Source: Hansschlegelia zhihuaiae (GTDB taxonomy: Bacteria; Pseudomonadota; Alphaproteobacteria; Rhizobiales; Methylopilaceae). Taken from it: 42,920 nucleotides of DNA. The DNA is taken from assembly GCF_004103825.1 (NCBI RefSeq), contig NZ_RYFI01000018.1:49818-92737 (forward strand), in the 5' to 3' direction. The notes beneath the pieces are model-generated. The model was not told the origin of the DNA, searched no databases, and worked only from the letters and a program-made list of their open reading frames with translations. The position numbers and the translations under genes were made by a program. Shown here piece by piece: positions 1 through 42,920 of the stretch. Every line of letters starts with the position of its first letter. Positions within the stretch are counted from its first letter, which is position 1.

Positions 1-377
1 CCGAGAACCAGAAGAAGCTCGACGCCAGGTCGATCTATCTGCCGGGGGACGGGGTGGAGCTCGCCCGGGCTGAGCTCCAGAAGCTTCTGGTCGAGGCGGT
101 CAGCGCCGCCGACGGCAAGCTGATCGAGAGCCAGGAGCCCGGAACCGAGCGCGCCTCCGACGCGCCGGACGACGGCCGCGTCGACCTCCGCGTCACCTTC
201 GACGCGACCAATGACGGGCTGCTCGACCTGATCTACGGGCTCGAGACCCGGCTGCCGCTGCTCACCATCGAGCGACTCGAGACGCGCCGACTCGACGTGA
301 CCGGCGAGGACGATCCCGAGGATCCGACTTTGCGGGTTTCGCTCGTGGTGCGTGGCCACCGGAAGGTGACGTCGTGA
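1..377 (+). CDS. Type II secretion GspM-like protein (T2SSM_b type), 3' part only
   Basis: The reading frame is open from the left edge (first full codon at base 3), so the start lies outside the window; about 124 residues are visible. The tail has the alternating beta-strand pattern of the ferredoxin-like domain of the GspM_b family (VDLRVTFDA, then LPLLTIERLE, then LRVSLVVRGH). Members are single-pass inner-membrane proteins that bind GspL in the type II secretion platform; the membrane segment would be upstream. Its stop overlaps the next gene's start (GTGA), so the two are co-transcribed and probably translationally coupled. The family call rests on pattern and context and is moderately sure. 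Confidence 0.65.
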   Translation, partial: ENQKKLDARSIYLPGDGVELARAELQKLLVEAVSAADGKLIESQEPGTERASDAPDDGRVDLRVTFDATNDGLLDLIYGLETRLPLLTIERLETRRLDVTGEDDPEDPTLRVSLVVRGHRKVTS

Positions 378-1003
378 GGGCCGCGCTCATCGCCGTGGCG
401 CTCGCGCTCGGAGCCGCGACGGCGCTCGCCGGGCCGTCCGGCGGCCCCGTCGACGAAGCCGCTGACGCGGCCGAGGACTCCGGCGCGGCCCCGTCGCCCG
501 AGACGCTCGCCCTCAACCCGCTGGCGGCGCTCGACAAGGGTTCGCTCACGGGCTTCCGGGACATGCCGCTGTTCACGCCGTCGCGCCGCCGGCCCGAGCC
601 GCCGCCCCCGGTCGCCGAGGCCCCGCCGCCTCCGCCGCCGCCCCCGCCGGCGCGCAAGCCGTCCCCGCCCCCCGAGCTCAAGCTCGCCGGCGTCGTGGAG
701 GGTCCGGAGGGATCGATCGCCGTCGTGGAGAATACCGGCGGCGGCGGGAAGATCGAGCGCCTGCGGCTCGGCGATCAGGTCGGCGGCTGGCTGGTGACGG
801 CGATCGACGCCTCGACCCTCAAGCTCACGCTCGACGAGCGCGAGGAGCAGTACCGCATGTTCGAGCGGACGGAGCCGTCCGCCGCTTCCGCAGACGAGGA
901 GACGCCCGACCTCGACGTGGACGGCGCGCCGCCCCGCCGACCGAAGCCGCCCCGTCAGTCGAACCGCGCGACGCAGCCCGACGATGAGGACGAGGATCAG
1001 TAG
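374..1003 (+). CDS. General secretion pathway GspN/GspC-like protein
   Basis: This 209-residue protein begins at a GTG overlapping the upstream stop. Residues 1-20 form a signal or anchor segment rich in Ala and Leu. A proline-rich linker with long Pro runs follows (about 75-100), then a compact beta domain (about 100-165) with ELKLAGVVEG and LRLGDQVGGW, resembling the HR (homology region) domain of GspC/PulC-type proteins. The acidic, proline-rich C terminus looks disordered. In type II secretion the HR domain contacts the secretin in the periplasm. Position directly after a GspM-like gene supports a secretion role. Exact subunit naming (GspN versus GspC) is uncertain. Confidence 0.6.
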   Translation: MRAALIAVALALGAATALAGPSGGPVDEAADAAEDSGAAPSPETLALNPLAALDKGSLTGFRDMPLFTPSRRRPEPPPPVAEAPPPPPPPPPARKPSPPPELKLAGVVEGPEGSIAVVENTGGGGKIERLRLGDQVGGWLVTAIDASTLKLTLDEREEQYRMFERTEPSAASADEETPDLDVDGAPPRRPKPPRQSNRATQPDDEDEDQ

Positions 1004-1018
1004 GCTGAATCTAGGGCC

Positions 1019-1591
1019 TCAGCGCGGGGCGCGCTTGGCGAGGATCCGCTGCAGGGTGCGGCGGTGCATGCTGAGCCGCCGGGCGGTCTCCGAGACGTTG
1101 CGTCCGCAGAGCTCGTAAACCCGCTGGATGTGCTCCCAGCGCACGCGGTCGGCTGACATCGGGTTCTCGGGCGGTTCGGGCTTGTGGTCGCCGGCGATCA
1201 GGGCGTTGTGGATCTCGTCCGCGTCGGCGGGCTTGGCCAGATAGTCGACTGCGCCGAGCTTCACGGCCGTCACCGCCGTCGCGATGTTGCCGTAGCCCGT
1301 GAGCACGATGCCGCGAGCGTCCGGACGTCGCGCCTTCAGCGCGGAGATGACGTCGAGGCCCGAGCCGTCGCCGAGCCGCATGTCCACCACCGCGAAGGCC
1401 GGCGGCGACCGGTCGACCGCCTCGAGCCCTTCGCGGACCGACTCGGCGACGGTCACGGCGTAGCCGCGCGCCTCCATGGCGCGTCCGAGGCGCTGCACGA
1501 AAGCGCGGTCGTCATCCACGATCAGGAGGCTCATGTCTCCGCCGGGCGCCGTGGTCTCGGCTCCCGATGCATGCTCGGCGCTCACTTGCAT
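1019..1591 (-). CDS. actR: ActR/RegA-family two-component response regulator
   Basis: The product is 190 residues from the ATG at 1591, which is preceded by a GAGAGA purine run; this fits the usual 180-190 residue length better than a start 20 codons upstream. The receiver domain shows the acidic cluster DDD (26-28), phospho-acceptor D70, T98 and K120. A proline hinge (PEPPENP) leads to a Fis-like helix-turn-helix (NVSETARRLSMHRRTLQR), nearly invariant in ActR/RegA/PrrA proteins. These activate redox-responsive genes such as cytochromes and carbon or nitrogen fixation genes in partnership with the sensor kinase ActS/RegB. No kinase gene is adjacent. The neighbours are a convergent secretion gene and infC. 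Confidence 0.9.
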   Translation of the reverse strand: MQVSAEHASGAETTAPGGDMSLLIVDDDRAFVQRLGRAMEARGYAVTVAESVREGLEAVDRSPPAFAVVDMRLGDGSGLDVISALKARRPDARGIVLTGYGNIATAVTAVKLGAVDYLAKPADADEIHNALIAGDHKPEPPENPMSADRVRWEHIQRVYELCGRNVSETARRLSMHRRTLQRILAKRAPR

Positions 1592-1733
1592 CGTCTCTCT
1601 CGGCCTGGGTACGCAAAGGCCGCCGACTTCAAGCGCGACCAATCGAAGCACTATACCGTCGCCCGCAGCCGATCAATGGGCGCGCATCGGCGCCTTCGGC
1701 GGAGCCAGGCAGGGCTTTGTCTCAGGGTTAAGC

Positions 1734-1754
1734 GCGCCGGAGGGGCCCCGGCGC
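1734..1754 (-). terminator. Hairpin just downstream of infC
   Basis: Perfect 7-bp arms GCGCCGG (1734-1740) and CCGGCGC (1748-1754) lie 10 bp after the infC stop. There is no T-run beyond the stem on the minus strand, so this is a candidate RNA 3'-end stabiliser or weak terminator only. Confidence 0.3.
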
Positions 1755-1764
1755 GGGGAGCCGG

Positions 1765-2304
1765 TCAGCGCGGGGCCAGGACCATCGTCATCTGGCGGCC
1801 TTCGAGCGACGGATCGCTCTCGACCTTCGCCAGCAGCGAAACCTCCTCGCGGACCTTCACCAGCAGCTTGAGCCCGAGGTCCTGGTGCGCCATCTCGCGG
1901 CCGCGGAACCGCAGGGTCACCTTGACCTTGTCGCCCTCGTCGAAGAATCGGCGCATCGCCTTCATCTTCACGTCGTAGTCGTGATCGTCGATGTTGGGAC
2001 GCATCTTGATCTCTTTGACTTCGACGATCTTCTGGTTCTTGCGCGCCTCGGCGGCCTTTTTCTGGCTCTGATACTTATATTTGCCGTAGTCGAGCAGCTT
2101 GCAGACCGGCGGGACCGAATTCGGCGCGATCTCGACGAGGTCGAGCCCGGCGTCCTCTGCGGCCTGCAGCGCGTCGTTGATCTTTGTCGGGCCGAGATTG
2201 TGCCCATCGGCGTCGATGAGCTGGACTTCGAGGACTCGGATCTCCTTGTTGACGCGCGGTCCTTCTTTCTGAACCGGCGCGACGGGCCTCATGGGACGAC
2301 GAAT
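1765..2304 (-). CDS. infC: Translation initiation factor IF-3 with ATT start codon
   Basis: The 179-residue product has the two IF-3 domains: N-terminal ([20 protein letters not shown]) and C-terminal ([15 protein letters not shown], then [16 protein letters not shown]). IF-3 binds the 30S subunit and checks start-codon selection. I place the start at ATT (2304) because AGGAG lies 9 nt upstream, the encoded [11 protein letters not shown] matches the usual alphaproteobacterial N terminus, and a rare start codon is a known autoregulatory trait of infC. An ATG 12 codons upstream (2340) gives a non-homologous extension. The gene is not next to rpmI-rplT, which lie 38 kb away in the same window. 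A leader terminator lies upstream. Confidence 0.95.
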
Positions 2305-2352
2305 GGCGGCGCTCTCCTCTTGACGACGATGGGGCGACAACCGGCAGAACGC

Positions 2353-2378
2353 AAAAAACCCCGTGACAAAACACGAGG
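2353..2378 (-). terminator. Intrinsic terminator (possible attenuator) in the infC leader
   Basis: Read on the minus strand, CCTCGTG (2378-2372), a 6-nt loop and CACGGGG (2365-2359) form a 7-bp stem with one G-U pair, followed at once by six T residues (2358-2353). No minus-strand gene lies between this terminator and the divergent gene at 2589, so it sits inside the infC leader, 49 bp before the start codon. A short alternative stem (CGAG/CTCG) would use the left arm of the terminator. Confidence 0.65.
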
Positions 2379-2415
2379 CGCTCGCGTCGGCGTGCAGCCG
2401 CCGGCGTCTTGGCCA

Positions 2416-2444
2416 AAGATCGTGACAAAGCGCCGCGAAGTCAA
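2416..2444 (-). promoter_or_regulatory. Candidate infC promoter
   Basis: On the minus strand TTGACT (2444-2439) is separated by 17 bp from GATCTT (2421-2416). The -35 matches five of six consensus bases but the -10 only three. It lies about 38 bp upstream of the leader terminator. Confidence 0.3.
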
Positions 2445-2588
2445 TGACCGTGCGGTTCCCGCCCGCGGCGGACCGGGCGGCGCCGCTGGATTTTTGGGCT
2501 CGCAGTCGCGGACCGGGCGCGCCATGTTCTTGGCGATCCGGGCTGCGGCGAGAGCCGTTCCGCCCCGTTCCGCAGCAAACAGAGGCCC

Positions 2589-3080
2589 ATGTCGTCCGAT
2601 CGACGCCTCCCCCGAATCCTGGTCGACGCCGACGCCTGCCCAGTCAAGGACGAGGCGATGCGCGTCGCCGACAGGCACGGGCTGGACGTGATCTTCGTCG
2701 CGAACCGCTTCATCGCGGTTCCCCGCGTAGAAGGCGTCAGGCTCCAGGTGGTGAGCGACGGCCCGGACGCCGCCGACGACTGGATCGTCGACGAAGTTGA
2801 AGCGCATGACATCGTGGTCACGGCCGACATCCCGCTCGCCGCGCGCAGCCTCGAGAAGGGCGCGGCGGTCCTCGGCCCCACGGGCAAGCCCTTCACGACG
2901 GCTTCGATCGGCGCGGCGCTCGCGACCCGCGACCTGATGAGCCATCTGCGCGAGACCGGCGAGATCACCGGAGGGCCGAGGCCCTTCGCGGCCCGCGACC
3001 GGTCGCGCTTCCTGCAGGAGCTCGAGCACGCGGCGAACCGGTCGAAACGGACGCTCGCCGCCGAGGCGGCCGAGGCGTGA
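2589..3080 (+). CDS. UPF0178 (YaiI/YqxD, DUF188) family protein
   Basis: The 163-residue protein carries the family signature [11 protein letters not shown] near residue 12-22 and the conserved [20 protein letters not shown] block. The family is widespread and structurally related to PIN/NYN-like nuclease folds, but no activity is established, so function is left open. It is divergent from infC, and its stop overlaps the start of the following metallo-hydrolase gene (GTGA), making a two-gene operon. Length is normal for the family. Confidence 0.9.
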
Positions 3081-4141
3081 CGCGGCGAGGCGTGCTCGCG
3101 GCGCTCGCCGCGCCCGTGCTGGGCTCCGCCTGGTTCGCGCACGCCCGCGGGCGCAACCCCTATTACGAGGGGCCGGTCACCGACCATTTCGACGGCCTGC
3201 GCTTCTTCAACCCCGACCATCGCTGGTCCAAGACCCCGGTCGAGGCGTTCCGCGCGCTGACGCTCGCCGAGAAGGAGCCTTGGCCCCTGACCTGGCCGAG
3301 CCCGTTCGCCGACCGTCCGCCGGCGCGCGTCGAGGGCGCGGGCCTGCGGCTCGCCGCGATCGGCCACGCCACCCACCTGATCCAGACGGCCGGGCTCAAT
3401 CTGCTGACCGACCCGGTCTGGTCGGAGCGCGCCTCGCCGGTCGGCTTCGCGGGGCCGAAGCGCGCCAATCCGCCAGGGATCGCGTTCGACGACCTGCCGA
3501 AGATCGACGTCGTCCTGCTGTCCCACAACCATTACGATCACATGGACCTGGAGACGCTCACGCGGCTCCATCTGCGCGACGCGCCGCGCGTCGTCACCCC
3601 GCTCGGCAACGACGCGATCCTGAAGGCGCGCGATCCGCGGATCCGCGCCGAGGCCTTCGACTGGGGCGACCGCGTCGAGCTTTCCGACAAGGTCTCGGCG
3701 ACTCTCACGCCCGCCTATCACTGGTCGGCCCGCGGCGTGACCGACCGGCGCAAGGCGCTCTGGGCGGCCTTCGCGATCGACGCAGGCAGCGCGGGACGAA
3801 TCTATTTCGCGGGCGACACCGGGCTCGCGGGCGGCGCGATCTTCACCGAGGCGCGCGAGCGGCACGGCCCCTTCCGCCTCGCGATCCTCCCGATCGGCGC
3901 CTATGAGCCGCGCTGGTTCATGAAGGACCAGCACATGAACCCGGCCGACGCCGTGACGGCCTTCCGCCTGCTCGGCGCGGAGCACGCGGTCGGCTGCCAC
4001 TGGGGAGTTTTCCGGCTGACCGCCGAAGGCGTGGAAGCGCCCGCGGGCGCGCTCGCCGAAGCGCTCGCGGCCGAGGGCGTTGCCGACGAGCGCTTCAGGG
4101 CGCTGAAACCCGGCGAAGTCTGGGAGGCGCCGGTCGCCTGA
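3077..4141 (+). CDS. MBL-fold metallo-hydrolase, NAPE-PLD-like
   Basis: The 354-residue product starts at GTG 3077, overlapping the upstream stop. The N terminus ([15 protein letters not shown]) resembles a twin-arginine signal or membrane anchor. The metal-binding motif HNHYDHMD (about residue 151-158), the later GDTG, and HWGVF near residue 310 are the zinc ligands expected of the metallo-beta-lactamase fold. [14 protein letters not shown] and RFFNP are typical of the COG2220 branch related to N-acyl-phosphatidylethanolamine phospholipase D. The bacterial substrate is unknown; a role in the cell envelope is inference from the signal and family. The convergent smr gene ends 12 bp downstream. 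Confidence 0.85.
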
Positions 4142-4153
4142 CCGCGCCCAGGA

Positions 4154-4741
4154 TCACGGCCGGCCGCCCTTGCGGATCCGCACATAGAGCGCGCCTATGC
4201 CGCCATGGACCGGGTCGGCGGGCTCGAACCCCACCACCACGCTCCGGGCCGCCGGCGACGACAGCCAGATCGGCACCGACCGCCGCAGCACGCCGCGCTC
4301 GGCATAGGGGTCGCCTTCGAGCCGCGCAGGGCCGCCCTTGCCGGTGATGACCAGCACGATCTTGTGGCCGCGCGCCTGCGCGCCCGACAGGAAGGAGGCG
4401 AGCCTGCGATGGGCCTCCTCCTGCCGCAGCCCATGCAGGTCGATGCGGGCGTCGATCGCCACCACGCCGCGCGCGAGGCGGCGGCGGAAGCGAGTCTCGA
4501 GCGGCGCAAGCGGGGGCGGGGCCGGAGAGGCGGGGGGACGCGGGGCGGACGGCGGAGCGCCGCCCTCTTGCGGGTTCGGACGCCGCGAAGGCGCGGCCTC
4601 CGCGACGGCGGCCGCCTCGGCCTTGAGAGCCGCCGCTGCGGCCTCCTTGTCGGAGCGCGACAGCGGCTTGACCGACTCCACGACCTTGGCCCAAAGCGCG
4701 AGCTCCGCTTCGCTCAGCCGCCTGCGACGGCGCTCCGTCAC
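4154..4741 (-). CDS. Smr-domain protein
   Basis: The product is 195 residues from GTG 4741, which overlaps the mltA stop (GTGA); starts further upstream would run through mltA in another frame. The N-terminal half is basic, then Ala/Pro-rich and probably disordered. The C-terminal Smr domain (about 100-195) shows ARIDLHGLRQEEAHRRL, VLVITGKGG and the GGIGALYVRIRK end. Smr domains bind or nick nucleic acids (MutS2, and stalled-ribosome mRNA cleavage by SmrB); stand-alone proteobacterial members of this length have no settled role. It is the last gene of the Tim44-mltA-smr operon. Confidence 0.9.
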   Translation of the reverse strand: MTERRRRRLSEAELALWAKVVESVKPLSRSDKEAAAAALKAEAAAVAEAAPSRRPNPQEGGAPPSAPRPPASPAPPPLAPLETRFRRRLARGVVAIDARIDLHGLRQEEAHRRLASFLSGAQARGHKIVLVITGKGGPARLEGDPYAERGVLRRSVPIWLSSPAARSVVVGFEPADPVHGGIGALYVRIRKGGRP

Positions 4742-5862
4742 GGGCCGGCCTCGCGCGGCAAAAGCACGAAGAACTCGGTCTTCTGCTTCATGCCGCCCGC
4801 GATCGCCCCGGCGCGGTCGCCCGTCCCGGCGAAGTAGTCGCCGCGCGCCGCGCCGAGGATCGCCGAGCCGGTGTCCTGGGCGACGGTGAGCCGACGGATC
4901 GCTTCGCCGCCTGGAAACCGGCCCTCGAGCCAGAACGGCATCCCATAAGACCAGAGGCCGCGGTCGACCGCGATCGACCGCCCGGGGGTCAGCGGCACGT
5001 TCTGCGCGCCGAGCGGCCCGTCGGCATGGCTCAGCGTCTCGTCGGTCCGGAAGAAGATGTAGGACTGGTTCTCGCGCATCAGCGCGCGGCCCTCTCGCGG
5101 ATTGTCGGCGAGCCACCGGCGGATCGACGCCATGCTGGCCGCGCCCTTTTCGATCGCGCCGCGCTCGACCAGAAGACGGCCGATGCCCGTGAATTTGCGC
5201 CCGTTCCGCCCGTCGAAGGCGAGCCGCATGGTCGACCCGTCCGGAAGGCGGACCCGGGTCGAGCCCTGGATGTGGACGAAGAAGGCGTCGACGCGCTCGG
5301 CGTAGACGAGCTCCAGCCCGCGGCCCGACAGGGCGCCGTCCTCGATCGACGCGCGGTCGGGATAGGGCTCGTAGCCGCCGGGCGCTTTCCGCGCGCCGCC
5401 GAGCCCCTCGGCAACGCCGGGCAGCGTCTCGCCGTCCGGGATCGTGACGAGGTCCATGGGCCGCGCCAGCAGCGGCGTGTCGAAGCGCGCGGTCGGGACG
5501 CGAGAACCGTCGATCTCAGGCTCGTAATAGCCGGTGAGCGTCCCGGGGCCGACGCGATAGGGCTGGAACGCGGTTTCGAAGAAGGCGCGGGCCGCAGTCG
5601 CGCCGAGCCGGTCCATAGAGGCCGCCTTTTTGCAGACCGCCTTCAGGGCGTCGCCGGGCGGCTGCGCCGGGCGGGACGGCGGACGATCCTCGAGGATCGC
5701 GCCGCAGGAGGACCGGAACGTCTCGAAGGCGGCCGCATGATCGTCCTGCGCCCAACCATCCAGCGCGTCGAAGGAGACGGGCGCGAGTCCCTGCGGAGCG
5801 GCGGCGGCGACCTGCGCGCCGAGCATCATGCCGGCCACGAGCGCAGCGCCTCGTCCGCCCAT
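4738..5862 (-). CDS. mltA: Membrane-bound lytic murein transglycosylase A
   Basis: This 374-residue protein has a signal peptide (MGGRGAALVAGMMLGAQVAAAA). The MltA barrel domain follows (GTLTGYYEPEIDGS near 105, FFVHIQGSTRVRLPDGS near 195, AFDGRNGRKFTGIG), then the C-terminal 3D domain carrying the conserved aspartates (VAQDTGSAILGAARGDYF). It cleaves glycan strands of peptidoglycan to 1,6-anhydro-muropeptides in the periplasm. There is no lipobox cysteine after the signal, so it may be soluble rather than a lipoprotein. Ten bases separate it from the Tim44-like stop upstream, and its own stop overlaps smr. Confidence 0.93.
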   Translation of the reverse strand: MGGRGAALVAGMMLGAQVAAAAPQGLAPVSFDALDGWAQDDHAAAFETFRSSCGAILEDRPPSRPAQPPGDALKAVCKKAASMDRLGATAARAFFETAFQPYRVGPGTLTGYYEPEIDGSRVPTARFDTPLLARPMDLVTIPDGETLPGVAEGLGGARKAPGGYEPYPDRASIEDGALSGRGLELVYAERVDAFFVHIQGSTRVRLPDGSTMRLAFDGRNGRKFTGIGRLLVERGAIEKGAASMASIRRWLADNPREGRALMRENQSYIFFRTDETLSHADGPLGAQNVPLTPGRSIAVDRGLWSYGMPFWLEGRFPGGEAIRRLTVAQDTGSAILGAARGDYFAGTGDRAGAIAGGMKQKTEFFVLLPREAGP

Positions 5863-5872
5863 GTCAGGGCTG

Positions 5873-6593
5873 TCAGACCGCTTCGGTCGAGATCAGCCGC
5901 CAGTTCGGGTCGCGCGAATTGAGCTCGCGCGCGAAGGTCCAGACGTCGACGAGATCGGCGATCTCGGTCGGGCTGCCGTCGATCACGGCGCCGGTCCGGT
6001 CGCGTGTCGCGGTGATCAGCTTGGAGACGAAGCGCACGGTGATCTGCGCCGTGCGGCCCACGACCTCGACCACGGTGATCTCGGACTTCTCGATCGAGAC
6101 GAAATTCGATTCGACCGACTCGCCGCGATTCTCGCGATCGGCGATGGCGGCCGAGAAGCTCTCGAACACGTCGCGGGCGAGCAGCGGCTTCAGGGTTTTG
6201 CGGTCGCCGGCCGCGAACGCCGTGACGATCATTTCATAGGCCGCGCGCGCCGGCCACGAACTCGCGGGCGTCGAAGCCGCGTTCGGCCTCGGCGAGCTGG
6301 TCGAGGCCGCGGGCGACCGGCGTGCCGGGCTCCGCGACGCCGGTCCAGCGGGCGCCGGCGTCCTCTGGCTCCTCGGTAGGCTCCGCCTTTGGCTGCGGCT
6401 CGGAATTGCGCTGGGGCAGCGGGATCACTTTATCGGCGCCGGCCTCCGGATTGGGCTGGGGGCGGCCGACGAAGGGGTCCTGCGGGCGCCGCTCATTGCC
6501 CGTGCGCGTGCCCAGCACGGAGCGCAGCCGCAGGAAGATGAACACCGCCAGCACGAGGATGATGATCGTGTAGATGTCGAAGCCGTCGTTCAT
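5873..6593 (-). pseudogene. Tim44-like (TimA family) protein gene split by a frameshift
   Basis: The 5' piece (6593-6234, 119 codons) encodes an N-terminal membrane segment (IYTIIILVLAVFIFLRL), a Pro/Glu-rich linker and the start of the domain (FDAREFVAGAR). It then hits TGA. The 3' piece (6232-5873) resumes with MIVTAFAAGDRKTLKPLL and runs to the normal end of the Tim44-like domain. Adding two bases in the CG-dinucleotide run at 6242-6250 restores the expected AGARAAYEMIV junction, so a two-base slip is the simplest explanation. Because stop and ATG are one base apart, two separate polypeptides remain possible. A sequencing error is also possible. The gene heads the mltA-smr operon. Confidence 0.8.
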
Positions 6594-6830
6594 CTCGTCT
6601 CGCAGTCGTGGGTCTCTTGGCCCTGACGCCGGCGCCGCTCCTCTGGCCGAAGGCTTCGGAGCGTCCGGAGCGCCGTGCGCCGTCCGCTCACGCGAAGGGC
6701 ATCCGCCTATATGTGAGGAGATCGCGCCGCTATTCCAGCCGCCCGCCGCGCCGGCTTGAATTCCGTCGCATCCTCTCCCCACATAACCCACTGTCGCGCA
6801 TTGCGCATCAAGGGACGCTGACAGACGACC

Positions 6831-7289
6831 ATGCCCCGACTTCTCGGCCTTGTTCTCCTCCTGCCGGTGATCGAGCTGATCGCCTTCGCGCTGGTCGCCA
6901 TGGCCATCGGTCTCGGCAAGGCGGTGCTTCTGCAGCTCGCGATCTCGCTGATCGGCGTCGCCATGCTGGGTTCGCTCATCACCGAGGCGAAAGCCAAGGC
7001 GCGGCGCAATGGCGGCCTCGTCTCCTTCGCGCTCGACCAGCAGCACGGCCTTCGCGGGCTGGCGGGCCTGCTGTTCGCGATCCCGGGCTTCGTGACCGAC
7101 GCGCTCGGCGTGCTGGCGCTCGTGCCCGAAGCCCGCCGCAGGATCCGCCGGCTGATCGTCGGCCCCGAACGGCCGACGGCCGCCACGAGGACGCCGCGCG
7201 GTCCGGCGCGTCCGGCGGAGGTCGGCACGGTCGACCTCGACACGCGCGAATGGCGCGAGGTCGAACCCGCGGGCGGCCCGAAGACCTGA
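6831..7289 (+). CDS. fxsA: FxsA-family cytoplasmic membrane protein
   Basis: The 152-residue protein has the FxsA signature: an N-terminal hydrophobic pair (LLGLVLLLPVIELIAFALVAM, then LQLAISLIGVAMLGSLI), a short charged segment, and GLLFAIPGFVTDALGVLALVP. The tail from about residue 105 is basic and disordered. E. coli FxsA affects phage exclusion when overproduced; its normal role is unknown. It is divergent from the Tim44-like gene and sits directly upstream of secB, a common alphaproteobacterial arrangement. Confidence 0.9.
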   Translation: MPRLLGLVLLLPVIELIAFALVAMAIGLGKAVLLQLAISLIGVAMLGSLITEAKAKARRNGGLVSFALDQQHGLRGLAGLLFAIPGFVTDALGVLALVPEARRRIRRLIVGPERPTAATRTPRGPARPAEVGTVDLDTREWREVEPAGGPKT

Positions 7290-7335
7290 GCCGGCCGGCT
7301 GGCGTCGCCGGTCTCATCCTTTCGCCTGAAGGGGG

Positions 7336-7362
7336 CGCGCCTTGCCGTTTCGGCGAGGCGCG
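7336..7362 (+). terminator. Strong GC hairpin between fxsA and secB
   Basis: Twelve-bp arms (7336-7347 and 7351-7362, one G-T wobble) enclose a TTT loop. No T-run follows. It could end fxsA transcription or fold in the secB leader, 62 bp before its start. Confidence 0.35.
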
Positions 7363-7424
7363 TGTTACGCCGCGCCCGATCGCGGCGCGCGGCGCCCGGA
7401 CCCCTTTCGGACAAGAGACCAGAC

Positions 7425-7904
7425 ATGGCCAACACCAACGGCGCGCCGGCGCCCGAGAACAAGGCTCCCGCCATCAACGTGCTGGCGCAGTACGCCAAGG
7501 ACATGTCGTTCGAGAACCCGAACGCGCCGCGCTCGATGGCGCCGCGCCAGACCTCCCCGCAGATCGAGATCAACGTCAACGTCAACGCCCGCAAGGTCGG
7601 CGACACGGATTTCGAGGTCGAGCTCGCGATCGAGGGCCAGGCCAAGGACGCCGATTTCCAGATCTTCCGCGTCGACCTCACCTATGGCGGGGTGTTCCGC
7701 GTCATCAACATCCCCGAGGACCAGATCCATCCGGTGGTGATGATCGAGTGCCCGCGCCTGCTGTTCCCTTTCGCCCGGCAGATCGTGGCCGACTCGGTGC
7801 GGAACGGCGGCTTCCCGCCGCTGATGATCGACCCGGTCGATTTCGCCGCGCTCTACCGCGCCCGCGCCGAAGAAGCGCAGCGCTCCGGCCAGCAGCCGTC
7901 CTGA
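7425..7904 (+). CDS. secB: Protein-export chaperone SecB
   Basis: The 159-residue product (start ATG 7425, giving MANTNGAPAPENKAPA) has the SecB core: YAKDMSFENPNAP, INVNVNARKVGD, FEVELAIEGQAKD, and the IECPRLLFPFARQIVAD helix. SecB tetramers keep preproteins unfolded and deliver them to SecA. An in-frame upstream codon at 7362 would add 21 Arg-rich residues with no family match. The stop codon lies in the loop of a perfect hairpin shared with the convergent dnaQ. Confidence 0.96.
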   Translation: MANTNGAPAPENKAPAINVLAQYAKDMSFENPNAPRSMAPRQTSPQIEINVNVNARKVGDTDFEVELAIEGQAKDADFQIFRVDLTYGGVFRVINIPEDQIHPVVMIECPRLLFPFARQIVADSVRNGGFPPLMIDPVDFAALYRARAEEAQRSGQQPS

Positions 7905-7912
7905 GGACGGCT
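7894..7912. terminator. Bidirectional hairpin between secB and dnaQ
   Basis: AGCCGTCC (7894-7901) and GGACGGCT (7905-7912) are perfect 8-bp arms with the secB TGA stop as the three-base loop. The dnaQ stop (7912-7914) touches the other side. It serves as a compact candidate terminator for both convergent genes, though it lacks a T-run. Confidence 0.4.
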
Positions 7913-8616
7913 CAGGCGGTCGCGCCGTCCGCTTCGGCCAAATATTCCCGCCAGATCGGCGTCCCGCTGAGCGTCGCGACGAAGGCCGCGTGCGCGGCGA
8001 TCTCGGCCTCGGTGATCCGCGGCGCGAGCGGGACCGGCCGTTGCGCCACCTTGGCCCCGCTCAGCCCGCCCTTGCCGGCCAGATGCGACAGGCCGAGCGA
8101 GGCCTGCCGCCCGCCCAGCAGCTCCAGATAGACCTCCGCGAGAATCTCGCTGTCGAGCAGAGCGCCGTGCTTGGTGCGGCGTGAATTGTCGATCCCGTAG
8201 CGCTGGCAGAGCGCGTCGAGCGAAGCCTGGCCGCCGGGATTCTTGCGGCGGGCGAGCATCAGCGTGTCGACGACCCGCTCGCGCGCGATCTTCGGCTTGC
8301 CGACCTTGCCCAGCTCGGCGTCCAGGAAGCCGACGTCGAAGGCCGCGTTGTGGATCACCAGCGCGTCGTCGGCGATGAATTCCAGGAACCCGTCCGCGAT
8401 CTCGGCGAAGCGCGGCTTGTCCGACAGGAATTCGGTCGAGAGGCCGTGAACGCGGAACGCCCCTTCGGGCATGTCGCGCTCGGGATTGACGTAGACGTGG
8501 TAGCTCGCGCCGGTCGGGATGCGGTTCAGGAGCTCCACGCAGCCGATCTCGACCACCCGGTCGCCGGTCAGCGGATCGAGCCCGGTGGTCTCGGTGTCGA
8601 GCACGATCTCGCGCAT
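7912..8616 (-). CDS. dnaQ: DNA polymerase III epsilon subunit (3'-5' proofreading exonuclease)
   Basis: The 234-residue protein has the DEDDh exonuclease motifs: Exo I DTETTG (D7, E9), Exo II HNAAFDVGFLDAEL, and Exo III HGALLDSEILAEVY with the catalytic histidine and aspartate. It removes misincorporated bases in the replicative polymerase core. The C-terminal 55 residues would hold the polymerase-contact region. It is the last gene of the leftward ppsR-maf-aroE-coaE-dnaQ run, and coaE ends six bases upstream. Confidence 0.96.
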   Translation of the reverse strand: MREIVLDTETTGLDPLTGDRVVEIGCVELLNRIPTGASYHVYVNPERDMPEGAFRVHGLSTEFLSDKPRFAEIADGFLEFIADDALVIHNAAFDVGFLDAELGKVGKPKIARERVVDTLMLARRKNPGGQASLDALCQRYGIDNSRRTKHGALLDSEILAEVYLELLGGRQASLGLSHLAGKGGLSGAKVAQRPVPLAPRITEAEIAAHAAFVATLSGTPIWREYLAEADGATA

Positions 8617-8622
8617 GGCGGC

Positions 8623-9207
8623 TCAGCCTCCCGCGAGCTTCGCCAGCGCCGCGCGCACCTGGGCGCGGGCGTCCTCGACCCCGGTCGAGGCGTCGATCAC
8701 GACGTCGGCGCGGGCGCGCTTCTCGGCGTCTGGCGTCTGCCGGGCCAGGATGCCGCGAAACGCCTCTTCGGTCATGCCCGGCCGCTCCATCACCCGCCGC
8801 CTCTGCTCGTCCTCGCCGGCGCTGACCACCACCACCGCGTCCATCTCGCCGTCCCGGCCGGTCTCGAAAAGCAGCGGGATGTCGAGAACCACGGCCGTGG
8901 CGCCCTCGGCGCGCGCCCGGGCCAGAAACTCGGCCTCGGCTTTGCGCACCAGAGGATGGACGATCGCTTCGAGCTTCTCCAGCGCCGCGCGGTCGCCCAG
9001 CACCCTCGTCCCCAACTCCTTGCGATCGACGGCGCCGTCGCGGGTCGTTCCTGGGAACGCGGCCTCGATCAGCGGCGCTGCCTCGCCGGCATAGAGCCGG
9101 TGGACGGTCGCGTCGGCGTCGTGCACCGGCGCGCCCTCCTCGGCGAACAGCCGGGCGGTCGTGGACTTGCCCATGCCGATCGAGCCCGTGAGGCCGATGA
9201 CGATCAC
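8623..9207 (-). CDS. coaE: Dephospho-CoA kinase
   Basis: CoaE phosphorylates the 3'-hydroxyl of dephospho-CoA, the last step of CoA synthesis. From GTG 9207 the product is 194 residues, beginning with the strand-P-loop expected of the family (GSIGMGKS at 8-15). GGAG lies about 10 nt before this GTG; the alternative start at 9258 adds 17 residues unlike the family and falls in repeat DNA. Other marks are [23 protein letters not shown] and [13 protein letters not shown] palindromic repeat separates it from aroE. Confidence 0.94.
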
Positions 9208-9226
9208 GGGCGGCGGGCTCCGACCT

Positions 9227-9343
9227 GATGTCCCCGCCTCGAGCCGGGACCGATCCAACGCAAAGAGTCACGAAGGGAATTGTTCGCCGGAAGCATGGCG
9301 CGCGCGGAGACGGACGGATCCCGGCTCGAGGCCGGGACGTGAG
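9227..9343. repeat. Extended palindrome, family A copy 1 (aroE-coaE gap)
   Basis: Inverted arms of about 30 bp (9227-9256 and 9314-9343) each contain a short internal palindrome around CCCGGCTCGAGGCCGGGAC. The core CCCGGCTCAAGGCCGGGAC recurs, with small changes, at 15.3, 23.6, 25.5, 39.5 and 41.9 kb. It fills the gap between two co-directional genes. Confidence 0.85.
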
Positions 9344-9352
9344 GGTCGCGTT

Positions 9353-10189
9353 TCATCGCCCTTCAATGTCGGCCGCGACCAGCGCCCGCAACTCCTCAGT
9401 CACCTCGGGACGCGTTCCGAACCAGCGCTCGAAGCCCGGAACCGCCTGGTGCAGCAGCATGCCGAGGCCGTCCACGACCCTGTTCCCGTGGGCGCGCGCC
9501 TGCGCGAGCAGGCCGGTCTCCAGCGGGACGTAGACGAGGTCGTTGACCACCGCGTCCTCGGGCAGTTCGCCGAGATGGACGTCAAGCTTCCCTTTGCCCA
9601 CCATCCCGAGCGACGTGGCGTTGACCAGCACCTGGGCCGACTGCAGCCAGCGCCACAATTCGTCATAGCCGCAGGCGCGGCCCGCCGGCCCCGCGAGCGC
9701 CGCCACGGCCTCGGCCTTGTCCGCCGTGCGGTTGACGACCGCGATCCGGCCGAAGCCGCGCGAGGCGAGCGCCCGGACCACGGCCCGCGAGGCGCCGCCT
9801 GCGCCCAGCACCACGGCGGTCCCGCGGTCGCCCTCCCAGTCGGGCGCGCCCTGGTCGAGATTGGCCAGAAAGCCGATCCCGTCGGTGTTGGCGCCGAAGA
9901 GCCGTCCGTCCTCGAGCCACAGGGTGTTGACGGCGCCGAGCGCGGCCGCGTCGCCATCCGCCTCGTCGACCAGCGCGAAGCCCGCCTCCTTGTGAGGGAT
10001 CGTGACGTTGCCCCCCACGAAGCCTTCGCGCCCGAAGCCGCGGACGAAATCGGCAAAACCCTCGGGGGGGACTTCGGCATGCTCGTAGGAGCCCGCAATC
10101 CCATACTGCTTTAGCCAGTAACCGTGGATCATAGGCGAGCGCGAATGGCGCACGGGCCAGCCGATCACGCAGGCGCGAGGCGCGCTCAC
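9353..10189 (-). CDS. aroE: Shikimate dehydrogenase
   Basis: AroE reduces 3-dehydroshikimate to shikimate with NADPH. The 278-residue product starts at GTG 10189, overlapping the maf stop (GTGA). The substrate-site motif WPVRHSRSPMIHG, catalytic K67 in NVTIPHKEAG and D103 in GANTDGIGFL are present. The nucleotide loop is VLGAGGASRAV (about 127-137), with VVNRT beyond it. Length and motif order are normal. Confidence 0.96.
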   Translation of the reverse strand: MSAPRACVIGWPVRHSRSPMIHGYWLKQYGIAGSYEHAEVPPEGFADFVRGFGREGFVGGNVTIPHKEAGFALVDEADGDAAALGAVNTLWLEDGRLFGANTDGIGFLANLDQGAPDWEGDRGTAVVLGAGGASRAVVRALASRGFGRIAVVNRTADKAEAVAALAGPAGRACGYDELWRWLQSAQVLVNATSLGMVGKGKLDVHLGELPEDAVVNDLVYVPLETGLLAQARAHGNRVVDGLGMLLHQAVPGFERWFGTRPEVTEELRALVAADIEGR

Positions 10190-10803
10190 GAGGCGAGCGC
10201 GCCGAGCGAACGCAGCGCGGCGAGGACGGGCAGCAGCGGCAGGCCTAGGATCGCGAAATAGTCGCCCTCGACGCGCTCGAAGAGCTGCGCGCCGATCCCC
10301 TCGAACTGATAGCCGCCGACACTCGTCAGCGCGCCTTCGCCGGCGGCCTCGAGATAGGCGTCCAGGAAGTCCTCGCCGAGCGGCCGCGTGGCCAGCCGGA
10401 CCTCCGCCACGCCGCTCCACAGCACATGTCCGTCGCGCACGATCGCCGCGCCGGAGAACAGCGCGTGCGTCCGGCCCGAAAGCCGCAAGAGCTGCGAGCG
10501 GCCGGCGTCGCGGGAGACGGGCTTGGTGAACCGCTCCCCGTCGAGCGAGAGCGTCTGGTCCGCCCCGACCACCAGCCGTCCCGCCAGCCGGCTTGAGACG
10601 TCGATCGCCTTGGCGACCGCGAGCGCGCCCGCGACGTTGGCGGGGTTCGCGCCGTCGCCTGAAAGCTGCGCCTCGACGGCGCGCTCGTCGAGCTCGGCGG
10701 GCCGCGCCTGCACGGGCAGACCGGCGTCCTTGAGGATCGCCATGCGGATCGCGCTCTTCGAAGCGAGGACGAGCGGCGCGGGCTCGCGCCACAGCGCGCT
10801 CAC
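10186..10803 (-). CDS. maf: Maf-family nucleotide pyrophosphatase
   Basis: The 205-residue product starts at GTG 10803, overlapping the ppsR stop. LVLASKSAIRMAILKDAGL is the Maf N-terminal loop; VVGADQTL carries the catalytic aspartate, and SVGGYQFEGIGAQLFE the C-terminal motif. Maf proteins hydrolyse non-canonical nucleoside triphosphates such as modified pyrimidine nucleotides. The subfamily substrate cannot be read from the sequence. This gene lies next to the origin in most relatives. Confidence 0.93.
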   Translation of the reverse strand: MSALWREPAPLVLASKSAIRMAILKDAGLPVQARPAELDERAVEAQLSGDGANPANVAGALAVAKAIDVSSRLAGRLVVGADQTLSLDGERFTKPVSRDAGRSQLLRLSGRTHALFSGAAIVRDGHVLWSGVAEVRLATRPLGEDFLDAYLEAAGEGALTSVGGYQFEGIGAQLFERVEGDYFAILGLPLLPVLAALRSLGALAS

Positions 10804-11678
10804 GGGCCTGTCCCGCCAGCGACGGGGGACTCGACGGCGCGGCGCGCGCGATGCTCGTTCAGCATCGAGACGATCGACGCCGCGGTCTCCTCGATAGAAC
10901 GCCGCGTGACGTCGATCATCGGCCAGCCGTTGCGGGCGCAGAGCTTGCGTGACGAGACGATCTCGGCCGCCACGGCGTCGCGGTCGACATAGGCGGCCTC
11001 GCTGAGCCGGCCCCGCATCGCGCCTTCCAGCCCCAGGATCCGGTTGTGGCGCACGGCGACGATCCGGTCGGGGGTCGCGATCAGGCCGACGATCAGCGGA
11101 GCCTCGAGCTCTTCGAGCCCGGGCGGCAGCGGCGCGTCGGGCACCAGCGGCACGTTCGCGGTCTTCACACCGCGGTTGGCGAGATAGATCGAGGTCGGGG
11201 TCTTGGACGTCCGGCTCACGCCGAGCAGCACGACGTCGGCGCCTGCGAGGTCGTGGGCGCCCTGGCCGTCGTCGTGGGCCATCGTGTAGTTCAACGCGTC
11301 GATCCGCCGGAAATAGTCCTCGTTGAGGTCGTGCTGGGCGCCGGCCTGGGCGGCGCTCTCCATGCCGAGGAAGCTGCGCATCAGCTGGAACAGCGGCGAC
11401 AGCACTGAGAGGCACGGGCAGCCGAGCTCGCGGGCTCGCGCTTCGAGCGCCACGATCAGCCCTTCGTCGACCAGCGTGTAGAGCACGATGCCCGGGTCTT
11501 CGGCGATCTCGTTCAGCACGCGCTCGAGCTGCCGGGCCGAGCGCACCAGCGGATAGACGTGCTCGACCGCCTCGACGCTGCGGAACTGGGAGGCGGCGGC
11601 GCGCGCCACCGCCATCAGCGTCTCGCCGGTCGCGTCGGACACCAGATGGAAATGGAAAGTCGGGCGCGGCGTCGACAT
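10800..11678 (-). CDS. ppsR: Pyruvate,phosphate dikinase regulatory protein (kinase/pyrophosphorylase)
   Basis: This 292-residue DUF299 protein carries the P-loop-like GVSRTSKTPTS (153-163) and N-terminal HLVSDATGET. Family members reversibly phosphorylate a threonine of pyruvate,phosphate dikinase or PEP synthase: ADP-dependent inactivation and phosphate-dependent reactivation. It corresponds to RP001, which flanks the replication origin opposite hemE in Caulobacter and Rickettsia. It is the first gene of the leftward run and starts at the putative origin. Confidence 0.93.
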   Translation of the reverse strand: MSTPRPTFHFHLVSDATGETLMAVARAAASQFRSVEAVEHVYPLVRSARQLERVLNEIAEDPGIVLYTLVDEGLIVALEARARELGCPCLSVLSPLFQLMRSFLGMESAAQAGAQHDLNEDYFRRIDALNYTMAHDDGQGAHDLAGADVVLLGVSRTSKTPTSIYLANRGVKTANVPLVPDAPLPPGLEELEAPLIVGLIATPDRIVAVRHNRILGLEGAMRGRLSEAAYVDRDAVAAEIVSSRKLCARNGWPMIDVTRRSIEETAASIVSMLNEHRARRAVESPVAGGTGP

Positions 11679-12010
11679 CGGCGTTTCGGACGAGGCGTCC
11701 CGGCGCCGACAAGGAGTCGACAGGCTGTGGACGGCTGTGGACGGATCGCCGTCGCTCCACGCGTCGGCGGGGCCACTGTCGCCGAGGCGGCGAATTTCAT
11801 CAACAGGGGCCGCGAGACGGGAGAGCGCGGGACGACGGATCGGGAAAGGGTGAACAAGTCCTTAACGACGCTGTTCCGCCGCACTTCTTAACGGACCGTT
11901 AACGCGGGCTTCCTGTGGACGGCTTGTGGAGCTTTCGGAACGGCTGTAATCCGCCCCCCTAGAAAAAGAAGCAGAAGAGTCTCTCTAAGGATTATTGGGA
12001 AGGAGAGTCG
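11679..12010. other. Putative chromosomal replication origin (oriC) between ppsR and hemE
   Basis: The 332-bp gap separates ppsR (RP001) from hemE, the position of the mapped origin in Caulobacter. It holds four TGTGGA hexamers (11726, 11736, 11914, 11925), three extended to TGTGGACGG, which match six of nine bases of the reverse DnaA box. It also holds a perfect CtrA site and an AT-richer purine tract (about 11958-12003) beside hemE that could unwind. Genes point away from it on both sides. None of the DnaA-like sites is a full consensus box, so the call rests mostly on synteny. Confidence 0.65.
11888..11903. promoter_or_regulatory. CtrA binding site, TTAA-N7-TTAAC
   Basis: TTAA at 11888-11891, seven bases, then TTAAC at 11899-11903: an exact match to the CtrA consensus. 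A half-site TTAAC lies at 11862-11866. In Caulobacter CtrA represses initiation by binding several such sites in the origin. The two halves also form a near-palindrome. Confidence 0.6.
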
Positions 12011-13081
12011 GTGAGCGGAGCTGTGGGCGAACGCCGGCGGGAAGGACGCGTAAAGCACGCGTCGGGCCTCATCAGGGCGCTGTCCGGAGAGACGCTTACG
12101 CCGCCTCCGGTCTGGCTGATGCGGCAGGCCGGCCGCTATCTGCCGGAATATCGCGAGCTCCGCGCCAAGGCGGGCGGCTTCCTCGATCTCTGCTTCACGC
12201 CCGAGCTCGCCGCCGAGGTCACGCTGCAGCCGATCAGACGCTATGACCTCGACGCCGCGATCCTGTTCTCCGACATCCTGGTCGTGCCGCATGCGCTCGG
12301 CCAGGAGGTGCGCTTCGTCGAAGGCGAGGGGCCCCGGCTCGATCCGATCGCTGACCGCAAGGAGTTCGGCCGCCTCAGTGACGAGATCGACCTGGGCGCG
12401 CTTGCGCCGGTCTACGAGACGGTGTCGCGCGTCCGGAGCGCGCTTGACCAATCGAAAGCGCTGATCGGCTTCTGCGGCGCGCCTTATACGGTCGCGACCT
12501 ACATGGTGGCGGGCCGCGGCGGCGACGAGCAGGCGCCCGCTCGCCTCCTCGCCTATCGCGAGCCTGAGCTGTTCGCCGAACTCATTGACCGGCTGGTCGC
12601 GGCCTCCGTTGCGCATCTCGTGGCGCAGCTCCGCGCAGGGGCCGACGCGGTGCAGATCTTCGACAGCTGGAGCGGCGATCTGCCCCCGGGCGAATTCGCG
12701 CGCTGGTCGACCGCGCCGATCGCCGAGATCTGCGCGCGCGTCAGGGCGGAGGTTCCGGGCGCCAAGATCATCGCCTTCGCGCGCGGCGCAGGCGCCAAGC
12801 TCGCGGATTTCGCCGGCGCGGTGCCGGCCGACGGCTTCGGCCTCGCGACCTCCGAGGACCTGCGGGTCGCCCGATCGGCCGTCTACGCCTCCAGGGCGCT
12901 CCAGGGCGCGGTCGACCCGATCGCCCTGGTGGCGGGCGGCGAGGCGCTCGACCGCGCCGTGGACGAGGTCCTGGACGCTCTGGGCGGCTATCCGATGATC
13001 CTCAACCTCGGCCACGGCGTGAGGCAGGAGACGCCGCCGGAGCATGTCGCAAGGCTCGTGGCGCGGGTCCGGGGAGCGTAA
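12011..13081 (+). CDS. hemE: Uroporphyrinogen decarboxylase
   Basis: HemE decarboxylates uroporphyrinogen III to coproporphyrinogen III in haem synthesis. The 356-residue product begins at GTG 12011, with AGGAG five bases upstream (12001-12005), which decides the start. The N-terminal signature PPVWLMRQAGRYLPEYR (32-48) and the second signature region GFCGAPYTVATYM are intact, as is FDSWSGDL. The enzyme is cytoplasmic. hemJ follows after a nested repeat element. Confidence 0.97.
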   Translation: MSGAVGERRREGRVKHASGLIRALSGETLTPPPVWLMRQAGRYLPEYRELRAKAGGFLDLCFTPELAAEVTLQPIRRYDLDAAILFSDILVVPHALGQEVRFVEGEGPRLDPIADRKEFGRLSDEIDLGALAPVYETVSRVRSALDQSKALIGFCGAPYTVATYMVAGRGGDEQAPARLLAYREPELFAELIDRLVAASVAHLVAQLRAGADAVQIFDSWSGDLPPGEFARWSTAPIAEICARVRAEVPGAKIIAFARGAGAKLADFAGAVPADGFGLATSEDLRVARSAVYASRALQGAVDPIALVAGGEALDRAVDEVLDALGGYPMILNLGHGVRQETPPEHVARLVARVRGA

Positions 13082-13084
13082 GGC

Positions 13085-13288
13085 GTCATCCCGGCCGCAA
13101 CGAAGCGGAGCGCCGGGAGCGTATGGAAGTCTGATCGTAAACCTCGTCGTCGTCCTCCGGCTTGACCGGAGGACCCATCGTCGGCGTCGAGCTCCGCGCT
13201 CGACTTGGATGGTCCGGTCAAGCCGGACCATGACGAGCTCAATTCTGCGAACGATCCCGACGCTCCGCTTCGCTGCGGCCGGGATGAC
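13085..13288. repeat. Nested palindromic element, family B copy 1 (hemE-hemJ gap)
   Basis: The outer arms (13085-13112 and 13261-13288) are 28 bp and differ at one position when one is reverse-complemented. Inside them lies a second inverted repeat (about 13143-13176 and 13206-13237) built on CCGGCTTGACCGG, similar in design to family A. This looks like one element inserted within another. It fills the whole intergenic gap. Confidence 0.85.
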
Positions 13289-13303
13289 GACTTTGGAAAG
13301 ACC

Positions 13304-13732
13304 ATGGACCTCTATCTCTGGATCAAGGCCCTGCATGTCATCGCGGTGATCGCGTGGATGGCCGCGACGCTCTATCTGCCGCGCCTCTTCGTCTATCATT
13401 CGGTCGTCCCGCGGGGCTCGGAGCAGTCCGAGACCTTCAAGGTCATGGAGCGTCGGCTGCTCAAGGCGATCATGACCCCGGCCATGATCGTGGCGTGGCT
13501 CGCCGGCCTGTTCCTCGTCTGGAAGGGCGGATGGATGGCCTCGGGCTGGCTGCACGCCAAGCTCGTCCTCGTGATCCTGCTTTCGGCGATGCACGGCTTC
13601 CTGGCCGGGCAGGTCCGCGCCTTCGCGCAGGATCGCAACGAGCGGAGCCAGAGGTTTTTCCGGATCGTCAACGAGGTCCCGACCGTGCTGATGATCGCGA
13701 TCGTCGTGCTGGTGGTGGTGAAGCCGTTCTGA
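13304..13732 (+). CDS. hemJ: HemJ-type protoporphyrinogen IX oxidase
   Basis: The 142-residue protein has four predicted membrane helices and the conserved N-terminal LWIKALHVIAVIAWMA, with His11 the likely haem ligand, and PRLFVYH. HemJ oxidises protoporphyrinogen IX to protoporphyrin IX in the membrane and replaces HemG/HemY in most alphaproteobacteria. The start at ATG 13304 has GGAAAG upstream; an earlier in-frame ATG (13205) lies within repeat DNA. Placement after hemE supports the haem role. Confidence 0.93.
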   Translation: MDLYLWIKALHVIAVIAWMAATLYLPRLFVYHSVVPRGSEQSETFKVMERRLLKAIMTPAMIVAWLAGLFLVWKGGWMASGWLHAKLVLVILLSAMHGFLAGQVRAFAQDRNERSQRFFRIVNEVPTVLMIAIVVLVVVKPF

Positions 13733-14011
13733 CGGCCCGGATTTGAATTCGCCGTGAAAGCCTCGCCCGAGACTTGTGGCCGGACGCGCGAGCCGATATG
13801 TATCTGTTCAGCCTTCGAGTCGGGCTTTCGCGTCCGAAGCTCAGGCGACACAGCCGATCGCCTCTCGCGAACGGTTCCGCGGCCCGCTCCCCGACGATCA
13901 AAAACTGCGGCGTACAAGTTTCCGTCCGCGGTTCCGCCGTCCGGCGACGCTCTCTTCATATCCCGCCACTGACGACGCGAGGCCCCGCGTCGGTTCCCTC
14001 AAAGGCCTTCG

Positions 14012-15277
<1,266 letters not shown>

Positions 15278-15282
15278 GCGTC

Positions 15283-15413
15283 GCCGCCCTCATGTCCCGG
15301 CCTTGAGCCGGGACCTATTGTGCTCCGCGCACTCAAGTCATTGTTCGGAGCGTTTCAATAGCGGCCGTCGCGCCGAATGGGTCCCGGCTCAAGGCCGGGA
15401 CATAAGCGCGGCG
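15283..15413. repeat. Extended palindrome, family A copy 2 (downstream of rho)
   Basis: Arms of about 37 bp (15283-15319 and 15376-15413) are near-perfect reverse complements, each with the core CCCGGCTCAAGGCCGGGAC or its complement. It sits between rho and the first TPM gene, five bases after the rho stop. Confidence 0.9.
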
Positions 15414-15443
15414 CTTGCCCCCTCCGCCGGTCTCGTGCACCGA

Positions 15444-16235
15444 ATGACGCCGATGGCGATCAGGCGCTTCATTTTCTTTCTGACGGCGGCGGTCGCGATC
15501 GCCTGCTCGTCGTTCGCCGCCCCCGTCCGCGCGGACCTCACCTTTCCGGCCTTCACCAACTACGTGGTCGACGCCGCGAACGTGCTGCCTCCCGCCGAGG
15601 AACAGGCGCTCGTCGCCAAGCTCAAGGCGTTCCACGATCGGTCCGGCCACCAGTTCGCGGTCGCGACCGTGCCGTCGCTGCAGGGGGCGTCGGTCGAGGA
15701 TTACGGCAACCGGCTGTTCCGCGACTGGAAGATCGGCGACCAGACCCGCAACGACGGCGCGCTGCTGCTCATCGCGCCGACCGAGCGCAAGGTGCGGATC
15801 GAGGTCGGCTACGGCCTCGAGGGCGACCTCACCGACGCGGTCTCGCGCCTCATCATCGAGAACGCCATCCTGCCGCGCTTCAAGGCCGGCGACCTGCCGG
15901 GCGGGATCGCGCGCGGCGCCGACGACGTCATCGCGGTCTTCTCCGGCCAGGCCGACGACTACCAGCGGCGCGCCGCGCTGGCGGACAGGTCGAAGGAGGA
16001 GACGCCGCTCTTCGTCTCGATCTTCATGGTCTGCTTTTTTCTGTTCTTCCTCTACGTGTTGTGGCGCGCGATCAGGTCCGGGGGCGCTCGCGGCGTTTCA
16101 CGCCGCCACGGGCCCTGGATCATCGGCGGCCCCGGCATGGGCGGCGGGGGGTGGTCCGGCGGCGGGGGAGGCGGCGGCTTCGGCGGCGGCGGCGGAGGAT
16201 CGTCGGGCGGCGGCGGAGCTTCGGGCGGATGGTGA
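15444..16235 (+). CDS. TPM-domain (YgcG-type) exported membrane protein with Gly-rich tail
   Basis: The 263-residue protein has a signal peptide (RRFIFFLTAAVAIACSSFAAPVRA) and a TPM domain of about 125 residues (FTNYVVDAANVLPPAEEQAL, then IGDQTRNDGALLLIAPTERKVRIE, then GLEGDLTDAVS). A single membrane helix (FVSIFMVCFFLFFLYVLWRAI) follows. The last 50 residues are Gly/Ser repeats with GWSGGGGGGGFGGG, typical of the family. TPM proteins are poorly understood and often accompany LemA. No lemA is adjacent. The start could also be ATG 15453. The next gene overlaps by seven bases. Confidence 0.88.
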   Translation: MTPMAIRRFIFFLTAAVAIACSSFAAPVRADLTFPAFTNYVVDAANVLPPAEEQALVAKLKAFHDRSGHQFAVATVPSLQGASVEDYGNRLFRDWKIGDQTRNDGALLLIAPTERKVRIEVGYGLEGDLTDAVSRLIIENAILPRFKAGDLPGGIARGADDVIAVFSGQADDYQRRAALADRSKEETPLFVSIFMVCFFLFFLYVLWRAIRSGGARGVSRRHGPWIIGGPGMGGGGWSGGGGGGGFGGGGGGSSGGGGASGGW

Positions 16236-16885
16236 CGCTGCACGAAGCTCCCGCAACCTCGCCCTCGGACCAGCTCCTGAGCGAGGCCGACCGGCGCCGC
16301 ATCGCAGACGCGGTCAAGGCGGTCGAGCTCCGGACCGCGGCCGAGATCGTGGTCGCGATCGAGACTGACCCCTGCGAGGAGACCGACGCGACGATCGCGC
16401 TCGTGGTCTCGGGCTTTCTGGCGATCGCCAGCGCCGGACTGTTCTGGCTGCTCGGGCTTTCGCTCCACGCCATCATGCTGGGTCAGGCCACGGTCTTCGC
16501 AGCGCTTGCGGCCTTGGCGTCGTCGTCACGGGTCCGCCGGGCGCTGATGATCGACCGGCTTCCTTCCGCGGCCGCCCATGAGACCGCAGCGCGCGCCTTC
16601 GCCGAGCTCGGCCTCGGCCGGACGAAGGAGCGCACCGGCGTGCTGATCCACGTCGCGATCGCGGACCGCAACGTCGAAGTGATCGCGGACGAAGGCGTGC
16701 ACGCCGCGGTCGCGCCCGAGACCTGGCGCGAGACCGTGCACGACGTGGTCGCGGCCGCGAAGCAGGGCCGGCTGGCGGACGGGGTCGTCGCCGCGGTCAA
16801 ACGCTGCGGCGACGCCCTGTCCGAGGCCCTGCCGCCGGAGCCGGGCCTCGGCGACGAGCTTCCGAACGAGCCCGTGATGCGCTGA
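16229..16885 (+). CDS. Second TPM-domain membrane protein
   Basis: The 218-residue protein opens with a cytoplasmic-looking region containing LSEADRRRIADAVKAVELRTAAEIVVAIETD. Two hydrophobic helices follow (IALVVSGFLAIASAGLFWLL, then AIMLGQATVFAALAALA), then the rest of the TPM fold (AFAELGLGRTKERTGVLIHVAIADRNVEVIADEG). This is the usual architecture of the second member of paired TPM genes. The start ATG overlaps the upstream TPM stop, so the pair is translationally coupled. Function is unknown. Confidence 0.85.
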   Translation: MVTLHEAPATSPSDQLLSEADRRRIADAVKAVELRTAAEIVVAIETDPCEETDATIALVVSGFLAIASAGLFWLLGLSLHAIMLGQATVFAALAALASSSRVRRALMIDRLPSAAAHETAARAFAELGLGRTKERTGVLIHVAIADRNVEVIADEGVHAAVAPETWRETVHDVVAAAKQGRLADGVVAAVKRCGDALSEALPPEPGLGDELPNEPVMR

Positions 16886-16902
16886 GAGGGGGGATCTCCA
16901 CC

Positions 16903-16921
16903 CTCCCCTTTGCAAGGGGAG
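16903..16921. terminator. Bidirectional hairpin between TPM gene and cysK
   Basis: CTCCCCTT (16903-16910) and AAGGGGAG (16914-16921) form a perfect 8-bp stem with loop TGC, between convergent genes. This motif is frequent in Hyphomicrobiales intergenic DNA. The A/T pairs next to the loop do not give a T-run. Confidence 0.45.
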
Positions 16922-16933
16922 AGAAGGAGCCCC

Positions 16934-17920
<987 letters not shown>

Positions 17921-17995
17921 GGCATCCTCCCTGGGATCGCCGCCGACGGTTCGCGTGCGACGTCCAATCTTCATGCTGAGCGGGACGCTAGCAAA

Positions 17996-18011
17996 GACAC
18001 AGTCTCGTGTC
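17996..18011. promoter_or_regulatory. Candidate operator upstream of cysK
   Basis: GACAC (17996-18000) and GTGTC (18007-18011) form an inverted repeat with a six-base spacer in the 114-bp gap between the Rrf2 gene and cysK. The adjoining 18015-18050 is AT-rich. Rrf2 binding is inference. Confidence 0.25.
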
Positions 18012-18034
18012 GATGAATTGGATTAATTACTTAT

Positions 18035-18493
18035 CTATATCGTAAAATCGTAGGTCGGCCGGGGGTCGCCGAAAACGGCGCGCCGCTCGGCCTCGCGGCA
18101 GAGCTCGTCGACGCTGATCTCGCCGAGCCGCTCCAGAAAGCCCTCGGAGGCCGAGCGAATCATCGGCGTGACCACCTCGGAGACGAGCGCCGAGCCGTCT
18201 TCGGACGGCTCGGCGTCGCGCCCGTCCTCGCCCTCGCCGAGCGCCGCACGCACGATGTCGGCGATCGAGATGCGCCGCCGCTCCCGCGCGAGCTCGTAGC
18301 CGCCGCGGGGCCCACGCACGCCCTTCAGGATTCCGGCGCGCACCAGCACCTGGAGCAGCGTCTCGAGATGGCGCGGCGGCAGGCCGTGCCGCGCCGCGAG
18401 CGTCTTGGCCGCGATCGGGGTCGGCCGCGCATGGTAGGCGATGTCGACGACGGCGGCGACCGCAAGCAGGCTCCGGCGCGGCAGCAGGTTCAT
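18035..18493 (-). CDS. Rrf2-family transcriptional regulator
   Basis: The 152-residue protein has the Rrf2 winged helix: SLLAVAAVVDIAYHA, IAAKTLAARHGLPPRHLETLLQVLVRAGILKGVRGPRGGYELAR, with the wing RGPRGGYEL. Only one cysteine (in DELCREA) is present, so the three-cysteine Fe-S site of IscR/NsrR is missing, as in CymR-type members. CymR controls cysteine genes with CysK in Firmicutes; here cysK is next downstream, so cysteine regulation is a reasonable inference. A GGAGGGAG ribosome site precedes ATG 18493. Confidence 0.9.
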   Translation of the reverse strand: MNLLPRRSLLAVAAVVDIAYHARPTPIAAKTLAARHGLPPRHLETLLQVLVRAGILKGVRGPRGGYELARERRRISIADIVRAALGEGEDGRDAEPSEDGSALVSEVVTPMIRSASEGFLERLGEISVDELCREAERRAVFGDPRPTYDFTI

Positions 18494-18511
18494 GGCGTCT
18501 CCCTCCGGGCC

Positions 18512-18967
18512 TCAGCGCCCGGTCGAACCGAAGCCGCCCTCTCCCCGTGCGCTGGGATCGAGCGCGTCCGCTTCGCGGAGTTCGGCCCGCGCGACGGCCG
18601 CGACCACGAGCTGCGCGATCCGCGCGCCGCGCTCGACCACGAAGTCCGCTTCTCCCAGGTTGACGAGCAGAACTTTGACCTCTCCGCGATAGTCCGCATC
18701 GATCGTTCCGGGCGCGTTGAGCACTGTGACGCCGTGCCGGAGCGCGAGCCCCGACCGAGGGCGCACCTGAGCCTCGAATCCCGCTGGGAATTGGAGCGAC
18801 AGACCCGTCGGGACAAGAGCGCGTCCGCCCGGAGGAATGGTCAAAGGCGCGTTGTCGGGGACCGCCGCCCTGAGATCGAGCCCGGCGGCGGCCTCGCTCT
18901 CATAGGCCGGAGCCGGCAGGCCCGCGCCGTGCGGCAGCCTCAGGACCTTGAGCGCCGGACCCGTCAT
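18512..18967 (-). CDS. dut: dUTP diphosphatase
   Basis: Dut hydrolyses dUTP to dUMP and pyrophosphate, keeping uracil out of DNA and feeding dTMP synthesis. The 151-residue protein has all five trimeric dUTPase motifs: [42 protein letters not shown] and the C-terminal [12 protein letters not shown] arm. Its start overlaps the coaBC stop by four bases. Confidence 0.97.
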
Positions 18968-20175
18968 CCCGATACCTTGAGCGCCGCGGCGAAACGCTGG
19001 ACGAGCGCTTCCGCCACCGCTTCCTTGCTCATCGCCGGCCAGGATTCGACGCCGCCTGGGCTAACGAGATGAACGGTGTTGGCCTCGCCGCCCATGATCC
19101 CCGTGGCGGGCGAAACGTCGTTCGCCACGATCAGGTCGCACCCCTTGCGCTCGAGCTTCTGCCGGGCGTGCTCGACGACGTTCTCGGTCTCGGCCGCGAA
19201 GCCGACGACGAGCTGCGGGCGGGCGAGGCCGCGCGACACCGTCGCGAGGATGTCGGGGTTCTCGACCAGCGCCAGCGATGGCGGCCCGCCCGCGCCCTTC
19301 TTGATCTTCTGCTCCGCGCCCTCGGCGACCCGCCAGTCCGCGACCGCGGCCGCGAACACCGCGAGGTCCGCAGGCAGCGCCGCCTCGACCGCCGCCAGCA
19401 TCTCGCGCGCGGATTCGACCTTCACCACCGTGACGCTCGCCGGATCCGGCAGGGAGACGGGCCCCGAGACCAGCACGACCTCGGCGCCGGCCTTCGCGGC
19501 CGCGGCGGCGATCGCATGGCCCTGCCGGCCGGAAGAGCGGTTCGCCAGCACCCGCACGGGGTCGATCGGCTCGTGGGTCGGCCCCGAGGTCACCAGCACG
19601 CGCCGGCCCGCGAGCGGGCCTTCGGTCTTCGCGGCGCGCAGCCTGGCCTCGACCGCGGCCACGATGTCGAGCGGCTCCGACATGCGGCCGAGCCCGCTCT
19701 CGCCGCGCTCGGCCATCGCTCCGGTCGCGGGTCCGACGAACGCGACTCCGTCCTCGGAGAGGCGGGCGACGTTGCGGCGGGTCGCGGGGTGCGCCCACAT
19801 GGTCGGGTTCATGGCCGGCGCCGCGAGCACCGGCGCGGTGGTCGCAAGCAGCGCCGTCGAGGCGAGGTCGTTCGCGAGACCGTTGGCCATCTTGGCCAGC
19901 AGGTCGGCGGTCGCCGGGGCCACGACCACGAGGTCGGCGTCGCGCGCGAGCCGAATGTGGCCGACGTCGTGCTCGTCGGTGAGGTCGAACAGATCCTGGA
20001 AGCAGCGTTCGCCGGTGAGCGTCGCGACCGAGAGCGGCGTCACGAACTCCGCGCCGCCCGCGGTCAGGATCGCGCGCACGGAGAAGCCGCGCTCCTTCAG
20101 CCGCCGGATCAGATCGAGCGACTTGTAGGCCGCGATGCCGCCGCCGATGACCAACAGGATGCGGGAGGAGGTCAT
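18964..20175 (-). CDS. coaBC: Bifunctional phosphopantothenoylcysteine decarboxylase / phosphopantothenate-cysteine ligase
   Basis: The 403-residue protein joins cysteine to phosphopantothenate (CoaB) and decarboxylates the product (CoaC) in CoA synthesis. The N-terminal flavodoxin-like CoaC half has [21 protein letters not shown] and the [12 protein letters not shown] clamp; the CoaB half, from about residue 190, has [26 protein letters not shown] and the KIKK loop. The start codon overlaps the stop of a toxin gene (ATGA), and the 3' end overlaps dut. Confidence 0.97.
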
Positions 20176-20609
20176 GGGGCCGGGTGGTCCCAGGGGTTGA
20201 TGAGGGTAAGCCCCAACCCGGCGAAATCCCCGACGTCACGGGTCGCGACGGGCGCCATGTAGCCGACTGCTATCGCAGCGATCTGAAGATCAAGCGTATG
20301 GTCGTGATGAAGACCTGCCTGGCGGCGGGCGGCGGGCAAGCGCGCATAAATTTCGGCCGCGATCCTATCGAACGGCAGAATGCGGCGGTCGAAAAGGTCG
20401 TCGAACATGCGTCGCGCGGCGGCGACCATAGTGTCCCGACGCTTTCCCGCGGCCAATCGCTGAAGGCCGGCCCCAATCTCAGCGACTGTGATGGACGTCG
20501 TATATACGGTCTGCGGAGGCAGACCGTCGAGCCAATCGAACACCGCACGTGACTGGTCATGTGCGGGTTTCATGACTTCTGACAGCACGTTCGTGTCGAC
20601 CACGATCAT
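20172..20609 (-). CDS. FitB/VapC-type PIN-domain toxin
   Basis: The 145-residue PIN protein has the acidic active site of Mg-dependent ribonucleases: D5 (VVDTNVLSE), E44 (TVAEIGAG), D107 (TLDLQIAAIA) and D125 (ATRDVGDF). The TLD stretch replaces the more usual PID or ADAQ spelling but keeps the aspartate. It overlaps the antitoxin stop upstream and the coaBC start downstream (both ATGA). Base composition is less GC-rich than neighbouring genes, consistent with acquisition. The likely target is tRNA or other RNA; specificity is unknown. Confidence 0.9.
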   Translation of the reverse strand: MIVVDTNVLSEVMKPAHDQSRAVFDWLDGLPPQTVYTTSITVAEIGAGLQRLAAGKRRDTMVAAARRMFDDLFDRRILPFDRIAAEIYARLPAARRQAGLHHDHTLDLQIAAIAVGYMAPVATRDVGDFAGLGLTLINPWDHPAP

Positions 20610-20881
20610 TTGTCGTAAGCGTCGTAGGCCGGCCCGCTGAAGTCTGGCGGTTCGCGCCCGGAACCGCGTTTCGGTACGTCGAGATTAACTCCGCCGAGCG
20701 GGTCGAAGATCGCGGCGATCGCGGACGCCAAACCACCGTCCACCCCGCCATTGCTCGCCGGGAGCGCGTGATGAAGGATCTGGCGCGCTTCCTCCTCCAT
20801 GGAACGCCCTTTTTGCGCAGCACGAATCCTGAGACGGAGCTTCAACTCGTCGTCTAGATTTCGAATGGTTAAACTCGCCAC
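20606..20881 (-). CDS. FitA-like ribbon-helix-helix antitoxin
   Basis: From GTG 20881 the product is 91 residues. It starts MASLTIRNLDDELKLRLRI, the standard FitA opening, followed by GRSMEEEARQILHHAL. GAGGG lies five bases upstream; the GTG two codons earlier (20887) would overlap that site. The ribbon-helix-helix N terminus binds DNA; the C-terminal tail (about 50-91) would wrap and inhibit the PIN toxin. A perfect inverted repeat overlaps the start and may be its operator. Confidence 0.88.
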   Translation of the reverse strand: MASLTIRNLDDELKLRLRIRAAQKGRSMEEEARQILHHALPASNGGVDGGLASAIAAIFDPLGGVNLDVPKRGSGREPPDFSGPAYDAYDK

Positions 20882-20927
20882 GATCACCCTCTTAGAGAAG
20901 GGCTTAAGGCTAGCTCACAGGTGATCG
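20881..20927. promoter_or_regulatory. Candidate FitA operator
   Basis: CGATCACC (20881-20888) and GGTGATCG (20920-20927) are perfect 8-bp arms, 31 bp apart, flanking the region just before the antitoxin start. FitAB and related modules autoregulate through such repeats; binding here is inference. Confidence 0.4.
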
Positions 20928-20944
20928 CATCGCAATCAACGCAC

Positions 20945-22522
20945 TCACCGGAACAGATAGACCAGCGCCGCCACCGCGATCGCGCCGAGCGCGACATTGC
21001 CCCAGAGCGCGGCGCGCTGGACGCCGCGGGTGATCGCCTGGATGCTCTCGTCCGAATAGCTCAGCCCCCCCCCGCGGACGACCTCCTCAAGCTCCACCGA
21101 GATGCGCTCCACGCGCAAGAGCAGCTCCGGCACGGCCGCGAGACCGCGGACGAGCTGGCGGAGCTCATCGGCCGCGGTCTCGGCGATCCCGAGCGGACCC
21201 AGATTGCGCTCGATCCATTCCCGGACGACGGGCTCGGCGGTCTTCCACATGTCGAGATGCGGGTCGAGCGTGCGCGAGACGCCTTCGACCACCACCATGG
21301 TCTTCTGCAGCATCAGCAGCTCGGGCCGGGTCTGCATCTGGAACAGTTCGGTGACCTCGAAAAGCAGCGTCAGCAGCCGCGCCATCGAGATCTGATCGGC
21401 GGTCCGCGAATGGATCGGCTCGCCGATGGCGCGCAGCGCCCGGGCGAACTCCTCGACCGACTCCTCCGGCGGCACGTAGCCCGCCTCGAAATGCACCTCG
21501 GCGATGCGCCTGTAGTCGCGCACGATGAAGCCGTGGAGGATCTCGGCGAGGAAGCGCCGCTCCTTGCGGCCGAGCCGGCCCGTGATGCCGAAATCGACCG
21601 CCACGATCGCGCCGCCGGCGTCGACGAACAGGTTCCCGGGATGCATGTCGGCGTGGAAGAAGCCGTCGCGCATCGCGTGCCGCAGGAAGGTCTGCATCAG
21701 GTGTCGGCCGAGCGCCGGCAGGTCGAGGCCCGCGGCCTCCAGCCCTGCGCGGTCGGAGAGCTTGACCCCGTCGACCCAGTCGAGTGTGAGCACCGTGCGG
21801 CCCGAGCGCTCCCAGTCGACGGCCGGAACGCGGAAGCCCGGGTCGGCCGCGGTGTTCTCGGCGATCTCGGAGATCGCCGCGGCCTCGAGACGGAGGTCCA
21901 TCTCGATCGCGACAGAGCGCGCCAGCGTCTCGACCACCACCACGGGCTTCAGCCGCCGCGCCTTCGGGACGCGGCGCTCGATGAAGCGCGCGACGGCGAA
22001 GAAGGCCTGCAGGTCGCGTGCGAAGCGGCGCGTCACGCCGGGCCGCAGCACCTTGACCGCGACCGCGCGCTCGACGCCCTCGGGGGTCAGGACCGCGGCG
22101 CGGTGCACCTGGGCGATGGAGGCCGCGGCCACCGCCGGGCCGAACCTCGTGAACAGCATGGAGATCGGCGCGCCGAGCGCCTCGGCGACCGCGGCCTCGG
22201 CCTGCTCCTGGGGGAACGGCTCGACCCGGTCATGCAGCCGTTCGAGGTCGAGCGCGACCCTCGCGCCCACGACGTCCGGCCGGGTGGCGAGGAATTGCCC
22301 GAGCTTCACATAGGACGGGCCGAGCCGCTGCAGCGCGCGCGCCAGCCCCTCCGCGCCGTCGCGCGCCGAGCGCTTCTCGAGCAGCCGGCCGAGCCGGATC
22401 AGCGTCCGCATGGAGGGCGGCAGCTCGATCGGATCCGCGAGGCGGAGCGCGCCCTCTCGCGCCATCACGAAGCCCGCGCGGGCGAGGCGCGCCAGGTTCG
22501 ACGGCAGGCTCAGCGCGGACAT
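20945..22522 (-). CDS. ubiB: UbiB, ubiquinone biosynthesis kinase-like protein
   Basis: The 525-residue ABC1/ADCK-family protein has the KxGQ motif (SYVKLGQFLATRPD, about 70-83), the alanine-rich loop (PAVAAASIAQVHRA), AVKVLRPG, and the kinase-like HADMHPGN and VDFGITGR motifs. The C terminus ends in a hydrophobic segment (NVALGAIAVAALVYLF) that anchors it in the inner membrane. UbiB is needed for ubiquinone synthesis, probably through ATPase-driven lipid handling rather than direct hydroxylation. A repeat element separates it from ubiE. Confidence 0.95.
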   Translation of the reverse strand: MSALSLPSNLARLARAGFVMAREGALRLADPIELPPSMRTLIRLGRLLEKRSARDGAEGLARALQRLGPSYVKLGQFLATRPDVVGARVALDLERLHDRVEPFPQEQAEAAVAEALGAPISMLFTRFGPAVAAASIAQVHRAAVLTPEGVERAVAVKVLRPGVTRRFARDLQAFFAVARFIERRVPKARRLKPVVVVETLARSVAIEMDLRLEAAAISEIAENTAADPGFRVPAVDWERSGRTVLTLDWVDGVKLSDRAGLEAAGLDLPALGRHLMQTFLRHAMRDGFFHADMHPGNLFVDAGGAIVAVDFGITGRLGRKERRFLAEILHGFIVRDYRRIAEVHFEAGYVPPEESVEEFARALRAIGEPIHSRTADQISMARLLTLLFEVTELFQMQTRPELLMLQKTMVVVEGVSRTLDPHLDMWKTAEPVVREWIERNLGPLGIAETAADELRQLVRGLAAVPELLLRVERISVELEEVVRGGGLSYSDESIQAITRGVQRAALWGNVALGAIAVAALVYLFR

Positions 22523-22558
22523 TGCGAAACGCCGATTCGACCCTTGGGAGACGCGCCT

Positions 22559-22679
22559 TGCGTGCTTCGAGACGCCCGCTCGCGCGGGCTCCTCAGCATG
22601 AGGACCGCGGAGGGTTCCAGATCACCACGGCTCCTCATGCTGAGGAGCCGGCCAAAGGCCGGCGTCTCAAAGCACGCAG
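22559..22679. repeat. Extended palindrome, family C copy 1 (ubiE-ubiB gap)
   Basis: Arms of about 47 bp read TGCGTGCTTCGAGACGCC at the left and its near-complement at the right. Inner inverted repeats are CCTCAGCATGAGGA and TCCTCATGCTGAGGAG. The same unit recurs between pheS and pheT. Confidence 0.88.
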
Positions 22680-22697
22680 AACGCCTCCGCTTCGCCG

Positions 22698-23480
22698 TCA
22701 AATCCGGAAGCCCAGATGGAGCGCCGCCACGCCGCCGGTCATCGGCGTCGCCGAGACCTGCTCGAAGCCGGCCTCGCGCATCATGTCCGCGAAGGTCTCG
22801 GCGTCGGGGAAGCGGCGGATCGATTCGACGAGGTAGCGGTAGGGCTCGGCGTCGCCCGCGACCGCCTTGCCGATCCTCGGGATCACGTTGAACGAGAAGG
22901 CGTCGTAGAGCCGGTCGAGGCCGGGCGTGTCGACCTTCGAGAACTCGAGCACCAGCGCCCGCCCGCCGAGCTTCAGCACGCGGCGCATCTCGCGCAGCGC
23001 CCTGGGGATGTCCGGCACGTTGCGGATTCCGAACGCGATCGTGACGGCGTCGAAGGATTTTTCGGGGAAGGGCAGGTCCTCGGCGTTGCCCTGCACGAAG
23101 GTCAGCCGGTCGGAGAGGCGGCGCTTGGCGGCGCGCTCGGCGCCGACAGCCAGCATCGCGCCGTTGATGTCGAGCGCCGTGACCGCGACGGCCGCGCCGC
23201 CCCGCGCGAGCGCCCGGAACGCGATGTCGCCGGTGCCGCCCGCGACGTCGAGCAGCCGGAACGCGCGGGCCGAGCGCGGCAGGCCGATCGCCGTCACCAT
23301 CGCGGATTTCCAGGCGCGGTGCAGGCCGCCCGACATCAGGTCGTTCATCAGGTCGTAGCGCGACGCGACCTTGTGGAACACGTCGTCGACCAGCCCCTGC
23401 TTCTCGCCCGGCGCGGCGTTCGCGAAGCCGAAATGGGTCCGGTTGTCGAAGGTCTCGTCCTTGAGGGCCATGGCGTCCAT
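22698..23480 (-). CDS. ubiE: UbiE C-methyltransferase (ubiquinone/menaquinone biosynthesis)
   Basis: UbiE methylates the ring of demethylated quinol precursors using S-adenosylmethionine. The 260-residue product has the class I methyltransferase motif [26 protein letters not shown], and the family blocks [21 protein letters not shown] and [16 protein letters not shown] 23480 is used; an ATG three codons in is equally possible. It is divergent from mutM across a family A repeat. Confidence 0.96.
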
Positions 23481-23532
23481 AACGATCGGGCGGGGCGGCC
23501 GGACCCTAGCCCGCGCCGGATTGGGACGCCAG

Positions 23533-23661
23533 CGCCGCCCTCATGTCCCGGCCTTGAGCCGGGACCCATAAACCGCGACATAACCGGAGCAAACGCTGCT
23601 GCCGCTCGTCCCGGCCGCAGCCGCCGCCAATGAGTCCCGGCTCAAGGCCAGGACGTGAGGT
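23533..23661. repeat. Extended palindrome, family A copy 3 (ubiE-mutM gap)
   Basis: The left arm (about 23533-23570) and right arm (about 23628-23661) carry the family A core; the right arm has one change (AAGGCCAGGAC). It lies between divergent promoters, so unlike most copies it cannot be a shared 3' end. Confidence 0.85.
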
Positions 23662-23669
23662 CCCGTCTC

Positions 23670-24551
23670 ATGCCCGAACTTCCCGAAGTCGAGACCGTCC
23701 GGCGGGGGCTCGCGCCCGTGATGGAGGGGCGCGTCATCGAGCGGGTCGAGGCGCGGCGGCCGGACCTGCGTTTTCCCTTTCCGGAACGCTTCGCCGAGCG
23801 GCTCGCGGGCCGGACCGTCACGTCGCTCGGACGGCGGGCCAAATATCTGCTCGCCGATCTCGACGATGGCGAGGTGCTGGTCATGCATCTCGGCATGTCG
23901 GGTTCGTTCCGCGTCCTGCTGCCTGAAATGGCGACCGCGCCCGGCGCCTTCCATCATCCGCGCTCGAAGGCCGAGGCGCACGACCATGTGGCGTTCCGGC
24001 TCTCGGGCGGGGCGACGATCACCTACAACGACCCGCGCCGCTTCGGCTTCATGGCGCTGATCCCGCGTTCGGGGCTCGCGGCGCACCCGCTGTTCCGTCA
24101 CGTCGGCTTCGAGCCGCTGGGAAACGAGCTCGACGGCGCGCTGCTCGCCAGACTGTTCGCCGGCAAACAGACGAGCCTCAAGGCGGCGCTGCTGGACCAA
24201 AGGCTGATCGCGGGGCTCGGCAACATCTATGTGTGCGAGGCGCTGCACAGCGCGCGGCTGTCGCCGAAGCGGCTCGCGCACACTCTCGCCCGGAAGGACG
24301 GCGCGCCGACCGGACGCGCGGCGCGGCTGGCTCCCGCGATCCGGGCGACGCTCGAAGCCGCGATCGCGGCCGGCGGCTCGACGCTGCGCGACTTCGCGCA
24401 TGCCGACGGCGCGCTCGGCTATTTCCAGCATTCCTTCCGGGTCTACGACCGCGAGGACGAGCCGTGCCCGACGCCAGGCTGCCGCGGCGTGGTGCGGCGG
24501 ATCGTGCAGACGGGGCGGTCGACGTTCTTCTGTCCGGAGTGCCAGAAATAG
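23670..24551 (+). CDS. mutM: Formamidopyrimidine-DNA glycosylase
   Basis: MutM (Fpg) excises 8-oxoguanine and cleaves the DNA backbone. The 293-residue product starts at ATG 23670, giving [14 protein letters not shown] with Pro2 and Glu3 the catalytic pair after Met removal. Five residues upstream in the same frame would bury Pro2, so they are excluded. Other marks: [10 protein letters not shown] with the conserved lysine, [19 protein letters not shown], and the C-terminal zinc finger (CPTPGC and CPEC). Ubiquinone genes diverge upstream. Confidence 0.96.
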
Positions 24552-24554
24552 GGT

Positions 24555-24667
24555 GGCGTCATCCCGGACGCGCCTTAGGCGCGATCCGGGATCGTCATCC
24601 GGAAGAAGCGCCTTATTCTGAGCGTCATCCCGGCTCGCCGGCTGCCGCCAACGTCCGGGATGACGCC
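24555..24667. repeat. Extended palindrome, family B copy 2 (mutM-ech gap)
   Basis: The outermost 16 bp are perfectly inverted: GGCGTCATCCCGGACG (24555-24570) and its complement (24652-24667). Inside, shorter palindromes (GCGCCTTAGGCGC) and a second CATCCCGG copy occur. Sequence is shared with the element between hslV and hslU. Confidence 0.88.
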
Positions 24668-24685
24668 CTTCACCTGTGAGGCCCC

Positions 24686-25468
24686 ATGTCCGACGCCCCC
24701 TTCGAGACCCTGATCGTCGAGACACGCGGCGGCGTCGGGCTGATCACGCTGAACCGGCCCAAGGCGCTCAACGCGCTGAACGCGACGATGATCCGCGAGC
24801 TTGGCGAGGCGCTTGCGGCTTTCGAGGCGAACGAGGCGGTCGGCGCGGTCGTGATCACGGGAAGCGACAAGGCCTTCGCGGCCGGCGCCGACATTCGCGA
24901 GATGGCGGACAAGAGTTTTTCGGACGTCTATCTCGCCGATCTGGGAGGCGGATGGCGGCGCGTCGTCGAGTGCCGCAAGCCGCGGATCGCGGCGGTCTCG
25001 GGCTATGCGCTCGGCGGCGGCGCCGAGCTCGCGCAGATGTGCGACATCGTCTTCGCCTCGGAGACCGCGAAGTTCGGCCAGCCCGAGATCACGCTCGGCA
25101 TCATCCCGGGCTTCGGCGGCACCCAGCGGCTCACGCGCGCGGTCGGCAAGGCCAAAGCCATGGATCTGGTCCTCACCGGCCGGATGATGGACGCTCAAGA
25201 AGCCGAGAAATCCGGCCTCGTCTCCCGGATCGTGCCGGCCGAGAAGCTGCTCGACGAGGCGCTCGAGGCCGCGGCCAAGATCGCGTCCTTCTCGCGCGCC
25301 GCGGTTCTGGCCGCCAAGGAGGCGGTCGACGTCGCGGCCGAGGTGGGCCTGTCGGAAGGCGCCCGCTTCGAGCGCCGCGCCTTCCAGGCGCTGTTCGCGA
25401 CCGAGGACCAGACGGAAGGCATGGCGGCCTTCGTCGAGAAGCGGAAGCCTGAGTTCCGCAACCGCTGA
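24686..25468 (+). CDS. Enoyl-CoA hydratase
   Basis: The 260-residue crotonase-fold protein has both oxyanion-hole segments ([11 protein letters not shown], then [15 protein letters not shown]) and the catalytic glutamate in [20 protein letters not shown]. It hydrates trans-2-enoyl-CoA in fatty-acid beta-oxidation; chain preference cannot be told. In many relatives this gene follows mutM and is followed by rpsT and dnaA; here a repeat and hslU follow instead. Confidence 0.93.
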
Positions 25469-25476
25469 GCCGAGCC

Positions 25477-25604
25477 GCCGCCCTCATGTCCCGGCCTTGA
25501 GCCGGGACCCATTTTGCGCCGGGCTTTAAGACTGAGGACCGTCGCGGCCAGAGCTTTACCTGCGCCGCCAGAGCCGAATGGGTCCCGGCTCAAGGCCGGG
25601 ACAC
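25477..25604. repeat. Extended palindrome, family A copy 4 (ech-hslU gap)
   Basis: Arms at about 25477-25514 and 25574-25604 hold the exact core CCCGGCTCAAGGCCGGGAC and its complement. It occupies nearly all of the gap between the convergent ech and hslU genes. Confidence 0.9.
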
Positions 25605-25617
25605 CAGCGCATCGGCG

Positions 25618-26910
25618 TCACAGGATGAACCGGCTCAGATCCGCGTTCTTGGCGAGGTCGCCGACGAACCTCCGCACATAGTCGCCGTCGACCGTCACGG
25701 TCTCGCCGGCGCGGTCGGCGGCCGAGAAGCTGATCTCGTCCAGCACCCGCTCCATCACGGTCTGCAGCCGCCGCGCGCCGATGTTCTCGACCGTCGAGTT
25801 GACCTCGACCGCGATGTCGGCGAGCGCGTCGATGCCGTCCTCGGTCACATCGAGCGTCACGCCCTCGGTCGCCATCAGCGCGACGTACTGCTTGACGAGG
25901 CTGGCCTCGGTCTCGGTCAGGATCCGGACGAAGTCCTCGCGGCTGAGCGCCGACAGCTCGACGCGGATCGGCAGCCGTCCCTGCAGCTCCGGCAGCAGGT
26001 CCGAGGGCTTCGCGACGTGGAACGCGCCCGAGGCGATGAACAGGATGTGGTCGGTCTTCACCGCCCCGTGCTTGGTCGCCACCGTGGTGCCCTCGATCAA
26101 GGGCAGCAGGTCGCGCTGCACGCCCTCTCGGGAGACGTCGCCGGCGCGGCCCTCGCGGGCGCAGATCTTGTCGATCTCGTCGAGGAACACGATGCCGGCG
26201 TTCTCGACCGTCCTGATCGCCTCGGCCACCAGGCTCTCCTGGTCGAGCAGCTTGTCGCTTTCCTCGGCGATCAGCGTGTCGTGGCTGTCCTTCACGGTGA
26301 CGCGGCGGGTCTTCTTCTGGCCGCCCATGCCCTTGAACATGTCGCCGAGCGAGATCATCCCGACCTGGCCCGGCATGCCGGGGATCTCCATCATGGAGGG
26401 CCCGGAGGACGCGACCTCGATCTCGATCTCCTTGTCGTCCATCTCGCCGTCGCGCAGCTTCTTGCGGAAGCTCTCGCGCGTGGCGGGGCTCGCCGTCGCG
26501 CCGACCAGCGCCGTCAGCACCCGCTCCTCGGCCGCCATATGGGCCTTGGCCTGCACGTCCTTGCGCTTCTGCTCGCGGACGAGCCCGATCGCGGCCTCCA
26601 GCAGGTCGCGGACGATCTGCTCGACGTCGCGGCCCACATAGCCGACCTCGGTGAACTTGGTCGCCTCGACCTTGAGGAAGGGCGCGTTGGCGAGCTTGGC
26701 GAGGCGGCGCGAGATCTCGGTCTTGCCGACGCCGGTCGGCCCGATCATCAGGATGTTCTTGGGCAGCACCTCTTCGCGCAAGGCGCCCTCGAGCTGCAGG
26801 CGACGCCAGCGGTTGCGGAGCGCGATGGCCACGGCCCTCTTGGCGTCGCGCTGGCCGACGATGTGCCGGTCGAGCTCGGAGACGATTTCGCGGGGGGAAA
26901 GGTCGGTCAT
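25618..26910 (-). CDS. hslU: HslU, ATPase subunit of the HslVU protease
   Basis: HslU unfolds substrates and feeds them to the HslV peptidase. The 430-residue AAA+ protein has the Walker A GPTGVGKT (57-64), the pore motif GYVGRDVE, Walker [11 protein letters not shown], sensor region and the invariant C-terminal SRFIL that docks into HslV. The intermediate I-domain (about 110-240) is present. It is normally within a few bases of hslV; here 191 bp with a repeat element intervene. Confidence 0.97.
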
Positions 26911-26983
26911 CGGTCTTCTTTCAGCGGCGCCGCGATCGCGGCCCAGTGGTCGCCGGCCCGAAGCGCCGACTGCAGGGGAAGAG

Positions 26984-27096
26984 ACGTCATCCCGGACGGC
27001 CGCCAGGCCGATCCGGGATCGCGGTCAGGATAAGGCGCCTTTTCGGAGGACGATCCCGGCTCTTCGCGGCTTCGCCGCTTCGGCCAAGATGACGGC
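26984..27096. repeat. Extended palindrome, family B copy 3 (hslV-hslU gap)
   Basis: It starts GACGTCATCCCGGACGGCC and ends with a matching complement near 27096, with stretches shared with the copy at 24555 (CCGGGATCG, GGCGCCTT). It interrupts the hslVU operon. Confidence 0.8.
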
Positions 27097-27101
27097 GGGC
27101 C

Positions 27102-27650
27102 TCACCCGTCCGTCTCCATGCTCTCCACCGTGAGGTTGTCGTTGGTGTAGACGCAGATCTGCGCCGCGATCTTCATCGACTTGCGCACGATCGCCTCGGC
27201 GTCGAGCTCCATGTCGACCAGCGCGCGGGCCGCCGACAGCGCGTAATTGCCGCCGGAGCCGATCGCCGCGACCCCGTCCTCCGGCTCCAGCACGTCGCCG
27301 GTGCCGGTGATGACGAGCGCGGAGGTCTTGTCCGCGACCAGCATCATGGCCTCGAGCCGCCGGAGGTAGCGGTCGGTGCGCCAGTCCTTGGCGAGCTCGA
27401 CGGCGGCGCGCAGCAGCTGGCCGGGATGCTGTTCGAGCTTCGCCTCGAGGCGCTCGAAAAGCGTGAAGGCGTCGGCGGTCGCGCCCGCGAAGCCGGCGAT
27501 GACCTCGCCCTTCGCGATGCGGCGCACCTTGCGCGCGGTCGCTTTCATGACGGTCTGGCCAAGGCTGACCTGGCCGTCGCCGCCGATCACCACGCGCCCG
27601 CCCTTCTTGACCAGCAGGATCGTGGTGCCGTGCAGGATTTGGTCGGACAT
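27102..27650 (-). CDS. hslV: HslV, peptidase subunit of the HslVU protease
   Basis: The 182-residue proteasome-like protein starts at ATG 27650 with GGAG seven bases upstream; earlier in-frame ATGs give unrelated sequence. The short propeptide MSDQILHG precedes the nucleophile Thr9 ([11 protein letters not shown]); [30 protein letters not shown] and [14 protein letters not shown] are family blocks. Twelve-subunit HslV rings degrade proteins after HslU unfolding, chiefly in heat stress. Confidence 0.96.
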
Positions 27651-27677
27651 GGGGGCTCCGGGAGGGGGAATGGAGCC

Positions 27678-27705
27678 CAGATAGTCATTGCCGACCGTAA
27701 CGCAA
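27678..27705 (-). promoter_or_regulatory. Candidate hslV promoter
   Basis: On the minus strand TTGCGT (27705-27700), a 16-bp spacer and TATCTG (27683-27678) lie about 28 bp before the hslV start. The CTATCT stretch also resembles the -10 of alphaproteobacterial RpoH promoters. Weak match. Confidence 0.25.
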
Positions 27706-27730
27706 TGTGAGCGCCTGACCGCCACATTGC
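27702..27730. promoter_or_regulatory. Inverted repeat in the hslV / ELM1 divergent promoter region
   Basis: GCAATGTG (27702-27709) and CACATTGC (27723-27730) are perfect 8-bp arms spaced by 13 bp. They overlap the candidate hslV -35 and lie 54 bp before the divergent gene, so they could be an operator serving either direction. Confidence 0.35.
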
Positions 27731-27783
27731 CTCCCACTTCTGCACGATAAAGGTTGTGCGAGGGGACGTCGGGGTCGGGGGAA

Positions 27784-28785
27784 TTGAAGACCGTCATCGT
27801 AAGCGTGGACAAGGCCGGACACGTCAATCAGTGCCTCGCCGTCTGCGAAGCGGCGGGATGGCGCGCCGACGAGATCGTGCGGATTCCGTCGCCTGGCCGC
27901 ATGACGGCTGCGTGGGATCGCTTTGTTCTCAACCTGCGCAAGCGGGCCGCGACCCGCGCGGCGCGCCCCGAGAGACGCGAGCCCGGCCGGCTGCGGATCG
28001 TGGCGAGCGGCCGCGCCGCAGAGGACGTGGTCGCAAGCTACCGCACGCTCTATGGCGACGATCTCTTCGCCCTATTCAGCGGCAGGCCCCAGTGGCTGAA
28101 ACCGATTTTCGACGTGGCGCTTGCGCCGCGCCATGGCCTCGAAGCAGGCGAGTGCGTCAAAACCGCCGTCATTCCGGCCTCGAAGACGGTGATCTTTCGG
28201 AGCGGGCCGCCCACGCGCCGTCTCGGGGGACGATCCGAGGGCAGCCGCGCGGGCCTCGCGGCGCTGATCGGCGGCCTCAACAAGGCCTTCGTGATCGACG
28301 TCGACCGGATCGCCCGTCAGCTCGACGAGATGGCGGCGCGGCGGGATGGAGAGCCGCTGTCGCTGGTGTTCTCGCGGCGGACGCCGCAGCACGTCGAGAC
28401 GCGGCTGAGGCGGATCTTCGATAACCGCGTCGCGCGCTTCGTCGACCGCGCGGACCGCGCCGGATTCGAGCAGGTGGTGGCGAGCGCCGGCGAGTTCGTG
28501 GTGACGCCCGACAGCATCACCATGGTGTGCGAAATGTGCGTGACTGGCCGCCCGGTGCACGTCTTCGACCTCGAAGTCTTCGACCGCGGCGCCAGCACCT
28601 ACCGGTTCCTCGAGGACCTCCTGGAGAGCGGCGACGTGACGCTCGCGACGGGAGGAACCGCCCGGTCCTGCGAGCCCGGCCTGTTCGCCGTGCCGCCGGC
28701 CGCGCTCTCGCTCTACGAGGCCTGGGAGACCGGCCCGATCGCCTCGCCCCCATGCGCGCCTCGCGGGACAGCTTTGCACAGCTGA
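27784..28785 (+). CDS. ELM1/GtrOC1-family protein (DUF1022)
   Basis: The 333-residue product (start uncertain: TTG 27784 chosen because family similarity begins there, TTG 27754 is the alternative) matches the mitochondrial fission ELM1 family. It has [19 protein letters not shown] at the N terminus, [32 protein letters not shown] and [23 protein letters not shown]. The fold resembles GT-B glycosyltransferases, and bacterial members are suspected in cell-surface sugar transfer; no activity is shown. It is divergent from hslV and 91 bp upstream of hisB, so it may lead the his operon. Confidence 0.8.
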
Positions 28786-28876
28786 CCGCGCCACGACGAC
28801 GCAGGGCGTTCGCGCGCGCCCTCAAGGCGTGATAGGCACGCGCCCCATCGCATTCCAGACGGTGGAGCGAGCGCTC

Positions 28877-29470
28877 ATGCGTCGCGCCGAAGTGACCCGC
28901 AAGACGTCCGAGACCGAGATTGCGCTCAGCGTCGATCTCGACGGCGCCGGCGCGTCCGAAATCTCAACCGGCGTCGGCTTCCTCGACCACATGCTCGAGC
29001 TCTTGTCGCGTCACGCCATGATCGACCTGAAGGTCGAGGCGAAGGGCGACGTCCATGTCGACTTCCACCACGTGACCGAGGATGTCGGCATCGCGCTCGG
29101 TCAGGCGGTCCGCAAGGCGCTCGGCGACATGAAGGGACTGACCCGCTACGCGGACTGCCTGATGCCGATGGACGAGACCCTGACCCGCGTCGCGATCGAC
29201 GTGTCGGGCCGGCCGTTTCTGGTCTGGCGCACCGCGTTTCCCGCGCCGAAGATCGGCCAGTTCGACAGCGAGCTTGTGCGCGAGTTCTTCCAGGGTTTCT
29301 CGACGCACGCCGCGGTGACGCTGCATGTCGAGACGCTCTACGGCGCGAACGCTCATCACATCGCCGAAAGCTGCTTCAAGGGATTGGCGCGCTGCCTGAA
29401 GGCCGCGCTCGCCGTCGACCCGCGGGCCGGCGACCGTTTGCCCTCCACCAAAGGCCGGATCGGCGACTGA
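28877..29470 (+). CDS. hisB: Imidazoleglycerol-phosphate dehydratase
   Basis: HisB converts imidazole glycerol phosphate to imidazole acetol phosphate. The 197-residue product starts at ATG 28877 (GGTGGAG upstream), giving [23 protein letters not shown]. The metal-binding motifs are [28 protein letters not shown] and [17 protein letters not shown]. It is the monofunctional type, without a phosphatase domain. First his gene of the cluster. Confidence 0.96.
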
Positions 29471-29489
29471 ACAGGAACCGCTGCTCACG

Positions 29490-29972
29490 ATGCGCAACTG
29501 GCTGATCTACGAACCGCCGGGCGGCGCCCGCCCGGTGCTGGAGGACGCGGAGAAATTCGTGACCGTCCGGGAAGGCTTCTCCAAGGCCGCGTTCTTCCTC
29601 GCGCCCTTCTGGCTCATCTGGCGCCGCTGCTGGCTCGCGCTGGCGCTGTGGGCCGTCGCGGTCGCGCTCGTCGTCGTGGTGTTCCACATGGCCGACCTCC
29701 AGGGCGGGCCGGGGATCGTGTTCCTCGCGCTGCCGAGCCTCGCGGTCGGGCTCGAATCCTCCTGGATCAGGGCGCGGGCGCTCGAGAAGCGCGGCTATGC
29801 GCTCGCCGGCAGCGCGCTCGCCCGCACCCGCGAGGAGGCGGAGGTCGCGTTCTTCCAGGACTGGCTCTCCGAGCGCCCCGTCGTCCAGCCCCAGCAGACG
29901 CCGCGCGCCGCTTACCGGCCGGAGGCGCAGGGCGTGCTCGGCCTGTTCCCGCGGCCCGGCGCCGCGGGATGA
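29490..29972 (+). CDS. DUF2628 membrane protein
   Basis: The 160-residue protein opens MRNWLIYEPPGG, then FVTVREGFSKAAFFLAPFWLIWRRCW, the DUF2628 signature. Hydrophobic helices follow (LALALWAVAVALVVVVFHM, then IVFLALPSLAVGLESS), and a charged cytoplasmic tail (residues 95-160). The family has no known role, but the gene commonly sits between hisB and hisH in Hyphomicrobiales. It lies 19 bp after hisB and 28 bp before hisH. Confidence 0.85.
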   Translation: MRNWLIYEPPGGARPVLEDAEKFVTVREGFSKAAFFLAPFWLIWRRCWLALALWAVAVALVVVVFHMADLQGGPGIVFLALPSLAVGLESSWIRARALEKRGYALAGSALARTREEAEVAFFQDWLSERPVVQPQQTPRAAYRPEAQGVLGLFPRPGAAG

Positions 29973-30000
29973 GCATGGCCGCCGCGCGACAGGCGACGCC

Positions 30001-30636
30001 GTGACGGTCGCGGTCGTCGATTACGGCGCGGGCAATCTGAGGTCCGTGGAGAAGGCGCTGGCGCGCGCCGGCGCGACGGATGTCGTCGTGACCGCCGATC
30101 CGAAGACGGTGGCGGCCGCCGACCGTGTCGTGCTGCCGGGCGACGGCGCCTTTCCCGATTGCCGGGCCGCGCTGTTCGGCGTCTCCGGGCTCGGCGAGGC
30201 GCTCGACGAGGCGGTGATGCGCCGCGGGCGGCCGTTTCTCGGCATCTGCATCGGCATGCAGCTGCTCGCGACCGAGGGCGAGGAATACGAGCCGACCCCC
30301 GGCCTCGACTGGATTCCGGGCCGGGTGGTGCGGATCGAGCCGGGCGAGGCCGGCCTTAAGGTGCCCCACATGGGCTGGAACACGCTCCGGGCTCACCGGC
30401 CGCATGTGCTGACCGCGGGCCTCGACCTTGGCCCGCACGGCCTCCACGCCTATTTCCTGCACGCTTTCCACCTCGCCGCGGCGGACGAGCGGGACGTCGT
30501 GGCCGCGGCCGACTATGGCGGGGCGGTCACGGCGATCGTCGCGCGCGACAACGTCGCCGGCGTGCAGTTCCATCCCGAGAAGAGCCAGCGCCTCGGGCTG
30601 GAGCTTCTGGCCAATTTCGCGAGGTGGCGGCCGTGA
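30001..30636 (+). CDS. hisH: Imidazole glycerol phosphate synthase, glutamine amidotransferase subunit
   Basis: HisH hydrolyses glutamine and passes ammonia to HisF. The 211-residue product starts at GTG 30001 ([16 protein letters not shown]). The catalytic triad is C83 (GICIGMQLL), H191 and E193 (GVQFHPEKS). PHMGWNTL and the YFLHAFH loop are family blocks, the latter with Ala in place of the common Ser. Its stop overlaps hisA. Confidence 0.96.
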
Positions 30637-31379
30637 TCCTCTATCCGGCGATCGACCTCAAGGGCGGCGAGGTCGTGCGCCTGCGCCAGGGCGAGATGGA
30701 CAGCGCGACCGTCTACGGCGCCGATCCGGCCGCGCAGGCGGCGTCCTTCGAGGCCCAGGGCTTCGAGTGGATCCATGTCGTGGACCTCGACGGCGCCTTC
30801 GCGGGCGAAAGCCGCAACGCCGAGGCCGTCGAGGGCGTGCTCGCCCGGGTGGCGATCCCCGTCCAGCTCGGCGGCGGCATCCGCGACATGGGCGGCGTCG
30901 AGGCGTGGCTCTCGCGCGGCGTGACCCGCGTCATCCTCGGCACCGCGGCGGTGCGCGACCCGGACTTCGTGAAGGCCGCAGCCAGGGCGCATCCCGGCCG
31001 GGTCGCGGTCGGGATCGACGCCAGGGACGGGCTCGTGGCCGTCCAGGGCTGGGCCGAGGTCTCTGACATGACCGCGCTCGACCTCGCGAAGCGCTTCGAG
31101 GACGCGGGCGTCGCCGCCATCATCTACACCGACATCTCGCGCGACGGGCTGCTGTCGGGTCTTAACCTCGGGAGCACGCGCGAGCTCGCCGAGGCCGTGA
31201 GCATTCCGGTGATCGCCTCCGGCGGCCTCGCAGGGATCGAGGACGTGCGCCGGCTGATCGAGCCGGAGAACGCCGTGATCGCCGGCGCGATCACGGGACG
31301 GGCGCTCTATGACGGGCGGCTCGACGCGGCCGAGGCGATCAGCGCGCTTAAGGCCGGCCATACGGGAAACAACGGATAA
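30633..31379 (+). CDS. hisA: Phosphoribosylformimino-5-aminoimidazole carboxamide ribotide isomerase
   Basis: HisA performs the Amadori rearrangement of ProFAR. I choose GTG 30633 ([17 protein letters not shown]) because it overlaps the hisH stop as GTGA and has GAGGTGG seven bases upstream; GTG 30624 is the alternative. The TIM barrel's catalytic aspartates are D8 and D129 (VGIDARDG). QLGGGIRD and YTDISRDG are the phosphate-binding loops. Length 248 is normal. Confidence 0.96.
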
Positions 31380-31441
31380 GAATAGGCGTGCCGCGCTGTT
31401 ATGGTCACTTGATCGCAAGTCTTTACGATCCGGGTGGCCAG

Positions 31442-32183
31442 ATGAAGATCGTCGCCGCATCGACCGCTGGGGTCTTTTTCGCTTGGTCCGCACCGGCCGC
31501 CCAGGCGGCGAGCATCCTTCTCACGGACGCCAAGATCGTCGGCGGAGAACTCGTCGTCTCCGGAAAGACCCAGCCGGATCGCAAGGTCGTGTTGGACGAT
31601 CAGTTTGGCCAGAAGGCGAACGGCGCCGGCGGCTTTGTCTTCCGCCTGTCCGACTATCGGCCGCCGACCTGCATCGTCACTCTGACGGCCGGCGACGCCA
31701 GGGCGACGGGCGTGGTGGCCAATTGGGGGCCGCGCGGCGTCTCGCCCCGCGGCGCCTGACGCGCCGACGACCGCTACCTCGCCGATGAGCTGGTGACGTT
31801 CAAGGGCTCGACCTGGCGCGCGCTCGCCGAGAGCAGAGGCCGGCGCCCGGATCAGGACGAGACGAAATGGCAGCTGTTCGCCGCGAGAGGAAACGAGGGC
31901 GCCGACCGGCCCGCAGGGACCGCCCGGCGTGACCGGGGCCAACGTCTTGACCAGGTTGAGCATCACCCACGAGGGCGGTTGCAAGACGTTGGTGTTGTAT
32001 GTCGGCGGCGCTCGGAATGGAGACACCGCGCTGATCACGCCGCGGGCCGTTCTTCCGACCGGCGCGTATCTTCAAGCCCTCGGCTCCTTCTCCGACAATT
32101 ACGTCACGGTGAGGTTCTGCAACGACTCCGGCGCAATCCTGCGGCTCAACGAGACGCAGATGCACGTCACGACGTTCCGTTGA
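31442..32183 (+). pseudogene. Decayed secreted protein with chitin-binding-like and collagen-like segments
   Basis: ATG 31442 starts a signal peptide (MKIVAASTAGVFFAWSAPAAQA) and a beta domain (SILLTDAKIVGGELVVSGKT ... CIVTLTAGDARATGVVANWGPRG). A TGA at 31757-31759 stops it. The same frame continues with YLADELVTFKGSTWRALAES and PDQDETKWQLFAARGNEGAD, a carbohydrate-binding-type repeat, in which TGA replaces an expected Trp. A one-base insertion near 31911 then shifts the frame; removing it restores GAD-GPQ-GPP-GVT-GAN collagen triplets and an intact C-terminal domain (31929-32183, VLTRLSIT ... ETQMHVTTFR). Two separate lesions argue for true decay. It sits between hisA and hisF. Confidence 0.75.
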
Positions 32184-32279
32184 GCGGCGCGGCGCCCGTC
32201 GGGCGTCTGAGGCGTGGCGGCGCGCAGACGTATCGCCTATAGGAGCGGCGGCCGCTGTTGGCCGCCGACCGGACCCCCG

Positions 32280-33068
32280 ATGCTTAAAACCCGCGTCATC
32301 CCCTGTCTCGACGTCAAGGACGGCCGCGTGGTCAAGGGCGTGCGGTTCGTCGACCTGCGAGACGCCGGGGACCCCGTGGAGGCCGCGATCGCCTATGACG
32401 CGGCGGGCGCGGACGAGCTCTGCTTCCTCGACATCACCGCGAGCCACGAGGAGCGGGCGATCCTGCTCGACGTCGTGGCGCGCACCGCCGAGAACTGCTT
32501 CATGCCGGTCACGGTCGGGGGCGGGGTGCGGTCGGTCGAGGACGTGCGGGCGCTGATGCTCGCGGGCGCCGACAAGGTCTCGATCATGTCGGCGGCGGTG
32601 AACGACCGCTCGGTGGTGGCGCGCGCGGCCGAAAAATTCGGCGCGCAGGCCATCGTGGTCGCGGTCGACGCCAAGAAGGTCTCGGCCGCGGGCGAGACCC
32701 CGCGCTGGGAGGTGTTCACCCATGGCGGCCGGCGCCCGACCGGGCTCGACGCGGTCGCCTATGCGGCCGAGGTCGCGGGGCTCGGGGCAGGCGAGATCCT
32801 GTTGACCTCGATGGATCGCGACGGCACCCGCGACGGCTACGAACTCGAACTCACCCGCGCGGTGGTCGACGCCGTGGGCGTGCCGGTGGTGGCGTCGGGC
32901 GGCGTCGGCTCGCTCGATCACCTGGTCGAGGGCGTCGCGAAGGGCGGCGCGAGCGCCGTGCTCGCAGCCTCGATCTTCCATTTCGGCGAGCACACGATCG
33001 GCGAGGCCAAGGCCCGCATGGCCGAGGCCGGGCTGCCCGTCAGGCTCGATCCTGTTGGTGACGGTTAA
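32280..33068 (+). CDS. hisF: Imidazole glycerol phosphate synthase, cyclase subunit
   Basis: HisF closes the imidazole ring using ammonia from HisH. The 262-residue barrel starts at ATG 32280 ([20 protein letters not shown]) with catalytic D11 and D130 (VVAVDAKKV). VTVGGGVRS and [10 protein letters not shown] are the phosphate loops. The 96 bp before it, after the pseudogene, contain no clear ribosome site next to the start, only AGGAG about 35 bp upstream. Confidence 0.97.
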
Positions 33069-33103
33069 GCTAAGGTTTGCGCCGGCCGGAAGCTCGGCTT
33101 AAC
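33064..33103. other. Inverted repeat between hisF and hisE
   Basis: GTTAAGC (33064-33070) and GCTTAAC (33097-33103) flank a 26-base GC-rich loop; the hisF stop codon lies in the left arm. It may fold as an RNA hairpin that processes or partly terminates the his transcript. Confidence 0.35.
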
Positions 33104-33135
33104 AGAGCTGGGCATTTCAGCGAGCGGAGCCGCCC

Positions 33136-33450
33136 ATGAGCTTCACCCTCGACGATCTCGACGCCATCGTGTCAGGCCGCGCCTCGGCGGAGGCGGGAGA
33201 ATCCTACACCCGCGTCTTGCTCGACGCCGGTCCCGCGCGTTGCGCCAAGAAGCTGGGCGAGGAGGCGGTGGAGGCGGCGCTCGCGGTGGTGAGCGGCGCC
33301 AAGGTCGAACTCGCCGCGGAGGCCGCGGACGTGCTCTATCACCTCCTGGTGGCGCTCAAGGTCCGTGGCGTTCCCCTGAGCGACGTGATGGCGGTGCTCG
33401 AGAAGCGGACAGCGCAGTCGGGCCTCGCCGAGAAAGCGTCGCGGACGTAG
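33136..33450 (+). CDS. hisE: Phosphoribosyl-ATP pyrophosphatase
   Basis: HisE hydrolyses phosphoribosyl-ATP to phosphoribosyl-AMP, the second step of histidine synthesis. The 104-residue all-helical protein has the MazG-like metal motif [14 protein letters not shown] and [13 protein letters not shown]. It is the separate form, not fused to HisI. coaA starts five bases after its stop. Confidence 0.95.
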
Positions 33451-33455
33451 GGCTT

Positions 33456-34412
33456 ATGGACGATCGGCCGAAGCTCCCGAGCCTCTCGCCCTATACGACC
33501 TTCTCCCGCAAGGAGTGGGCGGCGCTTCGCGCCGACACCCCGATGACGCTCGACGACGCCGATCTCGAACGTCTCGGCTCGCTCAACGACCCGATCGACA
33601 TGTCCGAGGTCGAGCAGATCTATCTGCCGATCGCCCGCCTGCTCGCCTTCTACGTGGCGGCGCGCCAGCAGCTGTTCCGCGCCACCCAGCGCTTCCTCGG
33701 CCATTCCGAAACCCGCGTGCCCTATGTGGTCGCGGTGGCCGGCTCGGTCGCGGTCGGCAAGTCGACCACCGCCCGCGTGCTGCGCGCGCTGCTCGCCCGC
33801 TGGCCCGCGATGCCGAAGGTCGACCTGGTGACGACCGACGGCTTCCTGTTGCCGAACGCGGTGCTGAAGCGCGAAGACCTGATGGGCCGCAAGGGCTTTC
33901 CGGAGAGCTACGACGTCCAGTCGCTGTTGCGCTTCGTCTCGGACATCAAGGCCGGCAAACCCACGGTCTCGGCGCCGGTGTACAGCCATCTCGTCTACGA
34001 CGTCCTGCCGAACGAGCGGATGACGATCGAAAAGCCCGACATCGTCATCCTAGAGGGGCTGAACGTCCTGCAGACCGGGGAGAAGCCGAAGAACGGCCGC
34101 GTCGCGCCCTTCGTGTCGGACTTCATCGATTTCGGCATCTATCTCGACGCCGAGGAGCCGCTGCTGCACCGCTGGTATGTCGAGCGCTTCATGCGGCTGC
34201 GCGAAACCGCCTTCCTCGACCCGCAGTCCTACTTCCGGAGATTCGCTCAGGTCTCGAAAGCCGAGGCGCTGAAGACCGCGGAAGCGCTCTGGGCCGAGAT
34301 CAACCTGCCGAACCTGCGCGACAACATCCGCCCCACGCGCCCGCGCGCCGACCTGATCCTGAAGAAGGGCCGCAGCCACCGCATCGAGGAGGTGCGGCTC
34401 AGGAAGATCTGA
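33456..34412 (+). CDS. coaA: Pantothenate kinase, type I
   Basis: CoaA phosphorylates pantothenate, the first and regulated step of CoA synthesis. The 318-residue product starts at ATG 33456 with TAGGG upstream. The P-loop is GSVAVGKS (96-103), followed by [21 protein letters not shown] and [11 protein letters not shown]. It ends the his operon, an arrangement common in Hyphomicrobiales. coaBC and coaE lie elsewhere in the window. Confidence 0.96.
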
Positions 34413-34422
34413 GCCGGGGTCC

Positions 34423-35235
34423 TCAACCCCTGCGGCGCATCGCGACCATTGCGGGGCTGGGCGGATAGACTGCTGCCGAACGCGGCGCCTGGCGGCGCTC
34501 CGCCCATTCGACGGTGCGATAGTCGAAGCCGTGGACGAGCGTCGGCTTCACGACCTCGAAATAGGGCGAGATGTCGAAGTCGCGCGGCATGTAGAGCGAG
34601 TGGTGGCGGATGTGCAGGATCTCGCGCCGCGCCCCCTCGTCGGTCACGGTCTCGATCCGCGGCAGGATCGGATAGCGCACCTGCTCGAAGGCGCGCGCGA
34701 TCAGCGACGAGCAGATCGCCCGCGTCGGCAGCCCCGAGCCCAGCATCAGCAGCCGCCGTCCGCAGCGCGGCGAGATGAAGGGCAGCGGCGTCAGATAGCG
34801 CATGAGATCAAAAATGTTCTTGACGTCGTATTCGTAGCCGAGTCGCAGGATGCAGTAGCGCGCGACCTGTTCGCGCTCCCTTACGTCGAGGTCGAAGGGG
34901 CGGCAGATGCGGGTCTGCTCGCTGGCGTATTTCGACAGCGGCGCGGAGGCGCAGCCGATGCCGAGCTCCATCTCGACCAGCGTGTGGCGCTCGCCGTCCG
35001 GCTCCCGGACGTCCAGCATGTCGCCGACATAGAGCGCGGCGTGCGACCAGATCGACGAGGTCATCCGCCGGATGACCGAGGCCACGCGCGAGCGGCCCGC
35101 GATCAGCAGCACGTCGCCGATCTCGAGCGAGGCGCGGAGCTTCTCCGGGTCGACCGAGACGAGCGGCTCGCGCCTGACCTCCCGGTTCAGGTAGCCGACC
35201 GCCCCTCGACCGATCGCATTGCCGAGCCAGTCCAT
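34423..35235 (-). CDS. YiiX/YebB-like permuted NlpC/P60 cysteine hydrolase
   Basis: The 270-residue protein has the permuted papain-like order: His first (SSIWSHAALYVG, H65), an acidic residue (LVEMELG), and the cysteine last (TRAICSSLIARAF, C175). LEIGDVLLIAG just before the histidine motif is typical. There is no signal peptide. Related enzymes cleave amide or ester bonds in peptidoglycan or lipids; the substrate is unknown. It converges on coaA with 10 bp between the stops. A 474-bp gene-free region lies upstream. Confidence 0.8.
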   Translation of the reverse strand: MDWLGNAIGRGAVGYLNREVRREPLVSVDPEKLRASLEIGDVLLIAGRSRVASVIRRMTSSIWSHAALYVGDMLDVREPDGERHTLVEMELGIGCASAPLSKYASEQTRICRPFDLDVREREQVARYCILRLGYEYDVKNIFDLMRYLTPLPFISPRCGRRLLMLGSGLPTRAICSSLIARAFEQVRYPILPRIETVTDEGARREILHIRHHSLYMPRDFDISPYFEVVKPTLVHGFDYRTVEWAERRQAPRSAAVYPPSPAMVAMRRRG

Positions 35236-35572
35236 CCGGCGAACCTCGACGCGTCGCCCGATGCATGGCGACAGGATCAGGATGAAGGCGCCCAGCTTTC
35301 GATCGGCCTTCGAAAACCGCGGCCGAAGACGCCTTTTTGCCGATCTTGGTTAACAAATGATCGCCAAATCGGGCGTCGAGCGAGTCGAAACCGGAACGAA
35401 TCATGAATCGGCGATTCGGCCGCGATTCGTTCTACTGGAACGAAACATGACTCGACTCGGGCGGACCCGGGCTCGACTCGGGCTCCAGAGTCGAGTTGCA
35501 GCTATGCTTGACAAATACCAAAGCGCGAGATGCGAAGACTCTGGGCCGGCAAGTCGGCGCAAGTCCGACGCC
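35236..35572. other. Gene-free region with nested inverted and direct repeats
   Basis: No convincing gene is seen. GAACGAATC (35394-35402) and GATTCGTTC (35424-35432) are inverted, with a further GAATCGGCGATTC palindrome inside. CTCGACTCGGGC occurs at 35451-35462 and again at 35472-35483 (21-bp period), and GAGTCGAG at 35488-35495 is its inverse. TTGACA occurs at 35509-35514 without a good -10. The region lies upstream of the YiiX-like gene and may hold its control sites. Confidence 0.5.
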
Positions 35573-35696
35573 CCCTCATCCTTACCTTCTCCCGCAAGCG
35601 GGAGAAGGTGACTTCGACGTTGCGCTTTGGGCCGGCGATGGGGCGCCACGCGGCCGACTTCCCTCTCCCGCTTGCAACAGAGGATAAGGGTGAGGG
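35573..35696. repeat. Extended palindrome, family D (downstream of pheT)
   Basis: Outer arms CCCTCATCCTTA (35573-35584) and TAAGGGTGAGGG (35685-35696, one mismatch) enclose a perfect 11-bp hairpin (35585-35608, loop AA) built on CCTTCTCCCGC. It begins 14 bp beyond the pheT stop and could act as its terminator. Confidence 0.8.
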
Positions 35697-35709
35697 CCCG
35701 TCCGGAGGC

Positions 35710-38130
35710 TCACCCCCTCAGCGTCGCGCCCGTGGACTTCTCGACCTGCGCCACGATGCGCGACGCGGTCTCGTCGATCTCGGCGTCGGTCAGCGTCTTC
35801 TCGCGCGGCTGCAGCGTGACGGCGAGCGCGAGCGAGATCTTGCCCTCGGGCACGCCCGCGCCCTCGTAGCGGTCGAACAGGTCCACGCGCGTGATCAGCT
35901 TCCGGTCCGCAGCCTGCGCCGCGCGCATCAGCTCGGCCGCCGGGACGTCGCGGTCGACCAGAAAGGCGAAGTCGCGGGTCAGCGGCTGCAGCGCGGAGCC
36001 TTCGAAGGGCGGCTTCGCGCGGGTGGGCTTCGCCTTGGGGTGAGGGAAGGCGTCGAGCGTCAGTTCGAAGCCGACGAGCGGGCCCGAGAGGCCGAGCGCG
36101 TTGAGCGTCCGCGGATGCAGCTCGCCGAACGCTCCGAGGACCACCTTCGGCCCGAGCTGGAGCGCGGCCGAGCGGCCGGGGTGGAACCAGGCCGGCGCCG
36201 ACCCCTGAGCGATCTGTACGGCGCTGGGCGAGACCCCGAGCGCCGCCAGCACGCCGAGTGCGTCGCCCTTGGCGTCGAAGGCGTCGACGGAGAGCGCCTG
36301 TTCGCCCCAGTGCCGGCCGGCGCCGCGGGCCTTCGCCGTCCCCCGCCTGACGCCCGCGGCCGACATCCGCTGGTCCTCGGGCCGGTCGCCCAGAAAGGTC
36401 TGCCCGACCTCGAACAGCGCGACGTCGCCGGTCCCGCGGTCCGCGTTGCGCTGGGCGGCGGCCAGCAGGCCCGGCAGCAGGCTCGGGCGCATGTCCGACA
36501 GGTCGGCGGCGATCGGGTTGGCGAGCGCGATTTCGGGCTTCCCGCCGCCGAAGGCCTCGGCCTGCGCGCGGCTGACGAAGGACCAGGTGACCGCCTCGAC
36601 CATGCCCCGGGCGGCGAGCGTGCGCCGCGCGGTGCGCGCGCGGCGCTGGACGGGGCTGAGCTTCGCCGAGGCGAGCGAGGCGGCCTGCGGCAGCGGCGTC
36701 GCCTCCACACGGTCTAGCCCGGTGATGCGCACCACCTCCTCGACGATGTCGGCCTTGCCCTCGACGTCCGGCCGCCAGCTCGGGACGGCGACCTTGAGCG
36801 TCTCGCCCTGGCCCGACACCCAGAAGCCGAGCAGCGACAGTGGCGCCTTGACCTCGGCCGGCGTCACCGCGAGGCCGGTCAGCCGCTTCACCTCGGAGAC
36901 GGGGAAATCGATGATCAGATCGCGCTCCGGGACCTCGCCCGCGACGATGATCTCCGAGGCCTCGCCGCCGCAGATCTCGAGGATCAGCTTGGTGGCGAGC
37001 TCCAGACCGGGGATCGTGAAGGCGGGGTCGACGCCGCGCTCGAAGCGGTGGCGGGCGTCGGAATGGATGTTGAGCGCGCGGCCGGTGCGGGCGATGTTGA
37101 CCGGCTCCCAGAGCGCGCTCTCGATCAGCACGTCCGTGGTGGAAGCGTCGCAGCCGGTCGCGTCGCCGCCCATCACGCCTGCGAGCGACTCGACGCCCGA
37201 ATCGTCGGCGATCACGCCCATCGTGTCGTCGAGTTCATAGGTCTTGCCGTCGAGCGCGACGAAGCTTTCCCCTGTCCGCCCACGGCGAACCACGAGGTCG
37301 CCCTTCACCTTGGCGGCGTCGAACACATGGAGCGGCCGGGCGCGGTCGAAGGTCAGATAGTTGGTGACGTCGACCAGCGCGTTGATGGGCTTCTGCCCGA
37401 TGCTCCTGAGCTTGCGCTGCAGCCATTCGGGGGAGGGACCGTTCTTCACGCCGCGCACCATGCGCAGCGCGAACAGCGGCGACAAAGGCGGCGTGTCGCC
37501 GAAGTCGAAGCACACGTTGACGGGGCACGGATAACCCCCGCGCACGGGCGGGAGCGGGTGATCCTTCAGCTCGCCGATCTCCGCCGCCGCAAGGTCGCGG
37601 GCGACGCCATGGACGCCGAGGCAGTCCGGCCGGTTCGGGGTCACGGCGATCTCGATCACCGGGTCGTCGAGCCCGACCGTGGGAGCGAACGGCTTTCCGA
37701 CGACGGCGTCCGACGGCAGCTCCAGGATGCCCTCATGCTCCTCCGAGAGCCCGAGCTCGCGCGCCGAGCACAGCATGCCGGCCGAGGCGACGCCGCGGAT
37801 CTCCGAGGCGCCGAGCTTGACGCCGGAGGACGGGATCACGGTCCCGGGCGCGGCGAAGACGACCTTCAGCCCCGCCCGTGCGTTCGGCGCGCCGCACACC
37901 ACCTGCAGCGGCTCCGCCTTGCCGACGTCGACGCGGCAGACCTGCAGCTTGTCGGCGTTCGGATGGCGGTTCGCCTCGAGCACGTGACCGACCACGAAAT
38001 CCGACAGCGCCCCCGCCTTGTCCTCGACGTCCTCGACCTCGAGCCCGATGCGGGTGAGCGCGTCGGTCACGGCCACGAGATCGGCGTCGCCGGAGAGGTG
38101 CTCTTTCAGCCAGGAGAGGGAGAATTTCAT
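35710..38130 (-). CDS. pheT: Phenylalanine-tRNA ligase beta subunit
   Basis: The 806-residue beta subunit completes the alpha2-beta2 enzyme that charges tRNA-Phe. Domains in order: N-terminal EMAP/tRNA-binding domain (VGHVLEANRHPNADKLQVCRV near 47-67), B3/B4 editing domain (NRPDCLGVHGVARDL, RLVDVTNYL-type stretch NALVDVTNYLTFD), B5 domain, the catalytic-like core, and the C-terminal ferredoxin-fold anticodon-binding domain (QPLTRDFAFLVDRDVPAAEL). Length is normal. A family C repeat separates it from pheS. Confidence 0.97.
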   Translation of the reverse strand: MKFSLSWLKEHLSGDADLVAVTDALTRIGLEVEDVEDKAGALSDFVVGHVLEANRHPNADKLQVCRVDVGKAEPLQVVCGAPNARAGLKVVFAAPGTVIPSSGVKLGASEIRGVASAGMLCSARELGLSEEHEGILELPSDAVVGKPFAPTVGLDDPVIEIAVTPNRPDCLGVHGVARDLAAAEIGELKDHPLPPVRGGYPCPVNVCFDFGDTPPLSPLFALRMVRGVKNGPSPEWLQRKLRSIGQKPINALVDVTNYLTFDRARPLHVFDAAKVKGDLVVRRGRTGESFVALDGKTYELDDTMGVIADDSGVESLAGVMGGDATGCDASTTDVLIESALWEPVNIARTGRALNIHSDARHRFERGVDPAFTIPGLELATKLILEICGGEASEIIVAGEVPERDLIIDFPVSEVKRLTGLAVTPAEVKAPLSLLGFWVSGQGETLKVAVPSWRPDVEGKADIVEEVVRITGLDRVEATPLPQAASLASAKLSPVQRRARTARRTLAARGMVEAVTWSFVSRAQAEAFGGGKPEIALANPIAADLSDMRPSLLPGLLAAAQRNADRGTGDVALFEVGQTFLGDRPEDQRMSAAGVRRGTAKARGAGRHWGEQALSVDAFDAKGDALGVLAALGVSPSAVQIAQGSAPAWFHPGRSAALQLGPKVVLGAFGELHPRTLNALGLSGPLVGFELTLDAFPHPKAKPTRAKPPFEGSALQPLTRDFAFLVDRDVPAAELMRAAQAADRKLITRVDLFDRYEGAGVPEGKISLALAVTLQPREKTLTDAEIDETASRIVAQVEKSTGATLRG

Positions 38131-38164
38131 GCGTCGCGGTCCTCGGGCGGATCGGGGAGATCGC

Positions 38165-38273
38165 CTGCGTGCTTCGAGACGGCCCTTCGAGCCTCCTCAG
38201 CATGAGGAGGATGCCAATAGAAACGCCCCTCATGCTGAGGAGCGGACCGCAGGGCCGCGTCTCGAAGCACGCA
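38165..38273. repeat. Extended palindrome, family C copy 2 (pheS-pheT gap)
   Basis: The arms begin CTGCGTGCTTCGAGACGGC and end with the complement, and the middle holds CCTCAGCATGAGGA and CCTCATGCTGAGGAG. It matches the element at 22559 over most of its length and fills the pheS-pheT gap. Confidence 0.9.
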
Positions 38274-38290
38274 GCACGGTCCTGCGGCGC

Positions 38291-39382
38291 TTAGGAGCTC
38301 AATCCCCCCGCCAGCGTCGGGACGTCGACCGGGCGGAAGCCGTAATGCGCGAGCCAGCGGGCGTCGGCGGCGAACAGGTCGCGCAGGTCCGGCATGCCGT
38401 ATTTCAGCATGGCGAGCCGGTCGATCCCCATGCCCCAGGCGAAGCCCTGATGGACGTCCGGGTCGAGCCCGACATTCTTCAGCACGTTCGGGTGCACCAT
38501 CCCGCAGCCGAGAATCTCCAGCCAGTCGTCGCCCTCGCCGATGCGGATCTCGTTCGGCAGCTTCCGGCAGCGGACGTCGACCTCCATCGAGGGCTCGGTG
38601 AAGGGGAAGAAGGACGGCCGGAAGCGCAGCTCGACCGACGGCACCTCGAAGAAGGTCTTCAGGAACTCCTGCAGCACCCATTTCAGGTGCCCGAGATGCG
38701 CCTGCTCGTCGATCACCAGCCCCTCGACCTGGTGGAACATCGGCGTGTGCGTCTGGTCCATGTCGAAGCGGTAGGTGCGGCCCGGGCAGATCACCCGGAT
38801 CGGCGGCCGCGACGCCTCCATGGCGCGGATCTGCACCGGGCTCGTATGGGTCCGCAGCAGCAGGCGCTCGCCGTTCTCTTTCTCGGGAAGGAAGAAGGTG
38901 TCGTGCATCTCCCGGGCCGGGTGGCCGACAGGGAAATTGAGCTTGGTGAAGTTGAAGTCGTCGGTCTCGATGTCCGGGCCTTCGGCGACCGAGAACCCCA
39001 TCGCCGAGAAGATCGCCACGATCTCGTCGGTGACCTGGCTGACCGGGTGGATGCGTCCGGTCTCGAGGCCGCTTTCGCGGACCGGCAGCGAGACGTCGAG
39101 CCGTTCGGAGGCGAGCCGCGCCTCGAGCGCGGCGTCGGCCAGCGCCGACTTTCGCTCTGCAAGGGCAGCCGCGACGCGGTCGCGCAGCTGGTTCAGCGCC
39201 GGGCCGAAGGTCTTGCGCTCGTCGGGGTCCATGGACCCGAGCGTCTTCATCTTCTCGGACACCGAGCCCTTCTTGCCGAGAGCCGCCACGCGGACGACCT
39301 CAAGCGCCGGCTCGTCCCGCGCGCCGGCGACCGCGGCCAGGACTTCGGCTTCGAGGGTTTGGAGAGAGGAGAGGTCGGTCAT
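38291..39382 (-). CDS. pheS: Phenylalanine-tRNA ligase alpha subunit
   Basis: The 363-residue catalytic subunit has an N-terminal coiled-coil region (about 1-100) and the class II core: motif 1 [14 protein letters not shown], motif 2 with [10 protein letters not shown] and [23 protein letters not shown], and motif 3 [35 protein letters not shown] carries the Phe-binding pocket. It lies downstream of rplT, separated by a family A repeat. Confidence 0.97.
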
Positions 39383-39437
39383 CTTCGGATGATCCCGGCA
39401 TGCGCCGAAACGAAAATGGGGCGCGATCGCGCCCCAC

Positions 39438-39536
39438 CGTCATTCCGGGCTTGTCCCGGAATCCATTTCCTCAGCGTTGAGTTCAGTCCGGCGCCCGCTG
39501 CGGAAATGGGTCCCGGCACGAGGCCGGGACGACGTC
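39438..39536. repeat. Extended palindrome, family A copy 5 (rplT-pheS gap)
   Basis: The left arm (39438-39470) reads GTCATTCCGGGCTTGTCCCG and is a diverged family A/B hybrid. The right arm (39503-39536) has GTCCCGGCACGAGGCCGGGAC. Arms pair best over GGAAATGG and its complement at the inner ends. Confidence 0.75.
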
Positions 39537-39562
39537 GTGGTTCTGAGCGAGCCTTGCGGCGC

Positions 39563-39928
39563 TCAGCCTTCCTTCGGCAGCGCGCCCTTGGCCCTCTCGG
39601 CGAGCGCGCCGAAGGCGGCCGGCTCGGCGATGGCGAGCTCGGAGAGCAGCTTGCGGTCGACCTCGATCCCGGCCTTGGCGAGACCGTCGATGAAGCGCGA
39701 ATAGGTCAGACCGTGCTCGCGGACCGCGGCGTTGATGCGCTGGATCCAGAGCGCCCGGAAGGTGCGCTTCTTGTTCTTGCGGTCGCGGTAGGCGTACTGC
39801 ATCGAACGATCGACGGCCGCCTTGGCGGCGCGGATCGTGTTCTTGCGGCGGCCGTAGAAGCCCTTGGCGGCCTCCAGCGTCTTCTTGTGCTTGGCGTGGG
39901 ACGTGACGCCCCGTTTTACGCGAGCCAT
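39563..39928 (-). CDS. rplT: 50S ribosomal protein L20
   Basis: L20 is an early assembly protein of the 50S subunit. The 121-residue basic protein has [35 protein letters not shown] trimmed here to [15 protein letters not shown], then [21 protein letters not shown]20 represses its own operon in several bacteria by binding the leader RNA. It lies 45 bp after rpmI. Confidence 0.98.
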
Positions 39929-39973
39929 GGGTCTATCTCTTCAGCGTTCGAATGGATGGAATAAGCGCGCAGG

Positions 39974-40171
39974 TCAGCCGTAGGGCAGGAACGTCCTGAC
40001 GATCCGCGTGTCCGCGGGGGTCAGGATCGTGGTGCCGCGCTGGTTGCGGATCTGCTTGTTGGTGCGCTTGATCATCCCGTGGCGCTTGCCCGCCTGGGCG
40101 GAGATGACCTTGCCGGTCGCGGTGAAGCGGAAGCGCTTCTTCGCCGCCGACTTGGACTTGAGCTTGGGCAT
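39974..40171 (-). CDS. rpmI: 50S ribosomal protein L35
   Basis: The 65-residue product starts at ATG 40171 with GGAG six bases upstream, giving [20 protein letters not shown], then [16 protein letters not shown]. In-frame codons further upstream encode an unrelated Pro/Arg-rich stretch. It heads rpmI-rplT-pheS-pheT. A good promoter lies about 140 bp upstream, leaving a long leader. Confidence 0.97.
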
Positions 40172-40311
40172 TTTGCTCTCCGGTCTTGGTGGAGGCTTCG
40201 CGACAGGCGCCCGGCCGGCCGGCGGACCGGACGGAGGGAACCGAGCGAAAACCTCGAGCGATCTTGGCGCGCCACGGCAGCCCATACCGGCCGGGCGCGC
40301 GCGAAGCCGGG

Positions 40312-40340
40312 CTTATACGCGGCGGCCCCGCGCTTTGCAA
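40312..40340 (-). promoter_or_regulatory. rpmI-rplT promoter
   Basis: On the minus strand TTGCAA (40340-40335), a 17-bp spacer and TATAAG (40317-40312) form a good sigma-70-type match (four of six and five of six bases). Transcription from about 40305 leaves a leader near 134 nt before rpmI, long enough for L20-type autoregulation. Confidence 0.55.
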
Positions 40341-40347
40341 CGGTTCG

Positions 40348-40878
40348 TCAGCGTGCGGCTCCCATCGGCGCGTCCTTGGGAGAGCGCGTGATGGCGATCG
40401 CCGTCGTGCGGGCCGGGGAGCCGCTCAGCTGGACGGTGACGGGACCGTCGTCGAGCTCGAAGCGCACGCTCTTGCGCGCGCCGTCGCAGTCGAGCACGCC
40501 CGAAAACCCCGCCTCCTCGAGCGCCTTGCCGTTCTGCACGACGTCGATCCAGACGCGGTCGGTCATGGTGAACTGATAGACGCCGGCCTCTGCCTCGAAG
40601 CGCAGCACGCCGCCCGGCGCGTCCGGCGCCGGCGGGCGGCTCGGCGGAACCTCGAAGCCGGCCTTGGCGGCGTCGACCATGACGATCCGCACCGCCTTCG
40701 GCGTCTTGGTCTCGAGCGCGGCGCCGCTCTCGATCTGTTCGGCCGCGGCGAGCAGCGCCTTGTCAGCGTCGATCGGCCAGGCGAACTTGCCGCAGCCGCC
40801 GGTCTCGGCGGCCGAAGCGCAGAGCGGCGTCATCACGCACGCCATGACGGCGAGGCGGTTTCGGAAGGGCGCGGTCAT
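40348..40878 (-). CDS. Small exported protein of unknown function
   Basis: From ATG 40878 the product is 176 residues with a signal peptide (MTAPFRNRLAVMACVMTPLCASA). The mature part starts AETGGCGKFAWPIDADKALLAAAEQ. Its C-terminal half is beta-rich with AGVYQFTMTDRVWIDVVQNG and CDGARKSVRFELDDGPVTVQLSGSPA. I recognise it as a recurring hypothetical family of Hyphomicrobiales but know no function. It follows the TauE/SafE gene by 31 bp and is probably co-transcribed. An in-frame codon at 40959 would overlap that gene and lose the signal. Confidence 0.7.
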   Translation of the reverse strand: MTAPFRNRLAVMACVMTPLCASAAETGGCGKFAWPIDADKALLAAAEQIESGAALETKTPKAVRIVMVDAAKAGFEVPPSRPPAPDAPGGVLRFEAEAGVYQFTMTDRVWIDVVQNGKALEEAGFSGVLDCDGARKSVRFELDDGPVTVQLSGSPARTTAIAITRSPKDAPMGAAR

Positions 40879-40909
40879 GTCAGTCGTCGGCGCCTCGCTC
40901 GAGTCAGCC

Positions 40910-41773
40910 TCACCAGCCGGCAGTCGCGCGCACGGCCGCCCCGACCGGATGGGCCGCATCCAGCATCAGCCTGAGCGCCAAGGCAAGCGAGACGACGATC
41001 AGCAGCGGCCGCACCAGACGGACGCCGTGCTTCATCGCCAGAGCCGAGCCGATCTGGGCGCCGGCGATCGTCCCGACCGACATCGCGAGCCCCGCGCTCC
41101 ATACGACATGCCCGGCCAGGATGAAGAAGATCAGAGCCGCGAGATTGGACGAGAAATTCAGAAGCTTGGTCCGCGCCACCGCCTTGACCGAGCCGTAGCC
41201 TGCAAGCGCGACCAGCCCGATCATGTAGAACGAGCCTGCGCCGGGACCGAACAGCCCGTCATAGGCTCCGATCGGCGCCGCGACCCCGAGCGCAAAGGCG
41301 CCGGGCGACATGCGGGCCGCGGCGCCGGCGTCCGACATGGTCGGGCCGAAGGCGAAATAGAGCGCGACCCCGACCAGCAGGAAGGGCAGCAGCGTCCGCA
41401 TCGCCTCGACGGGCGCGAAGGCGACCAGGGCCGCGCCGATCACCGCGCCGGCGAAGGCGGCCGCCGCGAGCCCCAGGGCCCCGGGCGAGCGGAAGTCGAT
41501 CATGCCGCCTTTCGCGAAGCGCCAGGTGGACATCGCGGTGCCGAGCGTGCCCTGCAGCTTGTTGGTGGCGACCGCGGACACCGGGTCGAGCCCGCCGAGC
41601 AGCAGCGCCGGCACCGTGATCAGCCCGCCGCCGCCCGCGATGGCGTCGACCGCGCCGGCGAACAGGCCGACCAGCGCGAACAGCAGAAGGAGCTCGGGAG
41701 AAAACAGCACGCGGAGACTTCGAGGCTGGCGGAACGCGACCGGCCGCGAGGCCTCGCGGCGGGCTTTTAGCAT
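40910..41773 (-). CDS. TauE/SafE (TSUP) family membrane permease
   Basis: The 287-residue protein has about eight membrane helices and the two TSUP repeats: LVGLFAGAVDAIAGGGGLITVPALL and, in the second half, PIGAYDGLFGPGAGSFYMIG. KLQGTLGTAMSTWRFAKGG is typical. The family exports or imports sulfite, sulfoacetate and similar organic anions; substrate is unknown. ATG 41773 gives an Arg-rich 21-residue leader; GTG 41710 would start right at the first helix and is a credible alternative. Confidence 0.88.
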   Translation of the reverse strand: MLKARREASRPVAFRQPRSLRVLFSPELLLLFALVGLFAGAVDAIAGGGGLITVPALLLGGLDPVSAVATNKLQGTLGTAMSTWRFAKGGMIDFRSPGALGLAAAAFAGAVIGAALVAFAPVEAMRTLLPFLLVGVALYFAFGPTMSDAGAAARMSPGAFALGVAAPIGAYDGLFGPGAGSFYMIGLVALAGYGSVKAVARTKLLNFSSNLAALIFFILAGHVVWSAGLAMSVGTIAGAQIGSALAMKHGVRLVRPLLIVVSLALALRLMLDAAHPVGAAVRATAGW

Positions 41774-41802
41774 CGTTCGAGGACGATCGTCAGCGGTTCC
41801 GG

Positions 41803-41931
41803 CGATGTCCCGGCCGTGAGCCGGGACCTATTCAGCTTCGCGGCTTCAAAGCGCACGTCGCCGGCGTCGAGCCATCTTGGAAACCGCAGCGTGGGATGGG
41901 TCCCGGCTCAAGGCCGGGACGTGAGGGCGGC
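41803..41931. repeat. Extended palindrome, family A copy 6 (DUF1194-TauE gap)
   Basis: Arms at about 41803-41833 and 41894-41931 hold the core CCCGGCTCAAGGCCGGGAC (right) and a near-complement with one change (left). It lies between two co-directional genes. Confidence 0.88.
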
Positions 41932-41933
41932 GC

Positions 41934-42803
41934 TCAGTTCCCGAATCTGTCCCGCCAGAGCTGTTCGCCCGACGTGCAGTCCGCCTTGCTGGGCCCTCGT
42001 TCGGCGGCCGTCGGAAGCGCGTCCGTTCCGCCGGGCGGGATGGCCGGCGCCTCGGGTCCAAGCCCCGCGATCTCGAGCACCAGCTTGGTGCGGACCGCCG
42101 CCGGGAACTGGTCGACGCTGCGGACCGGCACCATGAAGGCCCCGGGGCCGCCGATCACGCAGTCGCGGTAATAGACGTCGAGGTCGCCGACATCCATCAT
42201 CGAGAAGCTCGGGCGCTTGAGCATCAGCGGCAGGCCGTTGATCACCACGCCGCGCTCTAGCACCTCGTCGCGGACCTGCTCGACGGTCTCGCCCTGGTTG
42301 TTGGGTCCGTCGCCCGAGACGTCGATCACCTGCCGCGCGCTCGCGAAGCCGTTGCCCTCGAACAGCCGCGCCGAATGGATCAGCGCGCCCGAGATCGAGG
42401 TGCGATAGGCGCGCCGAAGCGGAGCGGCCGCAAGACGGTCGGCGAAGGCGCGGGCGCTCGACGGCCCGTCGATCACCGTCCAGGGGATGACGGTGCGCTG
42501 CTCGTCTGCGCCGGCCCATTCCACATAGGAGACCGCGATACGGCCGAGCGGCCCGAGCGAGATGGCGTCGAGCACCGGCTTCGAGACGATCGCCGACACG
42601 TAGCCTTCTCGCTGGACCTGCTGCTCGTCGGCGTCCATCGAGTAGGAGATGTCGACGGCGAGCACGAGTTCGAGGTCAACGGGCGCGCCAGTCTCCGCCG
42701 CCCGCCCCTGCGCCGCGATCCCAAGCAGGATCGGGGCCGAGGCGATCAGAACCCGGCGCCCCGTCCGCGCCAAGCGTCCGCTCGAGTCCGCCGTCCGCGC
42801 CAT
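41934..42803 (-). CDS. DUF1194 VWA-like exported protein
   Basis: The 289-residue protein has a signal segment (RRVLIASAPILLGIAAQGRAAETGA) and a von Willebrand A-like domain with the metal-site motif LAVDISYSMDADE, later TSISGAL and VIDVSGDGPNNQG. These are the DUF1194 signatures. Role is unknown; periplasmic ligand or protein binding is the family expectation. ATG 42803 is preceded by a GGGGGA run. The 117 bp to the window edge show no clear promoter. Confidence 0.87.
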   Translation of the reverse strand: MARTADSSGRLARTGRRVLIASAPILLGIAAQGRAAETGAPVDLELVLAVDISYSMDADEQQVQREGYVSAIVSKPVLDAISLGPLGRIAVSYVEWAGADEQRTVIPWTVIDGPSSARAFADRLAAAPLRRAYRTSISGALIHSARLFEGNGFASARQVIDVSGDGPNNQGETVEQVRDEVLERGVVINGLPLMLKRPSFSMMDVGDLDVYYRDCVIGGPGAFMVPVRSVDQFPAAVRTKLVLEIAGLGPEAPAIPPGGTDALPTAAERGPSKADCTSGEQLWRDRFGN

Positions 42804-42920
42804 CGGCCGTCCCCCGCGTCAGAGGGATAAACTCATGACGGGAGGATGACGCACATCGCGCAGTTCGCCTAGGGTCTGTACCCAATAGATTTGCGGTGTG
42901 GACTGCGTGCTGATTCAAGG

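Follow-up and report, generated by a model that had tools for sequence, protein, structure and literature searches.

A predicted replication origin of the hemE/ppsR type with a lineage-conserved CtrA-type site in Hansschlegelia zhihuaiae

The 332-bp intergenic region between the divergent genes ppsR and hemE of Hansschlegelia zhihuaiae (positions 11679 to 12010 of the window) is predicted to be an oriC of the hemE/ppsR type with a lineage-conserved CtrA site, the kind expected for the class; the probability of this reading is put at roughly 0.8. That chromosome replication starts within this gap is, on the comparative data, very probable. The window, meaning the whole stretch of DNA analysed, comprises 42,920 nt of the forward strand of contig NZ_RYFI01000018.1 (positions 49,818 to 92,737; C10:49818-92737) from assembly GCF_004103825.1, which amounts to 4.62 Mb in 61 contigs, this contig being 92.7 kb long. 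Directly 5' of the window, at about C10:48971-49766, the 60-mers are almost without G or C, perhaps representing a run of N or a scaffold gap.

The two genes bordering the gap, called ppsR and hemE in the initial annotation, are both matched by curated models. The former (10800..11678, minus strand) is a PEP synthase regulator of the COG1806/RP001 type (NF003742, 324 bits, E 7.2e-97), and the latter (12011..13081, plus strand) encodes uroporphyrinogen decarboxylase from a GTG start (TIGR01464, 367 bits). On the 3' side of hemE lie a hemJ-like gene of the UPF0093 family (13205..13732, plus strand; PF03653, 194 bits), presumably hemJ itself, and rho (14012..15277, plus strand; TIGR00767, 705 bits). 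The hemE/COG1806 (ppsR) pair borders the Caulobacter origin according to the accessible text of PMC1914354, and the initial statement that this origin lies between the same two genes is borne out for the flanking pair.

Judged by PpsR, the genome is closest to Chenggangzhangella methanolivorans, Methylopila and Hansschlegelia, and it appears to belong to the Methylopilaceae or to lie near them, in the order Hyphomicrobiales. A record named Chelatococcus sambhunathii S14 groups inside the same clade on the PpsR tree. For comparison, the best 80 of 246 ppsR loci were taken as relatives; hemE diverges from ppsR in 71 of these, giving 72 gaps with the window included, 11 of them in the Methylopilaceae clade of the window. 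A second, class-wide set drew on 93 genomes with hemE, of which the best-scoring supplied the loci, and contains 28 gaps, one per family. When the locus of the window was left out, hemE was found beside ppsR in 28 of 29 class-wide hemE loci.

The gap contains four TGTGGA hexamers, at 11726, 11736, 11914 and 11925, all where they had been annotated. They account for four of the 14 in the window, a total that does not amount to a clear window-wide enrichment, as six of 100 shuffles reach it. The hexamers form two tandem pairs of DnaA-box cores on the plus strand. In the first pair (11726..11741) the cores are 10 bp apart, and the first of them reads GGTGGA or AGTGGA in the ten other clade gaps; in the second pair (11914..11930) they are 11 bp apart, the first core being TGTGGA in 10 of the 11 clade gaps and the second an invariant TTGTGGA. 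Each of the four has at least three mismatches to the DnaA box TTATCCACA, and no sequence in the gap comes within one mismatch of it, so the sites are as weak as was initially described; they are nevertheless conserved in the aligned gaps. The only match within two mismatches is TCATCAACA (11797..11805, plus strand, two mismatches), overlooked in the initial annotation, whose CATCAACA is invariant in the 11 aligned gaps. The four cores and TCATCAACA are both clustered and conserved. Among the 71 relatives, TGTGGA/TCCACA occurs at 7.75 per kb in the gaps versus 0.34 per kb in the flanks, a 23-fold difference. The G+C content is 62% in the gap and about 70% in its surroundings, and the lowest 60-mers of the gap (47%) lie on the hemE side, in agreement with the AT-richer tract that had been noticed next to hemE. 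Of the three GANTC sequences in the gap, one, GAGTC at 11977..11981, is presumably a CcrM-type site. An IHF-type site was found in none of the 11 clade gaps, either by WATCA-N5-WTR, the consensus given in the accessible text of PMC1914354, or by WATCA-N4/5-TTR.

Motif clustering is what singles out the ppsR-hemE gap. TGTGGA and TTAAC each reach their highest density there, both in the 92.7-kb contig and in 180 kb of the chromosome of Chenggangzhangella CHL1, the nearest named relative with a complete chromosome, and 80 stretches of 20 kb sampled from CHL1, 1.6 Mb in all, contained no 330-bp segment with at least four TGTGGA. The same stretches were used to calculate GC skew. The sampled cumulative skew of CHL1 is lowest at the end of the stretch 2,800,001-2,820,000, and the ppsR-hemE gap lies at about 2,828,651-2,828,983, within a stretch of positive skew. 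When the steps were reduced to 4 kb, the trough proved flat between 2.75 and 2.82 Mb and bottomed out at 2,753,002, 76 kb from the gap; the contig of H. zhihuaiae has its minimum about 15 kb away from the gap, at C10:76,466. With a resolution of no better than about 80 kb, skew supports the neighbourhood of the gap rather than an exact position. The initial annotation had named a skew minimum located elsewhere as an argument against an origin here; the CHL1 minimum adjoins the gap at this resolution, although it does not pinpoint it.

The polarity of GGGNAGGG in CHL1 has its trough at 2.66-2.82 Mb and turns again near 5.3 Mb; the counts on the contig of the window, 2/0 to the left and 2/1 to the right of the gap, are uninformative, as is the skew of this contig. 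CHL1 has two parS sites, at 2,781,936 and 2,783,918, about 45 kb from the gap. The parS pair of H. zhihuaiae is on contig C14, in loci matching the CHL1 parS locus, the region being rearranged between the two genomes. Compared with CHL1 2.74-2.92 Mb, the origin neighbourhood on C10 is rearranged in several blocks. The dnaA gene is located on contig C2 (118506-119022), apart from the contig of the predicted origin, at a locus containing a run of N.

The CtrA-type site TTAACGGACCGTTAAC (11888..11903, plus strand), identified by the pattern TTAA-N7-TTAAC and by its conservation, is present as initially reported and is the sole match in the window; none of 100 dinucleotide shuffles contains one. 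The TTAAC half-site annotated at 11862 is likewise in place (11862..11866, plus strand), and is retained at its column in a part of the 11 aligned gaps. Alignment of the gap across close relatives, which the initial annotation had proposed as a check, revealed the exact TTAA-N7-TTAAC in 9 of the 11 Methylopilaceae-clade gaps and one mismatch in the other two, which read GTAAAC in place of GTTAAC. The site occupies the same alignment column in eight of the 11 gaps and is shifted in one (L022). Lack of conservation in relatives had been the other finding named as speaking against an origin; neither this nor the skew turned out that way, and conservation of the gap, clustering of its motifs and the CHL1 skew trough together support the oriC reading.

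Farther from the window the site becomes patchy. It is exact in 23 of the 72 gaps and lacking in that form from 49, and its presence or absence requires nine changes on the PpsR tree, where 9 of the 11 rows of the clade of the window have it and a 31-row clade composed mainly of Xanthobacteraceae, Nitrobacteraceae and Hyphomicrobiaceae has no exact copy. The gaps of the 71 relatives contain 24 places with TTAA-N7-TTAAC in 25,542 nt, versus none in 758,732 nt of flanking sequence, the 24 places coming from related loci and not being 24 independent events; the reversed pattern, used as a control, gave none in the gaps and three in the flanks. Among the 28 class-wide gaps an exact TTAA-N7-TTAA occurs in only two, with four gaps within one mismatch, so that the flanking genes by themselves do not imply CtrA at the origin.

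The genome itself encodes CtrA. A response regulator of 232 aa (L215:1066-1764) consists of a receiver and a DNA-binding domain according to Pfam, and its best match among solved structures is CtrA 4qpj (225 bits, residues 1-118, the receiver domain). A genome-wide search yielded 16 matches to TTAA-N7-TTAAC at 12 places, versus three matches for the reversed pattern. Beside 8 of the 11 other places, ten ORFs chosen by a codon-position rule were considered; they encode MinC, a flagellar rod protein, FlgI, TrcR, a DUF1465 protein, an ABC ATPase, a ParA-like ATPase, a PAS protein and 2-oxoglutarate dehydrogenase, while one of the ten had no family match. That several of these genes belong to division, the flagellum or the cell cycle fits CtrA, given its functions as described in the accessible part of PMC2877005. 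At C7:1981-1997 (L011) the site lies shortly 5' of the gene for the ParA-like ATPase, which has a MerR-like N-terminal part; this may be a partition operon that belongs to a second replicon and is controlled by CtrA. Among the papers searched, none names both Methylopila and CtrA.

Initiation at such an origin may proceed as follows. DnaA would assemble on clustered low-affinity sites, namely the two tandem TGTGGA pairs and TCATCAACA, and the assembled DnaA would open the AT-richer tract adjoining hemE. Phosphorylated CtrA would occupy 11888-11903, at a distance of 10 bp from the DnaA pair on the hemE side, and block this assembly until removed; it may additionally repress hemE. Binding of CtrA to this site is likely, and a block of initiation by the bound protein, in line with the gating initially suggested, is somewhat favoured. 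A less probable, yet serious alternative is that the gap is oriC but CtrA exerts no control over initiation, the site acting on hemE transcription or being a leftover, as in lineages that retain CtrA for motility and division. The scarcity of the exact site, in two of the 28 class-wide and 23 of the 72 nearer gaps, and its nine changes on the tree speak for this view, as do species in which loss of ctrA is harmless to growth, reported in the accessible text of PMC8116508. Against it, eight of the 11 clade gaps keep the site in the same column and one has it shifted, while the surrounding bases vary, and its distance from the DnaA-like pair is short.

The AT-richer tract, a candidate unwinding element, reads TAG-AAA-AAG-AAG-CAG-AAG (11960..11977, plus strand), i.e. 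six triplets on the hemE-sense strand, each with A in the middle, at positions -51 to -34 relative to the hemE start. It is preceded by the box-like 9-mer TAATCCGCC (11947..11955, plus strand), which has three mismatches to TTATCCACA, ends 4 nt before the tract and could equally be part of a -10 promoter element. The tract has no second match in the genome at up to three mismatches. It is unlikely to be coding, as its first triplet is a TAG that lies in the hemE frame, 51 nt ahead of the hemE start; the tracts of several relatives also begin with TAA or TAG, irrespective of frame. All 11 clade gaps have, near their hemE end, six or seven central-A triplets on the hemE-sense strand, and in eight of them the tract begins four bases after TAATCCGCC. 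The tract is conserved and periodic within the order Hyphomicrobiales. On this evidence it is somewhat more probable than otherwise that the tract is the part of the gap that opens, and it may also be a leader or promoter element.

An unlikely explanation of the whole gap is that of a divergent promoter only, in which CtrA acts on both hemE and ppsR, the conserved right-hand block of CTTGTGGA, TGTAAT and the tract serves as promoter and leader of hemE, and replication starts at another point of the skew trough. Indeed, CTTGTGGA followed 15-16 bp on by TGTAAT resembles a -35/-10 pair, as read by eye from the alignment, the tract sits at -51 to -34 of the hemE start, and the skew leaves some 80 kb of choice. 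Loci where hemE sits elsewhere bear on this explanation. Nine of the 80 ppsR loci have no hemE alongside; upstream of ppsR, five of these show a match to hemJ and one more a match to rho (L058, L096, L040, L063, L070 and L076, with hemE not between ppsR and hemJ or rho), and a seventh ends early at a contig edge. In Rhodoblastus acidophilus (L093, L097) ppsR has other neighbours, without DnaA-like cores. All six gaps of the hemJ/rho type keep TGTGGA/TCCACA cores (one to three within 900 nt), and two contain TTAA-N7-TTAA. In L096 and L058, which are metagenome-assembled genomes, the gap between ppsR and hemJ retains both cores and tract. By contrast, the 400 nt before the relocated hemE match contain 0, 0, 1 and 0 cores in L096, L058, L097 and L093, respectively, with no TTAA-N7-TTAA and no triplet run longer than four. 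Since cores and tract stay beside ppsR and do not precede the relocated hemE, these cases, all from draft or metagenome assemblies, suggest that the cluster belongs to the place and not to hemE. The tract there could also be explained by a promoter retained for hemJ-rho, so the observation counts against a hemE promoter and not against every promoter. A promoter alone, moreover, accounts neither for the 23-fold TGTGGA enrichment nor for a clustering seen nowhere else in 180 kb of the CHL1 trough, and promoter and origin roles can coexist. The weakest alternative takes TTAACGG-A-CCGTTAA, an inverted repeat whose 7-bp arms flank a central A, for the target of a different dimeric regulator instead of CtrA. 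It is very improbable, because the perfect repeat is shared by only one (L022) of the eight clade relatives with an exact TTAA-N7-TTAAC, the seven others keeping the site without the repeat, and because further matches in the genome lie near minC, flagellar genes and trcR.

Returning to the gap as a predicted origin, the periodicity of the tract is a lead and not a result, and its link to DnaA is putative. The A-every-third pattern was first spotted by eye in the alignment, and its statistics are post hoc. In the last 60 nt of the 72 gaps the longest such run averages 4.28, versus 3.25 (sd 0.11) in shuffles (+9.5 sd; post hoc), and in the 62 less similar gaps 4.23 versus 3.30 (also post hoc); the opposite strand and the next 60 nt upstream showed no excess of these runs in the 72 gaps. 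A box-like 9-mer, by a pattern that was set after seeing the data and with spacers of 2-8 tried, is present in 43 of the 72 gaps; 26 of these have a run of at least three, 24 of them with a spacer of 4.

A class-wide module of box plus central A was considered and rejected. The first test gave 16 of 28 gaps versus 4.8 expected, but the boxes did not survive its shuffles, and 15-96 nt of hemE coding sequence remained in the gaps. The same test also gave the published polarity in 9 of 28 gaps versus 3.1, and boxes on the other strand in 11 and 5 of 28 versus 2.7 and 2.4, a sign of the same artefact; for the 72 gaps it gave an excess of runs of A, C and G alike (z 6.5, 8.1 and 4.9). In a controlled test the boxes were kept, only the downstream DNA was shuffled and the hemE coding sequence was trimmed. 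A central A after a DnaA box was then not above chance, either class-wide (15 of the 26 gaps with a box versus 13.0, sd 1.9) or in the nearer set (17 of 56 versus 14.6), nor was the published central T in either set (class-wide 9 versus 12.1). A central C followed the box in 21 of 26 class-wide gaps versus 14.6 (sd 1.8), and C at every third base exceeded the shuffles by 7.0 sd across the 28 trimmed class-wide gaps; for the 72 gaps, boxes within two mismatches were followed by no base clearly more often than by chance. Several class-wide gaps (e.g. L228, L233, L246, L254) show TTAT(C/T)CACA or TCATCCACA, then GG, then a C-rich tract of CAC, TAC or AAC with C at every third base.

The arrangement resembles the BUS (DnaA box, spacer and DnaA-trios) described by Pelliciari et al. 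2021 (PMC8287927) in its box-like 9-mer, 4-nt C-rich spacer and triplet run with a fixed central base in an AT-richer tract. It differs in strand: the central A of the window is on the hemE-sense strand, where the published trios would need a central T. DnaA-trios are located on the strand with the 5' tail according to the accessible text of PMC8287927, PMC8235120 and PMC10316083, and reversal of trio polarity abolishes opening in H. pylori, as stated in the accessible text of PMC8235120. The published form of BUS was rejected for the tract, the central A being on the wrong strand. The BUS rule, i.e. a DnaA box with up to two mismatches within 16 bp of at least three NAN triplets on the 5'-tail strand, matched none of the 11 Methylopilaceae-clade gaps, the window included, in a script of our own, outside which species-specific boxes fall. 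No alphaproteobacterial DnaA-trio was found in the accessible text of PMC8235120, PMC10316083 and PMC10797057. It is doubtful, and at best a long shot, that the tract is an unwinding element outside the published trio rule, namely a three-base repeat on the hemE-sense strand with a fixed A (Hyphomicrobiales) or C (class-wide). If so, DnaA would grip the other strand or read a position of the trio other than its middle A, and a sense-strand C would match the G of 3'-GAT-5'.

Among known systems, Cori of Caulobacter crescentus is alike in its flanking genes, TTAA-N7-TTAA CtrA-type site, weak DnaA sites and AT-richer tract, according to the accessible text of PMC1914354 and PMC10797057. By its description, Cori has five CtrA sites, whereas the gap of the window has one full site and one half-site, and unlike Cori the gap has no TTATCCACA within one mismatch; Cori also has an IHF-type site, a feature that need not define all origins of this type, while none was found in the gap by the two patterns used. 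The predicted origins of Rickettsia and Wolbachia, in the accessible text of PMC1914354, likewise adjoin hemE and vary in the number of CtrA sites down to none. They differ in being AT-rich and in having been called with DnaA boxes TTATNCACA and IHF sites, and in Wolbachia the partner gene is a different one.

The predicted origin of H. zhihuaiae adds the Methylopilaceae clade to the range of the hemE/ppsR type of origin that carries a conserved CtrA site. If the tract beside hemE is the unwinding element, it would offer a short, testable target. The clade of 31 rows that lacks the exact CtrA-type site would provide a clean comparison of whether control of replication by CtrA comes and goes with the site.
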